39,532 nucleotides of DNA from Acidobacteriota bacterium (GTDB taxonomy: Bacteria > Acidobacteriota > Terriglobia > Acidiferrales > UBA7541), in the NCBI GenBank assembly GCA_003224145.1, contig QHYN01000210.1:1-39532 (forward strand), in the 5' to 3' direction. Shown here one piece after another: positions 1 through 39,532 of the stretch; position 1 is the first letter of the stretch, and the number at the start of each line of letters is the position of its first letter. The notes beneath the pieces were generated by a model, which saw nothing but the letters and a program-made list of their open reading frames with translations, ran no database searches and had not been told where the DNA came from. Position numbers and translations under genes: made by a program.

Positions 1-63
1 TCTTCTCTCCTGAATTACAAGTTGAGAAGCTTTTCCGCGGCCTGTTAGAGTGGCTCAAACGAA

Positions 64-1011
64 ATGACGAAGCCATCCCAGGTCGATCTCGTCGGCGTGG
101 GTCTCAACGCCATCGACACCCTGATCCCCGTCCCGCACTTTCCCGCACGCGGCTCCAAGGTCGAAATCCGCTCCGCGACGATTCTGCCCGGCGGCCAGGT
201 CGCTACTGCGGTCATGGCCTGCCAGCAGTGGGGACTCCGCACGCGCTACGTCGGCAAGATCGGTGATGACGCGGCGGCCGCGCTGCATCGCGCGGAATTT
301 GCTCGCGCCGGCGTCGAGGCGCATCTCCTCCCCGCTCCCGCCTGCCCCAGCCAGCAGGCTTTCATCCTCGTCGATGAATCCGGCGAGCGCACCGTCCTCT
401 GGAAGCGCGACGAGCGCCTGACATTGCGCCCGGAAGAACTCCAGCGCGAATGGATCCTCAACTCCCGCGCTCTTCACGTCGATGGGCACGACACCGCCGC
501 AGCGGCCCAAGCCGCCGCCTGGGCCCGCGCCGCGGGCATCCCCGCCATCGCCGACCTCGATGAACTCTATCCCGGCGTCGATTCGCTCCTCGAAAACGTC
601 GATCACCTGATTACCTGCAGAAACATCCCCGCCAAGCTAACCTCCCAAGACAACTTGCAGAAATCCCTGCCGGAGATTCACTGCCGCTACGGCTGCCGTC
701 TCACCGCCGCCACTTTGGGTCAGGATGGCGTCCTCGCTTGGGACGGCAAGCAGTTCCACTACGCGCCGGCTTTTCAGATCGAGGCGGTGGACACTACCGG
801 CGCGGGCGATATTTTTCACGCCGGATTCATTTACGCATTGCTGCAAGGCTGGCCGTTGCAGAAGCAGCTCGATTTTGCCTGCGCCGCTGCCGCGCTCAAT
901 TGCACCGCCGTCGGCGCTCGCGGCGCCATTCACCCCGTCGCCAAAATCGAGCACCTCATGTCCACTGGCCCCCGCCACCCCGCCGCCTTTGAAATCCCCC
1001 GATCGGGCTAA
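64..1011 (+). CDS. PfkB-family carbohydrate kinase
   Basis: This 315-residue protein is a cytoplasmic sugar or nucleoside kinase of the ribokinase/PfkB family, transferring phosphate from ATP to a hydroxymethyl group of its substrate. The N-terminal part has the glycine-rich segment LPGGQVATAV (about residues 41-50) that marks PfkB signature 1. The C-terminal part has DTTGAGDIFHAGF (about residues 243-255), signature 2, where the GAGD aspartate is the catalytic base. Length fits the family (about 300-330). The ATG at 64 has no clear Shine-Dalgarno sequence. The substrate cannot be told from sequence, and no sugar operon surrounds it. The last codons run into a repeat-rich spacer. Confidence 0.93.
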   Translation: MTKPSQVDLVGVGLNAIDTLIPVPHFPARGSKVEIRSATILPGGQVATAVMACQQWGLRTRYVGKIGDDAAAALHRAEFARAGVEAHLLPAPACPSQQAFILVDESGERTVLWKRDERLTLRPEELQREWILNSRALHVDGHDTAAAAQAAAWARAAGIPAIADLDELYPGVDSLLENVDHLITCRNIPAKLTSQDNLQKSLPEIHCRYGCRLTAATLGQDGVLAWDGKQFHYAPAFQIEAVDTTGAGDIFHAGFIYALLQGWPLQKQLDFACAAAALNCTAVGARGAIHPVAKIEHLMSTGPRHPAAFEIPRSG

Positions 1012-1390
1012 GGAGGGGGTACACACCCCCCGGCAATGATGCAAAAGCTTGGAAAGAAAGGGTTTGTAGAATTTGACTGTTGTAAGTGATTGAAAAGAAA
1101 GGTGCAAATTTGCAGTGGCAAACTGCAAGGCAGAGAAGGGAGGGGAAATGCAAAACCGGCGGGAGTAAGGCTCTCTGCGGCTGAGCGGGGGAGCCGCGTT
1201 GCCGACAGAGAGGTGGAAATCACAGAAAGAGCGAGAGTTAGGGGACAGGCGGGACTGGTATCGCTGATTCACAAGGAAGTATAGCATGGAAGGGTCACCA
1301 TGTCAAGACTTACTTTACTAGTACCGGGGCCCGGGGGAACGCAGAAGCGTCGAAGTCCAGCGATTTGAAGCGCCGCCGTGAAGGCGGTGC
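1012..1390. other. Non-coding spacer with GGGGTACACCCC-type element
   Basis: No convincing gene is seen here. The spacer opens with a palindromic GGGGGTACACACCCCCC-like block at about 1016-1032, followed by A-rich, GAAAGG-containing sequence. A related block occurs at 28329-28420 (GGGGTACACCCCCGGCA, then later GATTGAAAGGAAAGG compared with GATTGAAAAGAAAGG here), so it looks like a dispersed intergenic repeat family. No good promoter was recognised for the downstream methyltransferase in this part. Confidence 0.5.
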
Positions 1391-1399
1391 CTAACAAAA

Positions 1400-1481
1400 G
1401 GCGTTCCCTTATGCCGGGCTGAAGCCCGGCCACTACAAAAGCCGTTCCGCTATGCCGCGCTGAAGGGCGGCCTCTACAAAA
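1400..1481. repeat. Two tandem 41-bp REP-like palindromic units
   Basis: Two adjacent 41-bp units (1400-1440 and 1441-1481) share the plan GCGTTCC-CTATGCC, then the hairpin GGGCTGAAGCCC (or its GCGCTGAAGGGC variant), then CTACAAAA. A third degenerate unit lies just upstream at about 1370-1399. The same hairpin plus CTACAA tail recurs at 28609-28640. These are typical of REP-type elements mobilised by RAYT transposases, and a RAYT gene lies in this window at 8164-8706. Confidence 0.75.
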
Positions 1482-1498
1482 ACCTTCGTGGCTCTCGC

Positions 1499-1558
1499 TT
1501 GACACCCTTCGCGGTTCTGATCAACGATCCCGATCCGTAAGTTGATCAAGTCGTGATC
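1499..1558 (+). promoter_or_regulatory. Putative promoter overlapped by a five-site GATC cluster
   Basis: A perfect -35 hexamer TTGACA is at 1499-1504, and a weak -10 candidate AACGAT is at 1523-1528 (18-bp spacer). Five GATC tetramers follow at 1519, 1526, 1532, 1544 and 1555, three of them within TGATCA; the last overlaps the start of the methyltransferase gene. None of the five matches RGATCY, so the BstYI-like system should ignore them, while a GATC methylase or a DpnI-like protein should see all five. I infer that this is an autoregulatory region. Confidence 0.5.
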
Positions 1559-2746
1559 ATGTTGAAAACAAACCCCAACTCCCTTCCGGCTCCGGCCTTT
1601 GAGGACGCCAAGCATCACCTCAAGATTTTTCAGGGCGACTGCCTCGACCTCCTCGCCCTCATCCCCGAATCCTCCGTCGACCTCGTCTTCGCCGACCCGC
1701 CCTACTTCCTCTCCAACGGCGGCATCACCTGCCACGCCGGCAAAATGGTCAGCGTCAACAAAGGGGACTGGGACAAATCCCGCGGCCCTGACGCCAATCA
1801 CGCCTTCAACACCGCCTGGCTGGCCGCCTGCCAGCGCGTCCTCAAGCCCAACGGCTCCATCTGGGTCTCCGGCACCGCCCACGTCATCCATTCCGTCGGC
1901 TTCGCCATGCAGCAGCTCGGCTTCAAGCTCCTCAACGACATTTCCTGGGTCAAGCCCAATCCGCCTCCCAATCTTTCCTGCCGCTACTTCACCCACGCCA
2001 CCGAAACCCTCATCTGGGCCGCCAAAAACTCCAAATCGCGCCACACCTTCCACTACAAGCTCATGAAGGAAATCAATCGCGGCAAGCAGATGAAATCCGT
2101 CTGGGAAATCCGCCCGCCCGAGCCCTGGGAGAAAAAATTCGGCAAGCACCCCACCCAAAAACCCGTCGCCCTCCTCGAACGCATCCTCCTCGCTTCCTCC
2201 CACGAAGGCGACCTCGTCCTCGACCCGTTCGCAGGCAGCGGCACCACGGCCCTCGCCGCGTTCCGCCTCCGCCGTCACGCCCTGGGCTGCGAACTCTCCG
2301 CCGACTTCCTTGCTCTTTCGCTGCGGCGCATCTGTTCCAATCTGGTACAGGTCGATCTTTCTCTCTCTTCCTTCCAGTTTTCCCTTGATCCGTTTCCCGA
2401 TCCTATGGATCGATCCAGTAGCGCCGGCGTCTCGCCGACCCGCGTGTCATCCCGAGCGAGCGTTGCGCCGTTTGCAACGCGACGAGGGATCTGCTTTTCG
2501 CGGTGTCATGTGGGTGCCACGCTCTCGAATTTTGAGGGTCGGAATTTTTCTCGAATGCCAGCCCAACTCCAACTCGTCCAGCAAGAGCGCCGCTTCTATT
2601 TCATCGGCCGCACCGACCGTCGCGTCATCTTCTCTGTACTCGCCGACTCCCTCGACGAAGCCCGCCAAAAATTCCGTGCCTCCGGCCGCTCTGACTCCGA
2701 CGCCCTCTTCATCATCAAAACCGAAACCGAAATCTACCTCGCCTGA
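1553..2746 (+). CDS. Site-specific DNA methyltransferase, DpnA/M2.DpnII-like (predicted m6A in GATC)
   Basis: This is a beta-class DNA methyltransferase: the catalytic motif DPPY (residues 48-51) precedes the SAM-binding motif DPFAGSGTT (about 223-231). DPPYFLSNGG, then VNKGDWDKS, NLSCRYFTH and GKHPTQKP closely match what I remember of M2.DpnII (DpnA), which makes m6A in GATC and also acts on single-stranded DNA. The DNA-sensing and catalytic core ends near residue 265, the usual family length. The remaining ~130 residues read through a REP-like repeat (2420-2520) and end in a 63-residue tail starting at Met335. Start is GTG 1553 or ATG 1559, inside a GATC cluster. Specificity is inferred from family resemblance; other specificities occur in this subfamily. 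Confidence 0.85.
   Translation: MIMLKTNPNSLPAPAFEDAKHHLKIFQGDCLDLLALIPESSVDLVFADPPYFLSNGGITCHAGKMVSVNKGDWDKSRGPDANHAFNTAWLAACQRVLKPNGSIWVSGTAHVIHSVGFAMQQLGFKLLNDISWVKPNPPPNLSCRYFTHATETLIWAAKNSKSRHTFHYKLMKEINRGKQMKSVWEIRPPEPWEKKFGKHPTQKPVALLERILLASSHEGDLVLDPFAGSGTTALAAFRLRRHALGCELSADFLALSLRRICSNLVQVDLSLSSFQFSLDPFPDPMDRSSSAGVSPTRVSSRASVAPFATRRGICFSRCHVGATLSNFEGRNFSRMPAQLQLVQQERRFYFIGRTDRRVIFSVLADSLDEARQKFRASGRSDSDALFIIKTETEIYLA
2420..2520. repeat. REP-like repeat inside the 3' part of the methyltransferase ORF
   Basis: The segment begins GTAGCGCCGGCGTCTCGCCG, the same head as the elements at 7862 and 38870 (GTAGCGCCGG...), and continues TGTCATCCCGAGCGAGCG and GAGGGATCTGC, a word string that looks like a dispersed intergenic repeat. 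It lies in frame within the methyltransferase reading frame and encodes low-complexity residues unlike the enzyme core. Confidence 0.55.
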
Positions 2747-2813
2747 CTTCGCTACGAAGCCGGCACCTTTGTAGCGACCCCTTCCCTCTACCACGAAGCT
2801 TCATCACTCTGCA

Positions 2814-4430
2814 GTGAACTACAATAGTGATATCCTCTCAGCCGTTCCAGCGCTTCAATTTCTGGCGAGAGGTGTGAGCTCATCTGCGATGAACAAGGGT
2901 GCCGCACTCAACAAACGCGTTTGGACGCTCTTTGACAAAGCGGGCTTCACAACCAAGCCGAACATTCAGAGCACAGCTGAACACCAAGTACAGCTGGCCC
3001 CCGACAAGAAACGAAAGGTTGATCTCTTCGCAACTGAGACGAAACTGGGCGTGACTATCATCGCCTCCAACAAATCTGGAGGCGTCAAGGATTCGTGGAC
3101 TGCGCACGTTAACGACTGGGAGGTAATCGGCCAGAAAGCAGGAGCAACTAAGGTTTTGTTTGTGATCACGGGAAAAGAGCTTTCTCCTGAGGACAAGGCC
3201 TACGCCACAAATAAAGGCATGTCTATCTGGGGAGAACGCGAACTTTCCTACTACGAAGCTCTGGCTGCAACGATCAGACAATACGCCAAATACGAGATCA
3301 TCCACGCTCTTGGCATAAGAACTAGCGAAGAGAAGAACATACATAGACTCTTGGCGCTCAAACTTCAGCAACCGACCCCAGGCTCATCTAACGATTTATA
3401 CTTGTTCTCGATACCAGCCGAACATCTGCTCAGGATATGCTCGATCTATAGACGAGCGCAGGGTGACGCTAACGCTTACCAGAGAATGCTTCGACGAGAA
3501 CGATTACCTAAGGTCCTAAGTTTCATCGCCCAGCCCGAAGCAATCCTACCCACGAATATCATCGTCCACTTGAACGACCGGGTTATTGTTGAAGATATTA
3601 AACTCGAACAGGTCACAGATTTTAAGGACAGACCGATTGTTCTCTCAAGGCCCGGCTTGAACAGGCTGGTCGTCTTGAACATTCCGATGGAGTATTCCTC
3701 TCTCGAGCTGATTGACGGACAACACCGTCTCTTTGGGTTTGTACAGGCAGAGCCAGCAACTCGAATAGGTTTCGATCTCGTCGTAACCGCAGTGAAAGGT
3801 CTCAGCATCAAGAAGCGGCAAGAAACTTTCGTCGCCATCAATGATAATTCGAGAAGGATGGACCCAAATCTCGTCGCGTATCTCAGGTACACGAAAGATC
3901 TCGCAGAATGCCAAAAGGATAACGCGCTAATGGCAATTCGGGTTGTCGTGGAACTTAATGACCAAAGTCCATTCAAGAACTCAATTAGGCTGCTTGATGT
4001 CGGCGACCAAGCAATCACACTCAAAAACTTTTCCGGCTACGACCTAAAGGGCTTGCTTGCTCCCCGAGGAATTCTTCGGAAGCTTTACCCCAATAATGAT
4101 CCCGACGAGTTCATCACCGTTTTGAGAACCTATTTTTCAACTGTCCGTAGCTTGTTCGGGAAAGAATGGAGAGATCCGGATAACTGCATCGTCTCAACGA
4201 ACCGCGGGGTCTCCGCTTTTCTGAAGTTACTGAGATCGATGTTCCGGACGGAGAAGAGGCAATTAGCCCACCAGGATTTCAAGAAATATCTGTCCGCCCT
4301 GAAACGCGAATGGAAGAGTTGGAAATTCGCTGACCTAAAGAAAACATACGTTGGGTCTCAAGGTTGGGCCGACTTTCACAAGGACCTCGTGGCGGCTATT
4401 CGAAAACACTATCCGTATCTCAAAAAGTAG
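2814..4430 (+). CDS. DGQHR-motif protein (DndB-like family) of the restriction island
   Basis: This 538-residue protein carries the DGQHR motif at residues 301-305 (context LELIDGQHRLFGF) followed by FVAINDNSRRMDPNLV, the pattern of the DGQHR/DndB superfamily. Members accompany DNA-modification islands, for example DndB as a repressor of phosphorothioation genes. The N-terminal ~150 residues resemble a restriction-endonuclease-like fold: VDLF...GVTIIASNKSGG sits where a D...ExK site would be expected, but the acidic residue is missing, so nuclease activity is doubtful. Start GTG 2814 has no clear ribosome site; ATG 2889 is an alternative. Base composition is more AT-rich than the flanking methyltransferase, as in the next two genes. 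Its exact role here, as regulator or DNA sensor, is unknown. Confidence 0.8.
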   Translation: MNYNSDILSAVPALQFLARGVSSSAMNKGAALNKRVWTLFDKAGFTTKPNIQSTAEHQVQLAPDKKRKVDLFATETKLGVTIIASNKSGGVKDSWTAHVNDWEVIGQKAGATKVLFVITGKELSPEDKAYATNKGMSIWGERELSYYEALAATIRQYAKYEIIHALGIRTSEEKNIHRLLALKLQQPTPGSSNDLYLFSIPAEHLLRICSIYRRAQGDANAYQRMLRRERLPKVLSFIAQPEAILPTNIIVHLNDRVIVEDIKLEQVTDFKDRPIVLSRPGLNRLVVLNIPMEYSSLELIDGQHRLFGFVQAEPATRIGFDLVVTAVKGLSIKKRQETFVAINDNSRRMDPNLVAYLRYTKDLAECQKDNALMAIRVVVELNDQSPFKNSIRLLDVGDQAITLKNFSGYDLKGLLAPRGILRKLYPNNDPDEFITVLRTYFSTVRSLFGKEWRDPDNCIVSTNRGVSAFLKLLRSMFRTEKRQLAHQDFKKYLSALKREWKSWKFADLKKTYVGSQGWADFHKDLVAAIRKHYPYLKK

Positions 4431-4486
4431 GGGCAATGCATGTTGTGTAGGTCCAGCCGGTGGGCTAAAGTACCAGCCCATGCATC

Positions 4487-4507
4487 AGGTCGGGAGACCT
4501 TTCGTTG
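4487..4507 (+). promoter_or_regulatory. Hairpin presenting the ribosome-binding site of the endonuclease gene
   Basis: AGGTC (4487-4491) pairs perfectly with GACCT (4496-4500) round a GGGA tetraloop, placing the likely Shine-Dalgarno GGGAG (4492-4496) in the loop and first closing pair, eight nucleotides before the TTG start (4505-4507). This could limit translation of the endonuclease, or serve as a small operator. It is inferred from sequence alone. Confidence 0.45.
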
Positions 4508-5116
4508 AGAATAGAAAAACTTTACTCTCACTTGAACGGGCATGAATGGCTCTTGGTTCACCAGCACAAGGTATGGAAAGAGATCGAAGCAGCTATCGGC
4601 AAGGTTGATGCCAACAAATACAAAACCAAGATAAGCGAAGAAAAAGGCATGGAGGGGAAACACCTGTTCTCCCCGATCGAACTAAACAAACGCTTCACTA
4701 CCGAGTTCAGAAAGATGGGCTGGAGTGAAAGCCGCACTAGCTATTGGGTCACCGACGAATACGACCTGATACGAAAAACTCTTCACCTGTCTGCCGAGGA
4801 CCAGAAAAAGGAAATCGAAAAAGCCGGGCACAAAGCCATCTTCTCTTTTAACCAGACAGATTTTGTCAAGAACCGAGTCGCGATTGAAATTCAACTTGGG
4901 AAGTACAGTTTCATCGCGTACGATTTGTTCGTCAAGCACATGGCTTTCTACGTTCGCGATGCCATCGACGTCGGCATCGAGATACTGCCCATGAAGTCAA
5001 TGCAGCAAGAAATGTCTTCGGGTCCCGGTTACTACGAGGGGGCTCTCTATGACATGGCGCGTCAGGGTCGAGGAGTGCCGGCGGTCCCGTTGGTTTTGGC
5101 AGGTGTCGTGCCATGA
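4505..5116 (+). CDS. BstYI/BglII-family type II restriction endonuclease (predicted R^GATCY)
   Basis: The protein is 203 residues, the length I remember for BstYI, and matches that enzyme from end to end (MRIEKLYSHLNG at the start, then SPIELN, ESRTSYWVT, NQTDFVKNRVAIEIQ and YSFIAYDLFVKHMAFYV). The catalytic residues of this family are a D-x8-E-x-Q motif rather than ExK. Here they are Asp119, Glu128 and Gln130, with the same spacing as BglII (D84, E93, Q95). Cleavage at RGATCY is therefore predicted. Start TTG 4505 is chosen because it gives the BstYI-like N-terminus and has GGGAG upstream. The partner methyltransferase follows at once. The gene is AT-richer than its flanks, suggesting horizontal acquisition. 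Confidence 0.93.
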   Translation: MRIEKLYSHLNGHEWLLVHQHKVWKEIEAAIGKVDANKYKTKISEEKGMEGKHLFSPIELNKRFTTEFRKMGWSESRTSYWVTDEYDLIRKTLHLSAEDQKKEIEKAGHKAIFSFNQTDFVKNRVAIEIQLGKYSFIAYDLFVKHMAFYVRDAIDVGIEILPMKSMQQEMSSGPGYYEGALYDMARQGRGVPAVPLVLAGVVP

Positions 5117-5209
5117 GATTAGCAGACCCGGAGGTTGACGGGCGAACAGATATTCGCTTATTCTTCGCCTATGGCATTTGAGTTGCTCGAAATCGAGGGG
5201 GAGCAAGAG

Positions 5210-6148
5210 TTGACTAAGAGAAAGGACTCTTACATCGGCGGGCATTACCAGCCTCATTCGGCCGTAACGCTCTTCCAGGGTGATCGGCTCCAACTCCTTG
5301 AAGAGATTCCTGATAAGACTGCTCGCCTCATCGTTACTTCACCCCCGTACAACATTGGTAAGAAATATGAAAAGCGTTTGGGGTTCGATGAGTATTTGAA
5401 ACTCCAACGAGACACGCTAACGGAATGCGCCCGGATACTGGCTGCCAATGGAAGTCTTTGCTGGCAGGTCGGGAACCATATCGGGAAAGATGGTGAAGTT
5501 TTTCCACTGGATATTTTCATTTACGGAATCTGTAAGGAGTTGGGCCTAAAACTTCGGAACCGAATTGTTTGGTGCTTCGAACATGGACTCCATTGCCGCA
5601 AACGGCTTTCCGGACGCTACGAGACAATCCTGTGGTTCACCAAGAGCGATAATTACATATTTAATCTGGATGCGATCAGGGTCCCACAAAAGTACCCTGG
5701 GAAAAAATACTTCAAAGGCGAAAAGGCAGGTCAGTATTCGTGCAATCCGCTAGGCAAAAACCCCGGCGATCTCTGGACCATCCCAAACGTCAAACACAAT
5801 CACGTTGAAAAGACCATCCATCCTTGCCAATTCCCAATCGAGCTTGTTGAACGCTTGGTCCTAGCCCTAACCAATTCCGGCGACCTCGTTGTAGATCCTT
5901 ATATCGGGGCTGGTAGTGCTGCATGCGCCGCAGTTTTGCATGGTCGACGTGCGGCTGGAGCTGACACGGCGGCTAACTATCTCAATGTCGCAAAGGAAAG
6001 AATCAAACGTGCGCTCGAAGGAGAGTTGCGGCGCCGGCCGCTGGGCCGTCCGATTTACCAGCCTTCCCCAGGTGACCGCATCGCGCAACGTCCCGCGCAA
6101 CTTGCCCCGGCGAAATCTATCCAGGCCCCACTATTCGCGACGGCCTAG
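5210..6148 (+). CDS. N4-cytosine DNA methyltransferase partner of the BstYI-like endonuclease
   Basis: This is a beta-class methyltransferase: catalytic TSPPY (residues 43-47) comes before the SAM-binding VDPYIGAGSA (about 228-237). SPPY instead of DPPY/NPPY indicates N4-methylcytosine, as in the methylases of BglII and BstYI. GKNPGDLWTIPNVKHNH and KTIHPCQFPIELVERL are typical of the group. It should protect RGATCY sites from the upstream endonuclease. Start is uncertain. TTG 5210 has the best Shine-Dalgarno (GAGGGGGAG, six bases away); ATG 5171 and TTG 5135 are in-frame alternatives. The C-terminal ~40 residues are proline/arginine rich and probably disordered. It ends 22 bp before the dpnI-like gene. 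Confidence 0.92.
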   Translation: MTKRKDSYIGGHYQPHSAVTLFQGDRLQLLEEIPDKTARLIVTSPPYNIGKKYEKRLGFDEYLKLQRDTLTECARILAANGSLCWQVGNHIGKDGEVFPLDIFIYGICKELGLKLRNRIVWCFEHGLHCRKRLSGRYETILWFTKSDNYIFNLDAIRVPQKYPGKKYFKGEKAGQYSCNPLGKNPGDLWTIPNVKHNHVEKTIHPCQFPIELVERLVLALTNSGDLVVDPYIGAGSAACAAVLHGRRAAGADTAANYLNVAKERIKRALEGELRRRPLGRPIYQPSPGDRIAQRPAQLAPAKSIQAPLFATA

Positions 6149-6170
6149 GCTTTCGTGATCTAATCCCCGC

Positions 6171-6938
6171 GTGGACCTGCACCTCCCCACGGCTGGCCTC
6201 GACCGCTACAAAAGCGCCTCCCAACGCGCTCGCGTTGGCACGGAATCCTGGGGCGCCGCTAATTTCTTCTGTCCCGCCTGCGAATCGCCACGCCTTCGGT
6301 CGGCGCCCCAAGGCACCGCCGCGATCGACTATGTCTGCCCCTCGTGCGACTCTCCTTTTCAGTTGAAGAGCCAATCGAAGCCGCTAGGCAGCAGAATCGT
6401 TGACGCCGCCTACTCCGAAATGAAGCGCGCCATTCTCGAAGACAGAACCCCCAATCTCTTCGTCTTGCACTATGACCTTGACGCGTGGGCTGTCCACACG
6501 GTTCTTCTCGTCCCGCATTTCGCCTTTGCACTATCCGCAGTCGAGCGCCGCAAACCTCTCGCGGCAACGGCTCGCCGCGCAGGCTGGGTCGGCTGCAATA
6601 TTTTGTTGGATAAAATTCCCGTACATGCCCGCATCTCTGTCGTGAGCGAAGGGACTCCCCTCACTCCGCGCGAAGTGCGCAGCTCTTACAACCGACTCCG
6701 GCCCCTGGAAAAACTGCGGGTAGAAAAACGCGGCTGGACCCTCGACGTGCTTCAAGTCGTGCAATCCCTGGGCAAAATGGAATTCACCCTTGCCGACGTC
6801 TACGCCCACGCCGGCTCCCTCGCGAAACTCCATCCCCATAACCGCCACGTCCGCGACAAAATCCGCCAGCAACTCCAAGTCCTCCGCGACCTCGGCCTCC
6901 TGGAATTTCTCGGCGGCGGTTCCTACCATCTCACCTAG
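6171..6938 (+). CDS. DpnI-family methyl-directed endonuclease (Gm6ATC), Q64 variant
   Basis: The 255-residue protein aligns with DpnI (254 residues, from memory) over its length: YKSASQRAR near the N-terminus, a zinc ribbon with Cys34, Cys37, Cys56 and Cys59, then RKPLAATARRAGWVGCNI (about 127-144), RGWTLDVL and a C-terminal winged helix with RDKIRQQLQVLRDLGLLEF. DpnI cuts GATC only when the adenine is methylated, using both the catalytic domain and the winged helix to read the mark. The catalytic set Asp53, Glu64, Lys66 of DpnI appears here as Asp53, Gln64, Lys66. The D...QxK form is known in active Mrr- and MspJI-like nucleases, so activity is possible but not certain. Start is GTG 6171, without a clear ribosome site. 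Its last 30 codons recur three times downstream. Confidence 0.93.
   Translation: MDLHLPTAGLDRYKSASQRARVGTESWGAANFFCPACESPRLRSAPQGTAAIDYVCPSCDSPFQLKSQSKPLGSRIVDAAYSEMKRAILEDRTPNLFVLHYDLDAWAVHTVLLVPHFAFALSAVERRKPLAATARRAGWVGCNILLDKIPVHARISVVSEGTPLTPREVRSSYNRLRPLEKLRVEKRGWTLDVLQVVQSLGKMEFTLADVYAHAGSLAKLHPHNRHVRDKIRQQLQVLRDLGLLEFLGGGSYHLT
6846..6938 (+). repeat. dpnI 3'-end repeat, copy 1 (within the intact gene)
   Basis: This is the 93-bp reference copy, codons 226-255 plus stop of the dpnI-like gene, encoding the recognition helix and wing of the winged-helix domain. The near-invariant core CGCGACAAAATCCG lies at 6852-6865. Confidence 0.8.
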
Positions 6939-7252
6939 ACAACGTCTGCACTCACAGGCTGCACCTGCCGGTCAATCTCCAATGCCTTGCCCGCCCGCCT
7001 CTCGCATTCCAAATCGTAGAAATTCTGCAGGTTCAGCCAGAACTCCGCGTTCGTCTTGAAATAGCGCGCCAGCCGTAGCGCCGTCTCCGCCGTGATTCGC
7101 CGCCGCTCGTGCACAATCTCCCCAATGCGCGTCGCCGGCACATGCAGCTCCAGCGCCAGTTTGTTCACCGACAACCCCAGCGGCTTCATAAAATCCTCCC
7201 GCAAAATTTCTCCTGGATGCACAGGAGCCATCAGCTTTTCCGTTTTGCCCAT
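6935..7252 (-). CDS. higA: HigA-family antitoxin (XRE-type helix-turn-helix)
   Basis: The protein, starting MGKTEKLMAPVHPGEILRED, is a classic HigA/VapI antitoxin: HPGEIL, a five-helix HTH (VNKLALELHVPATRIGEIVHERRRIT) and TALRLARYFKTNAEFWLNLQ. It should bind and neutralise HigB and repress the higBA promoter. It begins 14 bp after the higB stop, with AGGAAAAAG as ribosome site. An alternative start is the Met at 7231. The gene's stop overlaps the dpnI-like stop by four bases in the opposite orientation, so the two genes are convergent. Confidence 0.93.
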   Translation of the reverse strand: MGKTEKLMAPVHPGEILREDFMKPLGLSVNKLALELHVPATRIGEIVHERRRITAETALRLARYFKTNAEFWLNLQNFYDLECERRAGKALEIDRQVQPVSADVV

Positions 7253-7266
7253 CTTTTTCCTGCCTC

Positions 7267-7545
7267 TCAGTGATAATCCACGATTTCTACCTGGTAGCAA
7301 TGCCCATCGCGCCAGACGAAGCAAATCCTCCACTGATCGTTAATCCGGATCGCGTGCTGCCCTTTCCGGTCGCCCCGCAATGCCTCCAACTGGTTTCCTG
7401 GAGGCGACGCTAGGACGCGCAATTCCGTCGCGGCGTGCAGTTGCAACAGTTTCCTCAGCGCGACGCGCTCGAAGGCCCGAAAACGCCGCGAATGCTGGTA
7501 ATGAAACAGCTCTTCGGTTTCCTTCGAGGCAAAGCTCTGAATCAC
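7267..7545 (-). CDS. higB: HigB/RelE-type toxin (mRNA interferase)
   Basis: This 92-residue protein matches the HigB plasmid-maintenance toxin family: MIQSFASKETEELF, then LRKLLQLHAATELRVLASPPGNQLEALRGDRKGQHAIRIN and QWRICFVWRDGHCYQVEIVDYH. Such toxins cleave mRNA on the ribosome. Toxin precedes antitoxin, the usual order for hig loci. The start is GTG at 7545, immediately downstream of a good -10 box, so the message may be leaderless or nearly so. Confidence 0.93.
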   Translation of the reverse strand: MIQSFASKETEELFHYQHSRRFRAFERVALRKLLQLHAATELRVLASPPGNQLEALRGDRKGQHAIRINDQWRICFVWRDGHCYQVEIVDYH

Positions 7546-7551
7546 ACGCCA

Positions 7552-7580
7552 AGCATACTACGTAGTACGTTATACGTCAA
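7552..7580 (-). promoter_or_regulatory. higBA promoter with overlapping palindromic operator
   Basis: Read on the minus strand, TTGACG (7580-7575) and TATGCT (7557-7552) are separated by exactly 17 bp. The perfect 12-bp palindrome TACTACGTAGTA (7556-7567) overlaps the -10 box, where HigA would be expected to bind for autorepression. The predicted transcript start falls at or just before the higB GTG. Confidence 0.7.
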
Positions 7581-7628
7581 TCGGGGCAGATGGCGCCTTC
7601 GCTTGAAAGCCGGGGGCGACTCTTCCCC

Positions 7629-7712
7629 CGCGACAAAATCCGGCAACTCGAAGTCCTCCGCGACCTCGGCTTGCTCGATTTCCTCGGCGGCGGGCTCTAT
7701 CGGCTCGTGTAG
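7629..7712 (+). pseudogene. dpnI 3'-end repeat, copy 2 (orphan C-terminal fragment)
   Basis: In frame this reads RDKIRQLEVLRDLGLLDFLGGG, then LYRLV and a TAG stop, matching the end of the DpnI-like protein with one codon deleted. The core CGCGACAAAATCCG is at 7629-7642. No upstream dpnI sequence is attached; the higBA promoter region lies just before it. It is a fragment, not an expressed gene. Confidence 0.85.
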
Positions 7713-7766
7713 GGAGCGGCCCTCCCAGACGGAAAAGCGGCGTCGAGCCGCCGCACTCCAAAAAAT
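7713..7766. repeat. REP-like element between dpnI fragments
   Basis: AGGGAGCGGCCCTCCC, then AAGCGGCGTCGAGCCGCCG, then CACTCCAAAAA form small palindromes of the REP style (stem GCGGC/GCCGC). The GCCGCCGCACTCCAAAAAAT end is shared with the sequence before copy 4 at 8767. Confidence 0.6.
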
Positions 7767-7771
7767 GCACT

Positions 7772-7864
7772 CACGTCCGCGACAAAATCCGCCAGCAACT
7801 GCAAGTCCTCAGAGACCTCGGCCTGCTGAAATTCCTCGGCGGCGGCGACTACCGTCTGTTGTAG
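7772..7864 (+). pseudogene. dpnI 3'-end repeat, copy 3 (orphan C-terminal fragment)
   Basis: The 93-bp segment encodes HVRDKIRQQLQVLRDLGLL, then KFLGGGDYRLL and a TAG stop, the same extent as codons 226-255 of the intact gene. Compared with copy 1, six of ten changed codons are synonymous, so the divergence arose while the sequence was coding. Core CGCGACAAAATCCG is at 7778-7791. The next REP array begins at its stop. Confidence 0.85.
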
Positions 7865-8018
7865 CGCCGGGCTTTCCCCCGGTTTGTGGGGGTCCCGACG
7901 GTGTTTGTCGGGAAGCCCGGCATCTTTGCTTTTTCTATGCGCCGAAGAAACAGTGCCGGGCTCTGCCCGCAAAGAACGCGGGCAGTCCCCATAAACCGGG
8001 GCAAAGCCCGGCGCTACA
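7862..8018. repeat. REP/BIME array upstream of the RAYT gene
   Basis: Successive palindromes have GCCGGGCTTTCCCCCGG, a GCCGGGCTCTGCCCGC block and GGGGCAAAGCCCGGCGCTAC. The block 7962-8018 (GCCGGGCTCTGCCCGC to GGCGCTAC) is repeated almost exactly at 8677-8738, on the far side of the transposase gene. Confidence 0.8.
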
Positions 8019-8125
8019 ACACCAAAGGACGCTGGGAGTCCCTACAAGTCAGGGCAAAGCCCGGCGCTACAACACCAAAGGACGCTGGGAGTCCCTACAA
8101 GTCAGGGCAAAGCCCGGCGCTACAA
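8001..8125. repeat. 53-bp tandem direct repeat (2.4 copies)
   Basis: Units start at 8001, 8054 and 8107 with GCAAAGCCCGGCGCTACAA. The first two complete 53-bp units appear identical, and the third stops after 19 bp, just before the RAYT gene. Each carries half a REP palindrome. It is not a CRISPR: there are no variable spacers. Confidence 0.88.
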
Positions 8126-8163
8126 TCTTCATGTTATGCGCCTATACTATTACTCTATTGCAT

Positions 8164-8706
8164 ATGCCCTTCCTCCGAAAAGATACCCGCCTCGCTCCTC
8201 GGAATTATCTCGGTTACGGAATCTATTTCATTACCATCTGTACCAGCGACCGGGTCCCGCGCTTCGCCGACATCTCTCTTGGCCACCTGGCACTGGGTCA
8301 CCTGATTTCCCTCGCAGCGCGCCACTCTTTTCTGCTCCACGCCTTCTGCCTCATGCCCGATCATCTTCACTTCCTTGCCGAAGGGAATTCTCCCGAATCC
8401 AATCTCCTTCGTTTCGTCACCGCCTTCAAACAGCGGACCAGCTTGGCCCACAAAAATCGCGCGCACGCTCCGCTCTGGCAAGCCAAATTCTATGACCACA
8501 TTCTTCGCGTGCCGGAGCAATCGGAATCGGTAGCCTGCTACATCTGGGCAAACCCGGTTCGAAGAGGCCTCTGCCAGGACGCAGTCTCGTATCCCCTGTC
8601 AGGCTCGCAAACGCTGGCTTGGAAAAGGCTCTGCGCGAATTCAAGTCAATGGCGGCCGCCGTGGAAGGAATTCTTGCCGGGCTCTCCCCGCAAAGAACGC
8701 GGGTAG
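8164..8706 (+). CDS. REP-associated tyrosine transposase (RAYT, IS200/Y1-like)
   Basis: The 180-residue protein has the Y1/HUH layout: YGIYFITICT, the HUH motif in CLMPDHLHFLAEG, and the probable catalytic tyrosine in KFYDHILR, followed by CYIWANPVRRGL, a RAYT hallmark. RAYT enzymes are single-copy domesticated transposases thought to move REP elements. The gene is flanked by near-identical REP blocks (7962-8018 and 8677-8738), and its stop codon falls inside the downstream block, so the last ~15 residues come from REP sequence. ATG 8164 is chosen; ATG 8131 is an in-frame alternative. Upstream in-frame sequence is repeat, not protein. Confidence 0.9.
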   Translation: MPFLRKDTRLAPRNYLGYGIYFITICTSDRVPRFADISLGHLALGHLISLAARHSFLLHAFCLMPDHLHFLAEGNSPESNLLRFVTAFKQRTSLAHKNRAHAPLWQAKFYDHILRVPEQSESVACYIWANPVRRGLCQDAVSYPLSGSQTLAWKRLCANSSQWRPPWKEFLPGSPRKERG

Positions 8707-8738
8707 TCCCCATAAACCGGGGCAAAGCCCGGCGCTAC
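8677..8738. repeat. REP block downstream of the RAYT gene
   Basis: GCCGGGCTCTCCCCGC, then AAAGAACGCGGGTAGTCCCC, then GGGGCAAAGCCCGGCGCTAC, almost identical to 7962-8018. It overlaps the 3' end of the transposase gene, making a REP-RAYT-REP unit. Confidence 0.82.
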
Positions 8739-8791
8739 GCGCAAAGATGGGACGTAAGCCGCTCGCGCCGCCGAACTCCAAAAAATGCACT

Positions 8792-8884
8792 CACGTCCAC
8801 GACAAAATCCGCCAACAGTTGCAGGTTTTGCGCAATATGGGCCTCCTGGAATTTCTCGGCTCCGGTTCCTACGGTTTACCTTGA
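8792..8884 (+). pseudogene. dpnI 3'-end repeat, copy 4 (orphan C-terminal fragment)
   Basis: The 93-bp segment encodes HVHDKIRQQLQVLRNMGLL, then EFLGSGSYGLP and a TGA stop, again the exact extent of codons 226-255. Many differences from copy 1 are synonymous (for example CTC to TTG, GTC to GTT). Its upstream 48 bp (8767-8814) match 7747-7794 before and into copy 3 with two mismatches, so copies 3 and 4 share the same junction. Confidence 0.85.
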
Positions 8885-8908
8885 GCTGGCCCCTACCAAA
8901 GAAAACCT

Positions 8909-9000
8909 GCACAGGCAAGAATGCCTGTGCCACCCCCAGAAATGGCTGTGCTACGAATGTTTCAGAGCCAGAGGATTTTCCAGGAAAGAAATTCCTGGAA
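8909..9000. repeat. Two small perfect hairpins
   Basis: GCACAGGCA/TGCCTGTGC (8909-8917 and 8922-8930, loop AGAA) and TTCCAGGAA/TTCCTGGAA (8978-8986 and 8992-9000, loop AGAAA). Both have nine-base-pair stems and no T-tract, so they look like dispersed palindromic repeats rather than terminators. Confidence 0.65.
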
Positions 9001-9055
9001 CTCGATGGGTCCACTAATTCCCAGCTATAATCACAATTCCTGCCTAGGAGTCGTT

Positions 9056-9751
9056 ATGAAGCGAACACCTTCCCGGCCGATCCTCGGGTTTCTCCTCCTG
9101 GGTGCTGCCGTGGCCGTTTCCCCGTCAACGACTCTTGGCCAGTCGTGTTCCTTCAACACCGTCCCGCAGGGACGCGGTTGTAGCAAGGAGGGTGCACGAT
9201 GCAGCCCACCTACCGTGGGCGGCGGCAATGTGGGCAAGTGCACCACCGAGGCTGGGCAGGCAAATACCCTTGTATGCGAATGCCAGGGCGCGCCCACTCC
9301 CAGCTACAACATGACCCTGTCGCCCCTGACGCCTGCCACCCTTAGTGCAGGCGTCGCAACCTCCACGATCACCGTCATTCCATTCAACGGCTTTACCGGC
9401 AAGGTAGACTTCGCCTGCACGATCTCCGGAATGGGCCATCCCGCGCCGCCCTGTGCGACTCCCGCTCCGGCGACCGTGACCGGCCCCAGCTCTGCCACGT
9501 CATTGTTGACCGTCTCCGCAAGCTCTTCTACAGGGGACGCCGCATTTACGGTTACAGTGAATGCCGTGGATGCTCATGGTCGGCCGCCGGACAACGGGGC
9601 GCAATCTTCGACCCTGTTGGTTTCCCATTCGCCCTGGATCATCGGGAACAGTTTCGGTAGCGCGAAAATGGCCCTTGTAACTTTTTTGGTTTTGCTTTCG
9701 CTCTGGGTGCTCGGATACTTGTGGCGTAACAGGCGACCCGCCTCGCGGTGA
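9056..9751 (+). CDS. Secreted, C-terminally membrane-anchored Ig-like protein
   Basis: This 231-residue protein has a signal peptide (MKRTPSRPILGFLLLGAAVA, cleavage near TLGQS), a Cys-rich first part, then a beta-rich region (TLSPLTPATLSAGVATSTIT ... NGFTGKVDFACTISG) like the repeated Ig-type domains seen in acidobacterial exoproteins. A C-terminal transmembrane helix (MALVTFLVLLSLWVLGYLW) with RNRR on its cytosolic side follows. That end resembles sorting or anchor tails. ATG 9056 has TAGGAG six bases upstream. No enzymatic motif is seen; a surface or adhesion role is a guess. Confidence 0.75.
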   Translation: MKRTPSRPILGFLLLGAAVAVSPSTTLGQSCSFNTVPQGRGCSKEGARCSPPTVGGGNVGKCTTEAGQANTLVCECQGAPTPSYNMTLSPLTPATLSAGVATSTITVIPFNGFTGKVDFACTISGMGHPAPPCATPAPATVTGPSSATSLLTVSASSSTGDAAFTVTVNAVDAHGRPPDNGAQSSTLLVSHSPWIIGNSFGSAKMALVTFLVLLSLWVLGYLWRNRRPASR

Positions 9752-9854
9752 ACACACAGTCTTTGCTCCGCCGAGGCCTGCGCTGGCAAGCCCTTCCGTT
9801 GCTCTTGATTCTTCCGAAATGAGGTGCGCCTATTTGTATGGGGAGAATGGGCTG

Positions 9855-9892
9855 GGGCAGGCCATCGCACGCTTACGTGTCGTGGCCTGCCC
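9855..9892. repeat. Perfect 10-bp inverted repeat with nested stem
   Basis: The arms GGGCAGGCCA and TGGCCTGCCC enclose 18 bases containing CACG-CTTA-CGTG, so the RNA could form a two-part hairpin. There is no T-run afterwards, so it is not a standard intrinsic terminator for the upstream gene, though it could stabilise the 3' end of the message. Confidence 0.6.
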
Positions 9893-9992
9893 TGCCTTGA
9901 CTGTCATCAAAGTCTCGACGACAGGGGTTGTTTCTCGTTAGCTAACCTGCACCACGTGTCGGATTCTCGCTGTGATCCAGAGCACCCTTCCG

Positions 9993-10008
9993 TGTGACGA
10001 ACGTCACA
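9993..10008. promoter_or_regulatory. CRP/FNR-family binding site candidate
   Basis: TGTGACGAACGTCACA has perfect TGTGA and TCACA half-sites separated by six bases, the classic CRP consensus, with symmetry extending to seven base pairs per arm. It sits about 155 bp upstream of the TPR protein gene. No CRP-family gene lies in the window. Confidence 0.6.
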
Positions 10009-10162
10009 TTCTCTCGGCTGAGGTCTGTCTCAGGCTCTTCTTTCCCCGGGTGCCGCTGTGTTCGATTCAACCGCCTTCTACGTTTCGTGAGCTCCGCCAT
10101 CTCCGGGATGCTACAATTCGCGAGCCAGATTCGCCCACTCTATCGCTCACCGGAGGCTCCGA

Positions 10163-11821
10163 ATGCATCGCCGCATCCTGACCCTGCTCGCCATCCTGCT
10201 GGCGCTGTGTGTGCCCGCTTTCTCACAGGAGCATCCTGAGCACGCTGCCCCCGCCAAGGCAAAATCCGCCGCGCTCATGACCGGCTACGGCAATTGGCAT
10301 CACCCGGTCTCGACGAAGAATGCGCAAGCGCAGGCATTCTTCGATCAGGGCCTGCGGCTCATCTACGCCTTCAATCACGACGAAGCCATGCGCTCCTTCC
10401 AGCGCGCCGCCGAACTCGATCCCAAACTGGCCATGGCGTATTGGGGCATCGCCGAAGCTGTGGGTTCCAATTACAACGATCCCGCCAGCGAAGACCGTTT
10501 TGCGCAGGCGCACGCCGCCATCGAGAAAGCGCAGACGCTCGCCGCCGACGCTTCGGAGAGCGACAAGGCGTACATTATCGCCCTTGCCAGGCGCTTTCCC
10601 GCCGATCCCAAATCCGATTTACGTGCTGCGTTGGAACAGTATCGCGACGCCATGCGCGAAGTGGTGAAGCGCTTCCCCGACGATCTCGATGCCGCCACGC
10701 TCCTTGCCGAGGCCGGAATGAACCTGCATCCCTGGGGACTCTGGCGCGCGGACGGCATGCCGGAAGAAGGCACGGACGAAATCGTCTCGACGCTGGAGTC
10801 CGTGATTCGCCGCGATCCCAATCATCTTGGCGCGATTCACTATTACATTCATTCCGTCGAAGCTTCCTCCTCCCCGGAACGCGCTTTGGCCGGCGCGAAT
10901 CGCCTGGCGGAGCTTGCGCCTGCCGCCGGACACATCGTGCACATGCCCGCGCACATCTACATCCGCACCGGCGATTACGAAGCTGCGCTGAAAACCAACC
11001 AGAAGGCCGCGCTCGCCGATCAAGCCTACCTCAAGGCTAGCGGAGCCGAAGGCATCTACTCGATGATGTATTACAGCCACAATCTGCATTTCATCGCCAT
11101 GGCCGCGGCCATGAACGGCAACTATCTCGAGTCCCGGCGCGGCGCGCAGTTGCTCGCTGCCAACGTGGGCCCACACGTGAAAGAGATGCCGCCCCTTGAG
11201 GGCTTCATGACCGTGCCGCTGGCTGTCGAAGTGCGCTTTCACAAGTGGAACGAAACTCTGAAAGCGCCACAGCCGGACGCCGCCATGCACACCGCCACGG
11301 TGTTCTGGCATTTCGCTCGCGGCCTGGCCCTTGCCAGCACGGGAAAACTGGAGGAAGCGGAAGCCGAGCACAATTTTGTTGCCGAAGCGGAAGACAAGAC
11401 GTCGCCGGATGCCATTTTCCAGATGCCCATCAACAACAAGACCAAGGACATCCTGAAAATCGCGGAAAATGTGCTTGGCGCCAAAATCTCGCTGGCGAAA
11501 AACGATATGGACGCCACGGTGAACCAATTGCGCGCCGCCGTCGCCATTCAAGATTCGCTGAAGTACGACGAGCCGCAGGACTGGTTCTATCCCGTGCGCG
11601 AATCGCTCGGCGCGGTGCTGCTGAAAATCGGCGATGATGCCGGAGCCGAGGAAGTCTTTCGCGCGGACCTCGAGCGCAATCCCCGCAACCCGCGTTCGCT
11701 CTTCGGCCTCGAGCAGGCCCTGAAGGCCCAGGATAGGACCTACGACGCGGGTTTCGTCCGCAAACAGTTTGACGCCAACTGGAAGGGTGCTACGCGGCCG
11801 ACCCTCGACGATCTCGTATGA
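10163..11821 (+). CDS. Exported TPR-repeat protein
   Basis: This 552-residue protein has a signal peptide (MHRRILTLLAILLALCVPAFSQ) and several TPR-type helical repeats, for example AQAQAFFDQGLRLIYAFNHD (about residues 54-73), then AMRSFQRAAELDPKLAMAYWG and, near the C-terminus, GAEEVFRADLERNPRNPRSLFGLEQAL. The central HIVHMPAHIYIRTGDYEAAL segment with several histidines is a hallmark of a conserved TPR family of unknown function common in Acidobacteriota and Bacteroidetes. The start has GGAGG seven bases upstream. A scaffold or binding role in the periplasm is likely. A CRP-like site lies upstream. Confidence 0.85.
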   Translation: MHRRILTLLAILLALCVPAFSQEHPEHAAPAKAKSAALMTGYGNWHHPVSTKNAQAQAFFDQGLRLIYAFNHDEAMRSFQRAAELDPKLAMAYWGIAEAVGSNYNDPASEDRFAQAHAAIEKAQTLAADASESDKAYIIALARRFPADPKSDLRAALEQYRDAMREVVKRFPDDLDAATLLAEAGMNLHPWGLWRADGMPEEGTDEIVSTLESVIRRDPNHLGAIHYYIHSVEASSSPERALAGANRLAELAPAAGHIVHMPAHIYIRTGDYEAALKTNQKAALADQAYLKASGAEGIYSMMYYSHNLHFIAMAAAMNGNYLESRRGAQLLAANVGPHVKEMPPLEGFMTVPLAVEVRFHKWNETLKAPQPDAAMHTATVFWHFARGLALASTGKLEEAEAEHNFVAEAEDKTSPDAIFQMPINNKTKDILKIAENVLGAKISLAKNDMDATVNQLRAAVAIQDSLKYDEPQDWFYPVRESLGAVLLKIGDDAGAEEVFRADLERNPRNPRSLFGLEQALKAQDRTYDAGFVRKQFDANWKGATRPTLDDLV

Positions 11822-11934
11822 TTCTTCGACCAACGCCCGCACTCAAAACTTGCGATTTATGACGGAGACTCGAAAACTAACGACTGACAACTCACAACCC
11901 TTCCACATGGCTCTCCACGTTCCGAGGAGGTTCG

Positions 11935-12273
11935 ATGAAAGTGTCCCATGTGCATTGCCGCGTGCGCGATTTGCCGGCCGCGGCCCGCTGGTTCCAGGAA
12001 GTGTTGCAGGCCACCCCCGTGTTTAACAACGAGCGCATGGCTTGGCTGGGCTTCGGCGAGTTCGGCGTGATTCTGGACGCCGCGACTACGGATAGCGCGC
12101 TTACACTCGGCTTCGATAGTGAGGATTGCGACGCAGACTATCGCATGGTCAGGGGCCGCGGCGCGGAAACCATCGCGGCCCCGCAAGATCGCCCGTGGGG
12201 CGCACGCTCCGCCTACCTGAAAGGACCCGGCGCCCTAACCGTCGAAATCGAGCAAGTACTCAAACGCACCTGA
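11935..12273 (+). CDS. VOC/glyoxalase-fold protein
   Basis: This 112-residue single-module vicinal-oxygen-chelate protein starts MKVSHVHCRVRDLPAAARWF (first metal-ligand histidine in VHCRV) and ends PWGARSAYLKGPGALTVEIEQ (final glutamate ligand), the beta-alpha-beta-beta-beta pattern of glyoxalase and bleomycin-resistance proteins. GGAGG stands just before the ATG. The substrate is unknown. Confidence 0.88.
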   Translation: MKVSHVHCRVRDLPAAARWFQEVLQATPVFNNERMAWLGFGEFGVILDAATTDSALTLGFDSEDCDADYRMVRGRGAETIAAPQDRPWGARSAYLKGPGALTVEIEQVLKRT

Positions 12274-12460
12274 GCCGTGCGCCGCACCCTTCGGTTTAAG
12301 CGCTGCAGCTTTTGATTTTTTCCTCCCTGACAGTCAGGGCTTTACCCGACACTGATTTCAGGAACGCACCGGCTTCTATTCCTCTTTCGGCATCCGTACT
12401 CTCCCCTCGGCACGATGACCAGTGCGCTCCCCGGCCGATTCCTCGGACAGAGAGGAACAC

Positions 12461-12919
12461 ATGAGCCCAATGGCTGCACATGAGATTCGAGGCAACGCAG
12501 TCGGGGAGCGCTCCAGTTTTCGGTCTGCCGCGGTGAGCTGCAATTTCGATTCGTTCACCGCAGAAAATGCCGAAACTGTAGATCCCACGGCCGCTTTGTT
12601 TTTCACCGCTAACAGAAGCATCCCAAGGTCGGAACTCCGCGCCCATTTAAACGCTCCCTTGTGGCTAACCAGCCTGCAGAAGCCGGGAATTTTTGAAATC
12701 GTTCCTACGGAGAATGTCAGCAGAGTCGGAATCCAGATGGTCACGCAGACCTTCTGGGAGCCTGCCGAAAAGGTGCTGGTTTCATCTCCGCCTGGATTTT
12801 GCCTGCAAGGCTCGGTCGTATATTGCAGAAAGCTCCCCAGCGACGATTATCTTCTGGGCATCCGGCTCAACGCGCCGGTCGAAGATTGGATCGAGGCACT
12901 CGGACTCATGGCCTCCTGA
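12461..12919 (+). CDS. PilZ-like domain protein, degenerate first motif
   Basis: This 152-residue protein (starting MSPMAAHEIRG) has a disordered N-terminus and a C-terminal half with the PilZ pattern: TENVSRVGIQM fits the second c-di-GMP motif (NxSxxG), followed by strands LVSSPPGFCLQGSVVYCRK and DDYLLGIRL. The usual upstream RxxxR is not visible, so c-di-GMP binding is doubtful. The start at 12461 has AGAGAGG seven bases upstream, better than the GTG at 12422. Two other PilZ proteins are in the window. Confidence 0.7.
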   Translation: MSPMAAHEIRGNAVGERSSFRSAAVSCNFDSFTAENAETVDPTAALFFTANRSIPRSELRAHLNAPLWLTSLQKPGIFEIVPTENVSRVGIQMVTQTFWEPAEKVLVSSPPGFCLQGSVVYCRKLPSDDYLLGIRLNAPVEDWIEALGLMAS

Positions 12920-13077
12920 CGAACCTCGGCCGAAGCACGGTTCGGCATTCATTCTCCACTTCAGCAATAGCTTGACTCCTTCGCCTCGCAAAAAAGAGGG
13001 CGGGCGCCCTCGGCCAAACCTCGGCGCAAGTCACGCCCGCCCCTTCGACGCTGTTTGTGAAAGGCTATGACGAGCGG

Positions 13078-13692
13078 TCAGCCCTTCACGTGGATCGTGA
13101 CGGGTTCCGCAAGCTCAAACTGGACCGGAGTCTCCGCCCGCAGCTTGATGTCTTTCTTGCCCGTCAGCAACGCAACCGCCGTTCCTCCTGCGGCGCCTAC
13201 TGGCCCGCCGATGAGCGCGCCAGTGCCACCGCCGGCGACAGCGCCAATCATCGCTCCGCCGACGGCTCCTCCGCCGATCCACGCCCAGTTGCGTTTCTTA
13301 TGGTCACGGCCAATCCGCGGGTGGGAGATGGTGCGGACCTCGTAGTTCTGTCCGTCCACAGCCACGGTTTGCAGACCAAGCTGCAGCCGCGCTCGGCCCA
13401 TCAGTCTTCCGGACTGTCGCGCGTCTACAACCAGCCCCTCCGCGTGCGCACCCTGAGGGATCACCGTCTTGCCTTCGACGATGACAGGTTCGGAGACCGT
13501 TGCGTCAAAGTGGTCTCCCAGTCTGCTCTGGTTGGTCGCCAGAGTTTGGTCCAGAGTCACATGGATGGGTGTGCGCTCCGGCAGTGTTACGGGGTCGGAC
13601 CCGTATCGCAGCGTGGTGGCCGACGCCGTCAGCACCGCCGCGAGCAGGATCGCGCCTCCCGTGATGAGGTAGTGCCGTTTGGTCAGAATCAT
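13078..13692 (-). CDS. Exported glycine-zipper protein
   Basis: This 204-residue protein has an N-terminal signal segment (ILTKRHYLITGGAILLAAVL), a beta-rich middle (TPIHVTLDQTLATNQSRLGD, then GKTVIPQGAHAEGLV) and a glycine-zipper helix (WAWIGGGAVGGAMIGAVAGG and onward) typical of outer-membrane-associated small proteins. Similar proteins are common in Acidobacteriota. ATG 13692 is chosen because GGGAGG lies five bases upstream; a GTG two codons earlier overlaps that site. Function is unknown. Confidence 0.82.
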   Translation of the reverse strand: MILTKRHYLITGGAILLAAVLTASATTLRYGSDPVTLPERTPIHVTLDQTLATNQSRLGDHFDATVSEPVIVEGKTVIPQGAHAEGLVVDARQSGRLMGRARLQLGLQTVAVDGQNYEVRTISHPRIGRDHKKRNWAWIGGGAVGGAMIGAVAGGGTGALIGGPVGAAGGTAVALLTGKKDIKLRAETPVQFELAEPVTIHVKG

Positions 13693-13858
13693 GTGCACCT
13701 CCCACCCCCGTTAGAGGCACCTATTTCTCCCCACGCTACCCTTGTAACCAGTTCAAAATAAAAAGGATAGAATTCTTCCGGTGCTCGAAACGGGGGAAAA
13801 GCTTCCGCTCCAGTGAAATTTTGGAGTACTGCAAGTACCAGGAGGAAGAAGAAACGCC

Positions 13859-13955
13859 TCAAAACGTCTCCTCACAGAATATCCGCCGACGGTCGTGCAC
13901 GATTTCCCCAATTCGCGCCACACGCTCATGCGGTTCCAGCACCAGCTTGGTTATT
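13859..13955 (-). pseudogene. higA antitoxin remnant
   Basis: The minus strand reads NKLVLEPHERVARIGEIVHD, then RRRIF and CEETF, followed by a stop, clearly matching NKLALELHVPATRIGEIVHE, then RRRIT and AETAL of the intact HigA at 6935-7252. The N-terminal HPGEIL part, the C-terminus and any higB are missing. It is a decayed fragment of a second higBA locus. Confidence 0.82.
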
Positions 13956-14005
13956 CCCAAAATGGAATCCCACTCCCCACCTGGTGACATGGAGGTTGGG
14001 CCGAG

Positions 14006-15067
14006 TCAGAAGCTGTCGCGGGGTTTAGTGGACTTGAGGTATTGGACGCCGTGGCGGAAGAGCTGCTGCTCGAGAAGCTCTTCGACAAAGACAATCTGGG
14101 CGGGCACGAAGATGGCCGGCTGGCCGGGCTGGTAGGGCACCGCGACTTCGATCAGCGATTGCAGATAGTACTGCTTGCGGCTCTTGAAGCGCAGGCCGCC
14201 CTTGGACATGTCCTCGCAGAAGACGACTTCATCACCCTGCTGGGGATGGCGAACGCAAGCGGAGTATGTGACTTTGACGCGCGGGTGCTTGCGGCGTTCG
14301 GCGGGGGGACCGGTGGGTTTCTCCGGAGTCGGCAGAGTGAGGACGGTGCCGCGCGGCTCCTCGAGATCGGGATAAGCAGCGTAAGCGGAGGTCCGAGCCG
14401 GAAGAGGGTTGGGAGGCGAAGAAGATGCGGGCGAAGGGGTGAGCGTTGGTGCGGGGGCGCGAGCCTCCAGCGAGGCCGGAGCTGGCGAATATACGGTGCC
14501 GACTGCGCCAGGCGCGGAGAACAAAGACAGTTGCGGGTTCGCCGGACTGAGAGCTTCTTGACTCAGGACGCTTCGCGCGGGCTTCCAGAGCGTGGAAGAG
14601 CCGCAGCGTTTGCAGAAACGCATGACGCCTTCGCTGGTGGCGCAGATATCCGCTTCGATGCCGCCGTCGTCGATTTTCTCGAGAGTTTTGCAGGAGCTGC
14701 ACGCGAGCGAGAAAAGGCCCACTTCGCGTTCGATGAGGCTCACTGGAGGAAAATCGGGGCCCCAGAAGTTGAGGTTGGGATCGAGGAAAGCAACGCCGTA
14801 GGTGTGCATGCCCTCGTGAGTGCCGAGGTTGCCGACGACGCGAATTTCCGTTTCTTTGTTGGGCTCGGGCCAACGGAGAAGGAGTTCCTGCTCAGGGGAG
14901 AGCTTGTGCTTGGAGAGGATACCTGCGCCATGGAGGCTGAGGAGAACGGTCTTGGTGGATTCGGAGAAGACACGACCGTCGAGATCGCTCCCGATGAGGA
15001 GGATGGGGATTTCCTTGGGGATGCGGCCGCTCCTGCGCACAACCTGCAGTGGCACGGAGACGGCCAA
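14006..15067 (-). CDS. Tandem PilZ-domain protein with internal zinc ribbon
   Basis: This 353-residue protein has a PilZ-like N-terminal domain (RRSGRIPKEIPILL, then LLSLHGAGIL), a zinc-ribbon-like centre with CSSC (about residues 124-127) and CKRC (about 152-155), a long proline/alanine linker, and a canonical C-terminal PilZ domain (RRKHPRVKV for RxxxR, EDMSKGGLRF for DxSxGG). It should bind c-di-GMP in the cytoplasm. It follows the OmpA-like gene on the same strand. The start is uncertain: TTG 15067 or GTG 15055, neither with a good ribosome site. Confidence 0.82.
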   Translation of the reverse strand: MAVSVPLQVVRRSGRIPKEIPILLIGSDLDGRVFSESTKTVLLSLHGAGILSKHKLSPEQELLLRWPEPNKETEIRVVGNLGTHEGMHTYGVAFLDPNLNFWGPDFPPVSLIEREVGLFSLACSSCKTLEKIDDGGIEADICATSEGVMRFCKRCGSSTLWKPARSVLSQEALSPANPQLSLFSAPGAVGTVYSPAPASLEARAPAPTLTPSPASSSPPNPLPARTSAYAAYPDLEEPRGTVLTLPTPEKPTGPPAERRKHPRVKVTYSACVRHPQQGDEVVFCEDMSKGGLRFKSRKQYYLQSLIEVAVPYQPGQPAIFVPAQIVFVEELLEQQLFRHGVQYLKSTKPRDSF

Positions 15068-15183
15068 AATGGGAAAGCAGGACGCATCAATTTAGTACCA
15101 AGGAACGGGGAAGGTGATTGGTGGCTCGCGAAAGTTCTCTGCGAGGTACGGCTGCTCCAGGTTGCGCTGCGTGCCGCGCTCCG

Positions 15184-16833
15184 TTACTGCTGCGATGCGG
15201 GAGCGGCGGAGGCGGTGGCGGTATTGCCAATGGCTTCGCCGTTGACGACCAGTTCCACGCGGCGATTGCGCTGCCGGCCTTCCGCCGTGTCGTTCGAGGC
15301 CACGGGCTGCGTTTTGCCGAAGCCGCGCGCGGTGATGCCTGAAGCGGGCACGCCCTGGTCGGCAAGAAAATCGCGCACGGAACCGGCGCGGCGCTCGGAA
15401 AGTTGCTGATTGAATTCGTCGCTGCCGACGCTGTCGGTGTGACCTTCGATCTGTAGAGTGAGGCCGGGATGCGCGAGCACGATGCCGGAAATCTTGGCGA
15501 GCTTTTCGCGCGCGCCCGGCTTGAGCGTATAGCTGCCGGTGTCGAAGAGCACGTCGGACATATTCACGATAAGGCCGCGCGCAGAATCGCGCGTCTGCAA
15601 GATGGAATTCAACTGCGCAAGGAGTTGCGCACGAAGCTGAGCCTTTTCGGCTTCGGCTTGCGCAGTTGCCTGGCGCGCTTTCTCGGTTTCGGCTTCGGCG
15701 GCGCGCTGTTGGGCTACGGCGGCTTCGCGCTCGTGTGCGGCCTTTTCGGCTTCGGCCTGTGCGGCCTGCTGCTGCGCTAGCGCGGCGGCGCGAGCCTGGT
15801 CGGCTTCCTGTTTCTGGCGCGAGGCTTCGGCAGCGGCTTTCTCTGCTTCCTGCCTCATACGCAAAGCTTCGGCCTGGGCGGCTTCTGCCTGTTTCCGAGC
15901 CTGTTCGGCTTCTAGGCGGCGCTGCCCTTCAGCGGCCGCATCGGCGCGGGCTTTGGCTTCGCGCTCTTCCGCTGCTCGCTTGTCGGCGGCAAGTTTGGCC
16001 TGAGCGTCTTCCTCGGCTTTTTGTTTCACCGCCATGACGCGGGCTTCTTCGGCGGTTTGCACGGCTTCGCGCGCGGCCGCTTCGACAGACTTACGGTCGC
16101 TCTTGCGCGCGTAAACGTCTTCCGCGTTTCGGAGTTGCTGCTCTGCTTTGGCGAGCGTAGCGGCGGCGTATTTGTCGGCGAGCGCGATATGCGCAATGCG
16201 CAGGGCGTTGCGCGCTTCAAAAAGTTCGAGCGGTGTTTTGCGGTCGATGCCGAAGATGGCGTTCTCGATTTTCGTGTTGGACGAGGAATAAATGCCCCGG
16301 CCCAGAAGCTCGTAGCTGGCGTCGATATTTTCGACTTTGCCCAGCGTGGCGGAGCTAATGACGTTTTCGAGAACGACGGTATTACCAGGCTGGTTCACGG
16401 CAAAATACGGTTCCGCCGTGACGATCATGCCGAAGGTCTGCATATCCGTGATGGCTTTGACTTCGCCGCCGCCGTTCTTCAGCACCACTTCGCCCAGGTT
16501 TACGGCGCGGCCCTCAGGAGAAACGGCCCACAAGACGAAGGTCAGATATTCGAGGCCGAATTTGGTGGCTTCTTCCAACCCCAGGAATCTCGCGTCGATC
16601 TCGACGCGGTTGCCTTTATTCTGCACTTTCGCTTCGCCGCTGGCCGAGGACATCAGTTCGGTGCCCTGAAAATCGATCTTGGCGGCGCCGCCGGTGCGGC
16701 GGTAGGTCACGGCCTTGGTGGTCCGGGAGACGCTTTTTGCGGGGAAAGCGGCCGAGGGCGCTTGGCCGAGCGCGGGCCCGGCGAGAGAGCCAAGCATTCC
16801 AGCGAGTGCGAGAAGAGCAGATGCGATTTTCAC
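15184..16833 (-). CDS. OmpA-family peptidoglycan-binding protein with long coiled coil
   Basis: This 549-residue protein has a signal peptide (KIASALLALAGMLGSLAGPALGQ), a beta-rich N-terminal domain (residues ~40-210), an Ala/Glu/Lys/Arg/Gln-rich coiled coil of about 170 residues, and a C-terminal OmpA domain (NMSDVLFDTGSYTLKPGARE ... LQIEGHTDSVGSDEFNQQLS ... RNRRVELV). The OmpA domain binds peptidoglycan, so the coiled coil probably spans part of the periplasm. GTG 16833 is chosen because GGGGAGA lies five bases upstream and the signal peptide begins there. Confidence 0.92.
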   Translation of the reverse strand: MKIASALLALAGMLGSLAGPALGQAPSAAFPAKSVSRTTKAVTYRRTGGAAKIDFQGTELMSSASGEAKVQNKGNRVEIDARFLGLEEATKFGLEYLTFVLWAVSPEGRAVNLGEVVLKNGGGEVKAITDMQTFGMIVTAEPYFAVNQPGNTVVLENVISSATLGKVENIDASYELLGRGIYSSSNTKIENAIFGIDRKTPLELFEARNALRIAHIALADKYAAATLAKAEQQLRNAEDVYARKSDRKSVEAAAREAVQTAEEARVMAVKQKAEEDAQAKLAADKRAAEEREAKARADAAAEGQRRLEAEQARKQAEAAQAEALRMRQEAEKAAAEASRQKQEADQARAAALAQQQAAQAEAEKAAHEREAAVAQQRAAEAETEKARQATAQAEAEKAQLRAQLLAQLNSILQTRDSARGLIVNMSDVLFDTGSYTLKPGAREKLAKISGIVLAHPGLTLQIEGHTDSVGSDEFNQQLSERRAGSVRDFLADQGVPASGITARGFGKTQPVASNDTAEGRQRNRRVELVVNGEAIGNTATASAAPASQQ

Positions 16834-17147
16834 GTTATTCTCCCCAATTCCCCAAAGGCGAATCCATTTGGCGAGCCGTTTTCCACAAGGATGGCTGAGC
16901 CTCATCCAATCGGTCTCGACGCGCCGTGTCTAAAGTCTGTTTTCGATGTTCTTTAGAACGCGTATGTCGTTTCGTATCTATAGGCTAGCAAAAACAGAGG
17001 AGGAGGAAGGCGCTCCCGAATGGGCCTTTGCGCAAACAATCACCACCCGGAGATGGCGGAAGCGACAGGGAGCGCAAAGGCAGCCTCAATCTGGGCGAGC
17101 CGCCAACCGCAAGGCGCTCGAATTCAAGATGCTATTTCCAGGCCGCT

Positions 17148-18449
17148 TCACAGAGAGCGCAGAAATTCGAGGAGTGCTTCTTTTTCGCTGGGTTTGAGCT
17201 TTTGGAATTTTTCCGTGACGTGTTCCGCTTCGCCACGATGCCGGAGAATGGCGTCGAGAAGCGTGACGGAGGCGCCGTCATGCATCAGCCTGGAATGCAA
17301 ACGCACGCCCCACAAGGGCGCGGTGCGGATTTTGTTGGCCGTGCTTTCGTATGCGGGTATCGAGAGATTTCTCCAGGTGATTTGATACATCTTCTTGCCG
17401 TAGTGCTCAGTCATGGATTGAACGATGCCGTCGCCCGTGCCCACGTTGTGAAGCAGGAAGTCGCCGTAGGGATGGAACTGCTTTTCTGCAAGAGCTCCGG
17501 AGATGGTGAACGTGCCTCCATTAATCTTTGTGCCTGCGGAAGCGGTGGTTAGAGTCTGGACGTGACACTGAATGCAGCCGACCTTGTCGAAGAGTTCGGC
17601 GCCTTGGCGTGCTTTTGGCGTGGTCGCCAGTTGGTCGTCGCGCGCGGGGGCTTCGGTGGCACGAAGGAAGCGCGCGAAATGATCGATGTCACCAAGGCCG
17701 TCGGGCCCGGGCGTGTCGTTGGGCTCGGAGACGGTGTTGCAGAGGTTCGTGACCTCGTCGGGCTGAAGGCGATTGGTGATACCCATTTCGTTGAGATAGG
17801 CGTCACCGGAAAAGGACAGCAGGCTGGCATGCTGGTCCTTCCATCCAAAACGGCCGACTCCGGTCGTGCCGGGAGCTTCGACAATGGGAACGTAAAGGAC
17901 CTGGCCGCAGATTTTGTTGTGGTTTTTCTTGCATTGCTCCTTGGCGAGCTCAACAAAAGTCTGATCCGAAACGGCTTCCACGAAGCCATCGCCCAAAAGA
18001 TTCACAGAAACGCGGAAGGTGCGAATCCTCTCGGAATCCGGAACACGCTCCTGGATTTCGGTGCCGGGGAACGCGGCATTGGGGCAGATCGCGCGGTCAT
18101 TCACGAGATTACGGCCTTTGATAATTTCCGCGCCTCGATTGATGGGAATCTCGGGATCCTGAAATTTGCCTTTCGGGTCGCTGTGGCCAACGCGCAATTC
18201 GCTGACCTGGCTGGATCCTCCGGAAGTGGGATTCTGGTGGCACTCGCGGCAGGACTGGCCGTTGTAGAGAGGGCCGAGTCCGTCGGGGACGTTCTCGATT
18301 TCATCAAACTTGGCCTGATCCGCTGCGTGCGTGGCATCGTCCACCAGCCCGTTGGTTTTGTTATCAAAGCCGGTGGGCGCTTCGGGAAGGGTCGACGCGA
18401 AGACGTAAACAGCAAGAGCCAGCGCGGGAACACCGAACAAGAGCTTCAT
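17148..18449 (-). CDS. Di-heme thiol-oxidoreductase-like protein (DUF1111 family)
   Basis: This 433-residue exported protein (MKLLFGVPALALAVYVFAST) carries two c-type heme motifs, CRECH (near residue 66) and CIQCH (near 302), with the family segments GLGPLYNGQSC, GRFGWKDQHASLLSFSGDAY, NEMGIT, and APLWGVRLHSRLMHDG. This matches the di-heme oxidoreductase-like DUF1111/DHOR family, periplasmic redox proteins often linked to iron or peroxide handling. ATG 18449 is chosen, with GAGGT upstream. Confidence 0.9.
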   Translation of the reverse strand: MKLLFGVPALALAVYVFASTLPEAPTGFDNKTNGLVDDATHAADQAKFDEIENVPDGLGPLYNGQSCRECHQNPTSGGSSQVSELRVGHSDPKGKFQDPEIPINRGAEIIKGRNLVNDRAICPNAAFPGTEIQERVPDSERIRTFRVSVNLLGDGFVEAVSDQTFVELAKEQCKKNHNKICGQVLYVPIVEAPGTTGVGRFGWKDQHASLLSFSGDAYLNEMGITNRLQPDEVTNLCNTVSEPNDTPGPDGLGDIDHFARFLRATEAPARDDQLATTPKARQGAELFDKVGCIQCHVQTLTTASAGTKINGGTFTISGALAEKQFHPYGDFLLHNVGTGDGIVQSMTEHYGKKMYQITWRNLSIPAYESTANKIRTAPLWGVRLHSRLMHDGASVTLLDAILRHRGEAEHVTEKFQKLKPSEKEALLEFLRSL

Positions 18450-18559
18450 GAGCACCTCGACGGGCGGGCAGGGCCGCAATCTACCCTAGAGCTTGAAAAA
18501 AGCAAAGCGGAAATTAATGGGCACGGTTTTGATTTCAGCCGTTCGGTCGATAAGCATTC

Positions 18560-21500
18560 TTAGTTGGCGGAGTATTCATTTCGCAAAACATGGGTCGGCT
18601 CTCGCTGACGGGTAGCGCTCGGCTCCTGCGGCGCGGACCAGGCGGCACGAAGTTCTTCCGCATGGCTGACGAGGCGATCGATCAGGCCAGGCGATAGGGT
18701 GCCTTTGCGAGGAGATTCCGCTTTGGCTACTGCCGGAGAAATTTCCAGCAACTGAAGTTTTTCCAGTACGGGTTTCAGCGCGCGGTCGGGATTGCGCAGA
18801 AATTCCGTGCAGCGAATGCGCGTGAAAATCCAGCCCATGCGCTCGAGAACGGACTGGCGATCCATGTCTTCCTGGAGTTTTTCGAGCGGATGATAACGAT
18901 CGCCGTCGCACTCGATGGCCAATCGTTGGCCGTTTCCTTCGACCACGAGATCGATGCGGAAAGCGCCGATTTTCCACCGTGGAGTGACGTGATAGCCGGC
19001 AGCCAAAAGGCGTTTCATGACTTCGCGTTCGAACGGCGACTGCGTGCGCTTTTCTTTTTCCTCCAGCGCGCGCATCAGCCGGCTGGGATCCTGAGCGTGC
19101 TCGATGAGCTGGCGGCGAAGGTCTTCGGCCTTGAGGTCGTTGTGCGGGCTGAGCGAATGGATGACCCACATCTGGTCACGGGCGCGGCTGGCGGCGACGT
19201 TGAAACGCTGCTTGAAAAGTTCCTGGTCGCGGAGAGAAAGAGCGCCGCGCTGTGCGGTATCCACAAGGGAAATGAAAATCACATCGCGTTCATCGCCCTG
19301 GAATTGCGCGGCATTGCCGCAGAGCAAGCGGTGAAGCTCGTAGCGATCGGGTGAGAGATGAGCGCGCAGCAGATTGTCGATTTCGATGGCTTGCTCGTCG
19401 CCGACCAGGGAAACGACGCCGAAGCTGAGCGGCTGTCCCGCGCCATTCTTTTTGTACTCGGGCTCTTCGATAGCCGCGGCAACCAGCGAGGCGACGGTGA
19501 GAGCTTCCTGGCGATTGATCTTGCCGTCGCGGCTGGAGCCTGGGACGCGAAGAGCGACGGTGTGAGGCAGCAGGCGCACACGGCTGGCGTCGCGCAGCGG
19601 CTTGATCCGCCAATCGTAGGAAATCATGTTGCTGAATTGGATGATCTCCGGGACGCAGCGGAAGTGCTCGACAAGGCAGGTGGTGCCGCCGAAGGATTGC
19701 CGCGCGAGATCGTAGATGGAAATTTGGCCATCGTAGAGATCGGAGTTGGGGATGCCCGGCAGGTATTGGAAGATGAGATTTTGAATGATGCCGAGATCCT
19801 GGCCGACGGCGGAGGGGCTCACCTGTTCGTGGTCGCCGACGACGAGCACGGTCTTGCCAAGGTAGAGCGCGACGAGCGCCATCACATCGCTCTGGCTGGC
19901 CTCGTCGATGATGACCACATCGAAGCGCGTGACGCGCGGGTCGAAATTTTCGACCACGCGAGAGATCGGCATAACCCAGACCGGCACGGCACTGCGGCAC
20001 TCGGACATTTTCCTGGCGGCTTCCGCGCGCAGCAGGGAAACACGAATGCCGTGGCCTTTGCCGATCCTGCGAATGGTGTCGAGCCAGCCGACCAGCGCTT
20101 GGCGCTGGCGGGAAGAAGTGCGGCGAGCCTGCGAAGACCAGGCGCGGCGGTCGATGAGGTCGATGGTCACGCGGCGAAGTTGTTCGCGGAGTTTTTCACT
20201 TTTGGATTGCAGGGATTCGAGCGAAACATTGGCGCGGCGATCGAGTTCGTCGTTGAGCTGGCGCCAAACCCAGGCTGCAGAAGGATCGCGAGGCGGTTCG
20301 CGGCGGCCGTGCATGCCGGTGCGATTTCGAATGGCCGCTGCCCAGGCGGGCGTGGCGCTCTCCAGTTTGGTGAGCAGCGCCCGGCGGAGATCCAGATCGG
20401 CCTGACGGCTCTTCAGTTCCAGCAGGCGCTCGTAGGCGTCGCGGTACGCGTTGCAATCTTCTCCCTGGATGGCCTTGAGCAAATGGCCGATCACTTTCGA
20501 AGCTTTGGCGGCGCGAGAGGCAAGTTTGAGGCGGCTTTTCAGTTCGCGGATTTCTTCTTCGAGCTGGAGCAGCTTCAGTTTATTGAAACGCGAGTCGAGG
20601 ATGGGGAGAAGGGCGTTGGTGACGGCTTTGCCGATGCGCACGAGCTCGCCCTCCGCGCCGATGACCGCGGGCTGTTCGGCGAGAAATTTCTCCCAGCGAA
20701 AGCCGAGGTCGGCGAGCTGCTGCTGGAGCGGGAGCCAGGTGCGTTCATGCCAGCTCAGGCAGTCTTCGATGGAATCGCAGTATTGCATGAGCGTCTTTTC
20801 CACTTCCTCGCCCATATGCGCCGAGGGAGGAGTCCCGAGCGAGGCCATCTGGCGGTCCCAACGCGCGGAAAGCTCCTGACGGAGATTCTTGAGGTGCGCC
20901 AGTTTGTACAGGGCATGAAAGTGCTCGGGCCGCCGAGGGCGAGAGTGATTTACTTTTGCCGATTCGACAAATTGGCTCCAGGATTTATGAGTGAGGAGCG
21001 TGAATGAGCCGAGTTTGCCGCCCTCTTCGAGATGAGCGAGGATTTCGCCGACAATGCGCTGCTGATCTTCCAGGCTGAGCACGCCAGAAAGCTCGGGGCC
21101 ATATTTGATCAACGATTCTTGCGCGTTGGCTGCTTCACGGTGAAGGAGGCGCACCGAGCTGACCAACTGTTCCCAGGGCTGGCGATGCGCGCCGCCGTAC
21201 TTTCCGGCATAGACAGCGGCGAGTTTCCATTTCTCCTTGCCCGAAAGAGGCTCGACAGCTTGCGTCAGATTCGCGGCCAGGGCTTCCAATTCCTCCGGTG
21301 TGCCTTGGGCAGCGCCCGATTGCCATAGGTCCGAGCGGAAGTCCAAGTCTTCCATGCCGAGACGGTTGCGCTCGCTCACGGAAGATTCGAAGTCTTCCGG
21401 ACGCGGGAGATCATGAATCTCCGGAAGGTGGCCGGAAAGCTCTGCTTCGTCTTCACGAGTGACAGAAACATTGGTGCGATAGAGGTCCGTCAATTCCGTG

Positions 21501-23164
21501 GAGGAAAGCGGCAAAGGCGCGACTGCGGCAACGGGCCCGGGGATCCAACCGTTACTTTCTTTTTCCTGCGCGACCTTGCGCGCGGCGTCGGCGGGAGCCC
21601 AGGGTTTTCCGGCGATCACAATGTCGCGATACTCGTCGGCGCGAGCGTCCGAGAGCTGATTGCGAAGCTCGTCCAATTTCTTGAGAAGATCGAGGCGCTG
21701 CGATTCGGACTTCCCGGCTTCCTGGTCCAAGGAACTCGCGTCGGCCCTCGAGAGCCTTTCGGCGATGGAGCCGACGGCGCTTTCCAACTGCTTCCGGCTC
21801 TCCAAGTCACTTTCGAGGACGCTGACGCACAACGGGCGCAGCTCCGGAACGATGTGATGGCGGACCATACGCAGCGCTTTCGTCGTGTGGCTGGTAACCA
21901 AAACACTTTTTCCCTGCGCCAGCAAATGCCCGATAAGATTGCCGATGGTGTGGGTTTTGCCGGTGCCGGGAGGACCCTGCACCAGCACGCCTCCGTGCTC
22001 TTCCAGTTGCTTGGCGATGCGAATCTGTTCGGGATTGGCGGGCTTGCTCAAGAGAACTTCCGCTTCCGTTTGGGAAAAGCCGCCCGTGGATGCGTCCGCT
22101 TCGGTCGGGTCAGCAATGGGAGATTCTTCGCCCACGATGTTCAAGAGAGACCACGGCAGATCTTCGCGAGTGCGCAGGTCCGCCAGGATGCCTTCGATGG
22201 CGGCGGCGAAACCCAGCGTGCGGGCGCGCAAAAAGATGACCGGATCGCGGCCAATGCGAGGATCGTGTTGTTCGCCGGCCGGCGCGCTTTCTTCGATGAA
22301 TTCGCCTCGCGGCGAGAGCTGCACGACAAGCCGTCTCAGAAACGTGGAGGTAGCGCCGTTGAACAGAGGATGGAATCCTCCTTGTTCCAATTCCTCGCGG
22401 CAGCGACCGATCGCGCGTCCATTCACGTCGGCCATCGATTGGAAGAGAGCGGAATAAAGCTCGACGGGATAGTCGGCCTCGGAGAGCGTGAACTCGGGAA
22501 CCGAAGCGTCAAACTGCAGTTGAAGGCGTTGCAAGAGAATGGGGTGGAAAATTCCGCCCTCCGCGCGCTGCCAACTCAAAATGCCATCTCCCACAACGAG
22601 CTCGACGCGTTCGGCCTCGCGATCGATGCGCCCATAGAGGGAATAAAAAGTCTCGAAGATGCGCATGGCCGCGCACGCGGGCTTTTCGGTTTTCGCCCAC
22701 TCGTCGCGAAGGAACGTCCAGCGTCGAAGCGCGGCAAGTCGCCCCGGATCGGCAGCAAACTCGGTCTGCTTTGATTCGCCATTTTCGGGGGATTCCTCTC
22801 GAGACTCGAGAACCAATGAATGGTTCGAGGGGTCATCCCATCCGGACTCCAACCATTCGGCAATTTCACGGGGCGGTTCGGGAGGGCGAGTCAACTGTGG
22901 CCGCTGGACCCTCAGAACAAAACTCGCGTTGCTGGCGGTTTCTGCGCTCTGGGTGTCGGCGCTCTTGGATTTCGCGGAGCCCGGGTTGGATTTAGCGGCG
23001 CCTTGCCGGATGGAAGGGTGATTCGGAAGGTCGTGCAGCCAGAGGTGCCAGAGCTGATCCCGAATCTCGCGTTTGGGCGGATTGCGATGCTGGTTCAGCG
23101 CTTCCAGGTAACGGAAGACACGCGTGATTTTTTCCCGTGCGACACGGAGCTTCTCGGAATCCAT
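18560..23164 (-). CDS. Superfamily 1 helicase fused to a Vsr/DUF559-like nuclease
   Basis: The 1534-residue protein has an N-terminal domain of unknown role, then a Upf1/DNA2-type helicase core: Walker A GPPGTGKT (about residues 397-404), long alpha-helical insertion (about 480-1000), Walker B IIDEASQSD (about 1083-1091), then VLVVGDHEQVSP, QFQGDERDVIFISLVD and RFNVAASRARDQMW. The last ~160 residues hold a restriction-endonuclease-like domain (FEREVMKRLLAAGYHVTPRW, FRIDLVV, RLAIECDGDRYH, MGWIFTRIRCTEFL) of the Vsr/DUF559 type, with D, E and the ECDGD core visible. Such COG1112-type helicase-nuclease fusions occur in anti-phage defence loci. It stands alone here, with no partner beside it. Confidence 0.9.
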   Translation of the reverse strand: MDSEKLRVAREKITRVFRYLEALNQHRNPPKREIRDQLWHLWLHDLPNHPSIRQGAAKSNPGSAKSKSADTQSAETASNASFVLRVQRPQLTRPPEPPREIAEWLESGWDDPSNHSLVLESREESPENGESKQTEFAADPGRLAALRRWTFLRDEWAKTEKPACAAMRIFETFYSLYGRIDREAERVELVVGDGILSWQRAEGGIFHPILLQRLQLQFDASVPEFTLSEADYPVELYSALFQSMADVNGRAIGRCREELEQGGFHPLFNGATSTFLRRLVVQLSPRGEFIEESAPAGEQHDPRIGRDPVIFLRARTLGFAAAIEGILADLRTREDLPWSLLNIVGEESPIADPTEADASTGGFSQTEAEVLLSKPANPEQIRIAKQLEEHGGVLVQGPPGTGKTHTIGNLIGHLLAQGKSVLVTSHTTKALRMVRHHIVPELRPLCVSVLESDLESRKQLESAVGSIAERLSRADASSLDQEAGKSESQRLDLLKKLDELRNQLSDARADEYRDIVIAGKPWAPADAARKVAQEKESNGWIPGPVAAVAPLPLSSTELTDLYRTNVSVTREDEAELSGHLPEIHDLPRPEDFESSVSERNRLGMEDLDFRSDLWQSGAAQGTPEELEALAANLTQAVEPLSGKEKWKLAAVYAGKYGGAHRQPWEQLVSSVRLLHREAANAQESLIKYGPELSGVLSLEDQQRIVGEILAHLEEGGKLGSFTLLTHKSWSQFVESAKVNHSRPRRPEHFHALYKLAHLKNLRQELSARWDRQMASLGTPPSAHMGEEVEKTLMQYCDSIEDCLSWHERTWLPLQQQLADLGFRWEKFLAEQPAVIGAEGELVRIGKAVTNALLPILDSRFNKLKLLQLEEEIRELKSRLKLASRAAKASKVIGHLLKAIQGEDCNAYRDAYERLLELKSRQADLDLRRALLTKLESATPAWAAAIRNRTGMHGRREPPRDPSAAWVWRQLNDELDRRANVSLESLQSKSEKLREQLRRVTIDLIDRRAWSSQARRTSSRQRQALVGWLDTIRRIGKGHGIRVSLLRAEAARKMSECRSAVPVWVMPISRVVENFDPRVTRFDVVIIDEASQSDVMALVALYLGKTVLVVGDHEQVSPSAVGQDLGIIQNLIFQYLPGIPNSDLYDGQISIYDLARQSFGGTTCLVEHFRCVPEIIQFSNMISYDWRIKPLRDASRVRLLPHTVALRVPGSSRDGKINRQEALTVASLVAAAIEEPEYKKNGAGQPLSFGVVSLVGDEQAIEIDNLLRAHLSPDRYELHRLLCGNAAQFQGDERDVIFISLVDTAQRGALSLRDQELFKQRFNVAASRARDQMWVIHSLSPHNDLKAEDLRRQLIEHAQDPSRLMRALEEKEKRTQSPFEREVMKRLLAAGYHVTPRWKIGAFRIDLVVEGNGQRLAIECDGDRYHPLEKLQEDMDRQSVLERMGWIFTRIRCTEFLRNPDRALKPVLEKLQLLEISPAVAKAESPRKGTLSPGLIDRLVSHAEELRAAWSAPQEPSATRQREPTHVLRNEYSAN

Positions 23165-23658
23165 GACTCTCGGCCTCAGATAGCGGTGAGTGTCGAGGCT
23201 GGGGCTGACTGGGGAGAAGTCCAGAATAACAGCGACCAGCAGACATTCTCAAGGTTTCCGTAATACCAACCCAGAGAACGGGGCCAGGTTGCGCGAGCAG
23301 TTGGAGTGGAGCCGTCCGAATCCGACGCACGCGCATAAGATCTTCTCCCGTTGGCAGTGCTTAGCCCACCTGGAAAGAAGCGAAAATGCCTGCCCGTGAA
23401 CGGTGATTTGGCACAAAAAGAGCGAAGAAAGAGCAAAGAGATCAGTAAGCTTTTCATGTGCCGGTGCTTCGCAGGCAGCAAAAAATACCGGCGTGGGCAT
23501 AAAACCCTTTTCTTATGGCGAGTGTCTAACTATCATCGAGGATGTGAGGATCACAGGCTGCGCCTCACCCCTGCCCCGGGCCTGCTCATTCGGAATCTCT
23601 TTCACCCGCCCAGCCTTCGAAGAGGGCTCCGAAAATCTGTCCGTTCTCTCGATACTGT
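23165..23658. other. Intergenic region, nothing recognised
   Basis: This 494-bp spacer lies between the divergent helicase and PilZ-Sel1 genes. It probably contains both promoters, but I see no convincing hexamer pair, RNA gene or repeat. Short open frames here lack start context and family resemblance. Confidence 0.5.
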
Positions 23659-24882
23659 ATGGACCAAGACCGCCGGCGTCATTTGCGAAAAACTCCTGAC
23701 AAGTTTGCATTTGTGCAGATCGAGGGAGAGGAAGTGGGAAAGGTGCTCAATGTCTCCGAAGGAGGCCTGAGCTTCAGGTCCTACGCTCCAGCTCCCCAAT
23801 ACGGCCCGCTCTATTTCTGGTTCTCGTTCAATCTCAAGGACCGCATCGAGGGCATGGGGGAACTCGCGTGGACGGACTCTTCAAGAAGGGTTGGGGGCTT
23901 GCGGTTCGTTCAACTTTCCGAGAGCAGCCGCGAGCAAATCCATACGTGGCTGTCCCGGCTGCCTTCGCAACAGGCTTCTGACGAAGGTCTGCTCCCGCGA
24001 GTCGTGCCAAAAGGTAAGCCGGAAAAAATTGGAGTGGGCAAATTCGATCGAGTAGCCAAGTTCGTGTCGAGAGCTCATTCACACCACTTTCCTCTTTCTC
24101 TGAACAACTGGGATCGGGCGGATGCGAACGTTCGTTCACCGCGTAGCGACTCGAGCGCTTCTTCACACCACTCTCCCGTGGCGTTGCTCAACGCGGACCA
24201 GGGCGATCCGAGCGCTCCCTCTCCCGATTTGCCGGGAGTGGAGGCGGCCGGAGGGCTGATCCCCTTCGAACGGTATCAGTTGGCGGTAAAACGGCAGTTC
24301 GCTCGGGGAGTCTTGCTGGGCATGATCATATCCGCAACCGTGACGGCGTCCGCATTCGAGTATTGGAGTCACCGCCGCCATGCCGAAAATACAAAAGTGG
24401 CGTCCGCGGAATCGTCGCTTCCCAAAATGGATCCGCCAGCCCTGCCGCCCGCTTCGCAACCCGAATCTTCGCCTAGTCCTGCCGTGAACGTTTTCTCTTC
24501 CGACAAACAGAATAAGGGAATGGTCCCGAAGCCCGCTTCCAGCAAAGAGCTCGCAGCCTCTTATGCTTATTCGCAGTCGCCGTTGAAAACTTTGGAAACC
24601 AAGGCACCAAACCAAGCGGCACGAACGCCGGGTCAACCGCGCTTGAGCGATTCAACGGGCGCAGTCAAGAAATCGATGACGCCGGCACAGTTGTGGAACG
24701 CGGTGCAAGGGGGCAACATCAAGGCGGCGGTGGTATTGGCGGAAGATTACATCCAAGGAGAGGGTGTGCCCAAAAACTGCCAGCAGGCCCGTATTTTGCT
24801 ACTGATGGCCTCCGAAAAACGCAATGCCGCAGCCATCAAGCGATTGCACCAGTTGGACGAAGATAAGGATACCTGCCCCTAA
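23659..24882 (+). CDS. PilZ - transmembrane - Sel1-repeat protein
   Basis: This 407-residue protein starts with a canonical PilZ domain (DRRRHLRKTP for RxxxR, LNVSEGGLSF for NxSxGG), then a linker, one transmembrane helix (about residues 216-235, GVLLGMIISATVTASAFEYW), a proline/serine-rich stretch and a C-terminal Sel1-like repeat (AQLWNAVQGGNIKAAVVLAE). It could pass a c-di-GMP signal from the cytosol to a periplasmic Sel1 scaffold. That topology is inferred. Confidence 0.85.
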   Translation: MDQDRRRHLRKTPDKFAFVQIEGEEVGKVLNVSEGGLSFRSYAPAPQYGPLYFWFSFNLKDRIEGMGELAWTDSSRRVGGLRFVQLSESSREQIHTWLSRLPSQQASDEGLLPRVVPKGKPEKIGVGKFDRVAKFVSRAHSHHFPLSLNNWDRADANVRSPRSDSSASSHHSPVALLNADQGDPSAPSPDLPGVEAAGGLIPFERYQLAVKRQFARGVLLGMIISATVTASAFEYWSHRRHAENTKVASAESSLPKMDPPALPPASQPESSPSPAVNVFSSDKQNKGMVPKPASSKELAASYAYSQSPLKTLETKAPNQAARTPGQPRLSDSTGAVKKSMTPAQLWNAVQGGNIKAAVVLAEDYIQGEGVPKNCQQARILLLMASEKRNAAAIKRLHQLDEDKDTCP

Positions 24883-24980
24883 AAAGGCTCCTGAGGAAAT
24901 AAAGCTGCCCCGTCATTCCTTGCAGTGAGCAACGCAAAAGTGAAATGCCTTCAGTACTTCGCGATGGCGGCAAAGTGTCC

Positions 24981-27137
24981 TTAAACAGGGCGGCGGATGC
25001 CCAGTTTGCGCATGCGCGCCTGGAGCGTGGTGCGCTTCATGCCGAGAATGGCGGCGGCACCCTTCGGGCCAGCAATGCGCCATTGCGTTTGCCTGAGGGC
25101 GCGGAGGATGTGCTGGCGCTCGGCTTCTTCAAGAGTGGAAATAGAAGAGGTCAAGGAGGTCGAGGAAGTTAAGGATGGAAAGGAGGAAGAAGGTCCGGTG
25201 ACGGCGTTGGAAGAAGCATTCGCCGCGGATCTTAATTCCGACAGCGGGACGCGCAGCTCCTTGCCGGGAGAGAGGAGAACCGCGCGCTCGATGAGGTTTT
25301 CCAGTTCGCGGATGTTGCCCGGCCAGGAGTAGCTGGCGAGCGCGTCCATGGCCTCGGCGGGAATGTACTCGACCGGCTTGTTGAGGCTGCGGCTGAATCT
25401 TTGGACAAAATAGCGAACCAGAAGGGGGATGTCTTCGGTGCGTTCCCGGAGGGCGGGGATCTGAATGGGGAAGACATTCAGGCGGTAGTAGAGGTCGCTG
25501 CGGAAGGCGCGCTGGGCGACGAGTTTCGCAAGATCAACGTTGGTGGCGGCGACCACGCGGACGTCCACGCGCTGGGTGCGGTTGCCGCCGAGGCGTTCGA
25601 ATTCCTGCTCCTGCAGCACGCGAAGGAGTTTGGGCTGCAGCTCGAGCGGGATGTCGCCGACTTCGTCGAGAAAAAGCGTGCCGCGGTCGGCTAATTCGAA
25701 ACGCCCGATTTTTTGATTGATGGCCCCGGTGAAAGCGCCGCGCTCGTGGCCAAAAAGTTCAGATTCGAGCAGGCCGGAGGGAATGGCAGCGCAGTTGATC
25801 TTGACGAAAGTGCGGTCGCGGCGCGGGCTGCGATTGTGGATGGCGCGTGCAAAGAGTTCTTTGCCGGTTCCCGTTTCGCCGAGGAGCAGCACGGTCGTTC
25901 CCGCGGGAGCGGCGAGTTCCACTTGCGAGAGGGCGCGTTTCAGCACGGAGCTCTCGCCGATAATTTCCTCAAAATTGAATTCGCTGCGGATTTCTTCTTC
26001 GAGATAGAGTTTTTCTTCGGCGAGCTTGTTTTTCAGCGTCTCGATTTCCTCAAACGAGAGTGCATTCTCGACGGCGATGGCGATTTGCGCGGCCACTTGC
26101 CGCATCAACTCGACGTCCTGCGGAGAAAAGGCGTCAGCGCGTCGGCCGGCGAGATTGAGTGTGCCAAACGCCCGGCCGTGCGTGATCAGCGGCACGCAGC
26201 ATAAGGTTTGCACGCCTTCCGAGCGGAGCACGCGGATCACCTCGTTCGAGTAACGGTCGAATTCAGCGCCGCGAACAAGAAGCGGAAGGCCATTGGCAAT
26301 GGCTTGCCCCGAAGGGGAGGAATCCCGCGGAACAGTGGTCTCTCGGTTGAGGAGGCCCTGGTGGCCGGGAAAATCGAGAGCGTGGATTTTGAGCATGCCG
26401 GTAGCGGTGTCGAGAAGAGCGAGGCTGGTGTAGTCGTGATGGACGACGCGCTCGAGAGCGGAGACGATACCGCGGAAGAGTTCGGGAAACTCGCGGCTGG
26501 TGACCAGAACATTGTTGATATCCAGGAGCACGCGGAGGCGGTCGCGCTCGCGGGCTAGTTGCTGCTGGTAAGCCTGGGAGGTTTCGAAATTCAGCGCATT
26601 ATCAACGGCTACGGCCACCTGGCTGGCGACCCGCTGCATGAACTGAAGCTCGGTGTCCGTAATGCCCTGGGGAACGACCCGGCCGAAACCCATGGAACCA
26701 AGGCGGTGTTGTGCGGTCGTGAGAGGAAGAATCGCGAGAGAGCGGACGTTATGCTCACGGAGCCGCGGCATGAAATCGGGGAAGCGCGTTTCTTCGTCGA
26801 CATCCGCGATGACCAGGGGCTGCTGCGTCTGCCAGACCCATCCTGAAGGATTTCCTTCGATGGGAGATTCACTCCCCGCAACTTTTTCGCTGGGAAGGTG
26901 AGTTTCGAGGATGTGCAGGCGCATGACATTCTTTGCGGAGTCATGCAGGACCAGGCTCAGGAAATCGAAATCAATGACGGAGTGCAGGCGCGCGGCAAGC
27001 TCGTGGAAAAGCGCGGGAAGATCGCGCTGCTGGGCGATGGCCTCGCTGACTTCGAGCAAGGCTTCGAGCTGACGCCGGGAGTGCTCCAGCGGCGAAGTGT
27101 GCGGCACTTCCGGGGGAAAAATCACGGGTTCCGCCAT
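24981..27137 (-). CDS. Sigma-54-dependent activator with two GAF domains
   Basis: This 718-residue protein has GAF domain 1 (about 20-170), GAF domain 2 (about 205-355), a short coiled linker, the AAA+ domain (about 390-625) and a C-terminal Fis-type HTH. The AAA+ domain shows Walker A GETGTGKE, the sigma-54 contact loop GAFTGA (in [10 protein letters not shown]) and Walker B FLDEVG, so it is a true sigma-54 activator and not a degenerate relative. The domain order is like FhlA. The inducing signal for the GAF domains cannot be read from sequence. Target genes are unknown. Confidence 0.93.
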
Positions 27138-27273
27138 AAGGGGCAGGATAACACCCGCCTCGGCGCAGGCTCAACCTGGGGCAATGGCGTTTCGTGGCTA
27201 CTCTCCGGTTTCTCGACTTGCCTAAGGCGCTATTTCCTCTCTCGTAAAAAACGCGGGAGCTGCACGCCCGGCT

Positions 27274-28257
27274 CTAGGGTTTGGGCGGCGGAGTGGGAGT
27301 AGGAGTGGGCGCAGGGGCTGGCGGAGTAGGAGCGGAAGCTGGGGGAGGAGTGGACGCTGGAGCCGGAGGATCGGCAGGCGCGGCCTTGGGCTGAATGGAG
27401 AGCAGTTCCACTTCAAAGATGAGGGTGGAGTTGGGGCCGATGTCGCGGCCCGCACCGCGCGCGCCGTAAGCGAGGTCCGAAGGGATGAAGAGTTGCCACT
27501 TGGATCCCACGGGCATGAGCTGCAACGCTTCGGTCCAGCCCTTGATGATTCTGCCGACAGGAAAGGTGGCGGGCTGTCCCCCTTTGTAGGAGCTGTCAAA
27601 TTCCGTGCCGTTGAGCAGCGTTCCGCGGTAGTTGACGACGACGGTGTCGGTCACGGTGGGCTTTGGTCCAGTGCCCTCCTGGAGAATCTTGTATTGCAGG
27701 CCGCTGGGAAGTGTGACAACGCCTTCCTTCGTTTTATTGGCGGCCAAGAAAGCTTCGCCTTCTTTTTTGTTGGTGTCGGCAAGCTGCTGTTGCTGGAGCT
27801 CCTGCTTCTTGCGCAGATCGCCCTGAAGAGCAGTCATGGTAGCTTGCGCTTCCTGGTCGGTGAGGAGCGGCTTGCTGCCAGTGAGAGCGTCTTTGAGGCC
27901 ACAGAGCAGGATGGCAGTGTCCACGTCAACGCCATCTCTTTTCATGGCGTTTCCAATATTCATCCCGATGGCGTAGCTCACTTTGTCTTTTTGGGTATTG
28001 AGGGTCAGTGGAGTCGCAGTCTTTCTTGCGGGCATTTGCCCGGGATTTGCGGCGGGGACTTTCTTCGGTGTTGCGGAGGGGGCTTGGGAAGAAGCAGCCG
28101 GAGGAGGTTGCTGGGCCGTCGAGGCCGGATGTTTCTGGGTACTTGAAGCCGGTGGCTGCTGCGTAGCCGAGGCTGGGGCTTGTTGCGCCTGGGCTGAGCC
28201 AAGGAAAATTGCCCCTGCGACGAGGAGAGTCACGACAATCATGAGTGGTTTTTTCAT
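27274..28257 (-). CDS. Periplasmic FKBP-type peptidyl-prolyl isomerase
   Basis: This 327-residue protein has a signal peptide (MKKPLMIVVTLLVAGAIFLG), a repetitive Gln/Pro/Ala-rich linker, an FKBP dimerisation domain (YAIGMNIGNAMKR ... ALQGDLRKKQELQQQQ) and a catalytic FKBP domain (LPSGLQYKILQEGTGPKP, then VVVNYRGTLLNGTEFDSSY, IKGWTEALQLMPVGSKWQL and YGARG). It should fold periplasmic proteins, like FkpA or Mip. The C-terminus is a proline-rich tail of about 35 residues that the family does not normally have. The ATG at 28257 gives the signal peptide. Confidence 0.92.
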   Translation of the reverse strand: MKKPLMIVVTLLVAGAIFLGSAQAQQAPASATQQPPASSTQKHPASTAQQPPPAASSQAPSATPKKVPAANPGQMPARKTATPLTLNTQKDKVSYAIGMNIGNAMKRDGVDVDTAILLCGLKDALTGSKPLLTDQEAQATMTALQGDLRKKQELQQQQLADTNKKEGEAFLAANKTKEGVVTLPSGLQYKILQEGTGPKPTVTDTVVVNYRGTLLNGTEFDSSYKGGQPATFPVGRIIKGWTEALQLMPVGSKWQLFIPSDLAYGARGAGRDIGPNSTLIFEVELLSIQPKAAPADPPAPASTPPPASAPTPPAPAPTPTPTPPPKP

Positions 28258-28681
28258 GCAATCATTCTGGCATTCACCGGGAGGCTTCGCAAATGAATAG
28301 GGGGCTCGATTCCCGGAATGGGAAGAATAGGGGTACACCCCCGGCAGTTTTCATAAGAGTGGCAAACACAGGGGTTAGAGCATACGGAAAATGGAAGTGT
28401 GCGCAAGCGATTGAAAGGAAAGGGGCGCTGCCCCGCAAACCGGATTTACACGTTGTAAGGACGGAAGGAACATTTTTAAACCTTTACGATCAAAGAATTT
28501 CGCCAGGATTACAGTTGAAGGCGCCACGTCCGCGACGCAGAAAGAGCTAAGTGCGACTCTGGCAAACTAGGCCGCTGGCAGGCTGCTTCAGCGCGGCTTG
28601 CCGGCAGTCGAGCCGGGCTGAAGCTCGGCCTCTACAAGCGCCCGCGCGTCTCCCCGGAATCCTTCTCACGGAGGCAAGGGA
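28258..28681. other. Intergenic region with dispersed repeats
   Basis: This spacer contains a GGGGTACACCCCCGGCA block (about 28329-28346) related to 1016-1040, and a REP-like hairpin at 28609-28640 (GAGCCGGGCTGAAGCTCGGC, then CTCTACAA) related to 1400-1481. GGAGG at 28673-28677 serves the next gene. No gene is supported. Confidence 0.6.
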
Positions 28682-29146
28682 ATGATGACCCTTCTGTTTG
28701 TGTTGCTCATCGGCGTGCTCGCGGGGCTGCGTTCTTTGACGCCGCCCGCCGTGACGGCATGGGGTGCGCACTGGGGCTGGTTCAAGCTGCCGCGGCTGCT
28801 TTCGTGGATTGGGACGACGCCCGCTGTGGCGATATTCACGGTGTTCGCCCTGGTGGAACTGTGCACCGATAAACTGCCGAGCGCTCCCCGGCGCAAGGTG
28901 CCGATGCAGTTCTGCGCGCGCATCCTCATGGGCGCGTTTGCGGGAGCGTGCCTCAGCACGGCGGCCGACCGCGGCGCCCTTCTTGGCGTATTGCTGGGAG
29001 CGGTGGGCGCGGTTGCCGGAACCCTTGGCGGCTACCATGCGCGAGCCGGCCTGGCGAAACTCTTCAACAGCCCGGACCTGCCGATCGCCCTGACGGAGGA
29101 CATCCTCACAATCGCCGGCTCGTTCTACGTGATCTCGCGCTTTTGA
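28682..29146 (+). CDS. DUF4126-family membrane protein
   Basis: This 154-residue protein has about four hydrophobic segments (LLFVLLIGVLAGLRSLTPPA, PAVAIFTVFALVE, ARILMGAFAGACLST, GVLLGAVGAVAGTLGGY), with GLRSLTPPAVTAWG and DKLPSAPRR as in the DUF4126 family. Function is unknown. GGAGG lies eight bases upstream of the ATG. Confidence 0.85.
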   Translation: MMTLLFVLLIGVLAGLRSLTPPAVTAWGAHWGWFKLPRLLSWIGTTPAVAIFTVFALVELCTDKLPSAPRRKVPMQFCARILMGAFAGACLSTAADRGALLGVLLGAVGAVAGTLGGYHARAGLAKLFNSPDLPIALTEDILTIAGSFYVISRF

Positions 29147-29270
29147 ACTGGTCCCTCGTCGCTCTCGTTCGGCGAGGCGCCGCATTCCTGCGGAGTGCGG
29201 GGCAGCGAAATCGCCGGCTAGAACCCACTTGGCCTGCGCCGCTGCGTTGTGTTCTCCTATGGAGAGGAGC

Positions 29271-30164
29271 ATGAACGCTGTCTTCCATCTGCGCCGGACC
29301 TTTCGTACCGCCGCCACTACCGTATTTCTCTGCTTCCTGTGCATTCCGGCAGGCGCCCAGCAGCCGACTATTCGATTTGTCCGCAACCCCGATCCGGCGC
29401 CGGATTTCAAGCTCACCACGCTCGAGGGAAAAGCGCTCAGCCTCGCGGACTACAAGAACAAAGTGGTTCTTTTGAACTTCTGGGCCACGTGGTGCGGGCC
29501 GTGCCGCGCGGAAGTCCCCGACCTCGTCGAACTGCAGAACAAATATAAGGACCAGGTGCAGATCATCGGTCTGGTGGTCGATGATGAGGATCAAGCGGCC
29601 ATCAAGGCATTTGTCGCCGAATTCGGCATCAATTACCCTGTCGCGTTGGCAACGGATGCCATGCGGCTGCAGTACGGCGGAATCCCCGCGCTGCCCACTT
29701 CCTTCGTGCTGGACGCGCAGGGCCGCATCGTACAGAAACATGAAGGCTTGCGCGATCCCGTTCTTTATGAGGTGGAAATCCGCGCGCTGCTCGGCTTGCC
29801 CATCGGCGACGTGAAAGTGGAAACGTTCGAGGACATGGGACAAATCTTCCTGAAGCACGCCGACCGCGCCACGCAGCTTCCCGGCGTCGACCTCTCCAAA
29901 CTCACCCCGGAACAAAGAACCGTCGCGTTGCACAAATTCAACGCGGAAATGTGCACTTGCGGCTGCCAGTACACGCTCGCGCAGTGCCGCATCTGGGATC
30001 GAAACTGCGCCGTCAGCAAAGCTGCGACCGCAAAAATCATCGCAGCCCTCGCCGCCGGGCGTCATGCCGCTGCGGAGTCGCCGGCTTCCGAAAAGCCCGC
30101 GACCACCTCACTCCCTCCTCCCTCTCCGACAAAGCCTACGGACCCGGAAAAGCCCGAAGAATAG
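29271..30164 (+). CDS. TlpA-like thiol-disulfide protein with C-terminal CxCGC motif
   Basis: This 297-residue exported protein (signal NAVFHLRRTFRTAATTVFLC) has a TlpA/ResA thioredoxin fold: PDFKLTTLEGKALSLADYKN, FWATWCGPCRAEVPDL with the WCGPC redox pair, then ALPTSFVLDAQGRIVQKHEG and its cis-proline. A separate C-terminal part has MCTCGCQYTLAQCRIWDRNC, five cysteines in a motif seen on other envelope proteins. Start 29271 has GAGAGGAG upstream. It should reduce periplasmic disulfides; the C-terminal metal- or thiol-binding role is an inference. Confidence 0.9.
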   Translation: MNAVFHLRRTFRTAATTVFLCFLCIPAGAQQPTIRFVRNPDPAPDFKLTTLEGKALSLADYKNKVVLLNFWATWCGPCRAEVPDLVELQNKYKDQVQIIGLVVDDEDQAAIKAFVAEFGINYPVALATDAMRLQYGGIPALPTSFVLDAQGRIVQKHEGLRDPVLYEVEIRALLGLPIGDVKVETFEDMGQIFLKHADRATQLPGVDLSKLTPEQRTVALHKFNAEMCTCGCQYTLAQCRIWDRNCAVSKAATAKIIAALAAGRHAAAESPASEKPATTSLPPPSPTKPTDPEKPEE

Positions 30165-30326
30165 AAACATCGAAGGTACGTCCCCGTCGGACAGCGAGGC
30201 GCTTGGGACTGCACATTGCGGCGACGAGCACGCCGGTGGCGCCTTTCAAGATGGCTTGCCGGGAAGCGAATTGGGTACTACACTCGCGCGGCACGGGAAA
30301 TTGCGATTGGAATCGGGGAGGAAGTC

Positions 30327-30797
30327 ATGAATGGTCGAATGAGTTTCGTGGCAGTGGCGCTGGCGGTGGGAGGAATCTTGACGGCAAGCGGGATGTTTTC
30401 GCAGGTGACGATCCAACCTACGAGAAAGGTGATCAAGCTACAGGGCGGACCGATAACGGCACCGTTTAGCGACGCGATCCTGTCGGGTAATACTCTGTAC
30501 CTGGCGGGGCGGATTGGGATTGATCCGAAGACAGGAAAAGTTCCGGAGAAGATTGAAGAGGAAATCAAACTGCTGCTGGATGGCGAGAAGGACGTTCTCG
30601 CGCAGGCGGGCATGACCATGGATGATTTGGTGTACGTGCAAATTGCGTGCACGGATCTTTCCCTTTTTGGAAAATTCAACCCGATTTATGCCAGCTATTT
30701 CACGACGAAGGATTATCCCGCGCGGGAGTTCATCGGAGCGGGGTCGCTGCTGGTCGGCGGCCATTTCGAACTGCAAGCCATTGCCGTCAAGAAGTAG
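30327..30797 (+). CDS. Exported RidA/YjgF-family protein
   Basis: This 156-residue protein is a RidA fold (GNTLYLAGRIGIDPKTGKVP, DLVYVQIACTDLSLFGKFNP, YFTTKDYPAREFIGAGSLL) preceded by a signal peptide (SFVAVALAVGGILTASGMF). Cytosolic RidA removes reactive enamines. The exported form must act on something else, and its usual catalytic arginine appears as PAREFIG, in place. GGGGAGGAAG precedes the ATG. Confidence 0.88.
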   Translation: MNGRMSFVAVALAVGGILTASGMFSQVTIQPTRKVIKLQGGPITAPFSDAILSGNTLYLAGRIGIDPKTGKVPEKIEEEIKLLLDGEKDVLAQAGMTMDDLVYVQIACTDLSLFGKFNPIYASYFTTKDYPAREFIGAGSLLVGGHFELQAIAVKK

Positions 30798-30817
30798 ACA
30801 AAGCCAGAACATCGAGA

Positions 30818-30884
30818 TTGTATGCCTATATATGGGCACTATATAATGGTCCATATTTAACCATATGCCTTTATATGGTCACTA
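30818..30884 (+). promoter_or_regulatory. Efflux-operon promoter with direct-repeat operator
   Basis: TTGTAT (30818-30823) and TATAAT (30842-30847) are 18 bp apart. A 20-bp direct repeat, ATGCCTATATATGGGCACTA (30822-30841) and ATGCCTTTATATGGTCACTA (30865-30884), differs at two positions, starts 43 bp apart and brackets the -10 box. This looks like a regulator binding site (TetR- or PadR-like systems control such pumps). No regulator gene is adjacent. Confidence 0.6.
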
Positions 30885-31008
30885 GCAATCGCTGAATTGA
30901 TTTCCAACCTCCAGTAAGTCATTCCATTTGTGCACATTAAATGTGAATCGAAATTTACAGGGAATGGTGTGGGTTATGCATATATTGAGAGCAGGCAAGG
31001 CGAGCCAA

Positions 31009-32685
31009 ATGCTGAGAATTACAACAGAAAAGCGACGTGGTAAGACGGTTCTGAACGTGGAGGGCCGACTGGCGGGGCCTTGGGTAGGCGCATTAGAGCA
31101 ATGCTGGCGCGAACTTCGCGCGGCCTCACCGCAGGAGAAGTTTCACGTGGACCTCTGCGGTGTGAGCTTTATCGACGCCGCAGGAAAAGTGCTGTTGAAG
31201 GAAATTCACCGGCAGGGCGGGGCCCTGATCGCAGAAGGCTGTCTGAACCAGGCCATCGTGCAGGAGATCGTCAAGAGTGAAAAGGGAGAGAAACGCAACG
31301 GCCACAAAGAGGGTCCGAAAGGCTCGCACATCGTCTTTTATGGCGCACTGTTCAGTCTATTGATGAGTCCAATGCAGTCGCGCGCTCAGGTGACGCCCAG
31401 CAATAGGATGTTGCCAGCGAACGCGCCGACGCAGGTGTTGCGGCTGACACTGGACCAAGCGGTTGGCCTGGCAATCAAACAGAATCCGACCGCGCAGATT
31501 GCGGTTTTAGCGGCCGCGCAGAGCGAGCAGGACAAAAACATCGCGCGGGCGGAACTACTGCCCCAAGCAAGCGCCAGAATTTCGGACGAAGCACAGAAAG
31601 TGAACCTGCAGGCACAGTTTGGGGGGAAGACACCCTTTCCTGGATTTCCGAAGACCCTCGGACCGTATCAGATTTTTTCCGCCGGGCCGAGTGTAAGCGC
31701 CCCAGTTTTCGACCTGGCGCTTTGGCAGAGATACCGGGCGGCGCAGAACACGATGGGCGCAAGCAAGGCAAACAGCCTTTCGACTCGCGAGCAGGTGATT
31801 CTGCTGGTGGTTTCGCAATACATCGGCACGCTGCGTGCCGTGGCGAATGTGCAAGCGTCGCAATCGCGCGTCGAACTGGCGCAGGCGCTCTACGATCAGG
31901 CGGCGGATTTGCAGAAAGAGGGGGTGGGCACGGGCATCGATACGCTGCGCGCCAATGTGGAGCTGCAAAATGAAAAGCAGCGGCTGCTTGAGGCGGAGAA
32001 CGAGCGCGAGACTTTGCTCTACGGATTGAGCCGTCTGCTCAACCTGGACCCGCGGCAGCAGCTCGAACTGGAGGATTCCCTCAGTTTTTTTGATACGGCG
32101 CAGCCGGAAGTGGAATCCAGCATCGAAGCAGCGCTGGCCGAAAGGCAAGAGTGGAAAGCCCTAAGTTCACAGGTAAAAGCGGCGGAGGACCAGAAGAAAG
32201 CGGCGCAGTATTCGCGGCTGCCGTCGGTACGCTTTGACGGAACGTTTGCCTACGTGGGGACGTCAGGGAACACCACGCTGCCAACGTACACCTATCAAGG
32301 CAGCGTGAATCTTCCGCTTTTCACTGGCGGGAGGATTCACTCGGAGATTGTGCGCGCGGACCTGGAAATTCGAAAGCTGGAAGAGCAGCGCGCGGATTTG
32401 GGGAACCAGATCGCCTTGGACGTAAAGACAGCACTGCTGAACTTGCAGTCAGGGCGCAACGAAGTGCAGGTGGCGAATCTGGGCGTGCAGCTTTCGAAAG
32501 AAGAAGTGGATCAGGCGCGCGACCGATTCAAAGCGGGCGTGGCGAACAACATCGAAGTGATCCAAGCGCAGGATTCGCTCTCGCGCGCGAACGACAACCA
32601 GATTGCGGCGTTGTACCGCTTCAACCAGGCGCGAGCGGACTTTGCACGGTCGATCGGGCAGATGGAAAGGGTTTACGCGAAGTGA
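31009..32685 (+). CDS. STAS domain fused to a TolC-type outer-membrane efflux protein
   Basis: From ATG 31009 the protein has 558 residues. Residues 1-~95 form an STAS-like domain (MLRITTEKRRGKTVLNVEGR ... FHVDLCGVSFIDAAGKVLLK), normally cytoplasmic. There follows a hydrophobic segment resembling a signal peptide (HIVFYGALFSLLMSPMQSRA, about 107-126), then a TolC/OEP barrel-helical region with the two OEP repeats (TLDQAVGLAIKQNP ... LLEAENERETLLYGLSRLL; LEIRKLEEQRADLGNQIALD). The reading frame is continuous. Alternatively, translation of the exported part may restart internally. It is the first gene of an efflux operon. Confidence 0.82.
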   Translation: MLRITTEKRRGKTVLNVEGRLAGPWVGALEQCWRELRAASPQEKFHVDLCGVSFIDAAGKVLLKEIHRQGGALIAEGCLNQAIVQEIVKSEKGEKRNGHKEGPKGSHIVFYGALFSLLMSPMQSRAQVTPSNRMLPANAPTQVLRLTLDQAVGLAIKQNPTAQIAVLAAAQSEQDKNIARAELLPQASARISDEAQKVNLQAQFGGKTPFPGFPKTLGPYQIFSAGPSVSAPVFDLALWQRYRAAQNTMGASKANSLSTREQVILLVVSQYIGTLRAVANVQASQSRVELAQALYDQAADLQKEGVGTGIDTLRANVELQNEKQRLLEAENERETLLYGLSRLLNLDPRQQLELEDSLSFFDTAQPEVESSIEAALAERQEWKALSSQVKAAEDQKKAAQYSRLPSVRFDGTFAYVGTSGNTTLPTYTYQGSVNLPLFTGGRIHSEIVRADLEIRKLEEQRADLGNQIALDVKTALLNLQSGRNEVQVANLGVQLSKEEVDQARDRFKAGVANNIEVIQAQDSLSRANDNQIAALYRFNQARADFARSIGQMERVYAK

Positions 32686-32698
32686 GGCTGGGGGGACG

Positions 32699-33997
32699 AT
32701 GAGCATCGAAATCGAAGTTGGATTGGAAAATGCGGTGAGGGTGCCAAGGGTCACGGAAGAGCTATCCCTGGAAGAAACCCCGAAAGGTCTAGCTAACCCG
32801 AAAACGAAGCGGTTGCTGCTTGCCGCAGGAGGGGCGGTTCTGGCGACAATCGCCGGATTGTTTATTTACTTTCACAACCGGGAATCGACGGATGATGCGC
32901 AGGTGGACGGACACATCACTCCGCTGGCGTCCAAAGTTTACGGACGCGTGTCGCAAGTGCTGGTAGAAGACAACCAGGCGGTCAAAGCGGGACAGGTGCT
33001 GGTGAAGATTGATGCGCGGGATTATCAGGCGGCGGTAGACCAGGCCAAGGCGTCGCTGCTGCTTGCCGAAAGCGAAGCGCGGTCGGCGGGAGTGGATGTC
33101 CCGCGAACGCGTGAAAACGTATTGAGCGGAACGACCAGCGCGGATGCGCAGGTGATGGGAGCGCAGGCCGATCTAGCGCGTGCGCAGGCCACCTACGAAC
33201 AAGCACAGACAGCGGATCTTGCGTGGGCGCAGGCGAACGTGGAAAAGAGCGAGGCGAACGCGGAGCTGGCCAAGGCGGACCTGGCGCGTTATCGCCCGCT
33301 GATGGAAAAGGGAGAAATCTCCAAGCAGCAGTACGACGCGGCAAAAGCCAACGCGGATGCGACGGCCAGTACGCTGAAAGCGGATCAGCAACGGCTGGCG
33401 CAGGCGCAGCGCAACGTGGATGTGGCCAAAGCGCAATTGGATGCGGCAAAGGCGCGCGTGGAGCAAGCGAAAGCAGAACTGGATTCGGCACGCGCGAACG
33501 TAAAGCAGGTGAGCATGAAGGCCGCGGACGCGCAGGCAAAGATCGCCAAAGTGGAACAAGCGCGCGCGGCGCTAGAGGCTGCTCAACTGAATTTGAGTTA
33601 CACGGACATCACCGCGCCGGTGGACGGCGTGGCAACGCACAAGCAGGTGGAGCCTGGACAGATTGTGCAGGCAGGGCAAGGTCTCCTGGTTGTGGTGCCG
33701 CTCGAAAGCGTGTGGGTGACGGCAAACTTCAAAGAGACGCAATTGAAAAACATGAAGCCCGGACAGAAGGCGCAAGTGAAAGTGGACACCTATGGAAAGA
33801 CCTTTAACGGGCATGTGGATTCGATCGCGGGAGCGACCGGCTCGGTGCTGAGCCTGTTGCCGCCGGAAAATGCCACGGGGAATTACGTGAAAGTCGTGCA
33901 GCGGATTCCCGTGAAGATCGTTCTCGATCCTATCCCGCAGGAGAAGGCCGTACTACGGCCGGGGATGAACGTGGATGCGACGGTGATCACGGATTGA
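32699..33997 (+). CDS. EmrA/HlyD-family membrane fusion protein
   Basis: This 432-residue protein has one N-terminal transmembrane helix (LLLAAGGAVLATIAGLFIYF), a barrel-sandwich domain (TDDAQVDGHITPLASKVYGR), a long alpha-hairpin rich in Ala/Gln/Glu repeats (about 150-290), and the second lipoyl half (LNLSYTDITAPVDGVATHKQ) as in EmrA. It links the MFS pump to TolC across the periplasm. ATG 32699 begins 13 bp after the TolC stop, with GGGGGAC upstream. Confidence 0.93.
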   Translation: MSIEIEVGLENAVRVPRVTEELSLEETPKGLANPKTKRLLLAAGGAVLATIAGLFIYFHNRESTDDAQVDGHITPLASKVYGRVSQVLVEDNQAVKAGQVLVKIDARDYQAAVDQAKASLLLAESEARSAGVDVPRTRENVLSGTTSADAQVMGAQADLARAQATYEQAQTADLAWAQANVEKSEANAELAKADLARYRPLMEKGEISKQQYDAAKANADATASTLKADQQRLAQAQRNVDVAKAQLDAAKARVEQAKAELDSARANVKQVSMKAADAQAKIAKVEQARAALEAAQLNLSYTDITAPVDGVATHKQVEPGQIVQAGQGLLVVVPLESVWVTANFKETQLKNMKPGQKAQVKVDTYGKTFNGHVDSIAGATGSVLSLLPPENATGNYVKVVQRIPVKIVLDPIPQEKAVLRPGMNVDATVITD

Positions 33998-34064
33998 GCG
34001 GGAATAACGACAGGGGGCTGGACAGTCGTACGTAGAAAGAAATAAAGGCAAAGAGTCGAGAGCA

Positions 34065-35651
34065 ATGCGAAACAGGATTCTAGCCAAGCTGAGGATGCCG
34101 GATGGGACGATCAACCCGTGGGTGATCGCGCTGACCGTGACGCTGGCAACGTTCATGGAGGTGCTGGATACCTCGATCGCGAACGTGGCGCTACCGCACA
34201 TCGCCGGAAATCTTTCGGCGGGGGCGGATGAATCCACTTGGGTGCTCACTTCGTATTTGGTTTCGAATGCAATCATTCTGCCGCTGTCAGGATGGTTTTC
34301 TGGTCTCCTGGGGCGGAAGCGGTTTTATATGTCGTGCGTGGCGCTGTTCACCATTAGCTCGTTCTTGTGCGGGCTGGCGCCGAGCCTGGGTGTGCTGGTG
34401 ATTTTCCGGATTCTGCAAGGCGTGGGCGGCGGTGGCTTGCAGCCGAGCGAGCAGGCGATTCTGAACGATACGTTTTCGCTGGAGAAGCGCGGCATGGCGT
34501 TTGCCGTGTATGGCCTGGCGGTCGTTGTGGCGCCCACGATCGGGCCGTGGTTGGGCGGCTGGATTACGGACAATTTCTCGTGGAGATGGATTTTTTACAT
34601 CAACGTGCCGGTCGGGATTCTTTCCTTGGTGCTGACAAATTCTCTAGTTAGCGATCCGCCGTACATGAAGAAGTCCAATCTGAAAGCGGGGTTCCGCATC
34701 GACTACATCGGGATTGGGCTGATCAGTTTGGGGCTGGGAAGCATGCAAATCATCCTTGACAAGGGCCAGCGCGAAGACTGGTTCTCGTCGAATTTCATTC
34801 GTGGCTTCTTCCTGCTGATGGTCATTGGCCTGATCGCCGGAATCATTTGGGAACTGCGCGAGAAGGAACCCGTCGTGGATTTGAAGATGCTGAAAGACCG
34901 CAACTTCGCGGTTGCGACGATTGCGATGTTTTTCCTTGGCTTCGTGCTGTATGCCAGCACGGTCTTAATCCCGCAGTTTCTGCAACAGTTGATGGGGTAC
35001 ACGGCGCAACTGGCTGGCATGGCCCTATCGCCCGGCGGAGCGGTGATCATGTGCATGATGCCGGTGGTGGGCATCCTGGTGTCGAAGTTGGACACGCGGA
35101 TCCTAATCGCGTTCGGCTGCATCGTATCGGCTTCCGCGCTGTTCGTGATGGCGGGCTGGGACCTGGGGTTGGACTATCGGCACGCGGTAGAAGCGCGCAT
35201 GCTGCAGAGTTTTGGACTGGCGTTCCTGTTTATTCCGATCAACGTGGCGGCGTTTGCCTACGTGCCAAAAGAGAAAACAAACATGGGCACGGGCATCATC
35301 AACCTGGCGCGGAATATCGGAGCGAGCGTGGGGATTGCCACGGTGACGACGATGCTGGACCGTCGGGCGCAGTTTCATATGTCCCGTCTCACCGAGCGCG
35401 CCAATGAATTGAGCGCGGCGTACCACAACATGCTGAACGGCCTGCAGTTGAAACTCGTTGCGGCGGGTTCAACGGCGGCGCACGCCAACGCACAGGCGCA
35501 TGGGATGGTTTACGGCACGATTCAAAGACAGGCGGCAATGCTGGCGTTTCTGGATGATTTCAAAATGCTGGGAATCGTGTTTTTCGCGGTGATCCCAGTT
35601 TTGCTGCTGATGAGGAAGCCGAAAGTGCGCGGCGGGTTGCCAGTGCACTGA
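34065..35651 (+). CDS. DHA2-family MFS drug transporter (EmrB/QacA-like)
   Basis: This 528-residue protein has about 14 predicted hydrophobic segments. TLATFMEVLDTSIANVALPH with motif D1 (LDTSIANVALP), LLGRKRFYMS (motif A variant) and GLAVVVAPTIGPWLGGWI (motif C) identify the EmrB/QacA group of proton-coupled exporters. It follows the EmrA-like gene, so the three genes build a tripartite efflux pump. Confidence 0.94.
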   Translation: MRNRILAKLRMPDGTINPWVIALTVTLATFMEVLDTSIANVALPHIAGNLSAGADESTWVLTSYLVSNAIILPLSGWFSGLLGRKRFYMSCVALFTISSFLCGLAPSLGVLVIFRILQGVGGGGLQPSEQAILNDTFSLEKRGMAFAVYGLAVVVAPTIGPWLGGWITDNFSWRWIFYINVPVGILSLVLTNSLVSDPPYMKKSNLKAGFRIDYIGIGLISLGLGSMQIILDKGQREDWFSSNFIRGFFLLMVIGLIAGIIWELREKEPVVDLKMLKDRNFAVATIAMFFLGFVLYASTVLIPQFLQQLMGYTAQLAGMALSPGGAVIMCMMPVVGILVSKLDTRILIAFGCIVSASALFVMAGWDLGLDYRHAVEARMLQSFGLAFLFIPINVAAFAYVPKEKTNMGTGIINLARNIGASVGIATVTTMLDRRAQFHMSRLTERANELSAAYHNMLNGLQLKLVAAGSTAAHANAQAHGMVYGTIQRQAAMLAFLDDFKMLGIVFFAVIPVLLLMRKPKVRGGLPVH

Positions 35652-35711
35652 GAAAAGAGTTTTTTGGCTGTGAAACGTCAAATTGCTTTAACTCAACTGG
35701 GGGAGACGATA

Positions 35712-36365
35712 ATGGCGACACAAGTGACAGTGGGAATACAAGGCAGTGAGGAGAACCTGATCCGCGCGGGAAAGCGTGGCGATCACCAGGCGGTTGAGAC
35801 GCTCTTCCGCCGCTACCAGCGGCCGCTGTTCCAGACGGCGCTGCGGGTGCTGGGGAACACGGAAGATGCGGAAGACGCGTTGCAAGACGGGCTGCTTTCT
35901 GCATACCGCAACTTGAGGCGCTTTGAAGGACGGTCGCAGTTTTCGACGTGGCTGACGCGTATCGTCATCAACGCTGCGCTGATGCGGCGGCGAAGCGCGA
36001 AGTCACGCCCGGCGGTTTCGCTGGACGAAACGCCGCGCGAAGATGAGCTGCCGGCAACGGAGCGATTTGCGGATAACGGGCCGACGCCGGAGCAGGTTTT
36101 CGCCAACACGGAAATCCGGGAGATGATCAGCGAAAATCTCGATGAACTGTCGCCGCTGTTGCGAACGGCGTTCGTGCTGCGCGAGGTGCAAGGCTACTCG
36201 ACGGGAGAAGCCGCGAAAAAGCTGGGCGTCACCGAAAATACTTTGAAGGCGCGTTTGTGGCGCGCACGCCACCAGCTCGCCGAACGGCTTGGACGTCGTC
36301 TGCGGCGTATGCGGGACGACATAACGGGGACTGGCATGGGCGACGCGGAGTGCAGCTATTGCTGA
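35712..36365 (+). CDS. ECF RNA polymerase sigma factor
   Basis: This 217-residue protein has region 2 (ETLFRRYQRPLFQTALRVLG, EDAEDALQDGLLSAYRNL, FSTWLTRIVINAALMRRR) and region 4 (LSPLLRTAFVLREVQGYSTG, LGVTENTLKARLWRARHQL). No zinc-finger anti-sigma gene follows; a terminator does. ATG 35712 is chosen for GGGGGAG seven bases upstream. The pump operon ends 60 bp before it, so it may be co-transcribed. Confidence 0.94.
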   Translation: MATQVTVGIQGSEENLIRAGKRGDHQAVETLFRRYQRPLFQTALRVLGNTEDAEDALQDGLLSAYRNLRRFEGRSQFSTWLTRIVINAALMRRRSAKSRPAVSLDETPREDELPATERFADNGPTPEQVFANTEIREMISENLDELSPLLRTAFVLREVQGYSTGEAAKKLGVTENTLKARLWRARHQLAERLGRRLRRMRDDITGTGMGDAECSYC

Positions 36366-36410
36366 GAGTTGAGGTGAAGAGAGCCAAGGGAGTTCAGGAA
36401 ATAGAGGACA

Positions 36411-36442
36411 AGAGGCCGGCGGAAACGCCGGCCTCTTATTCT
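36411..36442. terminator. Intrinsic terminator after the sigma factor
   Basis: AGAGGCCGGCG (36411-36421) and CGCCGGCCTCT (36426-36436) form a perfect 11-bp stem with a GAAA tetraloop, followed by TATTCT. It lies between convergent genes and may serve both strands. Confidence 0.85.
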
Positions 36443-36468
36443 CCGGTGAATTCTGAGGTACCCAACAT

Positions 36469-37320
36469 TCAGCGAGAGGCAGCGACGTAGCGCCCGAGGA
36501 CGCGGAGCTCGCTCGTGGCATTGCGGACTTCGGCAAGCGCTTGATCCAGACAAGCGATGTCGTTGGCCTCGACATCAATGAAGAATTGATATTCCCAGGG
36601 GCGGCCGTGGATCGGCCGGCTTTCGATCTTTAGAAGATTCACACCTTGTTTCGCAAAAGGTGCGAGCGAGGCAAGGAGCGCGCCCGGGCGGTGAGCGAGA
36701 CGCATGGCGAGCGAGGTTTTGCGGGCCTCCGCGGAGAGCCACGCGGCGGCCTCTTCTTCCGGGACAAGAAGAACGAAACGCGTGAAATTTTCCGCATTGT
36801 CCTGGATCTCTTCGGCAAGGATGACGCCGTGATAATGTTCGGCGGCGCGGCGTCCAGCGATGGCGGCGCAGGATTTATCTTCGCGAGAAAGCACTTCGCG
36901 CACGCTGCCGGCGGTGTCCTCGGCAGGAACGCGCTTCCATTGAGGATGCGCGGCAAAAAACCGTTCACATTGTGCCAGGGCCATAGGGTGCGAGGCCACC
37001 GAGCGGATGTCCCCGAGCGAAGCACCGGGGAGGGCGATCAGTTGCATTTCAATTGGCAGAATCGTCTCGGCAACGATCGCGAGCCGGCTTTCCAAGAGCA
37101 GGTCAAACACCCGCACAACCGATCCCGCCAGTGAATTCTCCACGGGAGCGAGAACAGCGGCTGCAGCACCTTCACCAATGGCACGGAAGGCGGCGTCAAA
37201 TGTAGCGCGAGGCACGGTTGTGATCGCGTCGCCGAGAAGCTGAATCGCGGCGGCTTCGCTGAAAGCACCGGGTTCGCCCTGGAAGGCCACGCGCATGGTC
37301 TTGCGATTGGAGATATTCAT
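36469..37320 (-). CDS. pheA: Prephenate dehydratase
   Basis: This 283-residue enzyme decarboxylates and dehydrates prephenate to phenylpyruvate for phenylalanine synthesis. It has the periplasmic-binding-like catalytic half (VAFQGEPGAFSEAA, VLAPVENSLAGSV, SHPMALAQCERF, NFTRFVLL, the last containing the TRF motif) and a C-terminal ACT domain (RPGALLASLAPFAKQGVNLL ... ESRPIHGRPWEYQFFIDVEA), containing the GALL and ESRP allosteric motifs. It is monofunctional. ATG 37320; Met at 37293 is possible. Confidence 0.95.
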   Translation of the reverse strand: MNISNRKTMRVAFQGEPGAFSEAAAIQLLGDAITTVPRATFDAAFRAIGEGAAAAVLAPVENSLAGSVVRVFDLLLESRLAIVAETILPIEMQLIALPGASLGDIRSVASHPMALAQCERFFAAHPQWKRVPAEDTAGSVREVLSREDKSCAAIAGRRAAEHYHGVILAEEIQDNAENFTRFVLLVPEEEAAAWLSAEARKTSLAMRLAHRPGALLASLAPFAKQGVNLLKIESRPIHGRPWEYQFFIDVEANDIACLDQALAEVRNATSELRVLGRYVAASR

Positions 37321-37463
37321 GGACAGGCGTTATCTTGCAATAAGCGGAGCAAAACAAGAAGCAGAGATTCAGCAGCAAGCAGTAAAATCCTATTACCAAA
37401 TTGCTGACTGCGTCCGCGTTCTGTACAGCGGTATAATTCCAGCATTCCATGAGGAGAGCTTCC

Positions 37464-37991
37464 ATGAAAAGGCCCGAAGCAGGGGAATACGCGGAGTCTT
37501 ATGCAAACTACATTTCAAAAGTTCCCGGGACCGATATCCTCAGCGTGCTCGAAGCACAGCGGCTGCAGATGCTGCACCTATTCGCTGGGCGAAGCGAACG
37601 AGACGGAAGCTTCCGGTACGCTGCGGGAAAATGGACGGTAAAGGAAGTCCTCGGACACATCACGGATACCGAGCGCATTTTCGCGTACCGGGCGCTGCGA
37701 ATCGGAAGGGGCGACATGACGCCACTGCCAGGATTCGAGCAGGACGACTTCGTGAGGAATGGAGGGTTTGCGGCACGGACGCTGGCGGATCTTGCGGAAG
37801 AGTTTGGTGCGGTGCGCAGCGCAAGCATTGCGCTCTTTCGGTCATTCGATGAAGAAGCATGGTCGAGACGCGGCATAGCCAGCCAGAAGGAGGTGACGGT
37901 GCGCGCATTGGGCTTCGTCACAGCCGGACATCAGATACACCACCGCATGATTCTCGAAGAGCGCTATTTCCCTGCGATTCCGCGCGCTTGA
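37464..37991 (+). CDS. DinB-family four-helix protein
   Basis: This 175-residue protein has the metal-binding histidines of the DinB superfamily in GHITDTERIF and GHQIHHRM. Members include thiol transferases; a metal-dependent transferase is likely here, but the substrate is unknown. ATG 37464 has GAGGAGAG upstream, and a TATAAT lies at 37432-37437. Confidence 0.86.
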   Translation: MKRPEAGEYAESYANYISKVPGTDILSVLEAQRLQMLHLFAGRSERDGSFRYAAGKWTVKEVLGHITDTERIFAYRALRIGRGDMTPLPGFEQDDFVRNGGFAARTLADLAEEFGAVRSASIALFRSFDEEAWSRRGIASQKEVTVRALGFVTAGHQIHHRMILEERYFPAIPRA

Positions 37992-38012
37992 ATGGACAAG
38001 GGCATTGGGAAA

Positions 38013-38423
38013 TCAGGGCCGGATGCGGGAGTGGTCCACATAGACGCGCTGATAGGCTTGATCCTTGCGCAAATCCTCCCGGCAGGCAGTCACCGAAGGC
38101 GCACGGGAAAGCGGTTCGGCCGTGGGGGTTGCAGAATCCTCCGGGGGCTGGCGTTGGTCCATTCTGGCGACTCTCCGCGGCTTAAAGAGATAGAAAAGCA
38201 GTAGCACCGCAAGAGAGATTGCAAATGCCGCCACAATCAAAGCGGCAGCTTGTGCGTCAACCGGATGAGCGAAAGCGTCGGCGAGAAGATAGATTCCCCA
38301 CGAGAGAAAGAGAAGAACCAGGAAGCCGATGAGGCTGCCAAAGGTGCGGCCGAGCCCCGCACGCACGACCAAAGGCTTAGGCGAATGCACCTTCGGAAGG
38401 CGGTGCAGAACTGTGCCGCGCAT
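38013..38423 (-). CDS. Small two-helix membrane protein
   Basis: This 136-residue protein has two hydrophobic helices (GSLIGFLVLLFLSWGIYLLA and AAALIVAAFAISLAVLLLFY) with a charged C-terminal tail. AAGGAG precedes the ATG. No family was recognised. Confidence 0.6.
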   Translation of the reverse strand: MRGTVLHRLPKVHSPKPLVVRAGLGRTFGSLIGFLVLLFLSWGIYLLADAFAHPVDAQAAALIVAAFAISLAVLLLFYLFKPRRVARMDQRQPPEDSATPTAEPLSRAPSVTACREDLRKDQAYQRVYVDHSRIRP

Positions 38424-38426
38424 GGC

Positions 38427-38639
38427 TCACTCCTTGGAATCCCGGCGAGCGAGCATCGGCTCAGGGAAACGAAGAAAATCGAGGTATTGGAAGACGGGCG
38501 GAGAATATAGCTTTTTCATGACGCTGCCGCAGGCACAGCGGGGACTTTGTCCCTCAATTTCACCGGTGTTTTCAACCAGAACGGCGCAACGGCATGCTGG
38601 ATGGGTACAATGCCAACGTTCCCCCGATTTCATGACCAT
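38427..38639 (-). CDS. Small zinc-ribbon-like protein
   Basis: This 70-residue protein starts MVMKSGERWHCTHPACRCAV and has a second cysteine set in RCACGSVMKKLY, a likely four-cysteine metal site. GGGAGG lies ten bases before ATG 38639. The three genes at 38013-38639 are closely spaced on one strand only for the two minus-strand members (3-bp gap). Role is unknown. Confidence 0.6.
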   Translation of the reverse strand: MVMKSGERWHCTHPACRCAVLVENTGEIEGQSPRCACGSVMKKLYSPPVFQYLDFLRFPEPMLARRDSKE

Positions 38640-38790
38640 GGACCATGTACCTCCCTTCGCAAGAACGGCTGGAATCTCCGCAAAGGCAATCTCAGGTCGG
38701 GCCCTCAGTAGAATATGTGGTACGGTACCTAGAAGTAAATAGAAAAGCAAGAAGAATTTAATGGCGTGGGGCCGGTCCCTGATTTTGGTC

Positions 38791-38820
38791 TTGACAAGGG
38801 GATTACGGGTCTGGTATACT
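38791..38820 (+). promoter_or_regulatory. Strong sigma-70-type promoter
   Basis: TTGACA (38791-38796) and TATACT (38815-38820) are 18 bp apart, with TGG just before the -10. Transcription should begin near 38827. Confidence 0.75.
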
Positions 38821-38826
38821 TCTCCT

Positions 38827-38869
38827 TGTAGGAAACTGTGCCCCGACCTTTGGCCGGGGCTTTTCTTTT
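38827..38869 (+). ncRNA. Candidate short leader or small RNA ending at a terminator
   Basis: Only about 43 bp separate the predicted start from a GCCCCG/CGGGGC hairpin (38840-38845 and 38855-38860) and its T-tract TTTTCTTTT (38861-38869). The RNA has no open frame. It could be a tiny RNA or an attenuating leader for the downstream HNH gene. Confidence 0.5.
38840..38869 (+). terminator. Intrinsic terminator 1
   Basis: GCCCCG...CGGGGC stem with an inner CC/GG pair, followed by TTTTCTTTT. Confidence 0.75.
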
Positions 38870-38874
38870 GTAGC

Positions 38875-38898
38875 GCCGGCATCTTGCCGGCTTTTTTT
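38875..38898 (+). terminator. Intrinsic terminator 2, REP-like
   Basis: GCCGGCA (38875-38881) and TGCCGGC (38885-38891) form a seven-base-pair stem with a TCT loop, followed by seven T. Its GTAGCGCCGGC head is like that of the REP elements at 2423 and 7861. Confidence 0.75.
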
Positions 38899-39086
38899 GT
38901 TTCCCGTCGTGCCGTGCCTTCTGCTTGCCCGCAGGGCATCCCTATTTACCTGAGCTTGGAGGCGGCGTTTTTTCTCCGTGCTCTCCGTGCTCTGGCCTCT
39001 GTGTTCTCTGTGTTAAGCCTTGTCTTTTTCTTTCTCTGTTAGCTATCAACTCTCAACCATCAACTTCTCTTTCTGGACCCCAAACC

Positions 39087-39532
39087 ATGACAAACAAGAA
39101 GCCCGATGCTGCACTCGTCTGGAAACAACTCGAAGATGTTCTCGTGTCGCGCCTGGGCCTCAATCTTACCGAGCGCGTGGTCTACGCCCATCTCCTGCGC
39201 CACAGCCGCCTCGAAGGCAAGCGCCAACTCCGTTTTTCGATCGTTTGGCTCGCCCGTAGCGTTCGCCTCTCGGACCAGCCCGCTCGCCACGCTGTGCGCA
39301 GTCTCGCTGCCAAGGGCGCTCTGCGCTTGGTCGACCGTACCCTGGCTGGCCACCTGGTCGAAGTCCTTTTGCCTGACGAGGTACACGCCGCGCCGCACGA
39401 GGGCGCTGTGCCCTCCTGCCTCGCCCGCCGGCCAGGCAGCGCCAGCCTCGAGGACATGGATTTCCTGCAGGTGAGCAGCCGGCGCGAAGCCATTCATGCG
39501 CGCGAGCGCGGCCTGTGCTTTTATTGTCTGCG
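39087..39532 (+). CDS. HNH endonuclease with N-terminal winged helix (cut by window edge)
   Basis: The frame is open to the end of the window. The first ~100 residues look like a winged helix (LTERVVYAHLLRHSRLEGKR ... SDQPARHAVRSLAAKGALRL), as in other replication- or plasmid-type HTH domains. The last residues, SSRREAIHARERGLCFYCL, have the RxxxxxRxxxxCxYC entry of an HNH nuclease domain. The rest lies outside the window. ATG 39087 is preceded by a poor ribosome site. Confidence 0.75.
   Translation, partial: MTNKKPDAALVWKQLEDVLVSRLGLNLTERVVYAHLLRHSRLEGKRQLRFSIVWLARSVRLSDQPARHAVRSLAAKGALRLVDRTLAGHLVEVLLPDEVHAAPHEGAVPSCLARRPGSASLEDMDFLQVSSRREAIHARERGLCFYCL

Follow-up and report, generated by a model that had tools for sequence, protein, structure and literature searches.

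The restriction-modification (RM) locus described here raises the question of how the 3' end of one gene, dpnI, came to be present four times on the same strand, with toxin-antitoxin (TA) genes and REP elements between the copies. The window, that is the whole stretch of DNA that was analysed, comprises 39,532 nucleotides of contig QHYN01000210.1 from an Acidobacteriota bacterium (GCA_003224145.1).

Gene content of the dpnI locus

Investigation of the locus revealed a gene encoding an N6/N4 DNA methyltransferase, MTase-B (1553..2746, + strand; Pfam PF01555, 1.4e-54, for the portion scanned, 1553-2278), which in relatives often lies directly upstream of dpnI as its partner gene. Between MTase-B and dpnI the window has a BglII-type RM insert consisting of a first gene encoding a DndB/DpdB-like protein (2814..4430, +; PF14072, 1.7e-8; PADLOC DpdB, 1.3e-19), a BglII-type restriction endonuclease (4505..5116, +; PF09195, 3.3e-27; PADLOC REase_II, 1.6e-83) and a second N6/N4 methyltransferase (5135..6148, +; PF01555, 8e-49). 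The intact dpnI gene of the Dam-replacing family (6171..6938, +; PF06044, 3.7e-50; PF17726, 3.8e-26) encodes, according to Pfam, the catalytic part and the C-terminal winged helix, and its 3' end (6846..6938, +) is copy 1 of the repeat family.

Convergent with dpnI, the two stop codons overlapping, is the antitoxin gene higA (6935..7252, -; TIGR02607, 2.6e-32), the open reading frame of which extends to 7333 with a probable ATG start near 7252, followed by the toxin gene higB (7267..7545, -; PF05015, 1.7e-13). The three orphan 3' ends, each recovered both as a member of the repeat family and by protein search, are c2 (7628..7712, +), which is short by one codon (KIRQL), c3 (7772..7864, +) and c4 (8792..8884, +). 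A REP-like palindrome with a junction lies between c2 and c3 (7738..7775, +), and a REP begins at the stop codon of c3. The interval from c3 to c4 contains REP elements (7857..8125, no strand assigned; direct and inverted repeats D2, I1, I2 and I4), the gene of the RAYT, a REP-associated Y1 transposase (8164..8706, +; PF01797, Y1_Tnp, 4.2e-6), and a further REP element to its right (8675..8738, no strand assigned), which is 97% identical to the left REP. The only genes seen between dpnI and c4 are higBA and the RAYT gene.

An earlier note on this DNA had described a same-strand array of four dpnI 3' ends separated by higBA, a REP element and a REP-RAYT-REP unit; both the array (6846-6938, 7628-7712, 7772-7864 and 8792-8884) and the content between the copies were confirmed, and the coordinates given there were correct to within a few bases. 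A repeat search returned one family with four copies in a 113-nt frame, at 6817, 7591, 7743 and 8763, the others being 72, 61 and 78% identical to the reference copy at 7743, and a protein search of the organism's own genome detected the same three orphans and a fifth copy on contig C341. The last 150 nt of dpnI matched the three orphans with E values of 1.7e-27, 8e-19 and 1e-17, and a chance origin of the copies is therefore excluded.

Divergence of the copies

Regarding the differences between copies, which had been described as largely synonymous, the synonymous share exceeds the neutral expectation of ~0.29, but not nearly all differences are synonymous, the synonymous to nonsynonymous counts of the window gene being 7.5:6.5 against c2, 5:5 against c3 and 7.5:8.5 against c4. 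One pair from each of seven arrays, hand-picked, gave 47.7 synonymous and 33.3 nonsynonymous differences, a synonymous fraction of 0.59 (four unpooled pairs gave 0.47-0.63). The fraction expected if both copies had diverged as functional genes is 0.58 (p 0.91), and that expected for an orphan that is a neutral duplicate, 0.37, was rejected (p 5e-5); the ratio of 0.27 used in this test was derived from dpnI and also applied to the methylase. The copies thus differ as formerly functional alleles would, unlike neutral duplicates, in support of the proposal that the fragments came from separately evolving dpnI-like genes, and the older parts that persist downstream are not simple duplicates. The donors themselves were not recovered, as no gene with the exact sequence of an orphan was found; the best matches to another available copy were 0.84 for c2, 0.88 for c3 and 0.79 for c4, and for many of the orphans, but not for every one, the nearest copy belongs to a different genome.

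These data bear on the possibility that TA, REP or RAYT units inserted in the 3' end of an RM gene and duplicated ~100 bp of it, with later allele replacement creating the divergence, which we regard as unlikely. A direct repeat of ~100 bp around the inserts is present, long target duplication has an example in H. pylori (PMC1643837), and the repeats in L176 and L150 continue beyond the stop codon. In L150 and G551, moreover, the nearest copy of the orphan is the neighbouring intact gene, and G551 has a bare REP-like element between the copies and an orphan that looks partly neutral (6.7 to 8.3 synonymous to nonsynonymous). Target duplication should leave copies that start out identical, but near-identical copies were detected in none of the arrays, the lowest divergence of any pair being ~5% (L176 methylase, 4:1 synonymous), and the divergence carries purifying selection, as in the pooled rejection of neutral duplicates; later allele replacement could mask copies that were originally identical.

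Core motif and edges of the orphans

The earlier note also proposed a near-invariant core and repeated integration at the gene end, with each arrival restoring the end of the target. The sequence GACAAAATCCG is indeed present in all four copies, but as a conserved DNA attachment core it was rejected by codon use in 86 full-length genes, where its lysine codon is AAA in 59% against a background of 63%; on this account the core represents the protein motif DKIR and not a DNA site. By eye, the 5' edges of the orphans lie from ~7 to ~45 nt before AAAATCCG, some being longer or shorter and many lying 7-18 nt before it; no single exact crossover core is common to all junctions, and the grouping of edges around codons 222-229 comes close to the limit of detection.

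A dedicated system of cassettes or integrative elements, or an integron-like one, for which the 3' end of dpnI would serve as attachment site and in which each arrival would restore the gene end, is accordingly very improbable. The edges near AAAATCCG, a junction common to c3 and c4, and the repeats between TA-like pairs in L176, of which three of the four have CCTCCGCCCCAA near the start and the fourth CCTCCGTCCCCA, would suit such a system, and TA pairs are typical cassette cargo. Integrase genes were, however, absent between the copies, a Pfam scan of 18 proteins of the window gave none, the edges are scattered, the core is unconstrained at the codon level, and the methylase gene is also repeated. 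What stands of the integration proposal is that repeated arrivals left older 3' ends behind, a pattern recurring in relatives; a defined site is unsupported.

The junctions before c3 and c4 have in common a 34-nt non-dpnI stretch (the last 34 nt of 7738-7775), identical at 31 of 34 positions, whereas the 3' ends of c3 and c4 are identical at 59 of 90 (p 0.0035 for the contrast), and a conserved junction beside diverged 3' ends is as expected if recombination exchanges 3' ends. Gene conversion was considered because, across the genus, synonymous divergence drops to 0.48 in the last 33 codons, against 0.70 (p 0.0002 by permutation), but it was rejected: base composition fully explains the drop, which matches the expectation from the strong C bias there and is no evidence for conversion at an observed/expected ratio of 1.01.

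Occurrence in the family

The search of related genomes for dpnI followed by 3'-end fragments, which the earlier note had suggested, yielded 12 short 3' orphans in nine of 89 family genomes by profile search. By DNA search, extra 3' ends (E<1e-4) were detected at 6/86 intact dpnI loci with the window counted and 5/85 without it, at least 1.5 kb of downstream sequence being available at 75/86, and all 12 extra matches were downstream and on the same strand. As a control, 8/493 other genes in the dpnI loci were repeated, two of these being the partner methylase (Fisher p 0.010). The inventory of orphans does not include G088 (both pieces at contig ends), G008 (a frameshifted gene), G058 (residues 214-236 only, with a 104-nt match at the DNA level) or the longer 3'-terminal pieces in G023 (residues 124-253), G011 (141-253) and C341 (193-253). 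Fragments starting at residues 174-187 in L154, L166, L171, L182, L196, L210, L212, G097 and G137 were set aside because they may be DpnI_C domains on other N-termini (border 185), and the G119 piece (start 184) was retained because of its open frame of 83 aa. The G059 match starts at residue 185, running through two stops, in one search and at 215 in another.

Orphans are nearly always 3' ends. This weighs on the alternative that several complete dpnI paralogues degenerated where they stood and that mainly their best-conserved end can still be recognised, which we judge decidedly improbable for the array as a whole. Such decay, raised in the earlier note, does happen at the dpnI of C341, where REP-like inserts interrupt the gene and only the 3' part is left, and REP-broken dpnI genes or C-termini are likewise present in G553, G538 and G552. 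The longer remnants in G023 and G011 fit it, no stretch is better conserved or easier to detect than the C-terminal motif, and a middle part was kept in G028 (residues 46-180, 280 nt from a contig end). The latter is nevertheless the one family fragment without a 3' end, contig edges and the frameshifted gene aside; DNA searches with other gene parts gave 0/86 loci for segments 0-2 and one REP-ridden locus for segment 3; and upstream of the stumps inspected there are TA operons, REP/RAYT units or other nucleases, as between the copies in general, and no decayed dpnI.

Followers of the 3' ends

Regarding the genes that follow the 3' ends, three pairings of a 3' end with a convergent TA pair recur with differing upstream sides, each in at least two genomes (counted without a statistical null), so that displaced 3' ends retain their downstream neighbour. 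In G119 HicBA follows a C-terminal fragment of dpnI, and in G551 and G552 it follows an orphan; higBA follows the intact dpnI in the window, the broken dpnI in C341 and an orphan in G020, and DUF5615/DUF433 follows orphans in G011 and G013, whose left edges differ. Between the methylase gene and the dpnI stump there is a nuclease gene in two genomes, Mrr in G059 and a possible NucS-like gene in G012. A Gp49 toxin gene known from G011 is present in G022, and it gives no support for tight pairing because it lies ~1.5 kb past the orphan with other open reading frames intervening. C341 and the window have the same PfkB gene (97%) and higBA identical at 100% of the protein, with different RM genes; the C341 methylase is of the D12 class according to scans, and we take it from the model type to be FokI-like.

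Proposed sequential displacement at the RM locus

We read the array, with slightly better than even confidence, as a layered record of sequential displacement at the RM locus, for which the RM genes would provide the anchor of recombination. The grounds are the near-restriction of orphans to 3' ends, their divergence as functional alleles, the three stump-TA pairings found again beside different left neighbours, and the repeated methylase 3' end of two Nitrospirota records. In each round the locus would take up a fresh dpnI allele or the gene of a different nuclease, together with the small genes trailing it; one side of the incoming DNA would be anchored by homology to the RM genes, and the other would rejoin the resident gene within its last 30-45 codons or close to them. 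The incoming gene would end up intact, and the old 3' stump, still attached to its TA or REP follower, would move downstream; repeated rounds would give the order dpnI, TA, stump, TA or REP, stump. The joining may involve homology on one side and an illegitimate event on the other, or alternatively one crossover with a circle, the mechanism suggested for Rhs; the order of events given here is likewise inferred. The comparisons of G119 with G551 and G552 and of C341 with the window resemble intermediate states. Several observations count against displacement: a strain-level pair before and after one array step was not present among the genomes compared, nor was an exact donor of an orphan; G028 has a fragment without the 3' end, and N-terminal fragments occur elsewhere in the phylum; and the orphans of L150 and G551 are closest to the gene beside them, the one in G551 looking partly neutral.

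Arrays beyond the family

Arrays of dpnI 3' ends are also present in a second acidobacterial family and in Nitrospirota, and in two Nitrospirota records the 3' end of the partner methylase is repeated likewise, which indicates that the dpnI sequence is not special. The methylase stumps differ by 5-8% from the intact gene and the dpnI stumps by ~14-22% over 72 nt. In the rest of the phylum, three fragments, all N-terminal, were found among six candidates scored per genome, and the best 79 loci retained when GTDB was scanned with the last 45 residues of the protein were mostly full-length genes. A wider reading, which we consider distinctly unlikely, is that RM genes, dpnI as well as its methylase, serve at their 3' ends as recurrent landing sites of integrase-free cassette traffic across phyla, in which small circles carrying a 3' end and a TA pair would enter by a single crossover within ~90 bp, so that RM loci would accrete addiction modules in order of arrival, like integrons or rhs tips.

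Relation to known systems

In integron arrays, repeats of ~100 nt stand between small cassettes, which often carry TA genes, and the present arrays likewise have small TA-type units separated by repeats of about this length; the repeat in the window is, however, protein-coding dpnI sequence with no integrase between copies, and most TA cassettes here are oriented against the repeat. Work by Nobusato (2000) and Furuta (2010) reportedly concerns RM systems that insert with a long duplication of their target. The likeness to such insertions (PMC3874152, PMC1643837) lies in RM-linked direct repeats of ~100 bp around inserted genes. The copies here, however, are diverged alleles instead of identical duplicates, and what separates them is in most cases TA, REP/RAYT or another nuclease and not the RM system itself. 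In rhs C-terminal displacement, arrays of a fragment with a variable follower are explained by circular-intermediate crossover in the common fragment (PMC2935791). The arrays here are also of gene fragment and variable follower, but in rhs it is the variable C-terminus of the gene that follows, and the core fragments were identical within a locus, whereas here the gene is complete and the stumps have diverged.

The arrays at T6SS loci are alike in that a new module is placed beside an anchor that is conserved and displaces the old gene, of which the 3' end, with the small gene that follows it, shifts downstream. The alleles come from different strains, a specific integration site is absent, and the mechanism proposed there is homology-facilitated illegitimate recombination. 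The differences are that the displaced gene here is a restriction enzyme (in Nitrospirota also its methylase), that the retained neighbours are TA genes, REP/RAYT or nucleases, and that the stump is the repeated part. Arrays of this kind at RM genes were not found among the matches listed from the open-licence full-text literature.

Displacement itself has thus already been proposed for T6SS and Rhs, and RM genes would, if the reading of sequential displacement is right, be a new setting in which the process proposed for effector and Rhs loci works. RM loci would then be a readable stratigraphy of the restriction alleles and TA pairs passing through them, and hitchhiking on RM-anchored recombination would be a testable reason for the presence of TA operons beside RM genes.

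Right flank of the array

The TPR gene on the right flank, used as a route to an empty site, was detected in 15/36 genus genomes (E<=1e-100), and no clean empty site was present in the neighbourhoods inspected. Among these, clear dpnI copies beside the TPR gene were seen only in the window and G011, and G027 and G017 have short, weak dpnI-like matches beside it.

Organization of the dpnI locus

The window, the complete contig C126 of a draft genome in 359 contigs, contains a dpnI gene (6171-6938) with DpnI and DpnI_C domains, downstream of a methylase (1553-2746) of the type adjoining dpnI in several relatives; here a BglII-type system (2814-6148) separates the two. The 3' side of dpnI is occupied, in order, by higBA on the opposite strand, the orphan 3' end c2 (7628-7712), a REP-like palindrome, c3 (7772-7864), a REP-RAYT-REP unit and c4 (8792-8884), and the final 150 nt of dpnI match all three orphans, at 1.7e-27 to 1e-17. 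REP-like elements start at the stop codon of c3 (7862-7864) and of dpnI copies in two other loci (L213:5043 and L161:6135), and this stop codon seems to be supplied by the REP itself. A further gene on the minus strand (18560-23164) encodes a large helicase of SF1 type with a restriction-nuclease domain (MTES_1575) and probably also serves in defence.

Repetition and distribution of 3' ends

Five 150-nt segments of each of 86 distinct intact dpnI genes were compared with the gene's own locus, the gene being masked (E<1e-4); at least 1.5 kb of downstream sequence was present in 75 of the loci tested. The 3' segment matched in six loci (the window, L074, L149, L150, L161 and L213), and all 12 matches lie downstream on the same strand, the L074 copy being just 44 nt long. 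Segments 0-2 matched in no locus under these conditions, and segment 3 in a single, REP-bearing locus. Among 493 other genes of the same loci, used as a control, eight had a downstream 3' match and four a 5' match (Fisher p 0.010 for dpnI against control genes, all eight included); two of the eight are the partner methylase (L149, L176) and the remainder, judged on position only, comprise brief matches of REP type, ORFs that overlap the repeats and, in L198, a longer repeat.

A profile built from 20 dpnI proteins matched in 29 of the 89 genomes of the family; 18 genes were near-complete, and nine genomes had short 3' orphans, 12 in all (three in G000, two in G011 and one each in G009, G012, G013, G020, G022, G059 and G079). 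These orphans begin at residues 208-229, their 5' edges having been set by eye and profile close to the detection limit. Set against them are a single family fragment lacking the 3' end (G028, residues 46-180), which lies 280 nt from its contig end, an N-terminal piece bordering the edge of a contig (G088) and, in G008, a gene with a frameshift. Of the 39 genomes of a second acidobacterial family, 17 gave a match, with further orphans, e.g., in G551, G552 and G561, and two Nitrospirota records, L149 and L150, show the same pattern. An even draw across the phylum gave matches in 12 of 396 genomes, and the three fragments it yielded beyond the genome of the window were all N-terminal (only six candidates being scored per genome); the pattern is therefore not universal.

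Divergence and origin of the copies

Substitutions were counted for one gene-orphan pair, picked by the analyst, in each of seven arrays. Pooled, these pairs have 47.7 synonymous and 33.3 nonsynonymous differences, a synonymous fraction of 0.59, which agrees with the 0.58 expected for two functional genes (p 0.91) and exceeds the 0.37 predicted where the orphan is a neutral duplicate and its partner a gene under constraint (p 5e-5). In four additional pairs the fraction was 0.47-0.63, and the Nei-Gojobori ratio over the last 24 codons is 0.27 for intact-intact, 0.29 for orphan-intact and 0.31 for orphan-orphan comparisons. Both measures indicate that the orphans spent most of the time since they separated as parts of working genes. 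A protein profile picks up conserved fragments preferentially, but young neutral duplicates would be easy to detect; closest to such a duplicate is G551 (0.44). Upstream of c3 and c4, 31 of 34 nt of adjoining non-dpnI sequence are common to both, whereas the stumps share only 59 of 90 nt (p 0.0035), so that one and the same junction leads into two distinct 3' ends, consistent with exchange having taken place within the stump.

Sequence between and behind the copies

Besides the higBA, REP and REP-RAYT-REP insertions of the window, the copies are separated by a Gp49-type gene, DUF433/DUF5615 and a PIN gene in G011 (followed by a further short remnant), by HicBA and then a PIN gene in L150, by HepT/nucleotidyltransferase in L149, by a REP-like element alone in G551 (by eye), in G552 by REP-like elements on either side of a gene that is 32-37% similar to the RAYT of the window and has no Pfam match, and in G009 by a protein with a PADLOC REase_II match (6e-7). 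The order is methylase, Mrr and dpnI stump in G059, and methylase, a protein with a weak, below-cutoff NucS match and dpnI stump in G012. The methylase 3' end is itself repeated beyond a DUF3800 gene in L149 and beyond a DUF433/DUF5615 pair in L176.

Regarding the right-hand side of the stumps, pairings were compared among loci as individual cases only. HicBA follows a C-terminal fragment of dpnI convergently in G119 and an orphan in G551 (~360 nt away) and G552 (~100 nt), both with an intact dpnI farther upstream. higBA lies behind an intact dpnI in the window, a broken one in C341 (another contig of the window's genome) and, in G020, an orphan. In G011 and G013, whose left-hand sequences differ, an orphan is followed by DUF5615/DUF433. 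In a fourth case there is no tight link, the Gp49 gene of G011 lying ~1.5 kb downstream of the G022 orphan with other ORFs between. Relatives also carry higBA at dpnI-free sites, where homology spans only about 6945-7583 of the window; in G035 it directly follows the second methylase, with no dpnI.

C341 (L084:5118-11445) shares with the window a PfkB gene (97%) and higBA (100% protein), has other restriction-modification genes at the position of the window's (one DpdB-like, together with two methylases of the D12 class, each matching PADLOC model PDLC03261) and retains only the 3' part of dpnI. We infer no more than that it looks like a probable sister haplotype caught after a replacement of this kind, because the window's genome is rated 4% contaminated.

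Mechanism

Sequential displacement of dpnI alleles by recombination is the reading we favour. In the model for T6SS effector-immunity arrays, a homology-anchored incoming module displaces the old gene and moves the 3' end, with the small gene behind it, downstream (PMC5361080), and in the model for rhs a circular intermediate recombines by crossover within a shared fragment (PMC2935791); the dpnI array matches both. It also resembles restriction-modification insertion with long target duplication (PMC3874152, PMC1643837), but its copies are not simple duplicates. No strain-level before/after pair for one array step was found among the draft genomes compared.

The earlier note read the array as what repeated integration at a gene's 3' end would leave, and described a near-invariant core motif in all copies. 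A site-specific system is not supported: no integrase was seen between the copies, stump edges are scattered, and the motif, showing no conservation at codon level, does not hold up as a conserved DNA site.

In L176 (6874-9735) three TA-like pairs, named by eye, are set apart by ~110-nt repeats that resemble the start of a dpnI stump and then diverge; CCTCCGCCCCAA occurs near the start of three of the four, with a close variant in the fourth. REP-like elements interrupt the dpnI C-terminal region near codons 214-232 in L219, L220 (G553) and L222 (G538), as does a DUF433/DUF5615-like pair (by eye) in L215 (G554), the two halves overlapping by four codons. Across six intact dpnI genes from the genus, fourfold sites in the last 33 codons (window 6837-6935) are C 67, G 4, T 15 and A 8, a markedly C-rich, G-poor end contrasting with the rest of the gene and with 69 dpnI genes elsewhere; one guess is a Rho-type termination site against the convergent gene.
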